Below are positions 1 to 64,000 of a DNA stretch of 64,000 nucleotides, one piece after another (positions within the stretch are counted from its first letter, which is position 1; each line of letters opens with the position of its first letter). Under the pieces are notes generated by a model. That model was not told the DNA's origin, made no database searches, and saw only the letters and a program-made list of their open reading frames with translations. This DNA comes from Sulfurisphaera ohwakuensis (GTDB taxonomy: Archaea > Thermoproteota > Thermoprotei_A > Sulfolobales > Sulfolobaceae): the NCBI RefSeq assembly GCF_009729055.1, contig NZ_CP045484.1, forward strand, positions 2,304,872 through 2,368,871, given 5' to 3'. Made by a program: the position numbers and the translations under genes.

Positions 1-346
1 CGACAACAGAATAGCTAGATTTTGCAAGAAAATCCGAGGCTAATACTGAAATTGCTCCAGTTCTAATTCTCGTTATTAGATCTGACTCAGCTAAAAGTAC
101 TGGTTCTCCATTATCATCAAAGAGCATTGAGAAAAAAGTACCCTTAATAAATACTTTAAATCCTAAGTAGTGATCTAACCCTCCAGCTTGATAGGTCAAA
201 ACACTTCCATGAAATGAAGTTCTTACTCTTTTTGTATTAGTGGCTAGTTTTTGATAAAGTAATATAAAAGAGTTTTTTAATGCATCATATGCATCTTTAA
301 AATTTAATATTTTCAGCACTTCATGTTCCCTTAATAGAAGCACCAA
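1..346 (-). CDS. Ornithine cyclodeaminase / mu-crystallin family protein, N-terminal part only
   Basis: Hand translation gives the first ~115 residues of an NAD(P)-dependent enzyme of the ornithine cyclodeaminase / mu-crystallin superfamily; the rest lies outside the window. Visible family features are the Lys in YLGFKVFI, the strand FDDNGEPVLL and the stretch ESDLITRIRTGAIS, in which RTGA is the conserved substrate-side loop. Members include ornithine cyclodeaminase, archaeal alanine dehydrogenase and ketimine reductases, so the substrate cannot be assigned. The frame is closed by TAA at 362-364, leaving TTG at 346 (chosen because family proteins begin about there) or TTG at 355 as start. 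It is divergent from the winged-helix gene at 408. Confidence 0.75.
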   Translation of the reverse strand, partial: MVLLLREHEVLKILNFKDAYDALKNSFILLYQKLATNTKRVRTSFHGSVLTYQAGGLDHYLGFKVFIKGTFFSMLFDDNGEPVLLAESDLITRIRTGAISVLASDFLAKSSYSVV

Positions 347-407
347 TGCTATCAATATCTCTTATGCCCTAGAGTTTAAAAGCAAATATTTACATAAGCT
401 AAAGAAT

Positions 408-722
408 ATGGAGCTGACACCCCGTCTTCAAGATATAATTTCTATTTTAAAAGAAAAGAAAGAAATTAACATAAAAGACCTAGCACTAGAATTAAAGATC
501 TCTCCTAAAACAGCAAAGGGTTATGCCAGAGAACTCTATCGTTTAGGGTTTGTAGAATTAGATAATGATAATATTAAACTGAAAAACTCTCAACCAGTCT
601 CAAGTGATGAGTTAAAGAAAATATTAGATGCCCATGAAGCCGAAATTACAAATTTGAAAAAAGAAATAGAATTATTGAAGGAAGAATTAGCTAAAATAAA
701 AAAATCAAGAAGTAAATCCTAA
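408..722 (+). CDS. Small winged-helix DNA-binding protein with C-terminal coiled coil
   Basis: A 104-residue protein. Residues ~5-55 form a helix-turn-helix of the winged type (IKDLALELKISPKTAKGYARELY as recognition unit, then LGFVELDNDN as wing). Residues ~66-100 are a charged heptad-rich helix (KKEIELLKEELAKIKK) that should form a coiled coil and drive dimerisation. No ligand domain is present. It is probably a DNA-binding regulator or chromatin-associated factor; its target is unknown. The last 18 nt overlap the convergent glycosyltransferase gene. The ATG follows an AT-rich stretch (ATATTTACATA, ~20-30 nt upstream) that could serve as TATA box for a leaderless mRNA. Confidence 0.75.
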   Translation: MELTPRLQDIISILKEKKEINIKDLALELKISPKTAKGYARELYRLGFVELDNDNIKLKNSQPVSSDELKKILDAHEAEITNLKKEIELLKEELAKIKKSRSKS

Positions 723-1388
723 TGATAGTTTTAAAACATATACAAACCAATTAAGAATTTTTTCACTTCCTAACTTACTTTTTCCCTTACTTCTATCCCT
801 AAAGGTTATAGGTACTTCAACTATCCTTAATCCAGCCCTCTTAACCTTATACACCGCACATATTTGAAACTCATATCCATCTGCATTTTTACAATCTTTA
901 ACTACTTCGATAGCATTCCTAGAATAAACCCTATACCCAGAAGTATTATCTTTAACATCGATTCTAAGTAGGGTCTTAGCTAACATATTTGCTCCTTTGC
1001 TAATAATTCTTCTCTTTAAGGGCCAGTTTTCAATTTTCCCACCTTCTATATATCTAGAACCTATAATCAAATCAGCTTTTGTTGCTTCTTCAAACATTTT
1101 AGGCAAATAAATAGGATCATGACTTAAGTCAGCATCCATGGTTGCTAAGTATTCAAATCCTAATTCTAATCCTTTAAGTAGTCCAAACCTTAATGCACTG
1201 CCAAGACCCTTCTCACCTTTTCTTACAAAAACTATAGCATCCAACTTTCTAGCTATTTCTGCGGTACTATCTTCACTATCATCGTCTACTATAATGATTT
1301 TTGCATCTGGTAAATATTGCCTAATTCGTGGTATGAGTTCTTTTATATTTTCCGCCTCATTATACGTTGGAACTAGAACCCCTCTCAT
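705..1388 (-). CDS. GT2 family polyprenyl (dolichyl)-phosphate sugar transferase
   Basis: Glycosyltransferase family 2 of the dolichyl-phosphate mannose synthase type, which moves a sugar from a nucleotide donor to a polyprenyl phosphate on the cytoplasmic membrane face. Seen: PTYNEAENI near the N-terminus, the nucleotide-binding IIIVDDDSEDST, the metal-binding MDADLSHDP and the acceptor-side GSRYIEGG. There are no C-terminal membrane helices, so it is the short soluble class (227 aa). I prefer ATG 1388 (MRGVLVPTYNE) over the upstream in-frame ATG 1412 because family proteins start right before the VPTYNE strand. It overlaps the upstream PUA gene by 29 nt and so is probably co-transcribed with it. 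Confidence 0.85.
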   Translation of the reverse strand: MRGVLVPTYNEAENIKELIPRIRQYLPDAKIIIVDDDSEDSTAEIARKLDAIVFVRKGEKGLGSALRFGLLKGLELGFEYLATMDADLSHDPIYLPKMFEEATKADLIIGSRYIEGGKIENWPLKRRIISKGANMLAKTLLRIDVKDNTSGYRVYSRNAIEVVKDCKNADGYEFQICAVYKVKRAGLRIVEVPITFRDRSKGKSKLGSEKILNWFVYVLKLSLGFTS

Positions 1389-1839
1389 TACACATTTCCC
1401 ATATTTTGTCATTAAGATAATGTAAATTTATTCCAAACTTCCCTTTTTTCTCATTTAAAGCTTTTTCTTTATCCATAAGAACTTTTATAATTGCTATAGG
1501 AATATTTGTCTTAGTCTTTACCAAAACAATGTCACCTTCTTTGCAATTACAGTTATACTCAACAATACCGGGTACAAAAAGATCAGCACCATTTATAATA
1601 TGCTTTACTGCACCTTCGTCAACTGTTACAGAAGGTAACTGTAAATTATATTTTCTTATAAAACAAAGTGTAGGAATTAGTTCTTCTGAAAAAAACGAGA
1701 GTAAACCATTAACAAAGTAGTATACTTGCTTTTTCTCCTTTCCAATTTCAATTTTTCCTTCAATGTCAATTCCGTATTTATTTTTTATTTCAGAGATTAG
1801 TTTTTTACTATCCTTTTCAGATAAAAAGTGTCTCTGCAT
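1360..1839 (-). CDS. PUA-domain RNA-binding protein (archaeal MCT-1/Tma20-like)
   Basis: A ~159-residue protein resembling archaeal relatives of MCT-1/Tma20. The N-terminal half (~1-75) is the small alpha/beta pre-PUA domain. The PUA domain (~75-150) shows LPSVTVDEGAVKHIINGADLFVPGI followed by the KEGDIVLVKT and NIPIAIIKV strands. Eukaryotic homologues act in translation initiation or ribosome recycling; archaeal members probably bind tRNA or the ribosome, but this is not shown here. The ATG overlaps the TGA of the molybdenum hydroxylase gene by one base (TGATG), indicating translational coupling; a TTG three bases earlier is the alternative start. Confidence 0.85.
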   Translation of the reverse strand: MQRHFLSEKDSKKLISEIKNKYGIDIEGKIEIGKEKKQVYYFVNGLLSFFSEELIPTLCFIRKYNLQLPSVTVDEGAVKHIINGADLFVPGIVEYNCNCKEGDIVLVKTKTNIPIAIIKVLMDKEKALNEKKGKFGINLHYLNDKIWEMCNERGSSSNV

Positions 1840-3959
1840 CAACTAACCAACTCCTCAAATCTAACTGGCATTTTAGTTATTCTCTTTTTAATACATTGTT
1901 CTACAGCATTTATTATTGTCGGTGTAGCTGCTATTGCACCCGCTTCACCAATTCCTTTGCTCCCCGTAGGATGAGGAGATTTTCCTAGAATTTCATATTG
2001 CCAATCTATCTTCTCGGGTATTTCTACTGCTGTAGGTATAGAGTAGTCTTGAAAATTAGTAGTTAATAATTGTCCATTTTCATCAAAGAAAGCTCCCTCT
2101 AATAACGCTTGTGCCATCCCTTGTACAATGCCACCTATAGCTTGTCCTTCAGCAAGTAAAGGATTAATAACAGTTCCTACATCATCAACTGCAACATATT
2201 TCTTTACAAATACTTTTCCTGTCTCATCTACCTTAACTAGAGCCAAATGCACACCATAGGGGGTGGTGGGAGGTTGTTTAACATTATAGATAGCTGTTAT
2301 ATCCAGACTTTCTCCCATCTTAAAAGCATTCTTTACGATTTCGTCAAAAGTGACTTTATTACCGTTCTTCTTATGTGTGACATTTCCTTCTTTATACTCA
2401 ACCTCCTCTTTGTCAGCATTTAGTATTTTAGCACCGATTTCAATTAATTTATCCTTAAGCTTTTGAGAAGCTAATAAAACTGCTGAACCACCTATAGTTA
2501 CAGTCCTACTTCCCCATGTTCCAATACCATCTTCAATTATTTCCGTATCACCCCATCTAACTTCAATCTTTTCAATTGGTAACTCCAGTACGTCAGCTGC
2601 AATTTGAGCAAATGCAGTTGCATCTCCTTGACCGTGAGGACCAGTACCTGTAACTAATGTAATTTTACCATCATATTTAACAGAAATTCTGGCAACTTCC
2701 CAAGGTCCAAAAGCAGTTATTTCAATATAAGAAGAGACACCAACACAGCCATCCTCTTTCTTTAGTTCATCATAATATTTCTTCCCAATTTCTAAAAGTT
2801 TCTTTACATTTCCAGAATCATAAGTAACACCAAAAATGTTAGTATACGGTAATGTGTCAATAGCATTCTTCAACCTTATTTCATACTGATCTATTCCTAA
2901 TTCATCTGCTACAATATTTACTATTCTCTCTATAAAGTATATACCTTCTGGTCTACCAGCACCTCTATATGATTGTGTAGGAGTTATATTTGTATGAACT
3001 GCATAGGCATCAATATCAGCACCGATTATCTTATAAATACCAGGTAACATCCTTACGGTACTCTTAACGTTTCCAGATTCATCATCATTAGCATCTGGGT
3101 AAGGAGCTCCTAAGTTTGCTATCAGAGTACCTCTTATTCCTAAAATTGTTCCATCTTTTCTAACAGCAACTTCAAACTTCAGTTTTTTGTCCCTACCATG
3201 TCCAGCCGATATAAATTCTTCCGTTCTTGTAGGTACCCATTTTAGTGGTTTCCTTAATATTAGTGCTAGTTTAGCTAAAGCGTATTCCTCTGGATGGGCA
3301 ATGATTTTACTACCAAATGCACCTCCAACGTCAGGCTGAATTACCCTAATGTTTTCAAATCCAAGGAAATCAACAAGATTTCTTCTCAAATAGTGAGCTG
3401 ATTGCGTAGAAGAGTAAAATGTAAGCTTATTTCCATCAAAGTAAGCTAAAGCACCTCTAGTCTCTAACGGTGAAGCTATTACCCTTTGATTGATTAAGGT
3501 ATCAGAAATTGTTAAATCAGCTTCTTTAAATGCTTTTTCTACGTCTCCTCCTTTCCATCTTTCATGATAATAAATATTTGAAGATAAACCACTATGCACC
3601 TTCACTTTGTCTTCTAACGCTTTTTCCGGGTCTAAAACGTAGTCTAATTCCTCATATTCTACTTCAACAGATTCAATTAGATCATAAGCCTCATATCTAT
3701 CTTTAGCAATGACTATAGCTATTGGCTGTCCAACGTAGGTAGTCTCTTTAGTTGCTATAGGGAAATCTTTTCCAGGATTTATATCTTCACCAGTAAATAT
3801 TCCTTCTTCTTTTTTAACCTTAATCCTTGCATGAGGATATTTACTTCTTACGAATGCTACAAATAGTGTTCCAGGTAATTCAATATCATCAACGTATGCT
3901 CCTTTTCCAGTTATAAGCCTTAAATCCTCAATTCTTTTTATCGGCTTACCGATATACAT
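1839..3959 (-). CDS. Molybdenum hydroxylase large subunit (CoxL / xanthine dehydrogenase family), solitary
   Basis: A 706-residue large subunit of the xanthine dehydrogenase/aldehyde oxidase family, binding the molybdopterin cytosine dinucleotide cofactor. Seen: the N-terminal a/b hammerhead (GKPIKRIEDLRLITGKGAYVDD), cofactor loops GGAFGSK and SYRGAGRPEG, and the catalytic Glu in GSKGIGEAGA near the C-terminus. The loop AYxCSFR of true CO dehydrogenase is absent (SYRGAGR instead), so an aldehyde or heterocycle substrate is more likely. Sulfolobales use a related CutABC enzyme for glyceraldehyde oxidation, but the medium (FAD) and small (2Fe-2S) subunit genes are not adjacent here, so partners must be encoded elsewhere. 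Confidence 0.85.
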   Translation of the reverse strand: MYIGKPIKRIEDLRLITGKGAYVDDIELPGTLFVAFVRSKYPHARIKVKKEEGIFTGEDINPGKDFPIATKETTYVGQPIAIVIAKDRYEAYDLIESVEVEYEELDYVLDPEKALEDKVKVHSGLSSNIYYHERWKGGDVEKAFKEADLTISDTLINQRVIASPLETRGALAYFDGNKLTFYSSTQSAHYLRRNLVDFLGFENIRVIQPDVGGAFGSKIIAHPEEYALAKLALILRKPLKWVPTRTEEFISAGHGRDKKLKFEVAVRKDGTILGIRGTLIANLGAPYPDANDDESGNVKSTVRMLPGIYKIIGADIDAYAVHTNITPTQSYRGAGRPEGIYFIERIVNIVADELGIDQYEIRLKNAIDTLPYTNIFGVTYDSGNVKKLLEIGKKYYDELKKEDGCVGVSSYIEITAFGPWEVARISVKYDGKITLVTGTGPHGQGDATAFAQIAADVLELPIEKIEVRWGDTEIIEDGIGTWGSRTVTIGGSAVLLASQKLKDKLIEIGAKILNADKEEVEYKEGNVTHKKNGNKVTFDEIVKNAFKMGESLDITAIYNVKQPPTTPYGVHLALVKVDETGKVFVKKYVAVDDVGTVINPLLAEGQAIGGIVQGMAQALLEGAFFDENGQLLTTNFQDYSIPTAVEIPEKIDWQYEILGKSPHPTGSKGIGEAGAIAATPTIINAVEQCIKKRITKMPVRFEELVS

Positions 3960-4026
3960 GAATTAAAGTATACACGAGAATTTTATAAATATTTGTACAA
4001 GGGCTGAACCCTTTTTCACGTTAATA

Positions 4027-4042
4027 AAAATCTTTTTATATT
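4027..4042 (+). promoter_or_regulatory. BRE/TATA-like promoter before the GC-rich block
   Basis: An A-run followed by TCTTTTTATATTT matches the Sulfolobus BRE-TATA pattern. Its centre (~4038) predicts a transcript start near 4063-4066, just where base composition changes from AT-rich to GC-rich. This suggests that the block at 4065-4258 is transcribed. Confidence 0.4.
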
Positions 4043-4064
4043 TGATAATGTTAAAATTTTTCCG

Positions 4065-4258
4065 ATAAAGATGATCTCTCACACCGATGTGGGCTATGCC
4101 CAAAAGGGTGAGGGAGATAACGGAGATGTGAGTCCCGTGCCGTTGGGCTCAAAGGAGTCCCATGACCCATCTACCAGTAGGTGGTTGAGGGTTAAGCCCC
4201 TACACTCGATCATGATTGAAGATAAAATGAGTGAAATGAAAGTGTAGGGACAAACGGG
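4065..4258 (+). ncRNA. GC-rich structured block: candidate ncRNA or relic of a TnpB 3' end
   Basis: Strikingly GC-rich for this genome, with several stems: CTCTCAC (~4074-4080) with GTGAGGG, GGGC-TAT-GCCC, and a long-range pairing of CCCTACACT (~4198-4206) with AGTGTAGGG (4241-4249). In AT-rich hyperthermophiles such islands are usually structured RNA. The same bases also hold an open frame from ATG 4071 to TAG 4245-4247 (58 codons) with no recognised domain. TnpB genes often run in frame into their own guide (omega) RNA, so an orphan TnpB 3' end is one explanation; an independent ncRNA is the other. It does not match tRNA, and I could not align it with SRP RNA or RNase P RNA motifs. Confidence 0.45.
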
Positions 4259-4270
4259 AGAAAAGTATTG

Positions 4271-4783
4271 TTAAAAACTTAACATCTTAAGTCTCGTGTT
4301 TATAGTTGGATGAGAAGAGAATATGCTAGACTCTACGTCTCCATATTTTTTAATGACTAGTTTAAGTTCATCTCCAACTATAGAATATGCAAGCCTATCA
4401 GCTTGGATCTCTTGCCTTTTACTTATAAATTTTTGCAATAAAAAGATCAAAATCAAGGAAATCAGTGAAAGAACAATATTAAACTGAAACAGAAATAATG
4501 AGAATAATAACCCTACAGCTACGAATATTTTCATCTTTAGGTAATGGTTAAGTACAATATGTGACATTTCGTGGGCTAATATTGCTCTTTGTTCGGATTT
4601 ATCTAGTTTTAGAAAGCCTTTAGTTATTACTAAATTTTTACCTATTATATATGCGTTTACACTCTCATTATTATCAAGAAATATTCTTATTCCTTGTATA
4701 GTAAATAAAGATTTTAATCTCCTTAGCTGTAAACGATCTCCTATAAATATGAGAGGGAGTATGGCGAAAATAATTAAATTCAC
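4271..4783 (-). CDS. Small M48-family membrane metalloprotease
   Basis: A 170-residue zinc protease of the M48 (HtpX/Ste24) type. Residues 71-75 are the zinc motif HEMSH; the third ligand is Glu125 in RQEIQADRLAY (ExxxD). A hydrophobic N-terminus (~1-16) and a central hydrophobic segment (~86-117) place it in the membrane with the active site on the cytoplasmic side. It is much shorter than HtpX (~290-325 residues) and lacks the four-TM layout. The start is GTG. It probably degrades misfolded or damaged membrane proteins; the substrate is unknown. It is separate from the larger HtpX gene at 9960-10937. Confidence 0.85.
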   Translation of the reverse strand: MNLIIFAILPLIFIGDRLQLRRLKSLFTIQGIRIFLDNNESVNAYIIGKNLVITKGFLKLDKSEQRAILAHEMSHIVLNHYLKMKIFVAVGLLFSLFLFQFNIVLSLISLILIFLLQKFISKRQEIQADRLAYSIVGDELKLVIKKYGDVESSIFSSHPTINTRLKMLSF

Positions 4784-4870
4784 AATAACTATTACGCGGA
4801 AATACTATATATCTCTTTTAGTTTCGCATAAGAAGAAAGAGATTTATTTTAAGCTCATTACTAACAACTT

Positions 4871-5890
4871 GTGAAAGCTGTACTTTTAGAGAACGGAAAG
4901 GTTGTAATTAAGGAGATACCTAAGCCTATAATTAAGGATAAAGGTGATGTTATAGTTAAGATGAAAGCTTGCGGATTATGTGGTACAGATGTAGAAAAAA
5001 TTTGTGGACAATACACAGCATCTCAGCCAATACTAGGGCATGAGCCAGCTGGAATAATAGACGAATCTAGTGTAGATTTCTTAAAATCAGGACAAAGAGT
5101 ATTTGCTCACCACCATGTTCCTTGCTATGAGTGTTACTATTGTACTCACGGTAGTCCTACAATGTGTCCTTATTATAGGAAAACAAATCTTGACCCTGGC
5201 GGATTTGCTGAGTACTTTAGGGTACCGGCCTGGAATGTAATAAGGGGAGGAATTTTAATTTTACCAGACTCTGTATCTTTTGATGAAGGAGCTTTTATAG
5301 AACCATTAGCTACTGTTGTGAGAGCGCAGAGAAGGGTAAAAATAAATAAGGGAGATAGTGTCTTAGTGGTTGGAGCTGGACCTATGGGTTTATTACACGT
5401 AATGATGGCTAAGGCTAATGGTGCCAGTACTGTTATAACATCTGACGTATCAGATTTTAGAATTGAATATGCTACCAAAGTAGGAGCAGACTACTCGTTA
5501 AATGCTAGAAAGACTGATATACCAAGTGAAGTTAAGAAATTAACAGATGGTAGAGGAGCTGATGTAGCGATAATAGCCTCGGGGTCTCCTTCAGCTATAT
5601 TATCTGGACTACTTTCAGTGAGAAAAGGGGGATACGTATTACTATTTGGTGTTCCGTATAAAGGAACAGTCTTGAATTACGATATTAGTGAGCTTTTAAA
5701 TAATGAAATTTCAATAATATCAAGTAATGCTGCAGTGGAAGAAGATACAAAAGAAGCACTGAAATTAATTTATGAAAGAAAAGTTGATGTTAAAAAACTG
5801 ATAACCCATAGGTTTCCATTAGATGAATTTAATGAGGCCGTAAGGGTAGCTAAGCAAGGAGAGGCCATAAAGGTAATAATATATGATTGA
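4871..5890 (+). CDS. Zinc-dependent medium-chain alcohol/polyol dehydrogenase
   Basis: A 339-residue MDR-superfamily dehydrogenase using NAD(P)+. The catalytic-zinc residues are in KACGLCGTDVEK and LGHEPAG; the four structural-zinc cysteines lie in the lobe HVPCYECYYCTHGSPTMC (residues ~82-101). The nucleotide-binding site is VVGAGPMGLL (~170). The order resembles threonine/sorbitol dehydrogenases and Sulfolobus alcohol dehydrogenases; the substrate cannot be read from the sequence. Translation starts at GTG 4871. The last 72 nt overlap the convergent cbiB gene, an unusually long convergent overlap. Confidence 0.87.
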   Translation: MKAVLLENGKVVIKEIPKPIIKDKGDVIVKMKACGLCGTDVEKICGQYTASQPILGHEPAGIIDESSVDFLKSGQRVFAHHHVPCYECYYCTHGSPTMCPYYRKTNLDPGGFAEYFRVPAWNVIRGGILILPDSVSFDEGAFIEPLATVVRAQRRVKINKGDSVLVVGAGPMGLLHVMMAKANGASTVITSDVSDFRIEYATKVGADYSLNARKTDIPSEVKKLTDGRGADVAIIASGSPSAILSGLLSVRKGGYVLLFGVPYKGTVLNYDISELLNNEISIISSNAAVEEDTKEALKLIYERKVDVKKLITHRFPLDEFNEAVRVAKQGEAIKVIIYD

Positions 5891-6730
5891 GATTAAGGTA
5901 AAATAAAGTACTAAGGTTGCGACAAAAAGTCTTAATGCTCTTCTTACGTCATCTTCTTTAGGCAAATTACCTTCGCCTACTGAATAATAACCTGGTTTTT
6001 CAAGTTTCACATGCAGTATAGATGAAGCAAAAGATATTGGGTATCTGGCATTCAAACTTTCAATCCCGCTACTCTTAAGGGTCTTACATAAATCTCTAGG
6101 CTTATATCCAAGGAGGTATCCAGCTATAATCATTAGGATTCCAGTGAGCCTAGAAGGTATATAATTCATGATAGTGTCAACTTTCGCAGAAAACCATCCC
6201 TCTTTCTGTAACTCTAGTGTTTTATAACCAACCATACTATCCATTGTATTAGAAAATCTTTGTAGAAGTGCACCAGGATAGCCAAGAATAAGGAACCAGA
6301 AAATAGGTGAAGTTATACCATCAATGAGACTTTCAAATAAAGATTCAATAACTGCTGAGGCTACATGAGGATCATCGAGTTCATATACATTTCTTCTAAC
6401 TAACTGTTGTGCATACTTTCTATTTTCTCTATTAACTGGGATAGACTTTTTTACCAGTTCATAAAGCATTTTGATAGAAAAACTAGTCTTAAGGAAAAAA
6501 GTAAGAAGTATAGTCTGTATTATTACGCTAGGGATATATAGCGGGATTAGAAGTAGAATTAGGACTGGTATTACACTAATTACCCATACAAAGACTCCGT
6601 ATAAATAGCCCTTATAAGGTACTATCATTTTCTCAGATATTTTGCCAACCCAAACGACTGGATGAATATAGACTGGAGGCTCTCCTAGGGTTAAATCAAA
6701 GAGAATAGCGAGGTAAAGAATAGGTAGCAT
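5819..6730 (-). CDS. cbiB: Adenosylcobinamide-phosphate synthase (CbiB/CobD)
   Basis: A 303-residue integral membrane enzyme that joins an aminopropanol (phosphate) to adenosylcobyric acid in cobalamin nucleotide-loop assembly. The N-terminal [19 protein letters not shown] is the hallmark of the family, and several hydrophobic segments span the membrane. Its start lies inside the 3' end of cobS (40-nt overlap), so the two form a minus-strand operon; both act in the late steps of B12 synthesis or salvage. Its 3' end overlaps the dehydrogenase gene on the other strand. Confidence 0.92.
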
Positions 6731-7434
6731 CTTCTTTCCGCTATAAGTAGAAATATGGGAAATGATAAAGTTATTACGGCTCCTATAAAATCTCCAGAAC
6801 TCCCCCTTAGAGTCGAGTATCCTAGAAAGTAGAAAAAGAGTAATAGAATAGCGAACGAAATTAATATGTAAGGATTTCCGAAAAGTACTACCTCAACTAT
6901 AATTGACAATATTTTCCATTTATTATTTAGATTATTATGAAAAATCTTCCCCATATAACTTATTTCTATTGGAGGCATTATAGCTAATAAAAGGATTCCT
7001 AAAGCTCTACTTTCAACTTCTGCAATTAACAAAGAATAAAAAGATAAAGTTTTGATAGATAGCAACACGGTAAGAAAAATTGAAACATACACTAATAGTA
7101 AGCCTATTCCACCAGCTCCTACCTCTACGTCATGTAAAGCCTTAATTTTCTTGTTATAATCTTTAGCCATTAGTGCATCTCCAAAATCAAGTAACCCATC
7201 TAGATGATGAAAACCTCTAATAATCTCCACAGTAGGTAATAGAAGGAGGAAGGCAACATTGCCCAAAACCTTTGACGTTACAGATACTACAGAATAGTCG
7301 ATTAAAGCCGTGATTACTCCAACAATTATTGGTGAGATAAAGGAAGCACTAGCAACCTCCTCTAAAGTTGCTTTTGTCGAGGGAATAATAGTAAAGAATG
7401 AGATTTGTGAGGCAATCTTTTTAAATATTTTCAT
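6691..7434 (-). CDS. cobS: Adenosylcobinamide-GDP ribazoletransferase (cobalamin synthase)
   Basis: A 247-residue polytopic membrane protein that joins adenosylcobinamide-GDP and alpha-ribazole to form cobalamin. The signature [16 protein letters not shown] (residues ~75-91) contains the conserved Asp residues of the CobS active site. It is translationally overlapped by cbiB downstream. Its ATG is only 16 nt from the start of the divergent cobQ gene, so each promoter must lie in or next to the other gene's 5' end, which would tie their expression together. Confidence 0.93.
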
Positions 7435-7450
7435 CTTGTTATGCTATCAT

Positions 7451-8827
7451 GTGGCAATTATTATAGCTTCTACTATGAGTGATTCTGGGAAATCGACAGT
7501 AACAACAGCTATCGTTAAATTACTAGGTTTAACTCCTATGAAAATACAAAATATGTCGCTAAATAGCTTTCCTACTATGGATAATGGAGAAATAGCTTTT
7601 ATCCAAGCATATCAGGCGTTTGCAAAGGGAATTGAACCAGAAAGATATATGAATCCTATTCTATTAAAGCCTGCAGGTAAAGGAATAGAAGTTATTTACT
7701 TTGGTACTCCTATCGGAGTATATTCAGCTGAAGAGTACTATAATAAAATAGAAAAATTATGGTGGAAAATTAAGGATTATATTAGAAGAGATGCTGTAAT
7801 TGAATCTGCTGGAGGAATTGAACCAAATTTTATAGATAAAGACTTAACGCTGGTAAGGTTAGTAAAAGAGTTTAATCTTCCCGTTATACTAGTTCTAGAT
7901 ATAGATAGAGGAGGAGCATTTACTTCAGCTTATGGTGCATATCTTACTCTTCCAGAAAGTATAAGAAAGAACTTGAAAGGTTTTATAATCAATAAGTTTA
8001 GAGGAGATGAAAAGTTACTTAACCCAGCTATAAAATGGCTTGAAGAAAAAACTGGGATGAAATATTTAGGTTATCTTCCTTATTTTGATGAACCTCCAAT
8101 AATGCAAGAAGATTCAATGAACATATTTGAATTCGGTGAAGGAGATATCGAAGTAGGTATACTAGCTTACCCTTATATGAGTAATTTTAACGAATTTTAT
8201 GCATTTAATAAATCAAATGCGCATATTAAATTTATTAAAAAGCCTTCACAATTATCTAAAGTCGACTTAGTTATTATACCTGGTAGTAGAAATACGTTTG
8301 AAAGCCTAGTATGGTTAACGGAGAAGGGTTTTATTGAACATATTAGAAAGAAACCAGTCCTAGGAATATGTGGTGGTTTTCAACTTATGGGTAAAAAGCT
8401 TATAGACGCTTATGGTTATGAAAGTGGGTCTATAAAGGAATATCAAGGCCTAGGAATATTCGATATTGAAGTTATATATGATAAAGATAAAATTATTTCT
8501 AGAAGCTGGTCTGATATAAAAGTCAATGGTTATGAAATTAGAAGAGGAAAAATAAAATATTTGAACGAAAAGCCTATCTTAACAATTACTAAGCGTGGAT
8601 ATAAGGAAGTGAATGTTTATGATGGCGCTATAAAAGATGATAAATTAGGTTATAGTATTCATGGCTCTCTATTTTCTGATGGAGGTAAAAAACTTCTATA
8701 TGAATTATATGGTATAAAAGTTAATAGTAAAAGTCTTGAGGAGGAAATAAAGGATCAATCTGAGAGATTAGCTAATATATTTAAACGTTATATTGATGTG
8801 GATTTACTTAATCAAATAAATATATAG
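7451..8827 (+). CDS. cobQ: Cobyric acid synthase
   Basis: Glutamine-dependent enzyme amidating the corrin ring's peripheral carboxylates. The N-terminal dethiobiotin-synthetase-like ATPase carries ASTMSDSGKSTV as P-loop. The C-terminal class I amidotransferase domain has the nucleophile Cys in VLGICGGFQLMG and a catalytic His near YSIHGS. The frame is open upstream inside cobS, but GTG 7451 (VAIIIASTMS) fits the family's usual N-terminus best; TTG 7436 is the alternative. From GTG it has 458 residues, slightly short for CobQ. A TATA-like TTTTTAAATATT at ~7413-7425 lies within the 5' end of cobS. Confidence 0.92.
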   Translation: MAIIIASTMSDSGKSTVTTAIVKLLGLTPMKIQNMSLNSFPTMDNGEIAFIQAYQAFAKGIEPERYMNPILLKPAGKGIEVIYFGTPIGVYSAEEYYNKIEKLWWKIKDYIRRDAVIESAGGIEPNFIDKDLTLVRLVKEFNLPVILVLDIDRGGAFTSAYGAYLTLPESIRKNLKGFIINKFRGDEKLLNPAIKWLEEKTGMKYLGYLPYFDEPPIMQEDSMNIFEFGEGDIEVGILAYPYMSNFNEFYAFNKSNAHIKFIKKPSQLSKVDLVIIPGSRNTFESLVWLTEKGFIEHIRKKPVLGICGGFQLMGKKLIDAYGYESGSIKEYQGLGIFDIEVIYDKDKIISRSWSDIKVNGYEIRRGKIKYLNEKPILTITKRGYKEVNVYDGAIKDDKLGYSIHGSLFSDGGKKLLYELYGIKVNSKSLEEEIKDQSERLANIFKRYIDVDLLNQINI

Positions 8828-8863
8828 GTGAATTTATTAATTTATTTTTAGTCAGTTAAATCA

Positions 8864-9976
8864 ATGAGTTTTGACCCACAAAAATTTGTTGATGAGATCT
8901 CTCCTCAATTAAAGGAAATTGTTGATAGTAGAGCTATAGCAGCAGTAAGTGGTGGTGTTGATAGTACAACAGCCGCAGTTTTATCGTATAAGATTCTAGG
9001 GGATAAAGTAATTCCAGTTATGATAGATACGGGTTTTTTAAGAGAAAACGAAGCTGAGAATGTAAAGAATATGCTTAAAGATTTAATGCCTCTACAAGTT
9101 ATTGACGAGAGAGAAAAATTCATATCATCATTAGAGGGTATGTCAGATGCTGAAGAGAAAAGGAAAAAATTCAGGCAATTATTTTATGATACTTTATCAA
9201 GAATCGTAAAAGAGTTTAATGCAAAATATTTAATACAAGGAACAATTGCTGCTGATTGGGTAGAAACACAAGGTGGTATAAAAACACAGCATAATGTTCT
9301 AGTACAATTAGGTATAGATACTGAAAAAGAATGGGGATTTAAAGTTGTTGAGCCTTTAGCTGATTTATATAAAGATGAGGTTAGGGCATTAGCAAAATAC
9401 TTAGGTTTACCTAGGGATATATATAATAGGCAACCTTTTCCAGGCCCAGGACTACTTGTTAGAGTTGTAGGTAGGTTAACTAGAGAAAAACTTGAAATCT
9501 TGAGGAAAGTAACTACTACTGTGGAAAAGAACTTATCTGAATTAAACCTCTCTCAGTATTTTGCAGTCATTTTTGACTCTGCTGCAGAGTATAATAAAGA
9601 GTTAAGTAATGAGGTAGGATGTGATGTTAAGGTATATAAAACATTAGCTACTGGTGTTAAAGGTGATGTAAGGGCTTATGGTAATATAGCTGGTATCGAA
9701 TGCAGGAAAGATTACGAGAGCTTAAGAGAAATTATGGAAAAACTTACAAGTTATAATATAACTCATGTGGTCGTTAAGATAAAGGATAAAAACCCAGAGG
9801 GTATTTATACCATAGGAATTAGAGCTGTAAATACACAAGATTTTATGACAGCAGATTTTGCCAAGATAAATTGGAATATCCTTGAAAAAATAGCACATGA
9901 AATTAATGATAAAAAAATCAAGGAAGTTGTTTATGATATAACGACAAAACCCCCAGCGACTATTGAGTATGAGTAA
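8864..9976 (+). CDS. guaAb: GMP synthase ATP-pyrophosphatase subunit
   Basis: Synthetase subunit of archaeal two-part GMP synthase, converting XMP to GMP with ammonia from a separate glutaminase subunit. The PP-loop [11 protein letters not shown] is at residues ~29-39, and the C-terminal dimerisation domain ends in the typical KPPATIEYE. At 370 residues it has no amidotransferase domain, as in other archaea; the glutaminase gene (guaAa) is not in this window. An AT-rich TATA-like stretch (TTTATTTTTAG) lies ~20 nt upstream of the ATG. The final 17 nt overlap convergent htpX. Confidence 0.95.
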
Positions 9977-10937
9977 GTTTTTCTAATAATTGTATTCTTT
10001 TTGCTGGGTGTGGATGATCGCTAAAGATGTCTGCAAATGGGCTTACCTTTATATTTCTCCAATATTCTACTAATTCTTGAACTTTATAAGCTGGTATATC
10101 TTCGTTTATTTGAAAACCAGAGAATAATAGCATACTTCCTATTTGTCCGTATTTTTTCTTATACCTTTCAATTATATCTGGATCTGTAGATAATACGATT
10201 TTAGCTAATGCTGTTTGCAAATTCTTAGCACCATTAGGGACTGTTATTGCAGAGTTAACGTCAGCGTATGCTTCTCTCATTCTGTTAAGGAAGAGTACAA
10301 ATAGATTAAACAGGAAGCTGAATGCTATTAATGCTATTCCGATTAAGAATAGGATTCCAGAATTATCGTTTCTACCTCCTCCACCTCCACCAAGCAGTCC
10401 TCCCCACCATAATCCGTAACCTATCCAGTAGAGCAGAGTTGGGATAAGCCCCACTGCCAAAAGTAATTCTGTATCTTTATGTCTAAGGTGACCTATCTCA
10501 TGACCTATAACTGCTTTTACTTCTTCCGGAGTTAACATTCTTAATAAAGGCAATGTAATTGCCATGTTCTTACCATAAATAGGGCTTTCGAAGGCAAAAG
10601 CGTTTGGAAATGGTACATTAGCTATGTAAACTTTTGGTGTATTCATTCTATTATACATAGCGACCTCTTGAACGAGATTATAAACCCATCCATATTGTGG
10701 ATCAGTAGGGTCTACTTCAGTAAGATGATAAATTGATTTTATTAAAGCTGGCCCGAATAACCATTGGAGTAGTGTAAATATTGTTACAAACGCTAAAGCT
10801 CCAGTAATAAGTAATGGTGCATTAGAGAAGCCAAAGAAGTAGCCTAATATGCCGTAGATTAATGCGAAACCTAGAGCTAATATTGCAATTGCTGAGAGTA
10901 TCATACTTATTCTTAATTTAGTTACTTCCCAAATCAT
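9960..10937 (-). CDS. htpX: HtpX-type M48 membrane protease
   Basis: A 325-residue zinc protease with two N-terminal TM helices (residues ~10-32 and 38-62), the motif [15 protein letters not shown] (~140) and further TM segments enclosing a glycine-rich loop (LGGGGGGR). A conserved Glu follows in [11 protein letters not shown]. HtpX homologues remove damaged or misassembled membrane proteins. Its length is usual for archaeal HtpX. It is convergent with guaAb (17-nt overlap) and has its own promoter region at 10938-11046. Confidence 0.92.
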
Positions 10938-11046
10938 TTCAAACTTTTACTTACATTATGCGTTTAAAAACTTTTCCAAAGTTTCCCATTTGCTTTAAGG
11001 TTTTGCATAAGTTATTCTTTTTAATCTCTTTATCAAATATTATACT

Positions 11047-11448
11047 ATGGAGGAAGAAATAGTAAAAGAATATATGAAAACCCAAGTCATATCAGTTACA
11101 AAAGATGCTAAGTTAAGTGACATAGCTAAAGTCATGACTGAGAAAAATATAGGATCTGTTATAGTTGTGGATGGGAATAAACCGGTTGGTATAATTACTG
11201 AAAGAGACATAGTAAAAGCAATAGGTAAAGGTAAGGGTTTAGAAACTAAAGCTGAAGAGTTTATGACGGCTTCATTAATAACAATTAGAGAAGATTCACC
11301 AATAACTGGAGCCTTAGCGTTAATGAGGCAATTCAATATAAGGCATTTACCGGTTGTTGATGATAAAGGTAATTTGAAAGGCATTATATCTATTAGAGAT
11401 ATTACAAGGGCTATTGATGATATGTTTGAAACAATGGGTGAATATTAA
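11047..11448 (+). CDS. Two-CBS-domain protein
   Basis: A 133-residue protein made only of a Bateman module: two CBS domains (residues ~8-62 and ~72-128). Each ends in the typical strand/helix: GIITERDIVKAIG and GIISIRDITRAID. Such free-standing pairs bind adenosine nucleotides or SAM and regulate partner proteins. The partner is unknown. A second, similar protein is encoded at 38561-38956. An AT-rich TATA-like stretch lies at ~11015-11035. Confidence 0.9.
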   Translation: MEEEIVKEYMKTQVISVTKDAKLSDIAKVMTEKNIGSVIVVDGNKPVGIITERDIVKAIGKGKGLETKAEEFMTASLITIREDSPITGALALMRQFNIRHLPVVDDKGNLKGIISIRDITRAIDDMFETMGEY

Positions 11449-11472
11449 ACTTTTTTCACTATTCTATCTAAT

Positions 11473-11694
11473 ATGAAAATTAGTATTCCAAAGGAATGGT
11501 ATGAGATTCTTTTGAAAATTAGTAAAGATAGGAAAGTAAAATTTAATGATTTAGTAATCCAAATATATAATTCTTCAGAGTGTTTAAATCTACAATATGT
11601 GGAACCAACGAAATATAAAAACATTAATGTAGAGTGTGAGTGTAAAGATTTGATAAAACATTTAAAGTACTACTTATTCTGTTTGCATGAATGA
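11473..11694 (+). CDS. Small hypothetical protein, cysteine-rich C-terminus
   Basis: I do not recognise this 73-residue protein. It starts MKISIPKEWYEILLKISKDRKVKF, a strand-helix pattern reminiscent of small ribbon-helix-helix proteins, and ends with several cysteines (VECECKDL and LFCLHE). Its stop codon overlaps the start of the flippase-like gene (ATGA), so it is translationally coupled to it. It follows the CBS gene by 24 nt and may belong to the same transcript. Confidence 0.6.
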   Translation: MKISIPKEWYEILLKISKDRKVKFNDLVIQIYNSSECLNLQYVEPTKYKNINVECECKDLIKHLKYYLFCLHE

Positions 11695-13172
11695 CCGAAA
11701 AACAGCAAGAGGTTAGACTAGTTTATACTGGCGTAAGAAATTTATTCTTACGTATTATAACTTCACCCCTTTCATTTATCTTTACTTATTTAGTAGCAAA
11801 GTATCTCAGTTCTTTGCCTAATGGCGAAGTGGTTTTTGCCTCTTGGCAATCATTATACGTTTTAGTTTTGGGATATTTTACAATACCTGCTGATATTTTC
11901 TCCACATTAACTTCAAGGTATGCAAGTGAAAATAAACCGGTAGGAGGAATACTTTTCTTTAATCTCTTATTTGGTGCAATAAGTGCTACAATTTACATTT
12001 TTCTAGTTCCTTATTTAGTATCAGCTGTAAATTACCCAGATTATTTTGCTTTTTATATGGCTTCTCTCTTGATAGTCTCATTTTATGTTTATCGAATAGT
12101 TTATGCCATAGCCAGGGGTAAAACCCCTTTAGTAATAGGGACAATTACTGTTGCCTTCCAGGTAGTTAGACTTATAATAGTTTTAGTAGCTTTCTATGCA
12201 TTTCACCTATCTATACTAGGAGTAATTTACGCATATCTTGCAGGATATATTACTCAAGCACTCTTAAGTAGTTTTAGAATAAAAGCTAACTTAAAATTTG
12301 ACATAAAGACAGCTATCATAACTGTTAAAAAATCTATAGTGACAATAATTTATTATTTACAGCTCATTTTAGAGGCAACAATCGTATGGTTGACAATTGT
12401 TATACTTCATAACGATATTCCAATCGCATATTTTGAGTCAGCCTTAATAATTGCTAATGTAGTTTCGTGGTCTTATGCTCTTTATGACGGGTTAATTGCA
12501 AAGCTTGGAGAAACTAAGGACCCTAGCATTATAACTACTTCTTTGAGACTATACTTTTTAATATCAACTTTATGGCTTGTTGTAGTAGTAAGTGAAGGTC
12601 ATGCATTACTTTTCCATATAAGGAGAGATTATCTCACAGCCATATACGCTTTGATTGTCTTGTCTCTTTCTAATTATATGAGAGGAATATATTCAATATT
12701 CTATTACTCTATAGTAATGAAAGATAAAGCATTAGGCTTAGAAGAGTCAGAAAACCCGTTTAAAGGTATTACTGCAAAATTAAACGTTACTAATATCACA
12801 TTTAGTATTATTGGTGTAGTTGCATCTGTGATATCTGTTTTTATTCTGAGAAGCTTCCCACCATACATTATAGCTATTGGAATGTCATTGGGAGTCCTCA
12901 TAAACTCTGTTTGGTTACTTCTTACTTCCTACTCTATCTCTAAAAAGGAATACAACTTCAAAATCCCCAAACGAGATATTATCGTATCTATACTCTCTGG
13001 TGGTTTAATCTCATTTATTTTCCTACAGCTAAACTTTGTTTCCTATATTAATATGATAGAATATGGATTATTAGCTTCTATCTTATATATTAGTATAAAC
13101 TATTTGTTTAGCTCTTATGCAAGAAATTTCATAAGATCTGCAATAAAGGAGCTAAGAAAAATTCTTATGTAG
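11691..13172 (+). CDS. Polysaccharide-flippase-like (MOP superfamily) membrane protein
   Basis: A 493-residue protein with about 12-14 hydrophobic segments across its length and a short basic C-terminus. The distribution of helices resembles Wzx-type flippases that move lipid-linked sugars across the membrane. Sequence motifs of that superfamily are weak, so this call rests mainly on topology and on nearby surface-glycan genes (PMT-like protein at 14.0 kb, agl3 at 15.9 kb). It is coupled to the small gene upstream by an ATGA overlap. Confidence 0.6.
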   Translation: MTEKQQEVRLVYTGVRNLFLRIITSPLSFIFTYLVAKYLSSLPNGEVVFASWQSLYVLVLGYFTIPADIFSTLTSRYASENKPVGGILFFNLLFGAISATIYIFLVPYLVSAVNYPDYFAFYMASLLIVSFYVYRIVYAIARGKTPLVIGTITVAFQVVRLIIVLVAFYAFHLSILGVIYAYLAGYITQALLSSFRIKANLKFDIKTAIITVKKSIVTIIYYLQLILEATIVWLTIVILHNDIPIAYFESALIIANVVSWSYALYDGLIAKLGETKDPSIITTSLRLYFLISTLWLVVVVSEGHALLFHIRRDYLTAIYALIVLSLSNYMRGIYSIFYYSIVMKDKALGLEESENPFKGITAKLNVTNITFSIIGVVASVISVFILRSFPPYIIAIGMSLGVLINSVWLLLTSYSISKKEYNFKIPKRDIIVSILSGGLISFIFLQLNFVSYINMIEYGLLASILYISINYLFSSYARNFIRSAIKELRKILM

Positions 13173-13191
13173 GAATGTAAGTTATACATTG

Positions 13192-14010
13192 ATGGTTGGT
13201 TTAGAAATAAGAATGAGGAGGCTTTTTGAACACGGAAAAGCATTTGTAGTTGCTTTAGATCACGGACTTGTAATGGGTCCACTAAAAGGAATTGAAAAAG
13301 TTGTAGACGTCGTAAAGAAAATAGCGTTTAACGGACCAGACGCATTACAAATGACACCAGCTATGGTTAAACTTGTTAAAGAAAACTTTTTCTCGAGATC
13401 CTCACCTATGTTAATTGCAAGATTAGATACTGCAAATGTTTGGAGGCAGCAATACAAAAAGTATGAAAGCGGATATTATTCCGCAGTATACAGTATAAGA
13501 GATGCTATTGAAGCTGGCGCCGATGCAGTAGTGACATATTTAGTAGTAGGTTATGGTGAAGACCAAGTTGAAGGAGTTAACTTAGATACGTTAGCAATGC
13601 TCAGAAGAGAGGCAAATGATTACGGTATACCATTTATAATTGAACCGTTATATGTTTCACCAGATAATCCAGATTCGATAAAGGATCCAGAATTAGTTAA
13701 ATATGTAACACGCTTAGCGTCAGAAATAGGTGCTGATATCTTAAAAGTTGATTATACTGGTGATAAGGAGAGTTTTAAGAAGGTTATTGATGTAGCATTT
13801 GCCCCTATTTTAATTAGGGGAGGTCCTAAGACTAAAAATGATGAAGAATTTCTTTCAATGCTTAATGATGCTATTGAAGCTGGTGCCTCTGGTGTTACTG
13901 TTGGAAGAAATCTTTGGCAAGCAAAAGAACCAGATAAAATGGCTAGAGCAATCTCAGCACTAGTTCATGAAAGGAAAAAAGTTGGAGAAGTTTTAAAAAT
14001 GTTGGAATAA
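13192..14010 (+). CDS. Archaeal class I (DhnA-type) fructose-bisphosphate aldolase family protein
   Basis: A TIM-barrel aldolase of the archaeal class I family. Seen: AFVVALDHGLVMG near the N-terminus, the Schiff-base Lys in DILKVDYTGD, and the phosphate-binding loops LIRGGPKT and GVTVGRN. The substrate could be fructose 1,6-bisphosphate or a related aldol (family members include the ADH synthase of archaeal aromatic synthesis). Sulfolobales also carry the bifunctional FBP aldolase/phosphatase, so a role other than gluconeogenesis is possible. ATG 13192 is chosen; an in-frame TTG lies three bases before. Confidence 0.85.
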   Translation: MVGLEIRMRRLFEHGKAFVVALDHGLVMGPLKGIEKVVDVVKKIAFNGPDALQMTPAMVKLVKENFFSRSSPMLIARLDTANVWRQQYKKYESGYYSAVYSIRDAIEAGADAVVTYLVVGYGEDQVEGVNLDTLAMLRREANDYGIPFIIEPLYVSPDNPDSIKDPELVKYVTRLASEIGADILKVDYTGDKESFKKVIDVAFAPILIRGGPKTKNDEEFLSMLNDAIEAGASGVTVGRNLWQAKEPDKMARAISALVHERKKVGEVLKMLE

Positions 14011-14021
14011 ACGTTTTTTTA

Positions 14022-15149
14022 ATGAATAAAATTACTCTTATATCAGTTATAATTCTTGTTGTAGCCTTAGCTATCTACACGTATTATACTGTAATTACAT
14101 TTGGTCCAGTTCAGGGTTATATTGGAGATGAAGTATGGTATCCTACAGCAGCATATAATATATTAAAACTAATATTCCACGTAACGCCGCCAATGTATTT
14201 TCCCTATTCAAACGAACAGAACATTCAAACTTATATTAATCCAGAACATCCTCCATTAGGAAAATACTTTATGGATATTTTCATCCTTCTTCTAGGTTAT
14301 AAACCATTGGCTTGGAGAATACCGAGTTGGATAATGGGTGATCTAACTGTAATAGTTGCTTATCTCTTAACTAGAAAATTAGTGGGTAGTGATTTATGGG
14401 GTAATGTAGCAGGTCTTGTATCAGCAGCTCTAATAATGTTATCTCCCAACATTTGGGTAATTCATGGAATAGCAATATTAGATGTTTATGTTGGTTTCTT
14501 CTCGTTATTGGCAGTCTATCTACTCCTTTCAGATAATAGACTTTTATGGGCATCAATAGCCTTAGGCTTAGCGTTTGCTTCAAAAGAGAGCGCATTTCCT
14601 CTACTCTTACCATTTCTTTTCTATGTCGGAGATTTAAGGAAAAATCCTATTCAAAGGGCTATATACGGCATAGGGATACCAGCTGCAACTTATGCAATAC
14701 TTTCTGTTCCAATTATGATTTATTTCGGTGGTTTAGATGGATGGTTTCATAATTCCTTCCTATATATGTTAGGTTGGGATTCAACAAACGGTCATATTGC
14801 TCTCTCTGCTGTAACCCAAATATCCGCCCCATGGGACTGGTTCTTAGATGTTCATCCATTTTATCTAGGTTATAATTTCTACGCATCTACTAATCCAATT
14901 TTGATGTGGTTATGGGTAGGAACTACTCCATTAGCCTTTATTCTAAAGGATACAAAATTGATAACACTTACGATGTCTGCATGGATAATGTGGTTAGCAT
15001 TTGTAGCAGTATATTTTCTTGGTAATCACACACTTTTCAGTTTTTACGTTACTGATTTTGCCCCATTAGTAAATACTTATATTGCTGCCTCAATATTTAA
15101 AGCATTAAAGAAGGCAGATTTAAAAAACGTGATGAAATATGGTAAATAA
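14022..15149 (+). CDS. Membrane glycosyltransferase of the PMT/ArnT (GT39-like) type
   Basis: A 375-residue protein with one TM helix at residues ~5-27, an outward loop bearing YIGDEVWYPTAAYN, and about eight further hydrophobic segments. The Asp-Glu in the first loop and the distribution of helices match dolichyl-phosphate-dependent protein or lipid glycosyltransferases (GT-C fold), which use a polyprenyl-linked sugar on the outer membrane face. It overlaps the following nucleotidyltransferase gene by 11 nt, indicating co-expression with sugar-nucleotide synthesis. Confidence 0.75.
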   Translation: MNKITLISVIILVVALAIYTYYTVITFGPVQGYIGDEVWYPTAAYNILKLIFHVTPPMYFPYSNEQNIQTYINPEHPPLGKYFMDIFILLLGYKPLAWRIPSWIMGDLTVIVAYLLTRKLVGSDLWGNVAGLVSAALIMLSPNIWVIHGIAILDVYVGFFSLLAVYLLLSDNRLLWASIALGLAFASKESAFPLLLPFLFYVGDLRKNPIQRAIYGIGIPAATYAILSVPIMIYFGGLDGWFHNSFLYMLGWDSTNGHIALSAVTQISAPWDWFLDVHPFYLGYNFYASTNPILMWLWVGTTPLAFILKDTKLITLTMSAWIMWLAFVAVYFLGNHTLFSFYVTDFAPLVNTYIAASIFKALKKADLKNVMKYGK

Positions 15150-15915
15150 AGCTGTAATTACTGCTGCAGGTAAAGGAAGTAGGATGAGATATATAACTTC
15201 CGTCTTGCCCAAAGCATTACTACCCTTATTTAGAAATGAAGAAGGAAAGACTGTAATGAGACCAGTGATTGATTTAATAATGGATTCCCTTCAAGAAGTA
15301 GGAGTAAAGAAATTTTGTATTGTTGTGGGAAAACATGGAAAACTTTTAATGGATTATCTTTTCGAAAGGGGGGTAACTTTTGTTTTCCAACCAGAACCTA
15401 AAGGCTTTGGTGATGCTGTATTAAGGGCTGAAGACTTCTCAAATAATGATCCCTTTTTCGTCCATGCTGATGATGGTGTGTTAACTGGGGGTTATAGAGA
15501 AGCAAATTCGTTGTTTGAAGAAATAAAGCCTGATGCTATCCTTCTAGTTAGAGAAGTTAGTAATCCTAAAAGATACGGTATAGTTTCGGTAAAAGAAAAA
15601 GGAGAGTATATGGGCCATAAGTTATATATTGTTACACAAGCTGAAGAAAAACCTTTAGAACCTAAAAGTAATCTAGGAATATCTGCGGTATATGTGTTTT
15701 CTCCTAAAATATTTCAAAGTTTAAAAAGGATAACAGTTAAAGAAAATAATGAACTGGAATTAACATATGGTATTCAGAAAATAATTGAGGATGGCGGAGA
15801 AGTTTATGCCATTAAACTAGAAAAAGAAAAATGGTTAAATGTAGGTGATCCTCAAAGTTATTATGATGCATTAATGTATTCTTATAAAAATTTAACTACT
15901 ACATTCTCCATTTAG
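15139..15915 (+). CDS. Sugar-phosphate nucleotidyltransferase (UTP-glucose-1-phosphate uridylyltransferase-like)
   Basis: A 258-residue enzyme making a nucleoside-diphosphate sugar from a sugar 1-phosphate. The N-terminal VITAAGKGSRMRYITSVLPKALLPLF is the NTP-binding signature with the conserved GxGxRM and PKALLP. VHADDGVL supplies the metal-binding Asp. The overall pattern fits UDP-glucose pyrophosphorylase. Its 3' end overlaps the convergent agl3 gene by 17 nt; since Agl3 uses UDP-glucose, supply of that substrate is a reasonable inference. Confidence 0.82.
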   Translation: MVNKAVITAAGKGSRMRYITSVLPKALLPLFRNEEGKTVMRPVIDLIMDSLQEVGVKKFCIVVGKHGKLLMDYLFERGVTFVFQPEPKGFGDAVLRAEDFSNNDPFFVHADDGVLTGGYREANSLFEEIKPDAILLVREVSNPKRYGIVSVKEKGEYMGHKLYIVTQAEEKPLEPKSNLGISAVYVFSPKIFQSLKRITVKENNELELTYGIQKIIEDGGEVYAIKLEKEKWLNVGDPQSYYDALMYSYKNLTTTFSI

Positions 15916-17059
15916 TTTTTGGTAATATAGCGTCTTTATATCTTTCTAATCTCTCTCTATATGGTAATAAATCTTTTATCATATTCTTTAGCTCATCTTT
16001 TAGATTCTTCTTTGGGTAAAACCCAAGTGACGGTAATACTTTTCTTTCTGGGTTATAATAATGTTCTTCAGCCTCTACTCTGGGGTTCGGTAATGGTCCT
16101 ATTTCTACTTTTAGACCGAGCTCTTCACCAGCATTTTTCACCATTTCAGCAATTTTTCTTACACTATAAATCTCAGCAAATTGGTTAGCTACTCTATATT
16201 CACCCTGATTTGGTGGATGCTCTAAGAGAAGTGTTAAAGCTTCCATACTATCTTCTAGGGATATAAAACCTCTAGTTTGTCCACCCTTTCCGTATACCGT
16301 TAAAGGAATTCCTAAAATCGCTTGTACGCAAAATCTATTCACTACTGTTCCCCAAGTTTCGTCAAAATCAAATCTTGTCCTTAAACTCTCATCAACAATC
16401 TCTTCAGTTCTAGTTCCGTATACTGGACCTTGCATTATATCTGTTACTGTTAATCCCCAAAGTTCATGGAAGTAAAGTAAGAAATCAGTATCATGTACTT
16501 TAGTCCAATGATATACAGAACCAGCTTTTCTAGGAACTATTATCTTATCTTTTTTACCGTTAACTATTGCTTCGACATAAATACTTTCTGGTATGTCAAA
16601 GTTAGGTGTGCCATACTCACCCATTGTACCCATCTTTAGTATATGAATTGTAGGATCTATTTGCTTAACAGCATAAATTACGTTAAGAGTACTCACTTCG
16701 TTATTAACAACTGTATAAACTGCATGGTCCCTATCTTTCATAGAATAGGGAGCAGATCTCTGCTCAGCAAAGTGTACTATTGCGTCTGGCTTATGTTTTT
16801 TCATAATTTCAGTTAAAAAATTGTAATCAGTCACATCTCCTATATAAAAAGTTATGTCAACATCTAAATGTCTTTTTGCTTCTCTCACTCTATCTTCTGG
16901 TTTAGGTAATGGAAATGCGGAATCCGATCCTACCTCTTCTGAGAATCTCCTTGTAGAAAGATTGTCTATTCCAATTACTTCATGGCCTCTTTTAGCTAAG
17001 CGTAACGCTAAAGGCCATCCAAGATAACCATCGATACCTAATATTAAAATTCTCATCAT
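15899..17059 (-). CDS. agl3: UDP-sulfoquinovose synthase
   Basis: A 386-residue short-chain dehydrogenase/reductase that converts UDP-glucose and sulfite into UDP-sulfoquinovose. Seen: the NAD-binding ILGIDGYLGWPLALRL, the family-typical DNLSTRRFSEEVGSDSAFP, and the active-site YxxxK in VYHWTKVHD. It closely resembles plant SQD1 and Sulfolobus Agl3, which provides the sulfonated sugar in the N-glycan on the S-layer. The gene is divergent from hexokinase, with 34 nt between the two ATGs. ATG 17056 is an equally good start. Confidence 0.9.
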   Translation of the reverse strand: MMRILILGIDGYLGWPLALRLAKRGHEVIGIDNLSTRRFSEEVGSDSAFPLPKPEDRVREAKRHLDVDITFYIGDVTDYNFLTEIMKKHKPDAIVHFAEQRSAPYSMKDRDHAVYTVVNNEVSTLNVIYAVKQIDPTIHILKMGTMGEYGTPNFDIPESIYVEAIVNGKKDKIIVPRKAGSVYHWTKVHDTDFLLYFHELWGLTVTDIMQGPVYGTRTEEIVDESLRTRFDFDETWGTVVNRFCVQAILGIPLTVYGKGGQTRGFISLEDSMEALTLLLEHPPNQGEYRVANQFAEIYSVRKIAEMVKNAGEELGLKVEIGPLPNPRVEAEEHYYNPERKVLPSLGFYPKKNLKDELKNMIKDLLPYRERLERYKDAILPKTKWRM

Positions 17060-17093
17060 AATGTTTAATAATTATTAAGTAAAAAGTTTTTTC

Positions 17094-17993
17094 ATGATGA
17101 TTATAGTTGGTGTTGATGCAGGAGGTACTAAAACTAAAGCAGTCGCATACGATTGTGAAGGTAATTTTATAGGAGAAGGTTCTTCTGGGCCTGGAAATTA
17201 TCACAATGTAGGACTTACAAGAGCTATTGAGAATATAAAAGAAGCAGTAAAAATAGCTGCAAAAGGTGAAGCTGATGTAGTAGGTATGGGTGTGGCTGGT
17301 CTTGATTCTAAATTCGATTGGGAAAATTTTACACCCCTAGCTTCATTAATAGCCCCTAAAGTAATTATTCAGCATGATGGTGTTATTGCACTGTTCGCAG
17401 AGACCTTAGGAGAGCCCGGAGTAGTAGTAATTGCTGGTACTGGGAGCGTAGTGGAAGGGTATAATGGGAAGGAATTTCTAAGAGTTGGTGGTAGGGGTTG
17501 GTTATTATCAGATGACGGTTCTGCCTACTGGGTTGGAAGAAAGGCATTAAGAAAAGTTTTAAAAATGATGGACGGTCTCGAAAATAAGACCATATTATAT
17601 AATAAGGTACTTGAAATGATAAATGTAAAAGATCTAGATGAGCTTGTTATGTGGTCTTATACTAGTAGTTGTCAAATAGATTTGATAGCTTCTATTGCTA
17701 AAGCTGTAGATGAGGCAGCTAATGAAGGTGATACAGTTGCGATAGACATATTAAAACAAGGCGCAGAATTATTAGCCAGCCAAGCGGTATATCTTGCTAA
17801 AAAGATTGGTACTAATAAAGTTTATTTGAAAGGAGGGATGTTCAGATCTAATATTTATCATAAGTTTTTTACATTATACCTAGAAAAAGAAGGAATAATA
17901 AGTGATTTAGGAAAGAGATCACCAGAAATAGGTGCCGTAATTTTAGCTTATAAGGAAGTAGGATGTGATATTAAAAAGTTAATTAGCGACTAA
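17094..17993 (+). CDS. ATP-dependent hexokinase, broad specificity
   Basis: A 299-residue sugar kinase of the ASKHA fold. Phosphate 1 loop VGVDAGGTKTKA (residues ~5-16), a probable catalytic Asp in GVAGLDSKFDW, phosphate 2 loop VIAGTGSVV and adenosine region YLKGGMFRS are visible. The sequence matches my memory of the structurally characterised broad-specificity hexokinase of Sulfolobus tokodaii, which phosphorylates glucose, mannose, glucosamine and N-acetylglucosamine. Only 34 nt separate its ATG from that of agl3. The final 15 nt overlap the convergent ggt gene. Confidence 0.93.
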   Translation: MMIIVGVDAGGTKTKAVAYDCEGNFIGEGSSGPGNYHNVGLTRAIENIKEAVKIAAKGEADVVGMGVAGLDSKFDWENFTPLASLIAPKVIIQHDGVIALFAETLGEPGVVVIAGTGSVVEGYNGKEFLRVGGRGWLLSDDGSAYWVGRKALRKVLKMMDGLENKTILYNKVLEMINVKDLDELVMWSYTSSCQIDLIASIAKAVDEAANEGDTVAIDILKQGAELLASQAVYLAKKIGTNKVYLKGGMFRSNIYHKFFTLYLEKEGIISDLGKRSPEIGAVILAYKEVGCDIKKLISD

Positions 17994-19415
17994 AGCAATC
18001 CCTTCACTTCTAGGATCAGCTACAGCAATATTGTATTTTTTGTTACTTTTGAGTGCTTGAACAACTCCAACTTCTGGGGAATAGTAATCAAGCTGTTCAT
18101 GTTTTGTCTTTAATCTCTTCTCAGCTACTATTCTGCTTCCTAGAAACATAAACCTTGGAGCCTCTATCGCTTCATCAATTTCTAACCCATAATCAGCATA
18201 ATATTCAAAAACTTGAGAATGAATCTGCGGTCTCAAATCGCCTCCAGCACATCCTATTATCAAATTCTCATCCTCCTTTTCAGCCATCAGAATAGAAAGA
18301 GTATGCAAAGGTCTTTTCCTAGGTTCTGGTTTATTTCTTCCTTCAGTAAATCCAAATCCTCTATTATTAAATGGAATGTCCTTAACAACTATACCAGAGC
18401 CAAATGCAAAGAATAAACTTTGTATAAACCCTATTTCATTCTCACCATCAGAAACCACAAAGAAAGTTGTATCCTGTGTATTCATTTTTTCTATCATTAC
18501 TCTGAATTCTTTCATTCTATTCCTAAGATATCTTTCATCTAGTAAATCAACATCTAATGGATAAAACCTCGGATCTGCTATATAGTTATTTCTGTCACTA
18601 TATACTATACCATATATTTTAACATGTTCATTTATTCTCTTCTCATCATCATAAGGTAACTTATTAACATTACTTAATTCTGCTAATTTAAGTGCCTGGA
18701 GTGTCGAGATCCCTTGAGTATTTGGAGGTAGTTCGTATAATGTGTAATCTTTATAGGTAGTTTTTAAGGGTTTCACTTCTTCTCCCTTAAAGTTAGCAAA
18801 ATCTGAAAAATCCACGTTAACGCCTTGTTTCCTTAATCCAGAAACAATTTCTTCAGTAATTTTTCCTTCGTAAAACTCTCTGGGATCTTTAGCAATAATC
18901 TTTAAAACTTGCCCCATTTCATTTAATTTAACTTTATCGCCAGCGTTAAGGTTACCATAAGTTTTAATCCAACTTTCTGGCATATTAGACGAGTTCTTTA
19001 TAGCTTTGTAAAGGGATTTACTTACATAAAATCCATTAGTAGCTAGGCTTATTGCCGGTTTTAATAGCTCATAGGTACTCATACTGGTATATCTTTCAAT
19101 TAGAAAATTCCATAGATCCACTAATCCCGGTACGACTACTGTAGAGGGATGTCTAGATGAAGGTATTTTTTCTACATTTAAACCTTTAGGTGCCCATCCA
19201 GATCCGTTATAGGCTATTATTCCTTCTGGAGTCTTTGCTAATAAAAACCCATCACCACCTAATCCGCTTGTATATGGTAAAACTACTGATAAAGTTGCGC
19301 TTATAGCTATTGCAGCGTCAAAAGCATTCCCGCCATTCTCTAAAACTTTTGCACCTACATAACTTGCTATATAATTTTGCGTAGCGACGACTTTCTTTCC
19401 ATAAGCTACTTTCAT
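17979..19415 (-). CDS. ggt: Gamma-glutamyltransferase (Ntn hydrolase)
   Basis: A 478-residue member of the gamma-glutamyltranspeptidase family. The autoprocessing site is NTQDTTFFVVSD (residues ~328-339), where the Thr that becomes the new N-terminus lies in the DTT triplet. Downstream GFTEGRN and GCAGGDLRPQ are typical of the small subunit. No clear signal peptide is present, so it is probably cytoplasmic, unlike bacterial GGT. Archaea of this group lack glutathione, so the substrate may be another gamma-glutamyl compound or an acylated amine. Confidence 0.88.
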   Translation of the reverse strand: MKVAYGKKVVATQNYIASYVGAKVLENGGNAFDAAIAISATLSVVLPYTSGLGGDGFLLAKTPEGIIAYNGSGWAPKGLNVEKIPSSRHPSTVVVPGLVDLWNFLIERYTSMSTYELLKPAISLATNGFYVSKSLYKAIKNSSNMPESWIKTYGNLNAGDKVKLNEMGQVLKIIAKDPREFYEGKITEEIVSGLRKQGVNVDFSDFANFKGEEVKPLKTTYKDYTLYELPPNTQGISTLQALKLAELSNVNKLPYDDEKRINEHVKIYGIVYSDRNNYIADPRFYPLDVDLLDERYLRNRMKEFRVMIEKMNTQDTTFFVVSDGENEIGFIQSLFFAFGSGIVVKDIPFNNRGFGFTEGRNKPEPRKRPLHTLSILMAEKEDENLIIGCAGGDLRPQIHSQVFEYYADYGLEIDEAIEAPRFMFLGSRIVAEKRLKTKHEQLDYYSPEVGVVQALKSNKKYNIAVADPRSEGIALVAN

Positions 19416-19457
19416 CAGTATAACTTTTTTAATGAAATAAATAAATCATCATGTATA

Positions 19458-19817
19458 ATGAAAATACCAGATTATGTAAAATCACAACTGAAGGAAGGAA
19501 CTTGCATAGTGTGTTGTGATGAGTATGTGATATGCATGACAGAGGATTTGCCAAAGAGGACAGATGTTAATATAGATTTTGAAATCGATAGAGAGGAAGG
19601 AGAAGTCGTGTTAAGGAATATAATTTATGACGATCCGTCAAACCCATTGTATTTAGAGTATTTCGTAAGCAAAAAATTCGTACAAAGTATTTCTGAAAAA
19701 GGCGAGATAGAAGTATATTTTGTTGATGCCAATTTTAATCAAAAGATGAAAATGAATATAAAAATTGATAAAGATGACATTAGATTATTAAAGAGGGAGC
19801 TAGGAATTGGAGGTTAA
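19458..19817 (+). CDS. Conserved hypothetical protein
   Basis: A 119-residue acidic protein that I do not recognise. ATG 19458 (MKIPDYVKSQLK) is preferred to the far-upstream start because the latter lies in the ggt promoter region. An early Cys cluster (GTCIVCCDEYVICMTE, residues ~13-28) with four cysteines may be metal- or disulfide-related. The remainder alternates beta strands (GEVVLRNIIYDD, EIEVYFVDA). It overlaps the MazG-like gene by 11 nt, forming an operon with it and tmcA. Confidence 0.65.
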   Translation: MKIPDYVKSQLKEGTCIVCCDEYVICMTEDLPKRTDVNIDFEIDREEGEVVLRNIIYDDPSNPLYLEYFVSKKFVQSISEKGEIEVYFVDANFNQKMKMNIKIDKDDIRLLKRELGIGG

Positions 19818-20052
19818 ATACGTGCAAGAAAAATTAAAAGAAATGTATTTTAAGAAAGACTCAGAAAGAGGAGTATATGCAACATTTACATGGCTAGTCG
19901 AAGAAATTGGAGAATTAGCTGAAGCCTTGCTCTCTAACAACAAGGATTCGATTGAAGAGGAGTTGGCTGATGTAATAGCCTGGGCTTTTTCAATAGCAAA
20001 TCTTGCTAATATTGATGTAGAAGAAGCTTTAAGGAAGAAATACAAACTATGA
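19807..20052 (+). CDS. MazG-like nucleotide pyrophosphohydrolase
   Basis: An 81-residue single-domain all-alpha NTP pyrophosphohydrolase. The Mg-binding pattern is visible as WLVEEIGELAEALL (ExxE) and EEELADVIAW (ExxD). Such enzymes hydrolyse non-canonical or excess (d)NTPs to NMP and PPi. The start is TTG 19807 (overlapping the previous gene) or GTG 19822. The stop is followed within 3 nt by tmcA. Confidence 0.85.
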   Translation: MEVKYVQEKLKEMYFKKDSERGVYATFTWLVEEIGELAEALLSNNKDSIEEELADVIAWAFSIANLANIDVEEALRKKYKL

Positions 20053-20055
20053 GTA

Positions 20056-22359
20056 ATGGACAAACAAGAATTCTTTAAACTTCTTGAAAATAGTATCGTT
20101 GATGGTATTAAAAGATACTATAGAAATTTAGTGTTTATTCAAGATAAGAATTATCTAAATCATGTAAAAGAAATTTTACAGCTTTACCTCAAAATTAACT
20201 CAAAACCCTCTATTGCTTATGCATTCCATCCATGGGTTAAAGGGGCAAAAGATAGACTTAATGAAATTCGTAATTTAGTAGACGTTCTAGATATAGATTA
20301 TTCATCATCAGATAGATATTTAGGATCAACTTTCGATGTTGTAATTCTAGATCTGATCGATAACTTCGAACCAAATTATATAGGAAGGTTAATTGATTTA
20401 GTGAGAGGTGGAGGAATAGGTATATTATACACTGATAATTTAATAGAACATAAATTGTTTAGAAATTCTATAATTAAGAACGGAAATATACGAGATGTAT
20501 ATGAGAAGAGGTTTTTAAGAAAACTTAATGAACATCAAGGAATTTTTATGATTATTAATTCTGATTATATAGCAAAACCATTTAATGGAGAGGTTAAAGA
20601 AAAACCCTCACCTCAAATTCCTAAGAAATTCTCTATGCCTTTAGAATTACATAAACTTTGTATGAGTAAAGATCAGAACAAAGTCCTAGAAAGTTTTAAT
20701 ACCATTAGGGGTGGGGGAAAGAAAGTTTTCGTAATAACATCGGCTAGGGGTAGAGGAAAGAGTGCAGTAACAGGTTTAGGGCTAGCTGGATTAATTTCAA
20801 AAATAGAAAAAAAGAAGAAATTTAAAGTAGTTGTAACTGCCCCATCATCAACTAGTATTTCCCAACTAATGCTTTTTCTTAAAAAAGGATTAGATGCATT
20901 ATCAATTCCCTATAAGAGTAAAGACTCAATATACGGTTACCCACTATCCATAGAAGGTTCAAATTTCAAAGTTTATTATGAAATTCCAGAGGCAACGCTA
21001 GAAGATGAAGGAGATCTTTTAGTTGTTGATGAAGCTGCAGCTATAGGTATTGGATACATAGATTCAGCAATCAAAACGTGGAAGAAAGTAGTACTAGTTA
21101 CTACAGTACATGGTTATGAAGGTTCTGGTAAGGCGTTTCTAAGATACTTAAAGAGAATTCTTACTACGAGAAAAGTTTCTGTAGTGTGGCAAGAGCTCAT
21201 TAAACCACTTAGATATGCGGAAGGAGATCCAGTAGAAAAATGGTTATATGATACACTTCTTCTTGATGCAGAACCCGATGAACCTCCACAAAATGTAAGC
21301 CACGTAATATACGAATCAGCAAATGTTGAAGAAATCTTTAACGATGATCATAAATTAAGACAAATATATGGTATACTTGTCACTGCACATTATAGGAATA
21401 ATCCTAACGATTTAATGATAATGGCTGATGGGGTTCATCATAAGATTAAGACTTTAAGTACATTAGACGGTAAATATATTGGTGTAGTACAAATAGCTCA
21501 AGAAGGTGACTTGCCAGATAGTCTTATCGATTTAGCATTAAAAGGTGGTACTTTTGATGGAGATCTAATACCGGATAGATTAATAAAACACGTAAGGCTT
21601 AGAGACTTCGGTAAAATGAAGGGATGGAGAATAGTCAGAATAGCTATAGTTCAAGAACTCCAAGATAAGGGTCTAGGTAGTACAATGTTGAATATGGTAG
21701 AGGAGAGTGCTAAGGAAGAGGGTGTGGATTGGGTTGGTTCAGCATTTATGGGGGATGCAAGAGTATTGAACTTTTGGATAAAAAATGGTTATGTCCCAGT
21801 TCATGTATCTCCTAAGAAAAATGAGAAACTTGGTGATTATCCAGTTGTGGTGATAAAACCAATTAGCGAGACTGCTGTAAAAGCAACGTTTATTGCTTCT
21901 ATGATATTAAAAGACAAGATACTTAATACATTACATGATATATACTTTAGCATGGATCCAGAAATTGCTAGAATAATATTAAATGGCATAAAAGTGCATA
22001 AAGAGATTAATGTAAATAGGATTTATGTAGATAAGGTTCTTGCTTTTGTTCAAGGTGTTAGCCCCTACGAATCTTCAGCGGATGGAATACACATGATTAC
22101 CTTAAAGTACTTCTGGGATGCAAAAAGAGATTGGTCATTAACGCCAGAACAAGAAATTATATTGATAGCGAAAGTTTTGCAAGGGAGACCGTGGAGATTT
22201 ACTTCTTCTAGTTTAAACTCTAATAGAACTACAATAAATGAATTATTATATGAGGCTGTAGCAGAACTTCTTTATAGGTACTATAATTTAACGCCAGATT
22301 CAAAAGGAGGATTAGAGATAAAAAATTTAGATGATGAGTTTCACACAAATGAGCTGTGA
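20056..22359 (+). CDS. tmcA: tRNA(Met) cytidine acetyltransferase TmcA
   Basis: A 767-residue ATP- and acetyl-CoA-dependent enzyme that makes N4-acetylcytidine, in Thermococcales and Sulfolobales on tRNA and other RNAs. Domain order: N-terminal DUF1726-like domain (~1-190), helicase module with Walker A TSARGRGKSAVTG (~230) and Walker B LLVVDEAAAIG (~320), GNAT domain with QELQDKGLGSTML (~535) and C-terminal tRNA-binding domain. All motors and acetyl-CoA motifs look intact. It is the last gene of the operon starting at 19458. Confidence 0.95.
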   Translation: MDKQEFFKLLENSIVDGIKRYYRNLVFIQDKNYLNHVKEILQLYLKINSKPSIAYAFHPWVKGAKDRLNEIRNLVDVLDIDYSSSDRYLGSTFDVVILDLIDNFEPNYIGRLIDLVRGGGIGILYTDNLIEHKLFRNSIIKNGNIRDVYEKRFLRKLNEHQGIFMIINSDYIAKPFNGEVKEKPSPQIPKKFSMPLELHKLCMSKDQNKVLESFNTIRGGGKKVFVITSARGRGKSAVTGLGLAGLISKIEKKKKFKVVVTAPSSTSISQLMLFLKKGLDALSIPYKSKDSIYGYPLSIEGSNFKVYYEIPEATLEDEGDLLVVDEAAAIGIGYIDSAIKTWKKVVLVTTVHGYEGSGKAFLRYLKRILTTRKVSVVWQELIKPLRYAEGDPVEKWLYDTLLLDAEPDEPPQNVSHVIYESANVEEIFNDDHKLRQIYGILVTAHYRNNPNDLMIMADGVHHKIKTLSTLDGKYIGVVQIAQEGDLPDSLIDLALKGGTFDGDLIPDRLIKHVRLRDFGKMKGWRIVRIAIVQELQDKGLGSTMLNMVEESAKEEGVDWVGSAFMGDARVLNFWIKNGYVPVHVSPKKNEKLGDYPVVVIKPISETAVKATFIASMILKDKILNTLHDIYFSMDPEIARIILNGIKVHKEINVNRIYVDKVLAFVQGVSPYESSADGIHMITLKYFWDAKRDWSLTPEQEIILIAKVLQGRPWRFTSSSLNSNRTTINELLYEAVAELLYRYYNLTPDSKGGLEIKNLDDEFHTNEL

Positions 22360-22370
22360 TTTCATGCACC

Positions 22371-23132
22371 TCAGCTGAAAAATATTAGTGATACTACTAC
22401 AGCAAGAGAAAACAATTGATGTAAACCTATTACAGCCCCAGGTTTAGTGGGATTTTTGTTTATTTGATAATAAGTCCATAATCCTACTGCACTTTCTATA
22501 AGTGCAAATACTAATGGTATCCAGTATCTTAGAATAATTAATGCTATGAAAAATATAGCAGCTACTATACCATGGATAACCCATGCCCATTGAAGTCTAT
22601 TCTTAGGCTTTCTAACATCACCAATACTTAATTTCATTCTTCTAGTTCCAGTAACAACACCGCCCATAAATATTACAAAATAAAGAAAATGAGGAGGAGT
22701 TATTGCACTTATAAGAAATCCAATATATTTTGATGGAGATATGTAATCAGTTGCTAAAATAAGATAAGTAATGAATGTTGTATAAGCGGCTATATCATGA
22801 AAACCTTGAAATATTGAAGGTAATTTACCAGCTAGTACGTACAAGGTAGCCATCCCTAAAAGAGCAGTAGCAACAATACTAATAAAACCAATAATAGTTA
22901 TTGTGTTGAAATCTATAATGAGAAGTATTAGGGAAAATATTCCTACCAATGTAGCTACAATTCTATGTATAGCCTCTGGGTCTCCTTTTCCAGCTAGTTC
23001 TACTATATTATTAGTATAAGGCCAATTAGTTCCTAAAGATAATCCATAGCCATATCCCTCTACAATGCCCCCAAGTACTATTGCTGATCCAGCTAAAATA
23101 GTCGTTATGTATCCTAAAATTTCATTTATCAT
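22371..23132 (-). CDS. ctaA: Heme A synthase family (CtaA/Cox15) membrane protein
   Basis: A 253-residue protein with about eight TM helices. The N-terminal GGIVEGYGYGLSLGTNWP and the later EAIHRIVATLVG are hallmarks of CtaA, the enzyme that oxidises the methyl group of heme O to make heme A. Further conserved His residues occur at FHDIAAYT, VIHGIVAA and GLHQLFS, so both halves of the internal duplication are present, unlike the half-length Aeropyrum enzyme. Sulfolobales carry heme As in their terminal oxidases, and oxidase genes lie at 62.4-64 kb of this window. It is convergent with tmcA, 11 nt apart. Confidence 0.82.
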   Translation of the reverse strand: MINEILGYITTILAGSAIVLGGIVEGYGYGLSLGTNWPYTNNIVELAGKGDPEAIHRIVATLVGIFSLILLIIDFNTITIIGFISIVATALLGMATLYVLAGKLPSIFQGFHDIAAYTTFITYLILATDYISPSKYIGFLISAITPPHFLYFVIFMGGVVTGTRRMKLSIGDVRKPKNRLQWAWVIHGIVAAIFFIALIILRYWIPLVFALIESAVGLWTYYQINKNPTKPGAVIGLHQLFSLAVVVSLIFFS

Positions 23133-23184
23133 AAATTAACATTAAAGATAACTCTAATAAAGCTTAATTAGTTATTTTTAGTTG

Positions 23185-23511
23185 ATGAATGAGGAAGTTA
23201 TTTCAATACTTTGGAAGGTAATAGATAATGATATACCATTAGTAAATGATGATATGCATACTTTTCTAATAAAAGATGGGGAAATTACTGAGGAAGATCT
23301 AAAAATATGGAACGATGCAGTTAAGAAAATAAAAGAGGCATATAAAAAATTAATTTTTAATGAGAATGAAGCCAAATCACTTTTAAATTCTTCTTTAGAA
23401 CTTTTAAATTCAATAAAACCTAAAAAGCCCTTTCCACCAGAGGTAAGAATTAGGTTCGAAGAACTAAAAACATCAGTTGCAAAATGTATAGAGCTTATAA
23501 GTAAGGCTTAA
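23185..23511 (+). CDS. Hypothetical helical protein
   Basis: A 108-residue, highly charged, all-helical protein (for example NDAVKKIKEAYKKL and SLLNSSLELLNSIK) without recognisable motif or membrane segment. ATG 23185 is chosen over the TTG three bases earlier. It is divergent from ctaA. An inverted repeat that may end its transcript follows immediately (23515-23565). Function unknown. Confidence 0.6.
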   Translation: MNEEVISILWKVIDNDIPLVNDDMHTFLIKDGEITEEDLKIWNDAVKKIKEAYKKLIFNENEAKSLLNSSLELLNSIKPKKPFPPEVRIRFEELKTSVAKCIELISKA

Positions 23512-23514
23512 TTT

Positions 23515-23565
23515 ATGTGAGGATATAAATATTTTTATTTATTATTGATCAGTTTCTCCTCACAT
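23515..23565. repeat. Inverted repeat ATGTGAGGA ... TCCTCACAT
   Basis: Perfect 9-bp arms at 23515-23523 and 23557-23565 separated by 33 nt of T-rich sequence, directly after the stop of the gene at 23185. It could form a long hairpin in the transcript end, or be a paired operator. No gene lies in the interval. Confidence 0.5.
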
Positions 23566-23585
23566 ATTTTTGAATAATTTCTTTT

Positions 23586-23704
23586 TTCCCTATAAGCCTA
23601 TTTAATATTTTTTAACGAGTTCTCCCTATAAGCTTTGCTGAAAGTTCCGTGAATAACTAAGGATAATTTTAAAAATATTTAGGACAGAAAAGCTTATAGG
23701 GAGA
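23586..23704. promoter_or_regulatory. Three copies of TCCCTATAAGC in front of the permease gene
   Basis: TTCCCTATAAGC occurs at 23586-23597, TCTCCCTATAAGCTTTGC at 23621-23638, and the reverse complement AAAGCTTATAGGGAGA at 23688-23704, ending 4 nt before the ATG. A TATA-like TTTTAAAAATATTT at ~23667-23680 lies between copies two and three, so the third copy sits on the likely transcription start. Two direct copies plus one inverted copy around a promoter is the layout of an operator set for a sequence-specific regulator. The regulator is unknown. Confidence 0.55.
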
Positions 23705-23708
23705 TTAG

Positions 23709-25130
23709 ATGGGACTTGCTAAAGGATCTTTGAGTATAAGAGAAGCTTACGGCCAAGCTATGGCAGTTACTGCACCATTAGGTAGTGTAGTTTCTACTAC
23801 AACAGCCGCAATTGCTTATGCTGGTAAGGCAGTAGTTTTTGCCACAGTTTTAGCTCTAATTGGTAGTGCATTATGGATTTACACACTTACAAGGTATTCA
23901 TCAAAAGTAGCCTCGGCTGGAGGATATTATACATATGGTGCAGCAGCGTGGAGAAAAAGAACTCTTGCCTATTATGAAGCTGTAATTGAAGTTATAGCTT
24001 ATTCAGCTCTAAATGCAGTAAACGCTTTAGCGATATATTTACTCATTCAAACTTACTCACAAATAGTTAATGTTACTATCCCCGATTACGTATTATACTT
24101 ATTTATTGCTTTAGGTTTGCTTTATCCAACAATAATCTCATTTACGACTCATATAAGAAGTTTGTTAGGTAAAATAGTTAGTGTAAGTGCTACGCTAGAA
24201 GTTATTATGCTTTACGCAATGTTCATTTATGCCGTAGCAACTAAGGGCTTTAGTTTATCTTATTTTAGTCCTTCTGGTGCATCATTAAGCGCTATAGGTA
24301 CTGCTATGATATTATCAATTGTAAGCATATCTGGTGCTGGTGCATCAACATATCTAGGCGAAGAATCTAAAGTACCTAGAAAAACAATAACATTTGGTAT
24401 GTGGTTGTCTTTAATAATTGGTGGTTCTGCAATACTAGCTGGTACTTATGGTTTAGTCGCTCTATGGAACGGTTCTTTAACAAGTTTAGAAAATTCTAAT
24501 CAACCACTTATTCAAGAGTTATTTGCATTTGGGCTTCCTATAGTGATGATCGGATTGCTAATGTCAATAAATAGTTTATTAGCGTCTAATATAGGTACAA
24601 CTGTAGGCAGTGCTAGGGTTCTATTTAATTTAGCTAGAGAAAAAGCTATGCCTAAATTATTCGAAAAAACTAATAAGACACAAGAACCTATTATGGCAAC
24701 TATGTTCGTAGGAATTCTATCAGCTTTATTTGCAATATTTTCGATAATTATAACAGGATCAGTTCAAAATGCCTTTAACGAGATTAGTGTTGTAACAAGT
24801 GTCTTTTGGCTAGCTGGAAGGATAATAGACGGTTTTGGTGTTCCAGTATTCTATTGGAGGATTAATTCTTTATCACTGCCAGTTTTAATAATTCCAGTAT
24901 CAGCTACATTAATAAATACTACTGGTGTAATTTTATCATTCCAAACACCCGATGTATTTCAGAGTCTATCAATTTTAGTAATACTTCTATCAGCAACAAT
25001 ATGGTACATTGCAAAAGCTAGAAAAGGATTAGCTGGAACTTATGTAGTTGACGATAACAACGAATTGGTTAGTATTGATGAATACATTGAAAAATTAAAG
25101 AAAGAAAGAAGCGTAGTAAGTCAAACTTAA
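23709..25130 (+). CDS. APC-superfamily amino acid permease
   Basis: A 473-residue transporter with about 12 TM helices. Residues ~12-30 (YGQAMAVTAPLGSVVSTTTA) correspond to the TM1 unwound substrate-binding region of APC transporters, and GAGASTYLGEESKVPRKTI resembles the conserved loop after TM6. It probably imports an amino acid or amine by proton symport. The promoter region holds a three-copy repeat (23586-23704), so the gene is likely regulated. The MFS gene begins 25 nt downstream and may be co-transcribed. Confidence 0.82.
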   Translation: MGLAKGSLSIREAYGQAMAVTAPLGSVVSTTTAAIAYAGKAVVFATVLALIGSALWIYTLTRYSSKVASAGGYYTYGAAAWRKRTLAYYEAVIEVIAYSALNAVNALAIYLLIQTYSQIVNVTIPDYVLYLFIALGLLYPTIISFTTHIRSLLGKIVSVSATLEVIMLYAMFIYAVATKGFSLSYFSPSGASLSAIGTAMILSIVSISGAGASTYLGEESKVPRKTITFGMWLSLIIGGSAILAGTYGLVALWNGSLTSLENSNQPLIQELFAFGLPIVMIGLLMSINSLLASNIGTTVGSARVLFNLAREKAMPKLFEKTNKTQEPIMATMFVGILSALFAIFSIIITGSVQNAFNEISVVTSVFWLAGRIIDGFGVPVFYWRINSLSLPVLIIPVSATLINTTGVILSFQTPDVFQSLSILVILLSATIWYIAKARKGLAGTYVVDDNNELVSIDEYIEKLKKERSVVSQT

Positions 25131-25155
25131 ATTGTTCATATCCTAACTTTTTCAT

Positions 25156-26328
25156 GTGAAAACAAAAGTCCTTTTTACTACTTCAATATCTCATTTTATA
25201 AATGATGGAAATACCTGGGTTTTACCAACTGTCTATGGTTTTATGGTAAAATACTTAGGTTTTTCAAATCTACTTGTAGGTTTATTAGGAACAATTTTCT
25301 TTGCATTAAGCGCTTTAGCATCACCATTTGTTAGCTATATAGCTGATAAAACTGGAAAACCATTACAAGCAATGAGTTTAGGAATTATATTATGGGGACT
25401 TGGATTAATAATACTAGGCTTAGGAATTAAGGGCGATAATTTACCTATAATAATACTATCAGTAATAATTTCTGGTATTGCCTCAGCTTTTTATCATCCA
25501 TTAGGTGCTTCAGCATTGGCCTTAACCTATCAAGGAAGTGGGGGCATAGCATTAGGTATAAATGGAGCTATGGGAAGTGCTGGCAGATCATTATATCCGT
25601 ATATTACACTATTTCTCTTCGACGCATTAAAGGAGAACATGTCACTTGACATGATCATTATAGGTATTATTTCTATAATATTTTCTTTTCCAAGTCTAAC
25701 AATAAAATTAACATTTACTGATGATAAAAAAGATAGTAACAAGGCCTCTGCTAGGACCCCAATATATGTCGTAAGTATACTGACAATTATATCTCTCTTT
25801 AGAAGTATATTTACTCAAGGAGTGTCACAATTTTTAACTATTATACTTTTGCAACTTTTAGGTTTTTCTTATAATTCATATTTAGGTCTAGTAATTACTG
25901 GAATATTAGCTGCAGCCATTATAGGCCAGCCATTACTTGGGTATCTCTCAGATATAGCTGGAAGAAGACTATTGCAAGGTGTTTCAACAGGCGGTGCAGT
26001 TATATCATTTTTACTATTCATTTATACTCATAATCTCTTTTGGTTACCATTATTTGGTTTCTTCACATATAGTAACTTCCCATTAACTTTATCATTAACA
26101 AGTGACTTAGTACCTAGAAATTCAACTGGATTAGCAAATGCGCTAGTTTGGGGAATAGGTGTTACAGGTGGAGGAGCTATTGGTCCTCTTATAGTAGGTT
26201 TTCTTAGTAATGTTTACGGCTTAGTAGAAGCACTTCTAATAGTCTCTATCTTTGGTTTACTGTCAGCATTAATGACACCTTTGATTCCAAGACCGCCAAA
26301 AAGAAGTAAAGTCCCATTGTTTGGTTAA
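25156..26328 (+). CDS. MFS transporter
   Basis: A 390-residue protein with 12 predicted TM helices and a typical MFS loop after TM2 (SYIADKTGKPLQAM) with its repeat in the second half (GYLSDIAGRRLLQG). The start HFINDGNTWVLPTVYGF resembles fosmidomycin-resistance/sugar-phosphate-like MFS proteins. The substrate is not known. It starts at GTG 25156, 25 nt after the APC permease. Confidence 0.82.
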   Translation: MKTKVLFTTSISHFINDGNTWVLPTVYGFMVKYLGFSNLLVGLLGTIFFALSALASPFVSYIADKTGKPLQAMSLGIILWGLGLIILGLGIKGDNLPIIILSVIISGIASAFYHPLGASALALTYQGSGGIALGINGAMGSAGRSLYPYITLFLFDALKENMSLDMIIIGIISIIFSFPSLTIKLTFTDDKKDSNKASARTPIYVVSILTIISLFRSIFTQGVSQFLTIILLQLLGFSYNSYLGLVITGILAAAIIGQPLLGYLSDIAGRRLLQGVSTGGAVISFLLFIYTHNLFWLPLFGFFTYSNFPLTLSLTSDLVPRNSTGLANALVWGIGVTGGGAIGPLIVGFLSNVYGLVEALLIVSIFGLLSALMTPLIPRPPKRSKVPLFG

Positions 26329-26385
26329 ACAGTTTTTAGTTTTTTCAATTTTAAGAATATATACTTGTTTGCTATATTCTATATT

Positions 26386-26778
26386 ATGAAAATCCTGGTA
26401 GCTTATGATGGATCAGATAATTCAAAAAAGGCATTGTTTTTTACACTTAATCTGTTAAGGAAGGAGGATGAAATATATCTAGTTACTGTAATTAAGGAGG
26501 CTCCTAAATCACCAGAACAAAAGATTATTCAAGAACGAGAAGAAGCGGAAGAAAAACAGAAACAAGTTTTAAGGGATTTAGAAGGGTATAAAGTGACTAC
26601 AGAAATATTAGAAAGCCCAGATGTTTCTTCAGCAATAATAGAATACTGCAAAAAAATTAACTGTAATATGATAGTTACTGGTAGCAGGGGTTTAACTGGT
26701 TTGAAAAAGGTAATTTTAGGTAGTGTCTCATCTGCATTAGTAAGTAAGGCTGACGTACCAGTACTAGTTGTTAAGTAA
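26386..26778 (+). CDS. Universal stress protein (UspA family)
   Basis: A 130-residue ATP-binding UspA-fold protein. The N-terminal MKILVAYDGSDNSKKAL and the C-terminal GSRGLTGLKKVILGSVS (GxxGx9GS) are the nucleotide-binding signature. ATG 26386 is chosen because family members begin here; the in-frame ATG 26365 adds seven hydrophobic residues. It lies between two MFS genes; UspA proteins often regulate neighbouring transporters, but this is inference. A perfect palindrome (26790-26824) follows. Confidence 0.88.
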   Translation: MKILVAYDGSDNSKKALFFTLNLLRKEDEIYLVTVIKEAPKSPEQKIIQEREEAEEKQKQVLRDLEGYKVTTEILESPDVSSAIIEYCKKINCNMIVTGSRGLTGLKKVILGSVSSALVSKADVPVLVVK

Positions 26779-26789
26779 ATATATAAACT

Positions 26790-26824
26790 ATATAGTTAAC
26801 AATAGTTTATATTGTTAACTATAT
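26790..26824. promoter_or_regulatory. Perfect 14-bp inverted repeat between uspA and the MFS gene
   Basis: Arms ATATAGTTAACAAT (26790-26803) and ATTGTTAACTATAT (26811-26824) enclose a 7-nt loop. It begins 11 nt after the uspA stop and lies ~55 nt upstream of the MFS start at 26879, whose TATA-like GATTATAAATC is at ~26839-26849. It may be an operator for the MFS promoter or a terminator-like hairpin; it is too AT-rich to make a strong RNA hairpin at growth temperature, which favours protein binding. Confidence 0.5.
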
Positions 26825-26878
26825 GCTCTATACGATAAGATTATAAATCGCAAGACAGATATAAGTGCTGAAGTTAAG

Positions 26879-28363
26879 ATGTCAAACAACCCCTTCAAAT
26901 CGATAGATTCTTTGAAACTTTCCTTTAATCATATAAAGATTTGGTATACTGCAGGAATGGGTTTTTTTACTGATGCATATGATCTACTAATTATAGGTTA
27001 TATAATAGCCACCATAGAGTATGCACATACTTATGCAGGAATCGTTATACCGGGTTTTACTGAATATTTAGTTGGACATAATGCAGCCTTTTGGACAGGT
27101 TTATTAGCATCTTCAGCAATTTGGACAGCAATTATAGGTCAATTACTATTTGGTTATTTGGGTGACAGATTAGGAAGAAAGAGTGTTTATGGTATTGAAG
27201 CTACGCTGTTAACACTAGGTGCCTTCCTAAGTGCGTTAGCATGGAATTTGCCAGCACTTATTGCATTTAGAATGTTAATGGGATTTGGAATTGGTGGAGA
27301 TTACCCAATATCTTCAACTATAATGAGTGAATATGCTAATGTTAAGGATAGAGGAAAATTAGTAGCCTTAGTATTTGCTAATCAAGGTATTGGATCTATA
27401 GTAGCTGCAGTTGTAGGTATTGTATCAGCCTTAACATTACCACCAGATATTGCATGGAGAGTGATGGCAGGTATTGGTGCTATTCCAGCTGCTACAGTTA
27501 TCTATCTAAGGAGAAAAGTTCCCGAGACTCCCAGATATTCTCTACTTGCTAAGGGAAACATAGAAGAAGCTAAAAAAGCTGCCGAATTACTTGGAACAAA
27601 ATTAGATGTAAATAAGCGTGTAATATCGAAGAGACTCAGTGTTTCTGAATTCTTTGCAAAATATGGTTTATTGTTAATTGGAACTGCTGGAACATGGTTT
27701 ATTTTAGATATAGCATTCTATGGTACTGGTACATACTCTTCTGCTGTATTAGCTCCAATCTTTGGTAGTCCGTTTCCAAATGGCCATGTAACTTTATCAT
27801 TAGCAGAGTTTCAAGCAGATTTAGCTAAAGATTTATTTCTAGGTGCAATACCATTCTTAGTTGGTTTCCCTGGATATTTCACAGCAGTAGCTTTAATGGA
27901 TAAATTAGGTAGGAAAGTAATTCAATTACAAGGCTTCGTAATGATGGCTTTAATTTATGGAATTGTGGCATCAATAGCTCTAACTTCTGGAACTAAAATA
28001 ACTGGATTTATAATACCATCAACTTTGGCATTTGCAATATATTCACTATCCTACTTCTTTATAGACTTCGGTCCTAATACAACTACATTCGTTATACCAG
28101 CTGAAGTTTATCCAGTAAGATATAGAACAACTGGTCATGGAATATCAGCCGCTAGTGGTAAATTAGGAGCAGCTATAACAACTTATCTATTCCCACTATT
28201 ATTAACATCAATAGGTATTAAGAATATCTTAATAATGTTAGCAATAGTAAGCATTATTGGTGCAGTATTAACTTATCTCTTTGTACCAGAACCTAAACAT
28301 AAACCTTTAGAGGAAGTAGCAAAAGAGGAATTAGAAGAAGAACAAAATGTGCAAAGTCAATAA
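26879..28363 (+). CDS. MFS transporter, phosphate/general substrate (PHS/SP) type
   Basis: A 494-residue 12-TM transporter. GMGFFTDAYDLLIIGYI near residues 22-38 is the sequence characteristic of PHO84-like phosphate:H+ symporters and related carriers; FGYLGDRLGRKSVYG is the MFS A motif, and RRKVPETPRYSLL ends the first half. Phosphate, or an organic acid or sugar, are possible substrates. The C-terminus is acidic and glutamate-rich (EEVAKEELEEEQ). It follows the palindrome at 26790. Confidence 0.82.
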   Translation: MSNNPFKSIDSLKLSFNHIKIWYTAGMGFFTDAYDLLIIGYIIATIEYAHTYAGIVIPGFTEYLVGHNAAFWTGLLASSAIWTAIIGQLLFGYLGDRLGRKSVYGIEATLLTLGAFLSALAWNLPALIAFRMLMGFGIGGDYPISSTIMSEYANVKDRGKLVALVFANQGIGSIVAAVVGIVSALTLPPDIAWRVMAGIGAIPAATVIYLRRKVPETPRYSLLAKGNIEEAKKAAELLGTKLDVNKRVISKRLSVSEFFAKYGLLLIGTAGTWFILDIAFYGTGTYSSAVLAPIFGSPFPNGHVTLSLAEFQADLAKDLFLGAIPFLVGFPGYFTAVALMDKLGRKVIQLQGFVMMALIYGIVASIALTSGTKITGFIIPSTLAFAIYSLSYFFIDFGPNTTTFVIPAEVYPVRYRTTGHGISAASGKLGAAITTYLFPLLLTSIGIKNILIMLAIVSIIGAVLTYLFVPEPKHKPLEEVAKEELEEEQNVQSQ

Positions 28364-28457
28364 TTTCTTTTAATTTATAAAACCTTACTCATATAAAATT
28401 CTGATGTAAAAGCTCTAATGAAAATATTTATATCTAGCATTTTTGTAATAAACAAAT

Positions 28458-31400
28458 ATGAAAAGTGTTTTATCTGTACCTATAGCTGTTATAATATTAT
28501 TTAGTATATTAACTATAATATCGCCAATAAATAGTTTTTCTGCAACTTATATAGGACCTCAGTTAAAAGGAGTAAAAATAGGTTCTCTCCCTCAAAATAT
28601 GGAAATAACAGTAGGTTTTCTTATTCCTCCTAAAAACTTTAACTTACTATACTTAACAGCGGAAGAAGTTGCTAATCATCAGACTAAACCAATTTCATTT
28701 AAACAAGTTATGAAAGAGTTTGCACAGACCCAGTTGGAAAACGAAGTTACAAATTATCTGGAATCTCATGGTTTCTCTATTTCAGTGCAAAATCCTTTTG
28801 TGGTTATAGCTGAAGCTCCGGTTTCCGTAGTTGAAGAAACTTTTCACACTACCCTGGATTTATATAGGTATGGTAACATAGTATATTATAAGCCTTCTAC
28901 AAATCCTATCTTACCCTCATTCTTTGCTGGGGTTACAATTAATGGTCTAACTAACTATACTACTTATAATTATCAACTAAATCTTGAGGTTTTAGGTAAG
29001 GTCGTAAATGGTAAATTAATTCCTAATATGACATTTCCACAAGTAACTACTTTTCAGTTTGCTGCAGATATGTATTCGCCTCAAGATATTGTTGGTGCGT
29101 ATAATATAACTCAAGGTGGTAATGGTACTACTGTTGCAATAATTGATGCATATGGTGATCCTACAATTTATGAAGATTTACAGATTTTTGATCAGCATTT
29201 CCACTTGCCACCAGTTAATTTAACTATTATTCCTTTAGGACCTTATCATCCAGTCTTTGGTTTATTTACTGGTTGGGATATAGAAACTGCTCTTGATGTG
29301 GAGACAGTTCACGCTATTGCTCCTTATGCTCATATAGTCCTAGTAGTTCCCTCTACTCCTGGCTTAATTCCAGAGGCTATTGACTATATAGTTAGTGAAG
29401 ATTTAGCGAATGTAACTTCTATGAGTTTTGGAATAATAGAGAATACAATAGGAGATACGGGGTTCTATTTTGTATTTGACGGAGTTCCAATGCCTAACTT
29501 ACCCTATTGGGATTATTATTTTGCTTTAGGCACAGTTGAAGGAATTTCATTCTTTGCTGCTAGTGGGGATGAAGGTGCTTATGGCGGAACATTAACAACA
29601 TACGGAGGAGTTTCTTATCCTGCAACCTCACCCTTTGTAACTGGTGTTGGTGGAACTTCGCTTTATGTAAATGTAACTTCTGGTTATCTTTCTGCTCAGA
29701 ACTCTAGTGCTACATATGGTTTTGAAACAGGATGGAGCATATTTAACTTAGACTTTCCATTTATAGGTAGTGATGGAGGTTATAGTACTTATTATCCAAA
29801 GCCGTGGTATCAGTACATGATTAATGGTACCACTAGAGCTACGCCAGACGTTGCGGCAGATGCTAATCCATATACTGGTTTGCTGATATATGTCTTAGGT
29901 CAAGAAGAAGTAATAGGAGGAACGAGCTTATCTACACCAATATGGGCTGGATTAGCTGCAGATCTCATTTCAATTATTCATAAACCATTAGGGTTGTTTA
30001 ACAATATTCTATATTGGATCTACTCAAACTCCACGTTATATAACCAAGCATTTCACCAAATAACTTTCGGATTTAATGGGTTATATTCAGCCCATTCTGG
30101 ATATAATTTAGTAACTGGTTTAGGAACTCCAGACTTTTACGGTTTATTAAAGGCTGTAGAAGATTACTTTAAACAATCGAGGTTAGCTATATCTGTTACT
30201 GCTACGGAGCCTGGGGTACCTTATCCGTGGTTTATGTATAATACAACTTTTGAAATTATTGCAAAAATTAGTTATCCAAACACTACAATGGTTACTAGTG
30301 GATCTTTCTCAGCTTACATATATACAACTGAAGGGCTGTTAACTAAAATACCATTAACATTTAACGGAACCTATTGGGTAGGAACATATACTATTTCACC
30401 TGGAAATCCACCTAACATATGGTTAGTAGTTGTTAACGGAACTTCTAGTGGTATATCTGGTACTGGAGTTTACGAAATAACTGTAGGTCTTTCAATAGAT
30501 ATAATTTCACCATTACCTTTCCCATTTGAAATAACTATACCTCCAAATGAACCATTTGAAGTAGTTGCATGTATATACTATCCTAACTTGACTCCAGTAG
30601 AATATCCTTCATTTACAGCCTACTTCATTCATGATACTAAAAACATATTTAATGTAACCTTATTACTAACTAGAATTCCAGGACTATATGAAGGAGTATA
30701 CGCTTTAATAACACCAGAACCAGAGGGAGTTTATTTAATGTATATTAATGATTCTTATAGTTCTGCGTATATATATCAGACCTTTGGAGGAATAAACGTT
30801 GAAACACTCGTATTCACTCCAATTGATGATGGATTTTCTTCAGTCTCACCGGGAGAGAATATAACAATATTCTCATTTACCTTTGATCAGAATGGTTTAG
30901 GTATTTTCACATCTAATGTAACAGCCTTTATATACAATCCTCAAGGAAAACTTATTACTGAAATACCACTTAAATTGGCGTTAGATATTGTACAATTTGG
31001 AGATATAATTGCTTTCGGTTATCACGAGGCTAACTATACAATTCCATTAAACGCTACACCTGGAATATATACTATAGTAACCGAGGCATGGTATAATAGT
31101 TCCATAGGTGTCGAAGAACTTAATTACACAGACTTCATTTATGTGTCTCCTTATGTTATTCATACTCAAGTGAAATATGAGGGAAATGCAATTGAAGGAG
31201 AAAATATAAAGGTTTATGCTAATATCACTTATCCTAACGGTACAGAAGTAAAGTATGGAGAGTTCCAAGCTACATTAGTACCATCAGAATTACAATTTGA
31301 ACAATTAATATTAGAATTCTACACTGAGATACCACTACAGTATAATTCCACATTAAATGAATGGGTAGGGGTCATTTCAGTTCCTTCGATAAATTCAACA

Positions 31401-32363
31401 AATATATACCAAGGAGCTCCGCTCTACTCTCTAAGCGGTCCATGGTATTTAGAAGTTAGCGGTATTTCACCCGAAGGGGCTATTACAGAGTCAATTAACA
31501 ACTTCCTTACAGTTCTTCCTTACACTGATATAGGTACAAAGATAATTACTCCTATTAATGCAACTAGTATAGGATTTGCTTATCAAGGAGGTGCAATAGA
31601 ACTAACTCAAATATATTCACCCTCGTTAACGCTTATGAACGGTAAATACATATTAAATAACGTAATTGTAAATACTCTTATTATTAAGAATTCTACGGTT
31701 GCAATAATAAATTCTAAGCTAAATACACTACAAACGTATTCATCAAATGTTAATGTCATAGATAGTGAAATATCAAATAGTAAAATTGGAATAAGTAGTA
31801 TAGCATCAAATATTACATTAGCCTCAGTTACCTTTAGTAATGTTAATTATGCAATCAATCAGACTGCAAATACCAACGTATTCCTGCATGGTGTTAATCT
31901 AAATAATGTAACTGCTTTGAGTGCAATACCTGCACCTAAGATAGTTTCTTATCCTACTAATATAACTAGTTTAACGAATAATATTACATTAAGTATAAGT
32001 GGAGAGTATTTAAAGGTTATAAGTGTAGAGCTAGACGGTAAAACGATATTCTATTCAGTTACTTCTACGACATCTGGGATAGAAATAACTATTCCGTTCA
32101 ATTCTGCTACTATGCCATCTGGAAACAATATAATTACTTTAGCAATTTCTGATGGAATAGAATATAATTATACATTAGTTGTATATAATAGTTATCCATT
32201 AATACAAGTTCATTCAACAATTAACGCCCTAAATTCATCGGTAATTAATCTTAAATCTTCATTATCAACTACGACAGATATATCAATAATTGGTTTAGTT
32301 ATAGCTATAATTGCAGTTATTCTCTTTTTACTTTTACTCTTTAGGAGGGGTGGGAAAAGATGA
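28458..32363 (+). CDS. Membrane-anchored S53 (sedolisin) acid protease with long surface stalk
   Basis: A 1301-residue secreted protease. A signal peptide (~1-30) is followed by an activation prodomain (~40-190) and the S53 catalytic domain (~205-580). The catalytic Glu and Asp are in DIETALDVE (ExxxD), the oxyanion Asp in AASGDEGAYGG and the nucleophile Ser in GGTSLSTP; a Ca-site-like GLGTPDFYG closes the domain. Residues ~590-1040 are beta-rich Ig-like repeats, ~1040-1160 look like a beta-helix (NSTVAIINSKLN), and a C-terminal TM helix ends in FRRGGKR. Sedolisins work at acid pH, fitting the outside of a thermoacidophile. Its stop overlaps the next gene by 4 nt. Confidence 0.9.
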   Translation: MKSVLSVPIAVIILFSILTIISPINSFSATYIGPQLKGVKIGSLPQNMEITVGFLIPPKNFNLLYLTAEEVANHQTKPISFKQVMKEFAQTQLENEVTNYLESHGFSISVQNPFVVIAEAPVSVVEETFHTTLDLYRYGNIVYYKPSTNPILPSFFAGVTINGLTNYTTYNYQLNLEVLGKVVNGKLIPNMTFPQVTTFQFAADMYSPQDIVGAYNITQGGNGTTVAIIDAYGDPTIYEDLQIFDQHFHLPPVNLTIIPLGPYHPVFGLFTGWDIETALDVETVHAIAPYAHIVLVVPSTPGLIPEAIDYIVSEDLANVTSMSFGIIENTIGDTGFYFVFDGVPMPNLPYWDYYFALGTVEGISFFAASGDEGAYGGTLTTYGGVSYPATSPFVTGVGGTSLYVNVTSGYLSAQNSSATYGFETGWSIFNLDFPFIGSDGGYSTYYPKPWYQYMINGTTRATPDVAADANPYTGLLIYVLGQEEVIGGTSLSTPIWAGLAADLISIIHKPLGLFNNILYWIYSNSTLYNQAFHQITFGFNGLYSAHSGYNLVTGLGTPDFYGLLKAVEDYFKQSRLAISVTATEPGVPYPWFMYNTTFEIIAKISYPNTTMVTSGSFSAYIYTTEGLLTKIPLTFNGTYWVGTYTISPGNPPNIWLVVVNGTSSGISGTGVYEITVGLSIDIISPLPFPFEITIPPNEPFEVVACIYYPNLTPVEYPSFTAYFIHDTKNIFNVTLLLTRIPGLYEGVYALITPEPEGVYLMYINDSYSSAYIYQTFGGINVETLVFTPIDDGFSSVSPGENITIFSFTFDQNGLGIFTSNVTAFIYNPQGKLITEIPLKLALDIVQFGDIIAFGYHEANYTIPLNATPGIYTIVTEAWYNSSIGVEELNYTDFIYVSPYVIHTQVKYEGNAIEGENIKVYANITYPNGTEVKYGEFQATLVPSELQFEQLILEFYTEIPLQYNSTLNEWVGVISVPSINSTNIYQGAPLYSLSGPWYLEVSGISPEGAITESINNFLTVLPYTDIGTKIITPINATSIGFAYQGGAIELTQIYSPSLTLMNGKYILNNVIVNTLIIKNSTVAIINSKLNTLQTYSSNVNVIDSEISNSKIGISSIASNITLASVTFSNVNYAINQTANTNVFLHGVNLNNVTALSAIPAPKIVSYPTNITSLTNNITLSISGEYLKVISVELDGKTIFYSVTSTTSGIEITIPFNSATMPSGNNIITLAISDGIEYNYTLVVYNSYPLIQVHSTINALNSSVINLKSSLSTTTDISIIGLVIAIIAVILFLLLLFRRGGKR

Positions 32364-34108
32364 ATAAGTTAAGTAAATTCCTTCTTTCCATGTTTTTAAT
32401 TTCTATGTTATTTTTCCCCCTCCTAGTTTCCAGTGTACCTACTGAAGTAAACTATCAGCACCCATATATACCCCTTAACATAACCTTACCCAACTATCTT
32501 GATCCGAAATACTACTCTTTTGAAGCATTTCAGATAAAGCCACCAACTAATATTACTCCAATAATAATACCCGTCGCCGTAAATGCAACATTTAATAATA
32601 CTGGTTTAATGCCAATCTTGAAGAAAGTTTACATTCCTCCGGGTAATTACAGCTTAATCTTAATGAACGTATCCATATCTGAAAATAACGGTGCTCAATA
32701 CGATAGAGCAGCTTATATATTCGTTAATGGTGTTCCAGTATTCTGGGGATCTACACAAGAATTTGCTAACTCTACTTCCCAAGTAGATTTAACACTATTT
32801 GAAAACCTACTACAAGGTAATGTGACGTTCCAGCTAGTAATTGAAAACTTCTATGATGCTAAAATAGGAATAACTGGGTTATATCATATGAACGTAACAT
32901 TAATCTTGTATCCTGGTAATAAGCCAAAAGGTTTACCTAATATGTTTATACCATTGTATTTAAGCAAGTACAATTACTCTTACGTAATACTGAATCCTGT
33001 TAGCCCAAGTATTACACAACAAGTTACCATACCCAATGGTACTTATAAGATGGAATTATTACTTTATGAAGAAGGGGGAGGTCTAGATGAATTCTGGTAT
33101 ACTAATGAACCTGCAACTAGGAGTATTCTTATTTACTATGATAACTTACTAGCTGGTGTAGTTAATCCTTATGAGACAATTTATACTGGAGGAATAGATT
33201 TATTCTGGTGGAAACCATTAACGTCAATAAATACACTCTCATTCCACTCACCAATGATAATTGATTTAACTCCAATGTTAGCTTACGGTTTAACTGCAAA
33301 CATAACAACTTGTGTAACAAACTTACTAACAGCATATCAAATTACTGGAAGTACAGCATTTGATTGGGATATCTCTGGTGTTTTAATGCTATGGGTTAAT
33401 CAATCAAACCCATTAATATCAGCAAAACCATTAACTTCCATCTCAAGATTCATGGACTCAACTCCTATATTCTCACCTGGCTTTTCAGCTGATTATTATC
33501 AAGAAGATGGTAATTATCTGTTAAACTACTCATCTCTGCTAACATTCGAACATGGAGAAGAGTTTACTTGGACATTGCAAGTAGGTAAATTTGTTGCATA
33601 TCAAACCTTTAACCAAATTTTCGAGAAGGCATATCTAGACGAAAGATTTTATGAAGTCTCAATGGACAAGGGAATTTATAACTCAACTTTAGTTATATCT
33701 GGAAACTATCCTGTATTGTTAGATTTTAGTGCTTTTGCTGTACCAATTAGTAATCCACATGTAATACCATATAATTTATCCTATTTCCAGAATGGTACTT
33801 TATCTCTCAGCTTAGAATATTACTACGAGTACTTGTTTAACAATTACAATACGACAATAAAAACCATTGAGAATCTAACATCGGTAGGAGGTTTCGGAGG
33901 TATTATTGAAATCATAAACTCTTATGGTGGAGCTATATTGGTTAAGCTTACAGCAAACTATGCGAATACACAAAAGAACTTGACATCGTGGTTCTTAGTA
34001 AATAATGTAGGATATAAAGAAATCTTCTCAGCTGAAGGAATACAAAATAATACAACTAACTTAACTGGATATTATAAGTATATACACATAAGCTTTTCGT
34101 CAAGTTAA
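32360..34108 (+). CDS. Secreted peptide-N-glycosidase A (PNGase A)-like protein
   Basis: A 582-residue exported protein with signal peptide (~1-26). The segment [21 protein letters not shown] and the following beta-sandwich match the PNGase A domain, which releases N-glycans by cleaving the sugar-asparagine bond; residues around WGST are the conserved core. Many Asn-X-Ser/Thr sites occur, as in other surface proteins here. No C-terminal anchor is visible. Its ATG overlaps the protease stop (ATGA), so both are made from one mRNA, suggesting joint digestion of glycoproteins. Activity is inferred from fold only. Confidence 0.75.
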
Positions 34109-35290
34109 ATATTTTTTCCATGTTCCTTTAACAACCCAAACTGGCTCTTCTTGGACTTCTAACTCTTTTGGTTCTACTTTTAGACTCTCTATTAGTTTCT
34201 CATTAATACTTACTCCAATTCCAGGCTTATCTGGAACTTTTACATGTCCGTTCTCTATTTTAGTCTCATCAAAAACTATATCTCTCTTCCATTGTGGGAA
34301 CCAATCGTAAAAGTTCTCTAAGAGATAAAGGTTAGGAGTTATTGCACTCATTTGTAAAGAATAAGCATTTTGAATAGAACCAAACGCATTATGAAAAGCA
34401 ATTTCTACATCAAATGCTTCAGCTAAGCTAATAACTTTTCTCCCTATAGTTATTCCACCTATATTGCATAGATCTGGTTGAAGGATATTTACTAAACCTT
34501 CAGAGACGTATACAGCAGTTTCTTTTAAACTAATAAGTCTCTCGCCTAAAGCAATATTTAAACTAGTGTGTTGTCTATATTTTCTTAACCCCTCTATATC
34601 TTCATGATGTACTGGTTCTTCCATAAACATTGGATTATACTTTTCAAGCCTTTTAGCGATCAATATTGCACTATCTGCATTAAATCTACCGTGGTGTTCA
34701 ATAAGAATATCAACGTCATTGCCAACTGCTTCTCTAACAGCTTTAACTCTCTCCTCAGCTTCTTTCAAACCTTTTTCGTCTATCCAATTATAATAAGGAC
34801 CAAATGGATCAAATTTTAATGCCTTGTAGCCACGCTTAACAACTTCTTTGGCTTTCTCAGCAAAATCCTCTGGAGTTATGGCATCTTGATACCAACCATT
34901 AGCATAAACTGGTATTTTATCTCTAACTTTTCCTCCTAAAAGTTTGTAAATTGGTGCTCCTAACTCTTTACCCACTATATCCCATAATGCTTGATCTATT
35001 GCACTAGTTGCTGTTGCCGATTCAAAAGACCTAGCCAAATAAAAGTCTTGTTTATACCATTCTTGATAATTTTCCTCTGGTTCTTCAGCTTCTTTCCCGA
35101 TGTAACCCTTACTGACTTGCTTTATTGTATTATAGACGTTTATAACCCTTAAAGTTGGTACTGCTTCTCCGTAACCTACCATTCCATTAGAAGTCACGAC
35201 TTTTACAACAATCATTACAGATGCCCATGTAGCACTACCTTTTTCAGTATGAGCTAATACTAATGGTTCTATTTCAGAAATTTTAGCCAT
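34100..35290 (-). CDS. gnaD: D-gluconate (or galactonate) dehydratase, enolase superfamily
   Basis: A 396-residue Mg-dependent dehydratase making 2-keto-3-deoxygluconate from gluconate in the branched Entner-Doudoroff pathway of Sulfolobus. Seen: the catalytic Lys region [10 protein letters not shown], metal ligands in [21 protein letters not shown] and LGERL, and the His base in IAFHNAFGS. The length matches characterised Sulfolobus enzymes, which also act on galactonate. The 3' end overlaps the PNGase-like gene by 9 nt on the other strand; no other pathway genes are adjacent. Confidence 0.9.
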
Positions 35291-35391
35291 AGATTATTCT
35301 ATACTCTACAGTTTATGTGTTTTTCTATGGCTAGTGTTGAAGTTGTTTTTGCTAAAATGGTTTTTATATGGTAATTATACTATTTTTTAGT

Positions 35392-36261
35392 ATGAGCGAG
35401 GAGTATAGTAAGGTTTTAGAATTAATGGAGGAAGCAAAAGAAATTTTCAAGATTCAAGGCCCATTTGCAGGAGAGTATAAGGCAAGGAGAATAGCTTTTG
35501 TTGGCGATACTCACGGAGCAGTTGACGTTACTCAATATGTGTTTAATGAGATCTTTGATAAGGTTGATTTGCTAGTCTTTCTTGGTGACTATGTAGATAG
35601 ATATCCTCCTAGTGGAGTAGAAAATTTGATGATAATCTTAGAAAAATTTCTTCAAAATAAGGATAAAGTAGTAATACTCAGGGGAAATCATGAAAGTCCA
35701 ATAACTAATTTATACTATGGCTTTTATGAGGAAGTAGCCCTAAAATTCGGTAACGAAAAAGTTTATGAGAAATTCAAGGACTTCTTCTCTTATATACCCT
35801 ATGTTGCTATTGTAAATAATTATTTCTGTGTACATGGTGGTTTGCCCGGTAAAGATAATGGTGGTGAGATGAAGCTAGGCATTCATTCTGTAGATGAAAT
35901 TAAATCTTTACCATATCCAGACATAAATCCAGATGACCCTATAGCTTTTCAACTACTTTGGAATGATCCTAGAGAAGGACTTGATGACTTTGGATTTTTA
36001 CCAAACATTAGAGGTGAAGGAACTTTCTATTTCGGAGAAAAAATTGTGAAAGAATTTTTAGATTCTACTGGGTATAGTGGTATAATAAGAGGTCATGAGG
36101 CTGTTGATGGTTTTAGAATAGACATAAATGGAAAAGTAATAACTGTATTCTCAAGCAGATACCACGGACAATCCGCTGGCGTTTTATTAATGGATGAGGG
36201 AAAGATAAAAAGAGTATACTTGTATCAGGATGGTTCAGTAAAAGCGTTTGAAGGGCTTTAG
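35392..36261 (+). CDS. PPP-family serine/threonine protein phosphatase
   Basis: A 289-residue two-metal phosphatase of the PP1/PP2A type. The three core motifs are GDTHG (residues ~45), GDYVDRYP (~78) and RGNHES (~108), followed by the His-bearing VHGGLPG and RGHEAVDGF. Sulfolobus PP1-arch proteins act on phospho-Ser/Thr and sometimes phospho-Tyr. ATG 35392 (MSEEYSKV) is chosen over an upstream in-frame ATG that adds only hydrophobic residues and coincides with the promoter. It is convergent with the DUF3501 gene (4-nt overlap). Confidence 0.92.
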   Translation: MSEEYSKVLELMEEAKEIFKIQGPFAGEYKARRIAFVGDTHGAVDVTQYVFNEIFDKVDLLVFLGDYVDRYPPSGVENLMIILEKFLQNKDKVVILRGNHESPITNLYYGFYEEVALKFGNEKVYEKFKDFFSYIPYVAIVNNYFCVHGGLPGKDNGGEMKLGIHSVDEIKSLPYPDINPDDPIAFQLLWNDPREGLDDFGFLPNIRGEGTFYFGEKIVKEFLDSTGYSGIIRGHEAVDGFRIDINGKVITVFSSRYHGQSAGVLLMDEGKIKRVYLYQDGSVKAFEGL

Positions 36262-36824
36262 CTACATTCTTCATAGGCTTCTTCTATTAACTCTTTCGCT
36301 AAATCTTCTGGTAATTTCTTTGATACTTTATAGTTCTCATGAAGGACAAAAACTTCTATTTGAGTGCTTTTTTCTCCCTCAAGATCAAAAGTCAAATATT
36401 GCACTGTACTAAATTCATCACCTTGTTCTCTTCCAGCTTCTGGTTCACCCTGAATTAATTTTTCACCTACTTTAAGGAAAACTGAGTTGTAAATACCTTT
36501 TAGCTCACTAAATACTTTCTTCAAATCGTTAAAGTCATACGCATTTATGTATAAAGTAGCTTTAATTTTTCCGTTACAAGGCAATAATGAGGAATAAACG
36601 TTAATTTCGTGTTGAATATCTTTTTCATCTTCAAGTCTATCTAAGTAAACCATTTCTTGAATTTGATGAAGGACTGTATCTCTATTTTCGAAAAGTAAAG
36701 TTAGCCTATCTCCTAGTTCTACTCTTCTCTTATCTTTAATCTGTGCAATTCTTCTAATTTTTTCCATTCTTATCTTCTCATACTCTTTCCACGGAATTAT
36801 ATCTTGAACAGTTATTTTAACCAT
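36258..36824 (-). CDS. DUF3501 family protein
   Basis: A 188-residue cytoplasmic protein matching DUF3501, recognised by DIIPWKEYEKIRMEKIRRIAQIKDKRRVEL followed by LLFENRDTVLHQIQEMVYLDR. No catalytic motif is known for the family. It overlaps the Fe-S protein gene by 8 nt; the order rubrerythrin, CCG-domain Fe-S protein, DUF3501 recurs in many genomes and suggests a shared role in peroxide or redox defence. Third gene of the sulerythrin operon. Confidence 0.85.
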   Translation of the reverse strand: MVKITVQDIIPWKEYEKIRMEKIRRIAQIKDKRRVELGDRLTLLFENRDTVLHQIQEMVYLDRLEDEKDIQHEINVYSSLLPCNGKIKATLYINAYDFNDLKKVFSELKGIYNSVFLKVGEKLIQGEPEAGREQGDEFSTVQYLTFDLEGEKSTQIEVFVLHENYKVSKKLPEDLAKELIEEAYEECS

Positions 36825-38007
36825 TACTTAACACCTCCTTTAAAATTTGGATTGGATGTAAAGGTTGCCTTTTTGAAGCTTTTTGTATCTGTAGTCCAGC
36901 TAGTGGGCATTCAGTCATGAAAATGTCTGCCTTATTTTCAGCAAAAGCATTCATCATTTTACTGCCTACTACTCTAGCCTTTTCGTAATTCCTTAATCCC
37001 CATCCTCCGTCAATTCCAGAACAACCCTTATCGGATATTTCAACTTTAGCTCCCAACTTTCTCATAATGGTAACTCCAGCATATCCAACTTTTAAATACT
37101 TTAGATGACACGGAGGATGATAAAATATTGATTTTTCTAATTTGCCAGAAATCTTTATCTTCCCTTCTCTATCTAATTTAAGTAAATACTCCATTGCATC
37201 ATAAACTTTTATCCCTTCCTTTTGCAGAATGAGGGGATATTCTTTACTTAACATCAACGTACATGTGGGAATTGGAGAAACAATGTCATATCCTTGTTCT
37301 ATAAACTTTCTCATTAAAGAGTAATTATATTCAGCATTCTTTTTCAATCTTTTAGAATCACCAACATCTAACATGGGGGCTCCACAACATAAAAAGTTAG
37401 CCGTAACTACCTCAATTCCTAACTTATTAAAAACTTCTACTAGGTCAAATCCAAGTTCTGGGTAAAAGTTTTCTACTAGACATGTATGAAACAATACCAC
37501 TTTGGCTATAGGTTTTTCAATTCTTTTAGGTTTAACTTCTCTTAAAAATCCTTTTTCTTTAACGAGTGGCATTGGTGCATCCTCACTTATTCCTAGTAAT
37601 CTTCTGGTATGTGGATAAAGTTTAGATACTAGTGGTCTAGCTAAATTAGTACCATCAACAAGCTCAAAAAGGAAATCACGTAAGGTTAATGGTTTTTGAG
37701 ATCTAAAATACAGCCATGCCCAGTCCATTAAATCCGCAAAATCCATTGCAAATTCATGGGGTGGTGTGTAGGGGCAGTTATTATAACACATTTTACAGTG
37801 GAAACATTCTTTAGTTATTTCCTCAAGATCATCTAATGTTAAGTTTTTTGGTCCTTTATCGTCAGTTAATTTAAACAACTTGGGAAAGGCAAAACAATAA
37901 TTAAAACATAACCTACAACCGTGACATATTGATGCTTGTCTTATAAACTCGGACAAGAGTTTAGAAGAATCAAAAAAAGATTTATCTTCTGGATTTAGGT
38001 TATACAT
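36817..38007 (-). CDS. Fe-S oxidoreductase with two 4Fe-4S sites and CCG domains (GlpC/HdrD-like)
   Basis: A 396-residue protein. N-terminal ferredoxin-type cysteines: CHGCRLCFNYCFAFP (residues ~29-43) and CFHCKMCYNNCPYTPP (~72-87). The first CCG domain shows HTCLVEN ... FLCCGAPML. The second shows PPCHLKYL ... KGCSGIDGG, so the usual second Cys pair is reduced to one Cys (GCSG), which may alter its cluster. Such proteins pass electrons between soluble carriers and quinones or disulfides. It starts 3 nt after the sulerythrin stop and is probably its redox partner. Confidence 0.87.
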   Translation of the reverse strand: MYNLNPEDKSFFDSSKLLSEFIRQASICHGCRLCFNYCFAFPKLFKLTDDKGPKNLTLDDLEEITKECFHCKMCYNNCPYTPPHEFAMDFADLMDWAWLYFRSQKPLTLRDFLFELVDGTNLARPLVSKLYPHTRRLLGISEDAPMPLVKEKGFLREVKPKRIEKPIAKVVLFHTCLVENFYPELGFDLVEVFNKLGIEVVTANFLCCGAPMLDVGDSKRLKKNAEYNYSLMRKFIEQGYDIVSPIPTCTLMLSKEYPLILQKEGIKVYDAMEYLLKLDREGKIKISGKLEKSIFYHPPCHLKYLKVGYAGVTIMRKLGAKVEISDKGCSGIDGGWGLRNYEKARVVGSKMMNAFAENKADIFMTECPLAGLQIQKASKRQPLHPIQILKEVLSNG

Positions 38008-38010
38008 CTG

Positions 38011-38445
38011 TTATGTTCCTCCCTTTAACTGCTTTAACACATTTTGGAATTTTTCAGCATGACTCTTTTCAGCTCTGGCTAAAGTCTCAAACCATTCAGC
38101 TACTTCTGGGAAACCTTCTTCTCTTGCCACCTTTGCAAATCCAGGGTACATTTGTGTCCATTCATAAGTTTCTCCAGCAATTGCAGATTCGATCATCTGT
38201 TCTAAAGTCCCAATTGGTTTATCAGTAGCTGGATCTGTTAATCCTCCCTGTCTAATAAAGTCCAAATGACCAAATGCATGGGCTGTTTCTCCCTCTGCTA
38301 TACTCCTTAATAGTCCAGCTATTTCTGGATACCCTTCTTCATCAGCCCTCTTTGCAAAATATAAGTATCTTCTATTTGCCATAGATTCGCCTATAAATCC
38401 TTGTTTTAGGTTTTCAGCCGTTTTAGTTCCTTTTAGATCTTTCAT
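38011..38445 (-). CDS. Sulerythrin (rubrerythrin without rubredoxin domain)
   Basis: A 144-residue four-helix-bundle diiron protein. The two ExxH metal motifs are [10 protein letters not shown] (~51-60) and [10 protein letters not shown] (~123-132), with additional Glu ligands in [15 protein letters not shown] and [10 protein letters not shown]. The C-terminal rubredoxin domain of standard rubrerythrin is missing, as in sulerythrin crystallised from Sulfolobus tokodaii, to which this appears identical in length and sequence from memory. Likely role: peroxide reduction. First gene of an operon with an Fe-S protein and DUF3501. Confidence 0.95.
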
Positions 38446-38466
38446 TTGTATATACTATCTCTTTCG

Positions 38467-38477
38467 TTATTTAAAAA
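38467..38477 (-). promoter_or_regulatory. TATA box of the sulerythrin operon
   Basis: On the minus strand, TTTTTAAATAAC lies 22-32 nt before the sulerythrin ATG, the right distance for a leaderless transcript. The upstream A-rich bases could form the BRE. No repeat resembling an operator is evident. Confidence 0.5.
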
Positions 38478-38560
38478 TTTTTCTCATTTAGTCTATGCTT
38501 CTAAATAATAGTTACTTTTAATAAAAGGTAATTATTAATTAAAAATCATAAAAATTAAAT

Positions 38561-38956
38561 TTACCAAAAGGCTAAATCTAATGCTATAGCACCTACAGCT
38601 CTTGCAACATCCCTTATACTAATTACACCCTTAACTTTTCCATCATGATCCACAACAATTAGATGTCTTATCTCCCTTGAAGTCATTAATGCCACAGCCT
38701 CACTTATATCACTATTTTCTTCAATAGTTACTGGATTTTGACTCATTATTTCAGAAACTGGTTTATCTAGTGGAATTTCATCTGCTATAGCATATAATAA
38801 ATCTCTCTCAGTAACAATCCCAATAGCTTTATAATCCTTATCGACTATGACTAAAGATCCAACTTCCTCTTTTTTCATAATTTTAGCTGCTTCTCTTATT
38901 GAAATATTCTTACTTGCAATTACAGGTTTTTTAGTTATGAGTTGAGAAACAATCAC
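38561..38956 (-). CDS. Two-CBS-domain protein
   Basis: A 131-residue Bateman module: CBS1 (~5-60, ending GIVTERDLLYAIA) and CBS2 (~68-123, ending GVISIRDVARAVG). It is similar in layout to the protein encoded at 11047-11448. It probably binds a nucleotide and controls another protein. It lies between the sulerythrin operon and a membrane HTH regulator on the same strand; the 14 nt separating it from the regulator gene suggests co-transcription. Confidence 0.88.
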   Translation of the reverse strand: MIVSQLITKKPVIASKNISIREAAKIMKKEEVGSLVIVDKDYKAIGIVTERDLLYAIADEIPLDKPVSEIMSQNPVTIEENSDISEAVALMTSREIRHLIVVDHDGKVKGVISIRDVARAVGAIALDLAFW

Positions 38957-38970
38957 AAATATAATTGATT

Positions 38971-39723
38971 TTACTCCTTTTTATTCTCTTCATATCTTAT
39001 TTTGTTTCCCTCTCTAATTTCCCTAACGTAACCTAAGCTAATAAGTTTCTTAACTCTCCTATAAACAGTAGCCCTTGACAAGCCAGTTAATTTAGAAATT
39101 TTTGCTATTGAGTCCGCTCCCTTTGAAATAGCTTCAAGTATTAATTTATCTCTTTCATCTAATCCAGATACTAAAATTGGTTCTTCGACTCTTCCTCTTC
39201 TTAAATTTCTAACTAACAAAAAAGAAAGTATACCAGTAGAAATTAAACTTAGGGCAAAGGTTATGAGTAAAAGCAAAGAATAAAAAGAATTATTCCCAGA
39301 AGTTGTAAGGTTAGATGCATATATCAGAGTCAGATTAGACGCATAGAAAGTTAAATTTAATAGATTGTTACTCACTGTAACTGAGGTAGGTAATGTAGAG
39401 ATATATGTAACATAAGTTGAATCTGGAATTATAACGCTCACTGTTATATTATATGGTTCATTAATTTTTATTTCATTCCTGATAGAAGTTTTATAGCTTA
39501 ATGTAGAGTTTGGATATTTTAGAATAACTATATTTCCAAAAATTCTAAAAGGGGATGTAGAATTAATAGCAGAATAATTTTGCACTGGGAGATAAATCTG
39601 AGTTTGATTGTATACGTGTATAATCACCGTATCGTTATAATAAATAGTCATATAAACTGATGAATGCGTTATAAGAGTTAATCCAATAAAGGGTATCAGC
39701 AATAATATAACAAAATTCCTCAC
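38971..39723 (-). CDS. Membrane-spanning regulator: exported sensor domain, TM helix, cytoplasmic winged HTH
   Basis: A 250-residue protein with an unusual architecture. A signal/anchor (~1-20) is followed by an extracytoplasmic beta-rich domain (~20-150) with many potential N-glycosylation sites (SNLLNLTF), a TM helix (~150-172) and a cytoplasmic winged helix (~185-250; ILEAISKGADSIAKISKLTGLSRATVYRRVKKL). It could sense an outside condition and act directly on DNA at the membrane. It starts at GTG. The nearby TauE-DUF1634 genes on the same strand are candidate targets. Confidence 0.75.
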   Translation of the reverse strand: MRNFVILLLIPFIGLTLITHSSVYMTIYYNDTVIIHVYNQTQIYLPVQNYSAINSTSPFRIFGNIVILKYPNSTLSYKTSIRNEIKINEPYNITVSVIIPDSTYVTYISTLPTSVTVSNNLLNLTFYASNLTLIYASNLTTSGNNSFYSLLLLITFALSLISTGILSFLLVRNLRRGRVEEPILVSGLDERDKLILEAISKGADSIAKISKLTGLSRATVYRRVKKLISLGYVREIREGNKIRYEENKKE

Positions 39724-39754
39724 AACTATAAAAACACTCTATTAGTAAAAATTC

Positions 39755-40093
39755 TTAATGCATAATAATCTTGGGCATTACAAGTATTGCGAAAACCATT
39801 ATGGTAAATACGAGTACACTTATAATTACATAAATTTTGTCTTTTTCTAATAGATATATTATTATTTGCTCTGAAACTACAAGAAGAGGAATAGAAATGA
39901 GTGCAATTATACCATATAAGATTATCGCCAATGGATTACTATAATTAAGCAAATTAAGATTAGAAGTATTAAAATTGTATATATTATAGTTAGAATTAGT
40001 TACTAGAAATAGTAATAAACCTAATATTACAAGAGATGATGATATAGCTATACCAATTCTTAAAGTTAATGAGATTAATTTCTTTTCATCCAA
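39755..40093 (-). CDS. DUF1634 membrane protein, copy 1
   Basis: A 112-residue protein with three TM helices (~10-32, ~50-72, ~85-110), matching DUF1634. Start TTG 40093 is inferred by comparison with the paralogue at 40982: from there both begin with exactly 14 residues up to TLRIG. It overlaps the TauE gene upstream by 8 nt. DUF1634 proteins typically accompany TauE/SafE transporters and may be accessory subunits. Confidence 0.78.
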   Translation of the reverse strand: MDEKKLISLTLRIGIAISSSLVILGLLLFLVTNSNYNIYNFNTSNLNLLNYSNPLAIILYGIIALISIPLLVVSEQIIIYLLEKDKIYVIISVLVFTIMVFAILVMPKIIMH

Positions 40094-40940
40094 AGATATC
40101 AAACCCCCTTAAAATTAGTTGAATTCCTAAGATTATTAGAACGAGAGTAAATATTTGTCTTAGTCTTCTGTTCATTAATTTGTTTAAATATCTGGAACCA
40201 AAATTAGATCCTACAAATACACCGGGGATAGTAATGCCAACGATTATTGGGTCTATTATTCCTAATGCCCAATAAATCCCAGAACTTGTAGCTGCAGTAA
40301 CACCAATCATAAAACTACTTGTAGCTGTACTTATCTTAAATGGTAAATTCATCCCTAAATCCATAGCCAATACTTTTAGAGCTCCAGAGCCTATTCCTAA
40401 AAGTCCCGATATTAGACCAGCAATGTACATTCCTAATAGGCCTAAAGGGTATCTAACGCCATGATATGTTACCTCCTTCTTCAAAGCTTCATCATAATAG
40501 CTTCCATTAAACCTAAGTTTTGATGAAAATCCATCTGGATTAACATATACTGGAACTTCGCTCTTCATTCTTATGAAGTTAGGAATAACAGAAAATATTA
40601 AAACACCTCCAAAAATTATATCTAAAAGCTTAAACAAATGCTCTTCTTCAATAATATATTCTAGAAAAGATCCAGTAATAGCTCCAGTAGTTGTTGCAAT
40701 TTCTAAAGCTATTGCGATTCTCATATGGGCTAATCCAGTTTTTATATATCTAGAGCCAGATGAAGCAGAAGTTGCTATAGTTGATATTAGGCTTGCCCCT
40801 ACTGCGTATTCAATTGGAACTCCTAAAAAAAGTACTAAAACTGGAGTTAAAACTACTCCTCCACCTAATCCAGTTAAAGAGCCTAACAGCCCAGCTATAA
40901 TTGAGGCTACAAAAAGAAGAGCTATAAATGTCAGCAACAT
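40086..40940 (-). CDS. TauE/SafE-family sulfite/anion exporter, copy 1
   Basis: A 284-residue transporter with about 7-8 TM helices. The two halves each contain the family repeat: GSLTGLGGGVVLTPVL (~20) and ISGLLGIGSGALKVLAMDLG (~175). An extra hydrophilic loop in the middle (~120-155, KSEVPVYVNPDGF) is seen in both copies of the window. Family members export sulfite, sulfoacetate or related organosulfur anions; in a sulfur-metabolising archaeon sulfite or thiosulfate is plausible. Confidence 0.85.
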   Translation of the reverse strand: MLLTFIALLFVASIIAGLLGSLTGLGGGVVLTPVLVLFLGVPIEYAVGASLISTIATSASSGSRYIKTGLAHMRIAIALEIATTTGAITGSFLEYIIEEEHLFKLLDIIFGGVLIFSVIPNFIRMKSEVPVYVNPDGFSSKLRFNGSYYDEALKKEVTYHGVRYPLGLLGMYIAGLISGLLGIGSGALKVLAMDLGMNLPFKISTATSSFMIGVTAATSSGIYWALGIIDPIIVGITIPGVFVGSNFGSRYLNKLMNRRLRQIFTLVLIILGIQLILRGFDIFG

Positions 40941-40981
40941 ATCAATAAGTTAAAGGCTTGATAGTAAAAATTTATCTCTAA

Positions 40982-41347
40982 TTAATGTATGAAAAGCGGT
41001 AATATAAATATTGCTAGCATTAAGTTAAAGAATACTATTATTGTAATAATTGTATATATGATATTTCTCTCTCTAGCAAATTGTATAATGCCTATTAATA
41101 CTCTTGCTACTGGTGTTGCAATAAGAACCATTAGACCTAGGAGTATTAAATCAAGACCATTACCAGAAAATGCATTAGTAGGTACAGAGTTTGGGTTTAT
41201 TACAGAAGTATTTATTCTTGAGTAAGGGGAAACTAGTTCATTGAAATCTTTATCTCTATACAAGAACACAAATCCTATGAGTATTAATATAATGCTAATT
41301 ATGACACCAATACGAAGAGTATATCCAACAACGTCATTTAAATCCAT
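40982..41347 (-). CDS. DUF1634 membrane protein, copy 2
   Basis: A 121-residue three-TM protein, paralogous to copy 1 at 39755 (shared TLRIG start and central LLGLMVLIATPVARV region). It overlaps the stop of TauE copy 2 by 10 nt, mirroring the order in the downstream pair. Function is not established for the family. Confidence 0.78.
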   Translation of the reverse strand: MDLNDVVGYTLRIGVIISIILILIGFVFLYRDKDFNELVSPYSRINTSVINPNSVPTNAFSGNGLDLILLGLMVLIATPVARVLIGIIQFARERNIIYTIITIIVFFNLMLAIFILPLFIH

Positions 41348-42195
41348 AATTCTACCCCTCTAATTATCATTTCAATACCTAAAAACGCTAAGATAAGCAT
41401 GAAAATTAATCTTAATCTTACATTTCTTATTTTTGGTAAGACTTTACTTCCTATAAAAGAACCAATAAGAACTCCAATCGCGGTTATACCAGCCATCACC
41501 GGTTGGATATACCCGAAAATCCAGTATAATGAACTACTTGTAGCTGCAGTAACACCAATCATAAAATTACTAGTAGTAGTACTTACCTTAATTGGTAAAT
41601 TCATAGCCCAATCCATTCCGATAACTTTTAGAGCTCCAGAACCTATTCCTAGAAGCCCAGATATCATACCGGCAAAAAACATAATTATTTCTCCTAACCA
41701 CCATCTCACTCCATAATACTCTACCTCTTGTCTTAATGCAACATCATAATACTTTCCATAAAGCTGAAAAACTCTCGTAGTCCAATCAGGCTTCATTGGT
41801 TTCGGGAGTTCTAATGAAGCCTTCTTTAGCTGAGGATAAATAGAAGTTAGAATTACAATTCCGAAGATTATAAAGAGAATAAAGGCTAAGTGATGCTCAT
41901 AGATATAATGAGCAATAAGTGAACCAACTATAGCTCCAGTTGTTGTAGCAATCTCTAAACCCATGCCTATTTTAACGTTAGTAATTCTATCTTTGATGTA
42001 CGCACTAGCTGCTCCGCTTGAGGTTGCTATAGTTGATATTAGACTTGCTCCAGTGGCATATTCTATTGGAATTGATAAAAAGAGAGTATAGATTGGTACT
42101 AATACTGTAGCTCCACCTAATCCTGTTAAGGATCCTATAAATCCGGCGATAATACTCGAAAGGAGCAGAGAAATAATAAATAAAAGATCATTCAT
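41338..42195 (-). CDS. TauE/SafE-family sulfite/anion exporter, copy 2
   Basis: A 285-residue paralogue of the protein at 40086, with GSLTGLGGATVLVPIY and ISGLLGIGSGALKVIGMDWA in the two halves and the same central loop. The two TauE-DUF1634 pairs lie head to tail on one strand, so the four-gene block arose by tandem duplication and the copies have since diverged. The IS110 element lies ~190 nt upstream of its start and may have displaced its original promoter region. Confidence 0.85.
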   Translation of the reverse strand: MNDLLFIISLLLSSIIAGFIGSLTGLGGATVLVPIYTLFLSIPIEYATGASLISTIATSSGAASAYIKDRITNVKIGMGLEIATTTGAIVGSLIAHYIYEHHLAFILFIIFGIVILTSIYPQLKKASLELPKPMKPDWTTRVFQLYGKYYDVALRQEVEYYGVRWWLGEIIMFFAGMISGLLGIGSGALKVIGMDWAMNLPIKVSTTTSNFMIGVTAATSSSLYWIFGYIQPVMAGITAIGVLIGSFIGSKVLPKIRNVRLRLIFMLILAFLGIEMIIRGVELWI

Positions 42196-42330
42196 AGAGT
42201 GATTTTTTCCTTTATCACTTAAATTATTATCTTTTTAATTTTCAGTGTTATATCTGATTTTTGCACCACCCTTAGGGCGTTCAGTAATAAATCTTTCGGT
42301 CATACTTCAAGCATAGTGTCAGCTAAGATT

Positions 42331-42359
42331 GCCACGTGGGCCATCTAGACCCACGTGGC
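42331..42359 (-). repeat. 10-bp perfect hairpin downstream of the IS110 transposase
   Basis: GCCACGTGGG and CCCACGTGGC enclose a 9-nt loop, in the non-coding 3' region of the IS110 element. On the transposase strand it would be a strong RNA hairpin: either a terminator or part of an element-encoded RNA. The rest of 42196-42382 contains no gene. Confidence 0.6.
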
Positions 42360-42382
42360 TATTAAGGGGGAGGGACCTTTAA

Positions 42383-43456
42383 TCACTTAGGCTCATAAGG
42401 CTTATTATTATACCAAACACTCCATACAATCCTTGCCAACTTCCTTGCTAAAGCAGTATATAACTTCTTACCTTGTAACCTATCCTTATGAGACTCATAA
42501 AACTTCAACAACGTTGGGTTCCTAGAATAATTCATCTTTGCAAGAAAGTAGAATAAACTACGCAAATACTTATTACCCCTCTTAGAAATCCCCCTACTTA
42601 TCACACCCCTACCACTCCTCTCCACAATTGGGTCTAAACCACAATAAGCAACAAAAGATTCTGGCTTAGGAAAGCGCCTAATATCACCAACAACACCAAT
42701 AATTATACCAGCTGCAAGCCTCCCAATTCCCGGGATAGTCAACAAAACGTGATCCTCGGGAACTTGCTCCTCAATCATCCTCCTAACTTCTTTCAATTTC
42801 TCTTGCGTTTCCAAGAGTGTTTTTGCCAATACTCTTATTTCTTCAAGTACTATTGGTGTGTATTCTAGGTTGTAGAGCTCTTCTTGTGTAAAATCCCCAT
42901 TTGCGAGTTTTTCCAACCTTTCCTTGTTTATCTTGTCGTTGTCACTTACTAGGAATAGTGTCCTCTTTAGCCTGTTCTCGTATTTTACTTCCATGTCCTT
43001 GAAGAAGAAGTAGAGTGTTACTAACTCCTTCAAGGGGTTGTATTCATATTCTTTAGCCTTGTCAGCCATGTTTTCTAATTTTTCAGCGTCATAAAAATCT
43101 GTTTTCTTTCCTCTAAACTCCTTCTCCCTCGATAGTATGTTGGGGCTTACTTGTAGTACTTTTATTCCTCTCTCTTTGAAGTATTGGCAAGGCCTTATTG
43201 CGTATACTCCAGTGGGCTCTAAAACTATTGCGCAAGGTTTCATCTTGAGGATTTTTTCGTAACCCTTCTTATTATTCTCGTATTTTCTTTCCCTCCCCCT
43301 ACTTGTAATTAGATAATCTTTTGATATATCTATTCCTATTACCCCTACCTCTTTATCACACCTATATTCGTGGATTTTTCCACAATGTTCAGTCCGACGG
43401 TAGGGGTTTGTCACGCCCTTGACCGAAGACTTTGCTTCAGTTATCTCCTCGACCAT
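42383..43456 (-). CDS. IS110-family transposase (DEDD recombinase)
   Basis: A 357-residue transposase. The N-terminal RuvC-like domain shows GVIGIDISKDY (Asp), AIVLEPTGVYA (Glu) and KKTDFYDAEKL (Asp pair). The C-terminal Transposase_20 domain shows LLTIPGIGRLAAGIIIG and the Ser motif in ERSGRGVISRG. Both are complete, so the protein may be active. IS110 elements insert without terminal inverted repeats, guided by a bridge RNA from non-coding sequence beside the gene. The element's exact ends cannot be fixed by eye; hairpins flank the gene on both sides. Confidence 0.92.
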   Translation of the reverse strand: MVEEITEAKSSVKGVTNPYRRTEHCGKIHEYRCDKEVGVIGIDISKDYLITSRGRERKYENNKKGYEKILKMKPCAIVLEPTGVYAIRPCQYFKERGIKVLQVSPNILSREKEFRGKKTDFYDAEKLENMADKAKEYEYNPLKELVTLYFFFKDMEVKYENRLKRTLFLVSDNDKINKERLEKLANGDFTQEELYNLEYTPIVLEEIRVLAKTLLETQEKLKEVRRMIEEQVPEDHVLLTIPGIGRLAAGIIIGVVGDIRRFPKPESFVAYCGLDPIVERSGRGVISRGISKRGNKYLRSLFYFLAKMNYSRNPTLLKFYESHKDRLQGKKLYTALARKLARIVWSVWYNNKPYEPK

Positions 43457-43465
43457 GTTTCCCCA

Positions 43466-43492
43466 GCCGAGGAGAGTATTACTCTCCCCGGC
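43466..43492 (-). repeat. Hairpin just upstream of the IS110 transposase start
   Basis: GCCGGGGAGAG and CTCTCCTCGGC (minus strand) pair over 11 positions with one G-U, around a 5-nt loop, ending 9 nt before the transposase ATG. It is unusually GC-rich for the region. The G-U is consistent with an RNA structure on the transposase strand, possibly part of an untranslated leader or bridge RNA. Confidence 0.55.
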
Positions 43493-43522
43493 TAATAAAA
43501 CCTATATAGGTGGTTGTTCCCC

Positions 43523-44078
43523 TCATCGGTTCGGGTCTACATCCCTCATTTGAGGGTCATAGGCCCCCCTCCTATTCAAATTAACTACAGCAATAATGTT
43601 ACGATCATTCTCATACACAACCACACTTAAACCAACGATGAGAAACTTCCCTCATTTTATTACAACACCTAGGATAACCCAAGATGGGTAGTTCACCAAC
43701 ACTTGTTATCCTAACCCTCATTTTTTCAAAGTTTATTGTGTAACTAGCTTTTGGTGTTAGCCACACCGTGGGTTTATATATTCTAGGGAAATGTCCCTTT
43801 CTAGGATTATTATACCAACTCTTGTATGTTGCTAGTGCATCACGGTAACAATCCTCAGCAATCTTTGATGGTAATTGGTACTCCTCTCTCAGTTTATCGT
43901 ATAATTCTTGGTGTATAATTCCTAATGCGTCTTTTTCATTTGGGTTTAATCCCTTCTCTTTTAACCAGAATAGTATGTATCTTAATGCTTAGTTATTTAT
44001 AAGGGCTAGGAGGGAGTCTGATAAACCAATCTTCATCGAAACTGTTGCTCTGATTGGGTTCTTTCCCCTCCTAGCCAT
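43523..44078 (-). pseudogene. Decayed tnpB (IS605 family) with internal deletion
   Basis: Minus-strand translation from ATG 44078 reads [20 protein letters not shown], then an in-frame TAA, then [16 protein letters not shown] ... [25 protein letters not shown] as in the TnpB N-terminal half. After ELPILGYPR it jumps to [16 protein letters not shown], part of the C-terminal zinc ribbon, so the middle ~200 residues with most of the RuvC core are gone. A frameshift then leads to [16 protein letters not shown], where the catalytic Asp of DRD is Asn. It is thus dead by stop, deletion, frameshift and active-site loss. Confidence 0.8.
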
Positions 44079-44229
44079 CAAATATTCACTAGAAAAAGTA
44101 GGTATATAAATATAAGGGGGTTATAAAGTTTAGGGGTTCAAAGGGGGCGAAAAACCTCGCCTTTTAAGGCGGGGATGGATAGCCCCCTTTGTAGAAATAT
44201 TTTTTAATCCACTCTCGAACATTTTATTA

Positions 44230-45462
44230 ATGCCCAACGTAGGGTTCCGCTTTCGTGCATATGCTGACGATCAAACAATTAGGGCGTTAAAAGCCCAGTT
44301 GAGGTTAGCATGTGAGATGTATAACACCCTACGCTGGGCAGATATCTATTTCTACCAAAGGGACGGAAAGGGTCTTACACAAACGGAGTTAAGACAACTT
44401 GCTCTAGATCTAAGAAAGCAAGATAAGGAGTACCGACAACTCTACTCACAAGTAGTACAGCAAATTGCCGATCGTTATTACGATGCTAGGGATAGGTTCT
44501 TCAAAGGTCTAGCACACTTTCCTAAGGAGAAGAAACCACATAAGTACTACTCTCTTGTTTACCCACAAAGTGGGTGGAAAATACTTGAGAGCAGGGAAAT
44601 AAGGACTAAGAGTAGGAAGAATAAGAAGAAGCTGGTGTTATTGAGGTTATCAAATCTCGGCGTGTTTAAGGTCATTGTTCATAGGGACTTCCCGCTTGAC
44701 AAAGTAAAGAGGGTGGTAGTTAAACTAACACGTTCAGAGAGAGTGTACATCTCCTTCATAGTTGAAGGTGTTGAATTCCCTCAACTTCCAAAGACTGGTA
44801 AGGTAGTTGCAATAGATGTTGGGGTAGAGAAACTCCTAACCACGAGTGATGGATTCTATTTCCCTAACTTGAGACCTTATGAGAGGGCACTTGAGAAGAT
44901 AAGGAAACTCCACAAGGTTCTCTCGAGGAAAGAGTTCTTGTCGAAAAATTGGTTTAAAGCAAAAGTGAAGTTAGCTAGGGGTTATGAACACTTGAAGAAC
45001 TTGAGACAAGATCTCTATATGAAGTTGGGTAAGTGGTTTGCACAACATTATGACGTTGTAGTAATGGAGGATATAGATGTTAAACAACTGGTGGAGGAGT
45101 CAGAAAGGAAGTTGAGGATGAGGTTACACGATGTTGCATTCCATGAGTTGAAGAGAATACTAGAATATCAGTTGGAAAAATATGGAAAGAAACTGTTGTT
45201 AATAAATCCAGCATATACTTCAAAGATGTGTGCCAAATGCGGGTACGTAAAGAAAGAGTTAACTTTGAGTGACCGTGTGTTCAGCTGTCCTAAGTGCGGT
45301 TGGGTTACTGATCGTGACTATAACGCTTGCTTAAACATATTGAAGAGATCGGGGTGGGAGCCATCCTTAGTGCCTGTGGAGCTCCACCCTCTACCCGTAG
45401 CGAAAAGCTACGGGCAAGGTGGGGCTATGAAGCAGGAAGCTCCGCCCTTCAGGGCGGGGTAG
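44230..45462 (+). CDS. tnpB: TnpB RNA-guided nuclease (IS605 OrfB)
   Basis: A 410-residue TnpB, ancestor type of Cas12. The three RuvC acidic residues are all present: Asp in [11 protein letters not shown], Glu in [11 protein letters not shown] and Asp in [13 protein letters not shown]. The zinc ribbon is CAKCGY ... CPKCGW. The N-terminal wedge region begins [24 protein letters not shown]. TnpB cuts DNA matched to the omega RNA made from its 3' region, keeping the element in place. The last ~35 codons (after KRSGWEPSL) run through GC-rich hairpins that are probably the RNA rather than needed protein. Confidence 0.92.
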
Positions 45463-45475
45463 CTCACCCGCCATA
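45360..45475 (+). ncRNA. Predicted omega (reRNA) guide scaffold overlapping the tnpB 3' end
   Basis: GCTCCACC (45381-45388) pairs with GGTGGGGC (45418-45425), enclosing the perfect 8-bp hairpin CCCGTAGC-gaaaa-GCTACGGG (45394-45414), then CCGCCC-ttca-GGGCGG (45442-45457). Nested stems at the end of tnpB and next to the right element end are the known layout of omega RNAs. The guide would be the sequence just past the right end. Prediction from base pairing only. Confidence 0.55.
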
Positions 45476-45497
45476 AATAGCTAGGCTTTCCGCCCCC

Positions 45498-45899
45498 TTA
45501 ACCTTTAATTTCTGTAATGTTTATTAAAATATCTGTATTATTTGGAGGAATATTTCCTTTATAAGTAATCAAATAGGTAATTTTTATTAAATACAAGCCA
45601 GCATTCAGATGAATAATTCTGTGGGTTTGATTACTGTTTAACTCAATAAAAAAATCTTTTGTATGTCTGTGATGATTTATAGAAATTTCTATTATTGCAT
45701 TAACATACACTATATTCTTATTTTTTATATATAACGATACACTATATTCTCCTCCTTTTTTAATTAATAAAGTCTGGTTATATTTTAAAGTAATTGAATG
45801 GACTTCTTCCTTACTCTTGAGATGCAAAGTAGAGTAACCTAAATATATATTAAGCGCTAATGAAAGCAAAAGTAAGACTGCAATAAGTTTTATATTCAC
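45498..45899 (-). CDS. Small membrane-anchored hypothetical protein
   Basis: About 133 residues: an N-terminal hydrophobic helix (NIKLIAVLLLLSLALNIYLG) and an extracytoplasmic beta-rich domain (EYSVSLYIKNKNIVYVNAIIEI). I do not recognise it. GTG 45899 is preferred because it places the helix at the N-terminus; TTG 45920 would extend it by seven residues and leave only 10 nt to the divergent glycosyltransferase start. The stop lies inside or at the border of the TnpB element's right end. Confidence 0.6.
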   Translation of the reverse strand: MNIKLIAVLLLLSLALNIYLGYSTLHLKSKEEVHSITLKYNQTLLIKKGGEYSVSLYIKNKNIVYVNAIIEISINHHRHTKDFFIELNSNQTHRIIHLNAGLYLIKITYLITYKGNIPPNNTDILINITEIKG

Positions 45900-45930
45900 A
45901 AATAAATATCGTGGTTTCAAAAATTTAAAT

Positions 45931-46854
45931 ATGGTTTCTACTACTGTAGGTATACCTACTCTATTGAGGAATTCTTTAAAAAAGACTTTAGAAGCTTTAA
46001 TGAATCAAAGCGAAGATGATTTTGAGGTATTAATAACATATAAAGGAAATTTAACACGTGAAATAGAGAATTTTGAGAAATATTTGAACATAAAGTTCAT
46101 AGAACAAAAAGAAGGGCTTTTTGAGGAAGCGTTAAACATTATCTTATCTAACGCAAAGGGAAAGATATTAATAACTATTGATGATGACGCATTACCTTCA
46201 AAAGATTGGATTAGAGATCATGTGATTTTTCATGACAATCATAAAAACGTAGGAGTTGCTAGTGGTAAAGTTACAGGAAAGCGATGGATAAATTATCCTA
46301 ATTATTTATACGAGAAGTTTAAATCGACAAAATATATGGAGGAATATAATGAAGTTTTTAAAGATTATATTGGATATTTAACAAAGACAGGTTTAAGTGT
46401 AGATAGAAAAGAACATAAGGGTAATGAAAAGACATTAGCTATTGTAGGTGCAAATATGAGCTTAAAGAGGGAAGTTTATAATTATGTTAGGACTATTCCT
46501 TTCACGCTTAGAGGAAGTTACAATGAGACTATAATTTCTTTACAAGCTATAAAAATGGGATTTGAAACTAGGACTTTTAATAAAGCTGAAGTGTATCATA
46601 TCCCAAATCCTTCACTCTCAACTCCTACTAAAGATGAAGAATGGGGTCTTGTAGTAGAAAAACATACTTTACCATATGCTGTTAACTTTATTTTTCCCTT
46701 AGAAGTTGAGCTAATAAAGGAATTTTCAACTAAAATTCAAGGAGAAGCCAGAATTGGGTTAGAATTAGCCTTAAAAGGAATAGAAGAAAAAATGAAGCCA
46801 ACAGATTTTAGACTTATCTTAAAAAAGACTGTTAATGGAATTAGAAATTTGTAA
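45931..46854 (+). CDS. GT2 family glycosyltransferase
   Basis: A 307-residue GT-A glycosyltransferase. Seen: TVGIPTLLRNSLKKTLEALMNQ at the N-terminus, the metal/nucleotide DxD in ITIDDDALPSKDW (~83-95) and the acceptor region IVGANMSLKREVY. It lacks TM helices. The donor and acceptor are unknown. It overlaps the following unknown gene by 20 nt, and the run of genes from here to 49214 is on one strand with short gaps. Confidence 0.8.
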   Translation: MVSTTVGIPTLLRNSLKKTLEALMNQSEDDFEVLITYKGNLTREIENFEKYLNIKFIEQKEGLFEEALNIILSNAKGKILITIDDDALPSKDWIRDHVIFHDNHKNVGVASGKVTGKRWINYPNYLYEKFKSTKYMEEYNEVFKDYIGYLTKTGLSVDRKEHKGNEKTLAIVGANMSLKREVYNYVRTIPFTLRGSYNETIISLQAIKMGFETRTFNKAEVYHIPNPSLSTPTKDEEWGLVVEKHTLPYAVNFIFPLEVELIKEFSTKIQGEARIGLELALKGIEEKMKPTDFRLILKKTVNGIRNL

Positions 46855-47320
46855 AAGTGATGGCATTTTAGGGGTAAGGCTATCCTCTGGAAGAGTAATA
46901 TCTTTATTGAATAACTCTATATTTGAAATAAATCCAGATAGATGTGTTAAAACTCTTATCGAAGTAAAAGAAAAAGAAGCAGTATTTAAGAATTTGAGAA
47001 TACCACTCTACCTCCCTTCTGAAGAATTGAATAAGCTAAAACTACTATATGTGGTGAAGGGAGAAGTTTCACATGAGATTATATATTACAATGACTCAGT
47101 AGAAATTCACATTGACACAAAGTTGAAAAACGTAAAACTTACCAATAAAATTTCGTTTACTAGATTCTGTGGTAATTATGGTCTTCTCTTGCCCAATTAC
47201 TGCATAGGAAATGAGACTTTTGCAATCTTTGGTAAGAATAAAAATGAGGTATATTCAGCTTATCTAGAATTTAAGGAGTTTATTGACCACATTAGAAAAA
47301 TTTTATTAAACTTAACATAA
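46835..47320 (+). CDS. Hypothetical protein
   Basis: A 161-residue soluble protein without recognised domain. It is mainly beta-strand (GVRLSSGRVISLLNNSIFEI, HEIIYYNDSVEIHIDTK) with a Cys in TRFCGNYG and another in NYCIGNE. ATG 46835 lies inside the glycosyltransferase gene (20-nt overlap), which suggests that both proteins are made together. Function unknown. Confidence 0.6.
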   Translation: MELEICKSDGILGVRLSSGRVISLLNNSIFEINPDRCVKTLIEVKEKEAVFKNLRIPLYLPSEELNKLKLLYVVKGEVSHEIIYYNDSVEIHIDTKLKNVKLTNKISFTRFCGNYGLLLPNYCIGNETFAIFGKNKNEVYSAYLEFKEFIDHIRKILLNLT

Positions 47321-47331
47321 AGTTTAGCCTA

Positions 47332-47787
47332 ATGGCAGAAAAAATAACGACCTATTACTCTTATGTTCTTGCTTTAACGATAATTCTTCTATTATTTGGA
47401 TTAGCTTTAGGGCCTTTAGCACCAATTGACGAACCTACTTATTTCCCTGGTTATGATCTACAAATACCAGTTGGATTAAGTTTCTCTGGTTTCATCCTAC
47501 TTATTATCTTCATAATATCAGTAATACTGTTTTGGGGATCAAAAAATATCTTTCTGAATGTTCTAATAGATGCATCATCATTATCATTCTCCATTGTAAA
47601 TTATATAAACTTCTATCTAGTTTACGTAATATGGAAACCAGTAATGTATCTCCTCCCCTTTTTCTTTTACATAAGGTATGATGGAGTCTCAACTTTAGTT
47701 TTCGACTTTGGTCAAATAGCCTTAATAATTTTCTTTTATCGTTTATATAAAAATATAAAAACAAGAAGGACTTATAAATCTGTATAA
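47332..47787 (+). CDS. Hypothetical four-TM membrane protein
   Basis: A 151-residue protein with four hydrophobic helices at residues ~10-30, ~47-68, ~74-105 and ~120-142 and a basic tail (KNIKTRRTYKSV). The loop after TM1 (PIDEPTYFPGYD) is acidic and aromatic. No family recognised. It starts 11 nt after the preceding stop and ends 12 nt before the MscS gene, so is probably in the same operon. Confidence 0.6.
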   Translation: MAEKITTYYSYVLALTIILLLFGLALGPLAPIDEPTYFPGYDLQIPVGLSFSGFILLIIFIISVILFWGSKNIFLNVLIDASSLSFSIVNYINFYLVYVIWKPVMYLLPFFFYIRYDGVSTLVFDFGQIALIIFFYRLYKNIKTRRTYKSV

Positions 47788-47799
47788 TAATTTCTTTTT

Positions 47800-48669
47800 A
47801 TGAGCTACAGGCTTCAAGTAGTTAAAATACTATTGATTATCTTAATACTAGCAATTTTAGACTTCGTTGTAACTTATTTGGTTCAACTCCTTACAGAAGC
47901 TTATCCTAAACAACTTTTACCTTATGAGCCGGCAATAATAACTGGTATCCATGTGATAATAGTAGCAGTAGGTGGTTATTACATTATAAAATTCATACAA
48001 GGAATTTTATCAATAACAGTTTACGCTAAGATCGAAAAAGGAATGGCAGGGATGATAAAATTCGCATCAGATGTAGTATTTTATACTCTTTTAGTCTTAG
48101 CAATATTAGTTGTACTTCACGTAAATTTAACTGGAGTTTTGGTAGGTAGTGCAGTAGGCGGTATAGTAATTGGTTTAGCTGTGCAAACTATTGCCCAGAA
48201 CTTATTATCTGGTGTTCTTGTAACCTCAAGTAAAACAATAAAACCTGGAGATTCGGTATCTTTACTTTCATGGATATGGGGAAATCCAATTATAGGGGAA
48301 GTAACAAAAGTATCCTTGCTTTTCACTGAAATAAAGAGTATTACTGGTAATATCTTTAAAATACCTAACTCGGCTTTTCTAGGAAATACCGTTTTTCAGA
48401 AATTAGAATCTGAAAATTCACTTGTATATCCGCTACAAGTTATAGTTAATGCAGATGTGTCAGCGGATAAAGTTCTTGAAAGAGTTAAAGATATATTAAA
48501 GGATAAAATTAAGGATGAGACAAAGGTTGAAGTGTACTTCACTTCTAAAAATGGAGGAACTAACGTATTTACTGCTGTTATTCATTTCCAAAAAATAGAT
48601 GAACTTCGAGGGTTAATAGATTTGGTTAATTCTGCATTCGATAAAGCTTATTGGAGTGCTAAGTCATGA
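47800..48669 (+). CDS. MscS-family mechanosensitive channel
   Basis: A 289-residue small-conductance channel. Two N-terminal TM helices (~8-30, ~45-67) are followed by the pore helix TM3 GVLVGSAVGGIVIGLAVQTIAQNLLSG (~110-136), with the Gly/Ala packing typical of MscS, and the beta domain (KPGDSVSLLSW) and C-terminal alpha/beta domain. It releases solutes on hypo-osmotic shock. The stop overlaps the macro-domain gene start (ATGA). Confidence 0.9.
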   Translation: MSYRLQVVKILLIILILAILDFVVTYLVQLLTEAYPKQLLPYEPAIITGIHVIIVAVGGYYIIKFIQGILSITVYAKIEKGMAGMIKFASDVVFYTLLVLAILVVLHVNLTGVLVGSAVGGIVIGLAVQTIAQNLLSGVLVTSSKTIKPGDSVSLLSWIWGNPIIGEVTKVSLLFTEIKSITGNIFKIPNSAFLGNTVFQKLESENSLVYPLQVIVNADVSADKVLERVKDILKDKIKDETKVEVYFTSKNGGTNVFTAVIHFQKIDELRGLIDLVNSAFDKAYWSAKS

Positions 48670-49214
48670 TAGTTAAAATTATTAAAGGAGATATAACTGA
48701 AGTTGAAGCTGAAGCTATAGTTAATGCTGCAAATTCCTATTTAGAACATGGTGGAGGAGTAGCTAGAGCCATTGTAGAAAAAGGAGGTTATATAATTCAA
48801 AAAGAAAGTAGAGAGTATGTAAGGAAATATGGACCAGTACCAACTGATGGAGTCGCTGTTACCTCTGCAGGAAAATTAAAAGCAAAATATGTAATTCATG
48901 CAGTAGGCCCAAGATATGGAATAGAAGGGGAGGAGAAATTAGAAGAGGCTATAAGAAATGCACTTAGAAAAGCTGAGGAATTAAAGTTATCTAGTATAGC
49001 TCTTCCAGCAATTTCTACTGGTATATATGGTTATCCATATGAAATATGCGCAGAGAAAATGGTAAAAGTAATTAAAGAAGAGTATACGAACTTTAAATAT
49101 CTAAATACTATAATAGTTTCCCTTTACTCAGAGGAAGCATATAATATTTTTGTCGAAATTTTTAAGAGAGAATTAGCTAAAGAAAAAAGTATTACCTTGA
49201 AAATGTCTCCTTAA
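48666..49214 (+). CDS. Macro-domain (ADP-ribose-binding) protein
   Basis: A 182-residue single macro domain. The ADP-ribose-binding residues are visible in KGDITEVEAEAIVNAANSYL (Asp and Asn), HGGGVARAIVEKGG, and ALPAISTGIYGYP. Relatives of the MacroD type hydrolyse O-acetyl-ADP-ribose or remove ADP-ribose from proteins and nucleic acid ends. It is translationally coupled to mscS by ATGA. Adjacent genes give no further clue. Confidence 0.9.
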   Translation: MIVKIIKGDITEVEAEAIVNAANSYLEHGGGVARAIVEKGGYIIQKESREYVRKYGPVPTDGVAVTSAGKLKAKYVIHAVGPRYGIEGEEKLEEAIRNALRKAEELKLSSIALPAISTGIYGYPYEICAEKMVKVIKEEYTNFKYLNTIIVSLYSEEAYNIFVEIFKRELAKEKSITLKMSP

Positions 49215-49223
49215 AATCAAAAA

Positions 49224-50300
49224 CTATGCAAATTTAAAGTAAGGGAAAATTCCTTCAGTAACTCTAAGTCTCGGTGTAATGATGTTTTTCCCTTTTCTTA
49301 TACATATGAAATTAATTCGTATTATTGCTGGGATTGTAAAGAGTAATAGTAGAGCAAATAATATTGCTAATAATGATGCGTAAATACTTGGAAGTAATGG
49401 TGATAGAATAAACAGTGCAGTAGCTATAGCATAACCTATTAACCATGTTAAGACTTCTAGTATAGTAACTTTTACAGAATCTTTTAGATCCTTTATCCTC
49501 ACCTTATCCACTCCTAAAGCTGTTAATGCTTCTGAAATTCCGTAAAACATTGCACCGTAGGGTATAATGGTGTTTAGTGAAATTAGAGAGAAGCCTAGTA
49601 GTGCTAGAGATAACCCATTTCTTATCTTACTCAAGAAAAGTGCCATTAGAATTCCTATAGATTCTCCAATTGCATAAACTATCGGTATGAGTTTCAAAGG
49701 CATACTCACATAGAGGTATGGGAGGGAGATAGAGAGAGGAAGAATTGTAAGTATAATAAAGGATAAATTATTACTTCTTTCATCATCATAACTCCCTCCC
49801 ATACCCCTAATATCAACGTTAATTAACGGTAATGCTGTTAAAGCCATTATTACTCCAGCTATTAAGAATATACTTCTAATCCCTAGGGTTAAAACTACAC
49901 TATCATCAAAGAAAGGTATTATTATTGCTGGTAACATTGATATTGCCCATATTTTTGCAACTTCATCATTCATTAATAGATAAAAAATCGGTACTGAAAC
50001 CCAATACGTACTATAAAGTATTAGAGATATAATAGCCGATAATGCATTATTAGACATTGAAAGTAAAATTAATCCTATACCAGAAATTATTAAAGATACT
50101 ATTGTAATTTCCTTTACTCTTTTTGTGAATAATGGAATTATTGAATAAATTAATCCTACTAGAGAAGATACTATATATAAGAATCCTATAAAATCTTCTT
50201 TAACAATATTCTTTAAAAATACTGTAAGGTATGGTGAATAAAGATAATACGCTAATCCCCACAAAGTCCACGAAATCACTACAGATTTTATTGAACGCAA
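49224..50300 (-). CDS. MFS-like transporter
   Basis: A 358-residue protein with 10-12 hydrophobic helices throughout. The start SIKSVVISWTLWGLAYYLYSPYLTVFLK resembles the N-terminal helix of archaeal MFS proteins, with a basic loop (FTKRVKEITIV) after TM2. Classical MFS motif A is weak. The substrate is unknown. It starts with TTG 50300. The upstream 50301-50486 is extremely AT-rich and holds no gene that I can see. Confidence 0.65.
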   Translation of the reverse strand: MRSIKSVVISWTLWGLAYYLYSPYLTVFLKNIVKEDFIGFLYIVSSLVGLIYSIIPLFTKRVKEITIVSLIISGIGLILLSMSNNALSAIISLILYSTYWVSVPIFYLLMNDEVAKIWAISMLPAIIIPFFDDSVVLTLGIRSIFLIAGVIMALTALPLINVDIRGMGGSYDDERSNNLSFIILTILPLSISLPYLYVSMPLKLIPIVYAIGESIGILMALFLSKIRNGLSLALLGFSLISLNTIIPYGAMFYGISEALTALGVDKVRIKDLKDSVKVTILEVLTWLIGYAIATALFILSPLLPSIYASLLAILFALLLLFTIPAIIRINFICIRKGKNIITPRLRVTEGIFPYFKFA

Positions 50301-50486
50301 TCCTCATCACCTCAGTATTCCTCATTTCCCCTTCCTTATATAATATATATTAATAAATGTATAAAAATTTTTTCCTTTAAAATAGTCGTGGTAAGTAAAT
50401 ATGCAATATATATAATATTAAAATCAAAATATTGCCAATATCATAATTTTTTGATAATGATAAATTTCGCAATCTAAATAAAAGAA

Positions 50487-51404
50487 TTATAGATTTTTTC
50501 TTATAAATTCTTCATAATACATAACAGCTTTTCTCAAATTTTCTAATTCGTTTTCCTTCTTAGATAGCTCTACATAAGCTCTAGCGAGGAACAAGTATTC
50601 TTTCTCCTTTTCAGCTATAGAAATTGCTTGCTTTAAGAAATCAATAACACCAGTCCTTTTATATAACTCATTTAGGAGCCTTATTTTATCCTGAGGACTA
50701 CCTTCATTAGATTCCTCTAACTTCTGTAGTGCCTCATAAAGTAATTCTGATTTATAGAATGAGAGTTTATACAATGCTCTAGCTTCGCCTTTTACATCTT
50801 TTAGTTCTCTAAAAATTTCTAAAGCCCTTTCAATCTTGTCCTTATCATCATATGAAAGTAAAGCCTCAGCTAGAAGCCTTTTATTATGAATCAGTTCAGC
50901 GTAATTCACAGCTTTATCTAAATAATCTTTTCTTCCGCTATTTCTTCCTAGGTAAATATAAGCAACTATTAAATCTTCAGTTGGTTCATCAAAGCTTTCA
51001 AGTATAGCTCTTGCTTCTTCAACATGCTTTATATCACCCATGCTTAAACATACTTTTGCTAACAATCTTTGGGCATGGGTTTTTAGAGGAGTATTTACTA
51101 ACTCCCTAAGTATTTCGTAAGCTCTAGTATAGTCTTTATCTTTGAAAAGTGCCAGTGCTAGGTTAAAATTTATAACATATCTATCTTCATTACTTTTTGC
51201 TTTTCTTAAGGCTTTTTCAAAATACTCAATGGCTTTCTTTGTATCCCCCTTTTCTAAGTACACCAAACCTAACTGATTTAGAGAGTGTAAATCTTGCCTT
51301 CCTTCTAAAAGTTTTATAACCTCATCTAACTTACTGGGATCTTTTGTCTTTTTGTATTCCTCAAATATTTGTTTAGCCCTCTCTATGACTCGGCTATCCT
51401 CCAT
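50487..51404 (-). CDS. TPR-repeat protein
   Basis: A 305-residue all-helical protein containing tetratricopeptide repeats: [25 protein letters not shown] (~residues 38-62) is a near-consensus TPR, followed by [19 protein letters not shown] and several weaker repeats ([19 protein letters not shown]). TPRs act as protein-protein scaffolds. The gene overlaps the 3' end of the upstream GT4 gene by 22 nt, so they are co-expressed. Confidence 0.82.
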
Positions 51405-52441
51405 ATATATTTATAATATTCATCAGCAGTTTTATTCCAATCGTATTTTAAAGAGCTCTCATAACTACGTTTTGACAAATATTTCATTACATTTTCATCC
51501 TCCAAGATGTAATTTAGTTTTTCTGTGAACATATCTATATTTTTATACTCAACTAGAAAACCATTCACCCCATCTTCAATGATTTCTGGAAGAGATCCAG
51601 TAGAATATGCAACTGCTGGTGTTCCACAAGAGTTAGCTTCAACTATTGTCATTCCCCAACCTTCAATAAAGGAAGTTGAAATAACAGCCCAAGCTTGCTG
51701 ATATAGTTTTATTTTTTGACTCTCATTTACTTTTCCAAGAAAAATTATATTTTTTTGACCAGATATAGCTCTTTTCACGTTTTCCTCTAAATCTCCTCCA
51801 CCAGCAATGTAAAGTATAGCTTTATTATTTTTCACTTTCTTAAAGATTTTTACTGCATCTAAGGGATTTTTATAGTTTTTAAGCCTGCCAATCCACAAGA
51901 CTGTAGGAGTTGGTGATTTTTCTCCGGGCTTATATATTTCATGGTCAATTCCGTTATATATTACAGTAATTTTACTCTCATCAATTCTAAATCTCTTAAT
52001 TAATTCGTATTTGGTAGTATTTGAAACAGAAATTATATAAGGATAATTTCTAATGGTTTTTTCTAATTGTCTAACTATAAATGCTAAGAAAGGATTAAGT
52101 TCGTATTTAACAACATCCTGATGAACGTGATGCACTAATGCTATAGACTTTTTATTTACTATATAAGAAAAGAAAGGTACTGCATGTGCAACACTATCAA
52201 TTACTACATCATAACCTCTTTTTGCGTAAGATAAAGAGTGGAAATGAAGGGTATATTTATTTCCCGCATGTAAAAACTTAATTCCATCAAGTTCATCATT
52301 AAAATTTCCCGCATTTTCACTTAACCAAGTTATATCAAAACCCTTTTTTACTAATCTTCTGCTAACCTCGTAAATTACCCTTTCAGCACCTCCAGCTTGA
52401 GGATGAAAAATATCTCTATGATTAGTGATTAATAATTTCAC
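51383..52441 (-). CDS. GT4 family glycosyltransferase
   Basis: A 352-residue GT-B retaining glycosyltransferase. N-terminal domain: [22 protein letters not shown]-terminal donor-binding domain: [13 protein letters not shown] and [20 protein letters not shown] (E-x7-E), then [17 protein letters not shown]. No membrane helices. It probably builds lipid-linked or surface glycans. It starts with GTG 52441. The TPR gene overlaps its end by 22 nt. A GC-rich structured spot lies upstream at 52483-52543. Confidence 0.87.
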
Positions 52442-52482
52442 GAAAAATAAATGAAAATTGAACTTAAAAAAATTTTCTAAAA

Positions 52483-52543
52483 AGAGCCGAAGGGGGACAA
52501 AGGGTTCTCATTGAGCCCTGATGGGCACTTGAACCCCGCGGCT
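52483..52543. ncRNA. Short GC-rich, highly structured intergenic sequence: candidate small RNA
   Basis: In the 126-nt AT-rich gap between two minus-strand genes, AGCCG ... CGGCT encloses GGGTTC ... GAACCC, which encloses GCCC-tgat-GGGC. The coaxial nested stems span ~61 nt and stay paired on either strand. It is not a tRNA: the stems do not give a cloverleaf with a normal T-arm. Possibilities are a guide RNA, a strong terminator for the gene at 52568, or a mobile element remnant. Strand unknown. Confidence 0.45.
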
Positions 52544-52567
52544 ATAAAAAATTGGAATTTGTCTTTT

Positions 52568-52960
52568 TTAACTTTTATCAAATCTCCAGAGCAGAAATGA
52601 TACAATAATTAGTAATACATCTAGTATCCAGCTTTCTATAACATAAATGTTAACTGGTAGCACTTTTCCAATAAATAATGCTGGTGCTGTTCTAGTTTCA
52701 GTCAATAATACAAAATCAATAAGGTAGAATATGAATGCTGGTAGATATAAACTTCTCATACCCAAAATAAATGATACTGCTGCAACTATTGCTAAAGATG
52801 CTGTAAAGGCAAAGAAGGTAGAATATATCTCAGTTGCTAGCATATCTTTAGGAAAGACTACGTGTGCTGCCAAGACGAAATGGACTCCTGCCCAAAATGC
52901 AGATCCTAGCAGGCCTATCCATCGTAGTGCCTGTATTCCAGCTCCTATTTTGCTTGCCAT
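52568..52960 (-). CDS. Hypothetical four-TM membrane protein
   Basis: A 130-residue protein with four hydrophobic helices (~13-33, ~40-62, ~68-90, ~105-125) and a short basic C-terminus (WRFDKS). GLLGSAFWAGVHFVLAAHVVF contains two His residues that might bind metal or heme, but this is speculative. It is transcribed in the same direction as the MarR gene, 56 nt downstream of it, and may be under its control. Confidence 0.6.
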   Translation of the reverse strand: MASKIGAGIQALRWIGLLGSAFWAGVHFVLAAHVVFPKDMLATEIYSTFFAFTASLAIVAAVSFILGMRSLYLPAFIFYLIDFVLLTETRTAPALFIGKVLPVNIYVIESWILDVLLIIVSFLLWRFDKS

Positions 52961-53016
52961 GAGTGAAGTTTAGGTGATATTTAAAAATAATTTTTCCCAA
53001 AAGTCCGGGGAAAAAT

Positions 53017-53430
53017 TTAAATAGTTTCGTCTTTTTCTGCTTCATTAATTAATATCTCAAAAAATTCGACTACACAAGAAGGATCTTTAATTTTACTTAA
53101 TAAGGATACAATTAACTCCTTATATTTGCCTCTTACATCTTCTAATATTTTTAAACCTGCATCTGTAATCTTAACAATTACAACTCTTCTATCTTGAGTA
53201 TCTCTTTCTCTGATAATAAATCCTTTTTTCTCTAGCTTATCTAATACTTCGACCATAGTAGACTTATTTACGTCAGCAAAATTTGCTAAAGAAGTAACAT
53301 TTTTCTCCCCATTCTTTAAAAAGTAAAGGACTTGTACCTCAGTATATGATAAACCAAATTTTTCAGCCTCTTTCTGTAAGAGCCTACGAAATTTCTTATT
53401 ACCCTTAAGCACTATTTCCCATGGTTCCAA
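53017..53430 (-). CDS. MarR-family transcriptional regulator
   Basis: A 137-residue winged-helix dimeric regulator. The HTH is VTSLANFADVNKSTMVEVLDKLEKKGFI (~50-77) with wing RERDTQDRRVVIVKIT, the MarR DxRxxxv signature. C-terminal helices form the dimer interface. One Cys (PSCVVEF) might sense oxidants or As(III), but a single Cys is weak evidence. A perfect palindrome TTTCAAATTGAAA lies 15-27 nt upstream of its start, suggesting autorepression. It sits downstream of the arsenite oxidase operon on the same strand. Confidence 0.88.
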   Translation of the reverse strand: MEPWEIVLKGNKKFRRLLQKEAEKFGLSYTEVQVLYFLKNGEKNVTSLANFADVNKSTMVEVLDKLEKKGFIIRERDTQDRRVVIVKITDAGLKILEDVRGKYKELIVSLLSKIKDPSCVVEFFEILINEAEKDETI

Positions 53431-53444
53431 ATTAAGACACCTTA

Positions 53445-53457
53445 TTTCAAATTGAAA
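53445..53457. promoter_or_regulatory. Palindrome TTTCAAATTGAAA before the MarR gene
   Basis: Perfect 6-bp arms around one central A, 15-27 nt before the MarR ATG, where TATA or transcription start would fall. The size and place fit a dimeric winged-helix operator. The rest of 53431-53586 is AT-rich and contains no gene. Confidence 0.5.
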
Positions 53458-53586
53458 ATATTGAGTATAAGACTATTAAAACTGTTGACCCATTAAAAAT
53501 AGGATTAGAGGTATAAATCATTTTCTAGTCATAAACTAAAAATCTTCGTGCAATAAATTTCTATCTTATTTTTATTATAGTTATTT

Positions 53587-54348
53587 CTATGATGGATTTT
53601 CTTTTCTAATTTCACATTTACTACTCTCAAGTTTATTTACGACTTTGTTTAGATCTTTTAAATTAAATAGAAGAATTAGTACTGAACTTATCGGTAACCC
53701 GTACCACACAAATCCGAAATAAATTGAGGAGGCGAGAATAGGTAAAACAGAAGAAATAACACCAATATCTAGGGAAACAAAATAAATAATTAAGCTAGGT
53801 AGGGAAAGACAACAACTAGTTCCAGATACTACACCTAGGGTTGGAATGGCAATTAATGCAGTACTTCTTTTATATGCATTTAATAAGTTCTTTAATTTAA
53901 GAATTTTTTCAATGTTAGCTCCAATAAGCAAAGCTAACAATATTCCTATAAAAGTAGTAAAGGGAAAGATTCCCATCTCGTAGCCAGCAATTATAATTCC
54001 TATTGCTGGACTATTTGCTATCCAATATAAAAAATACTGAATTGGAGGTGTAATCGAAGCATCAACATATATACTATATATAGGTAAATATATGAAAGCT
54101 CCTAAAATAATATAATAGAAGAAACCATATAGAAGTAAGTGAAACAAAAGATATAAAGAAAATGAAATCCAGTATCCTCTTCCCTTCTTTATATTCCACG
54201 TAAGGTCAAAGAATTTCTTTGGAATTAACAACCATAAACCTAACCAGAACGTTAAAGTTATTGTAGAACCTAAAAGCAGATAATGAAAAGATACAAAGTA
54301 GCCGATAAGAGAAAATAAGCAAAGAAAAATTCCTATAACTCTTTTCAT
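53587..54348 (-). CDS. Polytopic membrane protein with SCC motif, in arsenite oxidase operon (paralogue B)
   Basis: A 253-residue protein with 7-8 TM helices. Within TM ~170-195 is [20 protein letters not shown], where two adjacent Cys follow Ser and precede Leu-Pro. The upstream gene product (54345-55127) has the same motif at the corresponding place ([16 protein letters not shown]), and both share an outer loop with proline and aromatic residues ([12 protein letters not shown] versus [11 protein letters not shown]). I recognise no named family. Its start overlaps that of the paralogue's stop by 4 nt. Last gene of the aioBA operon; a transport or electron-transfer role is inference only. Confidence 0.7.
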
Positions 54349-55127
54349 AACTTATTATTTTTATTTTGGGGTAATATTTTTATTCTCATTTCTTTTGGAG
54401 GTCTAGGAATCAGACTTCTAAAATGAATTGCTAAACCAGTCGCAGTTATCGGAGGTAACAAAATATAAGCTAAAAATAACGCAGTATTTCCTAAAGGTAA
54501 GAAAAACAATACATTTGCAGCTGGAATAACAGTAGCTAATAGTATCGGTAATGATATACAACAACTTCCACCAGCAATTACTCCTAAAATCGGTAACAAG
54601 AGAATAATCTTTAACTTTATTACCTTACTTAATTCTAAAACCCTAACTATTGTTACTGTAACGACAGAACCTATTAAGAATCCCAAGACTATAGAATATA
54701 GAGATAACTCTATATAATAATTTGGAGGAAATCCTATCGCAACTGTTGGGTTAAAGATAATGTTGATAAATGCCGTGTAAAATGAGGGAGGATAAAAAGG
54801 CGTAATCGAGAGGGATATAAATGGAGTATTAACGTAAAATAGTATTCCGTAAAAACCAGTTAATAATCTCTCTAATGCAATACTATAAACAAAATAGTGA
54901 ACAGATAAATAAGCTACTAAGATGCTAAGTGAAAATTTGTTTAAATGTTTACGTAAATAAGTAAAAATATTACTCATAGGACCTTTCATCAAAAAGATAA
55001 GAAGCGATAGCCAAAAGATTAAGTTTCCTAAAATCACATAAATTTCGTAATTTGGTGATAGCGGAGAAATATAAACTAACAAAAATCCTAGTATAAGGCT
55101 AGATAAATAGTAAAAAGATTTTACCAT
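54345..55127 (-). CDS. Polytopic membrane protein with SCC motif, in arsenite oxidase operon (paralogue A)
   Basis: A ~260-residue protein with 7-8 TM helices; residues ~185-205 carry the intramembrane [26 protein letters not shown] 55127 (MVKSFYYL) is used rather than a TTG 21 nt upstream, giving a 32-nt gap to the aioA stop. The Cys pair lies in a hydrophobic helix next to Pro, a setting in which thiols could bind a soft metal such as As(III) or Cu, or a cofactor. No family recognised. Its paralogue follows with a 4-nt overlap. Confidence 0.7.
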
Positions 55128-55159
55128 GATACTCACTTCTAAAAACAAAATTAAAAAAT

Positions 55160-58557
<3,398 letters not shown>

Positions 58558-58561
<4 letters not shown>

Positions 58562-59217
58562 GAATTACCACCTCCAGACATTTGGGCTAAACCTTGTAAA
58601 GCCGTATTATATGTACCATATACAAGTCTATTAAAACCTAAAGCATAAATATCTCCAGTAGACTCATCATATTCTAGAATTAATTGTGGTAAAAACTGAT
58701 TTGGATGACCAACAACTTGCATTCCACCTCTAGTAGCATCATATTGGCTGAAATGTTCTGGACATAATAGGCAGTTATTTGAAGGATCATAAACTAAAAT
58801 GTAGCCCATATGTGCACATGAAGCTGAGAATCCTACAATATCATTGTTAGGTCCAACTCCATTTTCAGAGGGTACTCCAGTCTTTATAATATAAACTAGA
58901 TATCCCATATACATAGTAGTAACATATTGCCCAGGTGAAGTAAGTTGTGATATATTAGCAACTTTTTGTTTAACATACCCTACTTGCTGAGGTACCTGTG
59001 TAGGTACTGTTGTAGTTGTTGTACTTACCTGAGTTACAGTACTAACTTCCTTCTCTACTGTTACTTGAGGTTGGACAACTTTAGTAGTCCTCGGAAATGC
59101 GTATCCACCAATAACTATACCAGCTGCAATACCAGCAACAGCCGCTGCTCCACCAATAATAACTGCACGTCTATTAGGGTCTACGTTATCTTTCTTCTTC
59201 CCTTCTGCCATCTTCAT
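58558..59217 (-). CDS. aioB: Arsenite oxidase small subunit (Rieske 2Fe-2S, Tat-exported)
   Basis: A 219-residue Rieske protein. The Tat signal is [24 protein letters not shown] (residues ~15-38), followed by a Thr/Val-rich linker. The cluster ligands are CAH (in SASCAHMGY) and CPEH (in [11 protein letters not shown]); the CxHxGC cysteine of bc1-type Rieske proteins is replaced by Tyr, so the usual disulfide is absent. [11 protein letters not shown] and [19 protein letters not shown] match the AioB pattern. It passes electrons from AioA to an acceptor outside the membrane, probably a sulfocyanin encoded next door. First gene of the operon. Confidence 0.92.
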
Positions 59218-59225
59218 TACACCCT

Positions 59226-59266
59226 ATTGTCATTAACAATTTAAAATAATATATTTAAAAAACTTA
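59226..59266 (-). promoter_or_regulatory. aioB promoter: TATA box plus ATTGT-N5-ACAAT dyad
   Basis: On the minus strand AAGTTTTTTAAATATATT (59249-59266) is a good BRE-TATA match, predicting a transcript start near 59230. ATTGTCATTAACAAT (59226-59240) is a perfect 5-bp dyad covering that start, so a bound protein would block transcription. It does not match the palindrome before the MarR gene. The region between here and the sulfocyanin start (59267-59505) is AT-rich with no gene. Confidence 0.45.
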
Positions 59267-59505
59267 ACTCTCGAAAATATATATATGACTGAGTAAACAT
59301 ATTTTTGTAACTGAAAAATATTTTAATTTAATATAACTAAATTTTATTATAATGAAACAAAGTTTAAAGCTCTGAAAGTTTTATATCGTAGATGTTTATT
59401 TACTTTTTATTATAATAATTTAAATAAGATCAAAGTATTTATGTAAAGATATAAGTTTTATTAATGAAAAATCTTTTAATCTGCTATTTAAAACTATTAA
59501 CTAAC

Positions 59506-60186
59506 ATGGCGTCAAATACACCTATAGTAATAGCAATAGTAATAGCTATAATTCTAGTAGGAGTTGCTGCATATTATATTGCTACAAGATCTTCAACTAC
59601 AGTGACTACAACACTACCACCAACGACAGTATCTACAGTAACCACTTCTACTTCTACTACAGTATCTTCTACTACCACTTCTACTTCTACAACTACCACT
59701 TCAACAACTTCTACTACAACAACAACTTCGTCCTTACCTCCTGGTGCTATTGCCTTGCCTTATGATGCTAGTAATCATACTGTATTCTTATATTTAGCTG
59801 CCTTGTCTACTGGTAACACTTTCAATTTTAATGGAACTTCTTTTGGAAAACTACACGTCTACATACCAGCTGGTTGGACTGTAATAGTTTATTTCACCAA
59901 CGAACAAAGTGGTCTACCACACAACCTCTTGATAGTACAAAATGACACAGCAACACCAAATAGCTCAGATGTAGGAAACGATGGAAAAATACTACTATAT
60001 GTAGGAACAACACCAAGCTCCTACACTGCAAATGGATTAATAAGCGGACAATCAGCTAGTGGATCAATAACACTACAACCAGGATACTACTGGTTCTGCT
60101 GTGGAATAGCAGGACATGCAGTAGCGGGCATGTGGGGAGTAATAATAGTCTCATCCTCAATAACAGTGCCATATGCAACAACATAA
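59506..60186 (+). CDS. Sulfocyanin (membrane-anchored blue copper protein), copy 1
   Basis: A ~226-residue type 1 copper protein. An N-terminal TM anchor ([20 protein letters not shown]) is followed by a Thr/Ser linker of ~55 residues and the cupredoxin domain. Copper ligands: His in LPHNLLIV, and Cys, His and Met in [14 protein letters not shown] (C-x4-H-x4-M). Sulfocyanins carry electrons to terminal oxidases outside the cell. The in-frame ATG 59464 would add 14 residues; ATG 59506 is preferred as it places the helix as in copy 2. From 59671 the gene is identical to the complement of copy 2. Confidence 0.87.
59671..60186 (+). repeat. 516-bp inverted repeat, left arm
   Basis: By my base-by-base reading this is identical to the reverse complement of 61268-61783, starting in the Thr-rich linker (ACTACCACTTCT) and ending exactly at the TAA stop codons. 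The bases flanking both ends differ at once. The arms hold the complete copper domain. Confidence 0.9.
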
Positions 60187-61267
60187 ATTGAAAGAGGTAA
60201 GTTACTATTTTCACTACTCAAAGTTGAAAAGACTTTTTTATTTTATTGCCTATAAGTAAATTATATCTTCTATTTTCTAATTTATTGATAAAATTAGTTT
60301 TTTAAGTGCTATTTTTATATATTATGATCTCTAACTTAATAACGATATATAGACATGGCACTTTTTGGCCTAGTTTCAAAACCCAAATAACTTCTCTTAA
60401 TGAAGATTATTCAAATAAACCTAAATTTAAGGTGCTAACTCAAGAAGATGTGAGGATAAATAACCTATATATAGGCAAGATCTTGCCCTTTAAAATCTCA
60501 GAAAGTATAACTTATCAAATAATACGCTTATTAGTAACCTTAATAGGACTTTAAAATAGAGATAATTAGATACTAATCTATGATGAGGAAATATAAAGTC
60601 TTATAAGCTTATTACTATCCATGGTCTACATAGTCTCCCTCCTAAGGTTGCAAACTTAGGTCTATTAAAGCCATGGTATGAGGTGCCTACTCATAAAAAT
60701 CCTAATTTGGAGTTTCTTGTCAAACAATTAGTGAGTATTATAAATTGGGAACTCATAAAACTCTAAAAAGCCTAGCCCTTCTTTAAGTTTAAGCCTTAAT
60801 GAAAGAATAATAATAACATAATATTACAAATAACTTTCGAATTTCATGACTGCATGAGAACAGAACCTATCCTTATTTCATGATTTAGGAGAAACCTCAC
60901 TGGAAACATATATTTCCTACACTGATTACCTTATTCTATCTATCTCATATCAAATTATACCCAGTCACAGTTTAAAGAGAAACAATAAGTCTTCAGGTTA
61001 AACATATGTATATAGAAGAAGGGCAAAATCTTTTTTATGTTGTGATTTACAGAAAAGACCTAGAAATATGAAAAACAAAAACATTAGTTTAGAAAACATT
61101 TACATGTGAGAGTTTTAAAGTCTTTGTATTAGTAGCCTAATTTACCTTATTCTGATATTTTTATAAATAAATTTCAAAATCTGCTGACTGTTTAAGAATA
61201 GTCTTGTCTCAGTGTAAGAATATACTTTATTAATTTTTAAGTTAATAAATAAAAAAGAATATATTTC
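60187..61267. other. 1.08-kb spacer between inverted sulfocyanin genes, with possible coding relics
   Basis: No convincing intact gene. An open frame at 60306-60554 (+) would give 82 residues (MISNLITIYRHGTFWPSF as a core) with no known match. A second open stretch, 60587-60766 (+), reads like protein (VANLGLLKPWYEVPTHKN ... INWELIKL) but has no start codon of its own; the two could be fragments of one decayed gene. The remainder (60767-61267) is AT-rich with stops in all frames examined. I cannot name a parent family. Confidence 0.4.
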
Positions 61268-61783
61268 TTATGTTGTTGCATATGGCACTGTTATTGAGGA
61301 TGAGACTATTATTACTCCCCACATGCCCGCTACTGCATGTCCTGCTATTCCACAGCAGAACCAGTAGTATCCTGGTTGTAGTGTTATTGATCCACTAGCT
61401 GATTGTCCGCTTATTAATCCATTTGCAGTGTAGGAGCTTGGTGTTGTTCCTACATATAGTAGTATTTTTCCATCGTTTCCTACATCTGAGCTATTTGGTG
61501 TTGCTGTGTCATTTTGTACTATCAAGAGGTTGTGTGGTAGACCACTTTGTTCGTTGGTGAAATAAACTATTACAGTCCAACCAGCTGGTATGTAGACGTG
61601 TAGTTTTCCAAAAGAAGTTCCATTAAAATTGAAAGTGTTACCAGTAGACAAGGCAGCTAAATATAAGAATACAGTATGATTACTAGCATCATAAGGCAAG
61701 GCAATAGCACCAGGAGGTAAGGACGAAGTTGTTGTTGTAGTAGAAGTTGTTGAAGTGGTAGTTGTAGAAGTAGAAGTGGTAGT
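61268..61783 (-). repeat. 516-bp inverted repeat, right arm
   Basis: Reverse complement identical to 59671-60186; arms are 1081 bp apart. Because both genes converge with the repeat at their 3' parts, recombination between the arms would only flip the spacer and leave both proteins unchanged. Confidence 0.9.
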
Positions 61784-61924
61784 TGTTGTTGTAGTTAGTA
61801 TTATTGCTGCATGTGACTTAGGTAATGGGTAAGTTACCATAGCGAAATTATATGCAATAAACCCTGCCATGATTGCTGTGCCAGCGAAAATTATAATTAG
61901 TAATGCTACTCCTAGCTTATTCAT
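61268..61924 (-). CDS. Sulfocyanin (membrane-anchored blue copper protein), copy 2
   Basis: A 218-residue protein whose last ~170 residues are identical to copy 1, including copper ligands His (LPHNLL) and C-x4-H-x4-M ([11 protein letters not shown]). The N-terminus is unrelated: anchor [24 protein letters not shown] and a shorter linker ([13 protein letters not shown]). ATG 61924 is chosen because a TATA-like CTTTTTTAAAG lies 19-29 nt upstream, giving a leaderless mRNA; TTG 61942 is the alternative. It is convergent with copy 1. Confidence 0.87.
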
Positions 61925-62103
61925 AGCTATCTCAATTCCCAACTTTAAAAAAGTAGTATTTATTTTTATCTATTTTTACCAAAAGCTCAATTAAGTTTTT
62001 ATTTTCATATATATTGGTTTGGTTTTTTATTAAAATATAAGATTTATGAAGAAAAAGTAGTAAAATTTATAAATTATTATTCATTTTAATTAGTTGATCA
62101 GTT

Positions 62104-62250
62104 ATGTTATTCATCATGGCTTCAACTATCGCACCTCCGTCTAGTATTCCTTTTGAAGATGCGTTTGGTTTTCTACTTGCTGGTCTAGCTATAATTGCTG
62201 GTGTAGTCTTTTACTTATTAATAAGGAAAAAGATAGTAAATATTTTTTGA
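62104..62250 (+). CDS. 48-residue single-TM peptide, candidate small oxidase subunit
   Basis: Hand-translated: MLFIMASTIAPPSSIPFEDA followed by one TM helix (FGFLLAGLAIIAGVVFYLLI) and a basic end (RKKIVNIF), stop TGA 62248-62250. A second in-frame ATG at 62116 would give 44 residues. AAAATTTATAAATT lies ~30 nt upstream as a likely TATA box. Terminal oxidases of Sulfolobales contain very small TM subunits (SoxD has ~39 residues), so a gene of this size 134 nt before oxidase subunit II is a plausible one. Family not recognised. Confidence 0.55.
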   Translation: MLFIMASTIAPPSSIPFEDAFGFLLAGLAIIAGVVFYLLIRKKIVNIF

Positions 62251-62340
62251 GCTGAGTATAGTTTGCTTCTTTTTTTATATTTTTAGTTAAATGAATTATA
62301 TTATTTAAAAGTAATATCATTCAATATCATTTATACTAAG

Positions 62341-62354
62341 AAAAACTTTTAAAC
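62341..62354 (+). promoter_or_regulatory. BRE/TATA of the oxidase subunit II-I operon
   Basis: AAAAACTTTTAAAC is a near-consensus Sulfolobus BRE-TATA with centre ~62350, predicting a start ~62376, 8 nt before the subunit II ATG. No obvious operator dyad overlaps it. Confidence 0.55.
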
Positions 62355-62383
62355 CAATATATGTATTTAAATTTTGAAGTAAG

Positions 62384-62923
62384 ATGAGTGAGCATAAAAG
62401 AGATTGGGAGAAAATATGGTTTATAGTAATGTTGATTCTGGTTGCTGCTTTTACTGGTTATAGTTATTTTAGCGTCATAAATGGTTCTGCTGCAACTTAT
62501 AGATATGGTTTACCATTGGGAAGTGGTGTCCCTAAACCATTGCCTAACGGAACTATAGTAATTTATATGCTAGGTGTACAATGGGCTTGGGAGCCTATGA
62601 ATGCTACTGAAATAATTTATTTGCCTAACGGGACCATGGAGAATATAAGTGTAACTTCTACAGTTATAACTTATGTTAATGGTTTTCCAGCTATTAAAGT
62701 TGAACCAGGGCAACCAATACTATTAATTCTTTATAGTAATAATGTAATGCACGCCTTCTATCTTAGACTACCTCATGGACCACAGAATTGGAATATTGTA
62801 CCGGGTGTTAACAGTTATGCTTTCTTTTATGCTCCAATGACTCCTGGTAATTACACGTTCCATTGTGCAGAGTATTGTGGTATTGGTCATTCTTACATGT
62901 ATGGTTATTTGTGGGTGATGTAA
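62384..62923 (+). CDS. Heme-copper oxidase subunit II with CuA site
   Basis: A 179-residue protein with one TM helix (~12-32, [18 protein letters not shown]) and an extracytoplasmic cupredoxin domain. The binuclear CuA ligands are complete: His in [12 protein letters not shown] and [12 protein letters not shown] (C, E carbonyl, C, H, M). Thus it accepts electrons from a soluble or anchored carrier such as sulfocyanin, unlike the Sulfolobus SoxA quinol-oxidase subunit, which has lost CuA. The stop is 1 nt from the subunit I start, indicating an operon. Confidence 0.9.
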
Positions 62924-62924
62924 G

Positions 62925-64000
62925 ATGGTGAAGTTATATCCTAAAACAAGTTTAGGTATGGCTTTAGTATATATTTCTGGAGCAATATCATGGCTTATTG
63001 TAATGGGAATTGCTGCTTTATGGTTTAGGACAATTTTATTAAATCCTCATACGAATCCTACCGTGGGATATGCTATTTCTCCACTTTATTACTTCTTAGT
63101 TACTCTTCACGGAATGTCTGCGATGTACATAATTGTTGAAGATCTAGCACTAGGAATATTTGCTTATGCATTGTATAAGAGTGGAATGTCTGTAGTTCAT
63201 TTCAGAACACTTACTGCCTTATTCTGGGTTTTAAATTTAGCACCTATAGTAACTTTTGCTGGAGGTCCAATAACTGGTTGGTATATGTATCCTCCTTTAG
63301 CGTTGCAAACTCAATCATGGCTTAACTATCACACAGATGCATTAATAGGAATGGCATACTTCTTCCTATTCATAAATTCTGTAGCTGCTATATTAGCGTC
63401 ATTGTTCATGTTTATTGACGCTATAAAGACAAGACCAAAAGAGGGTAAAATACCAATCTTTGCCTCTTATGCTATGATGTTTGCCGGTGCTCTAATCTTC
63501 TTAACAGAACCAGCATTAGCTGCTGGAGAATTATGGTATACATTATACTTCTGGGCTAATGTTCCAGTTAACCCATTAACGTGGGTAGTTTTATTCTGGT
63601 TCTTTGGCCATCCAGTAGTTTATTATGTACCATTTACAGTATTTGGCGGTTTATATGCATTAATTCCGCAGTATGCTGGAAGGCCATTATATAGTGAAAG
63701 GTGGGCTAGGTGGAACATAATTTTGCTGTTTACTTTTAGTATGTTAGCCTGGGTTCATCACTTACAAACATTCCCATTACCAGTGTATATAAGAGCATTT
63801 ATTACACCAACTACATTAATCTTAGCCGCAGGATCTGGTTTAACAGTATTGAATTTAGCTTTAACAATATTTTACAGTCCAACTGGATATAACTATAAGG
63901 ATCCAGTAGGTTTTGCTGCCCTAATAGCATACATAGGTTTTATATTAGCTGGGTTACAAGCATTGATTCTTCCAATAAATATAACTAATGTAATTGTCCA
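62925..64000 (+). CDS. Heme-copper oxidase subunit I, truncated by window end
   Basis: Hand-translated first ~358 residues of the catalytic subunit, open to the window end. Low-spin heme His is in [12 protein letters not shown]; CuB His and the cross-linked Tyr are in [12 protein letters not shown], and the CuB His pair is in AWVHHLQTF. The Glu of HPEVY found in A-type oxidases is Val here, as in B-type enzymes such as SoxB and ba3, implying a K-channel-only proton path. It should reduce O2 to water with proton pumping. The remaining C-terminal helices are not visible. Confidence 0.9.

Follow-up and report, generated by a model that had tools for sequence, protein, structure and literature searches.

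To our knowledge, few regulons have been defined in Sulfolobaceae. According to the parts of the publications available to us, the work on those with which we compare the present locus started from the protein and used ChIP-seq (PMC6746942, PMC4977709, PMC6449355). YtrASa, a GntR-family protein of S. acidocaldarius, covers the start site of transcription and represses by blocking RNA polymerase, as stated in the accessible text of PMC6746942. The Lrp-family proteins BarR and Ss-LrpB of Sulfolobales and the TetR-family protein FadRSa of S. acidocaldarius are the other systems considered here (extracts of PMC4977709 and PMC6449355, respectively).

In the case reported here the DNA side comes first. 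What is defined is an element of 9-16 bp, the fixed geometry of its three sites and a regulon of two gene families. The window, i.e., the whole stretch of 64,000 nucleotides of Sulfurisphaera ohwakuensis that was analysed, includes an amino-acid permease gene with three copies of this element in front of it. The element spans S. acidocaldarius, Metallosphaera and relatives. Judged by comparison of sequences, the three-copy element is a real regulatory array, and its regulon looks to consist of this permease gene plus, in each genome, one or two genes of the Na+/Ca2+-exchanger family.

The array in front of the permease gene

The array sits between a small gene and the permease gene. The features, in coordinates of the window, are as follows.

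23182-23511, + strand: small gene 5' of the permease gene, 109 aa; a conserved neighbour, outside the array
23587-23597, + strand: site A (distal); exact TCCCTATAAGC; its core CCTATAAGC begins at 23589
23621-23636, + strand: site B (middle); exact TCTCCCTATAAGCTTT, with TCCCTATAAGC inside it at 23623-23633
23667-23676, + strand: predicted TATA-like box of the permease promoter, TTTTAAAAAT; a TATA-like run aligned across the orthologues
23689-23704, - strand: site C (inverted); exact TCTCCCTATAAGCTTT, with TCCCTATAAGC at 23692-23702; reads AAAGCTTATAGGGAGA toward the permease
23709-25130, + strand: APC-superfamily amino-acid permease, 473 aa (PF13520, E=2.9e-16)

The two direct copies and one inverted copy reported by the sequence-only reading are indeed present, all three as exact TCCCTATAAGC (23587-23597 and 23623-23633 on the forward strand, 23692-23702 on the reverse strand). 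That reading also described each copy as embedded in TCTCCCTATAAGCTTT-like sequence. The description is accurate for B and C, the only sites with exact TCTCCCTATAAGCTTT, and holds only roughly for A, which reads TTTCCCTATAAGCCTA and has just the core in common with them. The core of the three sites can be written as CYTWTAAGC and its extended form as CTCCCTWTAAGCTTT. The genome of 2,803,915 bp has eight exact copies of TCCCTATAAGC, three of which fall inside the 116 bp of the array; the pattern read backwards has no copies in the whole 2,803,915 bp genome. The search of the plasmid collection gave no match.

The usual distance from the TATA box to the transcription start in archaea is about 26 bp. 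Counted from the TATA-like TTTTAAAAAT, this distance puts the predicted start of the permease transcript at about 23697, within site C, which fits the earlier suggestion that the inverted copy overlaps the likely transcription start. The distance from the TATA-like box to C is near-constant in the orthologues, and that from C to the start codon is variable.

Conservation of the array across Sulfolobaceae

An orthologue of the permease was found in all 31 Sulfolobaceae genomes searched, and the search of 29 other genomes of the order gave one weak match. We scored a site as present if at least eight of the nine letters of the core CYTWTAAGC were in place in the orthologous promoter. By this measure A is kept in 28, B in 29 and C in 30 of the 31 promoters, and all three sites are kept in 28 of them at near-fixed spacing; this is the opposite of absence from orthologous promoters, which had been named as a reason to reject the element. 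The exceptions are G013, which has no array, G008, which has C only, and G018, which has B and C and a degenerate A. Measured from core start to core start, the A-B spacing is 36 bp in 25 of 28 promoters and 35-37 bp in the rest, and the B-C spacing is 67 bp in 18 of 29 promoters and 66-68 bp in the rest.

The sites are better conserved than their flanks in the orthologous permease promoters. Among 13 representatives, the mean pairwise identity is 0.91 for A, 0.87 for B and 0.96 for C; outside the sites it is 0.57 and 0.41 in the linkers and 0.34 upstream. For site B (12 bp) the mean between-genus identity is 0.87 vs. 0.41 in the adjoining linker. The lengths of the linkers are thus kept and their sequence is lost, as expected for sites that are bound in one complex. 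The G008 permease promoter, in which A and B are lost and C is retained, is a natural test of the role of A and B (L110, L205). The small gene of this genome lies about 1.18 Mb away from the permease gene.

B and C together make a 20-nt inverted repeat, 95% complementary, with arms 44 nt apart. Such a repeat could also act as a cis-acting RNA, namely as a hairpin that hides the permease start in a read-through transcript from the small gene. A strong B-C hairpin is predicted for such a transcript (z-score -4.96), and the B:C pairing within the same genome is slightly above that of swapped pairs (81/5000 permutations, uncorrected for relatedness). Even so, we consider an RNA function most improbable: in several genomes B and C fail to pair at the W position, A:C has no such signal (907/5000), the exchanger genes discussed below have C and no partner arm, and no Rfam family scored above threshold, the only match being one to rox2 at chance level (E=0.097).

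In 27 of 32 loci the small gene stands directly 5' of the permease gene, also at loci with a different outer neighbourhood. It occurs in 28 of 60 genomes, all of them of Sulfolobaceae. Its product is predicted to form a four-helix bundle (single-sequence model, pLDDT 90) and has the invariant residues W, P, L, D, K, P, P, P and R; it has no match in Pfam, and no solved structure related to the predicted fold was found at E <= 0.001. As a candidate for the protein that binds the array, this product was rejected. The gene is absent from G004, G010 and G018 (of which G004 and G018 are incomplete assemblies), and these genomes retain B and C. Its own promoter has no full (9/9) core in 27 of 27 cases. 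Together these observations make it a poor candidate. On the other side of the permease gene, the run of transporter genes includes a gene (28458-32363, + strand) for a protein of 1301 aa, probably a secreted protease, in which a pro-kumamolisin activation domain (PF09286) was recognised.

The element at Na+/Ca2+-exchanger genes

A random spread of the motif across the genome had been named as another reason to reject the element. The five remaining exact TCCCTATAAGC copies of the source genome all lie within ORFs. In eight genomes we listed 57 exact copies of TCCCTWTAAGC, of which 15 are permease sites and 42 are others. Among 40 of these 42 that were examined, 35 are inside ORFs and five are intergenic, and two of the five intergenic copies are directly 5' of Na+/Ca2+-exchanger genes. 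A search with a profile of the sites ranked the three permease copies of the source genome first to third. The only recurrent downstream genes across genomes among the 49 further top matches were those of the Na+/Ca2+-exchanger family (PF01699); the profile was scored on 150 first-look candidates per genome, and weaker members may be missed. In two genera a HAD-type gene is divergent from the exchanger genes found among these top matches.

We then collected all exchanger genes from the 31 genomes (50 rows) and tested 47 of them, from 30 genomes; two fragments in G018 and one in G027 were left out. The test was for a C-type core at most 100 bp upstream of the gene and oriented as in the permease promoter. 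Such a site is upstream of 30 of the 47 genes, in 26 of the 30 genomes, and the core in the opposite orientation was found for one gene of 47. Shuffles gave a mean count of 0.16 and a maximum of 2. The site of the G013 exchanger (GC-rich, with a TTG start) is doubtful, and the counts are 29 of 47 genes and 25 of 30 genomes if it is set aside. The other 17 genes have no site; in G006, G007, G010 and G015 no exchanger has a full-match site. The element of the permease promoter thus recurs at further promoters, and does so across genomes. The suggestion that the regulon includes other transporters is supported in a narrow form, as the exchanger family is the sole other recurrent target found.

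The exchanger genes have C and neither A nor B, which are found at the permease only; this indicates that C can act alone. In several genera the site belongs to a distant exchanger paralogue and not to the closest orthologue. The paralogues with the site have 24-38% identity to the query, and the leading GC and trailing GG of the site are still kept. The variation among genera in which paralogue has the site argues for selection on regulation.

All 30 exchanger sites end 22-26 bp 5' of an in-frame start codon, which is the expected place of a TATA box in a leaderless gene, and CTTATAAG is readable as a TATA box. The exchanger copies could accordingly be TATA/BRE boxes that resemble the permease sites by chance, with no common regulon. 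This is an improbable explanation in our opinion. We examined 252 genes (13 neighbourhoods and the window) and found a C-type site near the start of 14 of them, namely 13 permease entries (one gene is counted twice, in the window and in one neighbourhood) and one exchanger. Among these 252 genes, GCTTAWARG near the start is confined to the two families, i.e., the element is not seen there at ordinary promoters of unrelated genes. Moreover, the letters that do not resemble a TATA box (the leading GC and trailing GG) persist in the distant paralogues, and the permease element is not at the TATA position.

No wider regulon emerged from several searches. The 40 exact copies in eight genomes and the 49 best profile matches gave no other recurrent target, and 20 further exact copies of CCTWTAAGCTTT gave no additional one. 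A spaced search that included a start codon was run on 21 genomes; its listed matches, judged by eye, gave no further recurrent target either. Some individual observations were made in the course of this work. There is a single match at a Rieske-type gene in G029 (L040). The sequence TCTCCCTATAAGCAGTACT recurs together with its surroundings, near-identically, in short ORFs at several places of G000 and G003 (L065, L067, L084, L089); these repeats probably stem from a mobile or repeated gene and have nothing to do with the promoter array. In G000 (2,432,000-2,440,000; L281 867-3152) a TnpB-like gene and another gene resembling a transposase are directly 5' of the exchanger gene. They end about 400 bp before it, and the C-type site is intact.

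Proposed mechanism and comparison with known regulators

From the conservation, geometry, sharing, orientation and position of the element, all of which are observed, we infer protein binding, repression, leaderless starts and cooperation of A and B. With a probability of about 0.6, A, B and C would be operators of a single sequence-specific transcription factor in Sulfolobaceae, which would most likely act as a repressor and control very few genes. The TATA position and the transcription start are the typical positions of archaeal repressors. C is at the TATA position in the exchangers and at the predicted start in the permease, which favours a repressor operator. At the exchanger genes, a protein bound to the single C-type site at the TATA position of a leaderless gene would keep TBP off; most transcripts of S. 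acidocaldarius are leaderless, as stated in the available part of PMC10653856. At the permease gene, a protein bound to C would cover the predicted transcription start and keep RNA polymerase off. Further copies of the protein would sit on A and B, whose distances upstream are fixed, and would stabilise or tune the repression through a defined nucleoprotein complex. In the reading that we favour, A and B are auxiliary sites that only the permease has, but they could equally serve activation.

Archaeal activators bind upstream of BRE/TATA, and some archaeal Lrp-type proteins exert dual control, with damping at high occupancy. The same factor with the same regulon might then be an activator or a dual regulator, in which case A and B would recruit or stabilise the basal machinery and C would damp transcription at high occupancy. 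A and B are upstream of BRE/TATA at rigid spacing and are found at the permease only, the exchangers having C alone; multi-site operators are described for BarR (PMC4977709, the part available). We regard this version as possible but unlikely. In both families C coincides with the expected place of a repressor, either the predicted start or the TATA position, and with spacings of 36 and 67 bp adjacent sites would not face the same side of the helix (at 10.5 bp per turn).

Several observations do not agree well with the repressor operators that we prefer. Among them are the 17 exchanger genes that have no site, the four genomes in which no exchanger has a full-match site, and the finding that no regulator gene recurs beside either gene family. 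Acd1 (G013) retains the permease gene and the small upstream gene and has no array. Besides, the orientation of C is constant, which is stricter than a freely reversible operator needs. The constant orientation may reflect a double duty of site C, which may also serve as a TATA box in the exchangers, or a separate promoter class. Sulfolobales have extra TFB proteins. It can be imagined that GWAAAGCTTAWAGG, which always points the same way and takes the TATA position in leaderless exchanger genes, marks a distinct class of promoters at which a dedicated initiation factor (e.g., an extra TFB) replaces TBP/TFB1; the permease array would then be the most complex member of this class and would tie the uptake of amino acids to the exchange of calcium or protons. 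We consider such a class highly improbable. In general, the sequence-only reading was right on observation and largely right on interpretation.

Neither gene clusters nor inspection by eye revealed a regulator gene that recurs beside the permease or the exchangers. We took G017 as S. acidocaldarius because its Lrp/aminotransferase pair (1.964 Mb) and GntR gene (1.6216 Mb) match the published coordinates. In these coordinates the permease sites are at 369.67-369.79 kb and the exchanger site is near 1.4805 Mb. Two described regulators were tried as candidates and rejected for the conditions under which their peaks were mapped. None of the five ChIP-seq peaks of YtrASa in Table 1 of PMC6746942, obtained under the published growth conditions, is at 369.7 kb or 1.4805 Mb. 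Table 1 of that paper assigns 1621827-1622073 to Saci_2078 and 1897151-1897397 to ytrASa; there is a GntR gene at about 1.6216-1.6219 Mb of G017 (L276), so the two labels look swapped in this table (PMC6746942). For BarR, none of the 21 ChIP-seq peaks given in the available part of PMC4977709 for the tested conditions is between 46,668 and 554,848 or between 1,431,591 and 1,563,444. The BarR motif TTGGAAAAATTACAA, as given there (PMC4977709), is unrelated to CCCTWTAAGC when compared by eye. We found nothing on this element in the open-licence literature, which is no proof of absence.

The element is a ready bait for capturing its putative regulator. It would connect the uptake of amino acids to cation exchange in acidophiles, in which both bear on proton balance; the physiological connection is our conjecture.

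As far as the available parts of the publications go, the described systems share features with the array. The regulon of YtrASa is also a tiny one of membrane-protein genes, with a motif over the transcription start and flanking auxiliary half-sites, and it was also defined partly through phylogenetic footprinting (PMC6746942). Unlike in our case, the ChIP-seq targets confirmed for YtrASa comprise its own operon plus a single further membrane-protein gene (PMC6746942), whereas the array and exchanger loci have no linked regulator gene that we could find. BarR and Ss-LrpB resemble the putative factor in having several regularly spaced sites per control region and targets related to amino acids, but the inter-site spacing of BarR is about 280 bp vs. 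36 and 67 bp here (PMC4977709). FadRSa is similar by description, being a repressor with semi-palindromic sites at few genomic loci, but it regulates a fatty-acid gene cluster at 903-932 kb (PMC6449355). On the genomic evidence, the array is family-wide, marks a small transporter regulon and adds a further case to a known kind of control.
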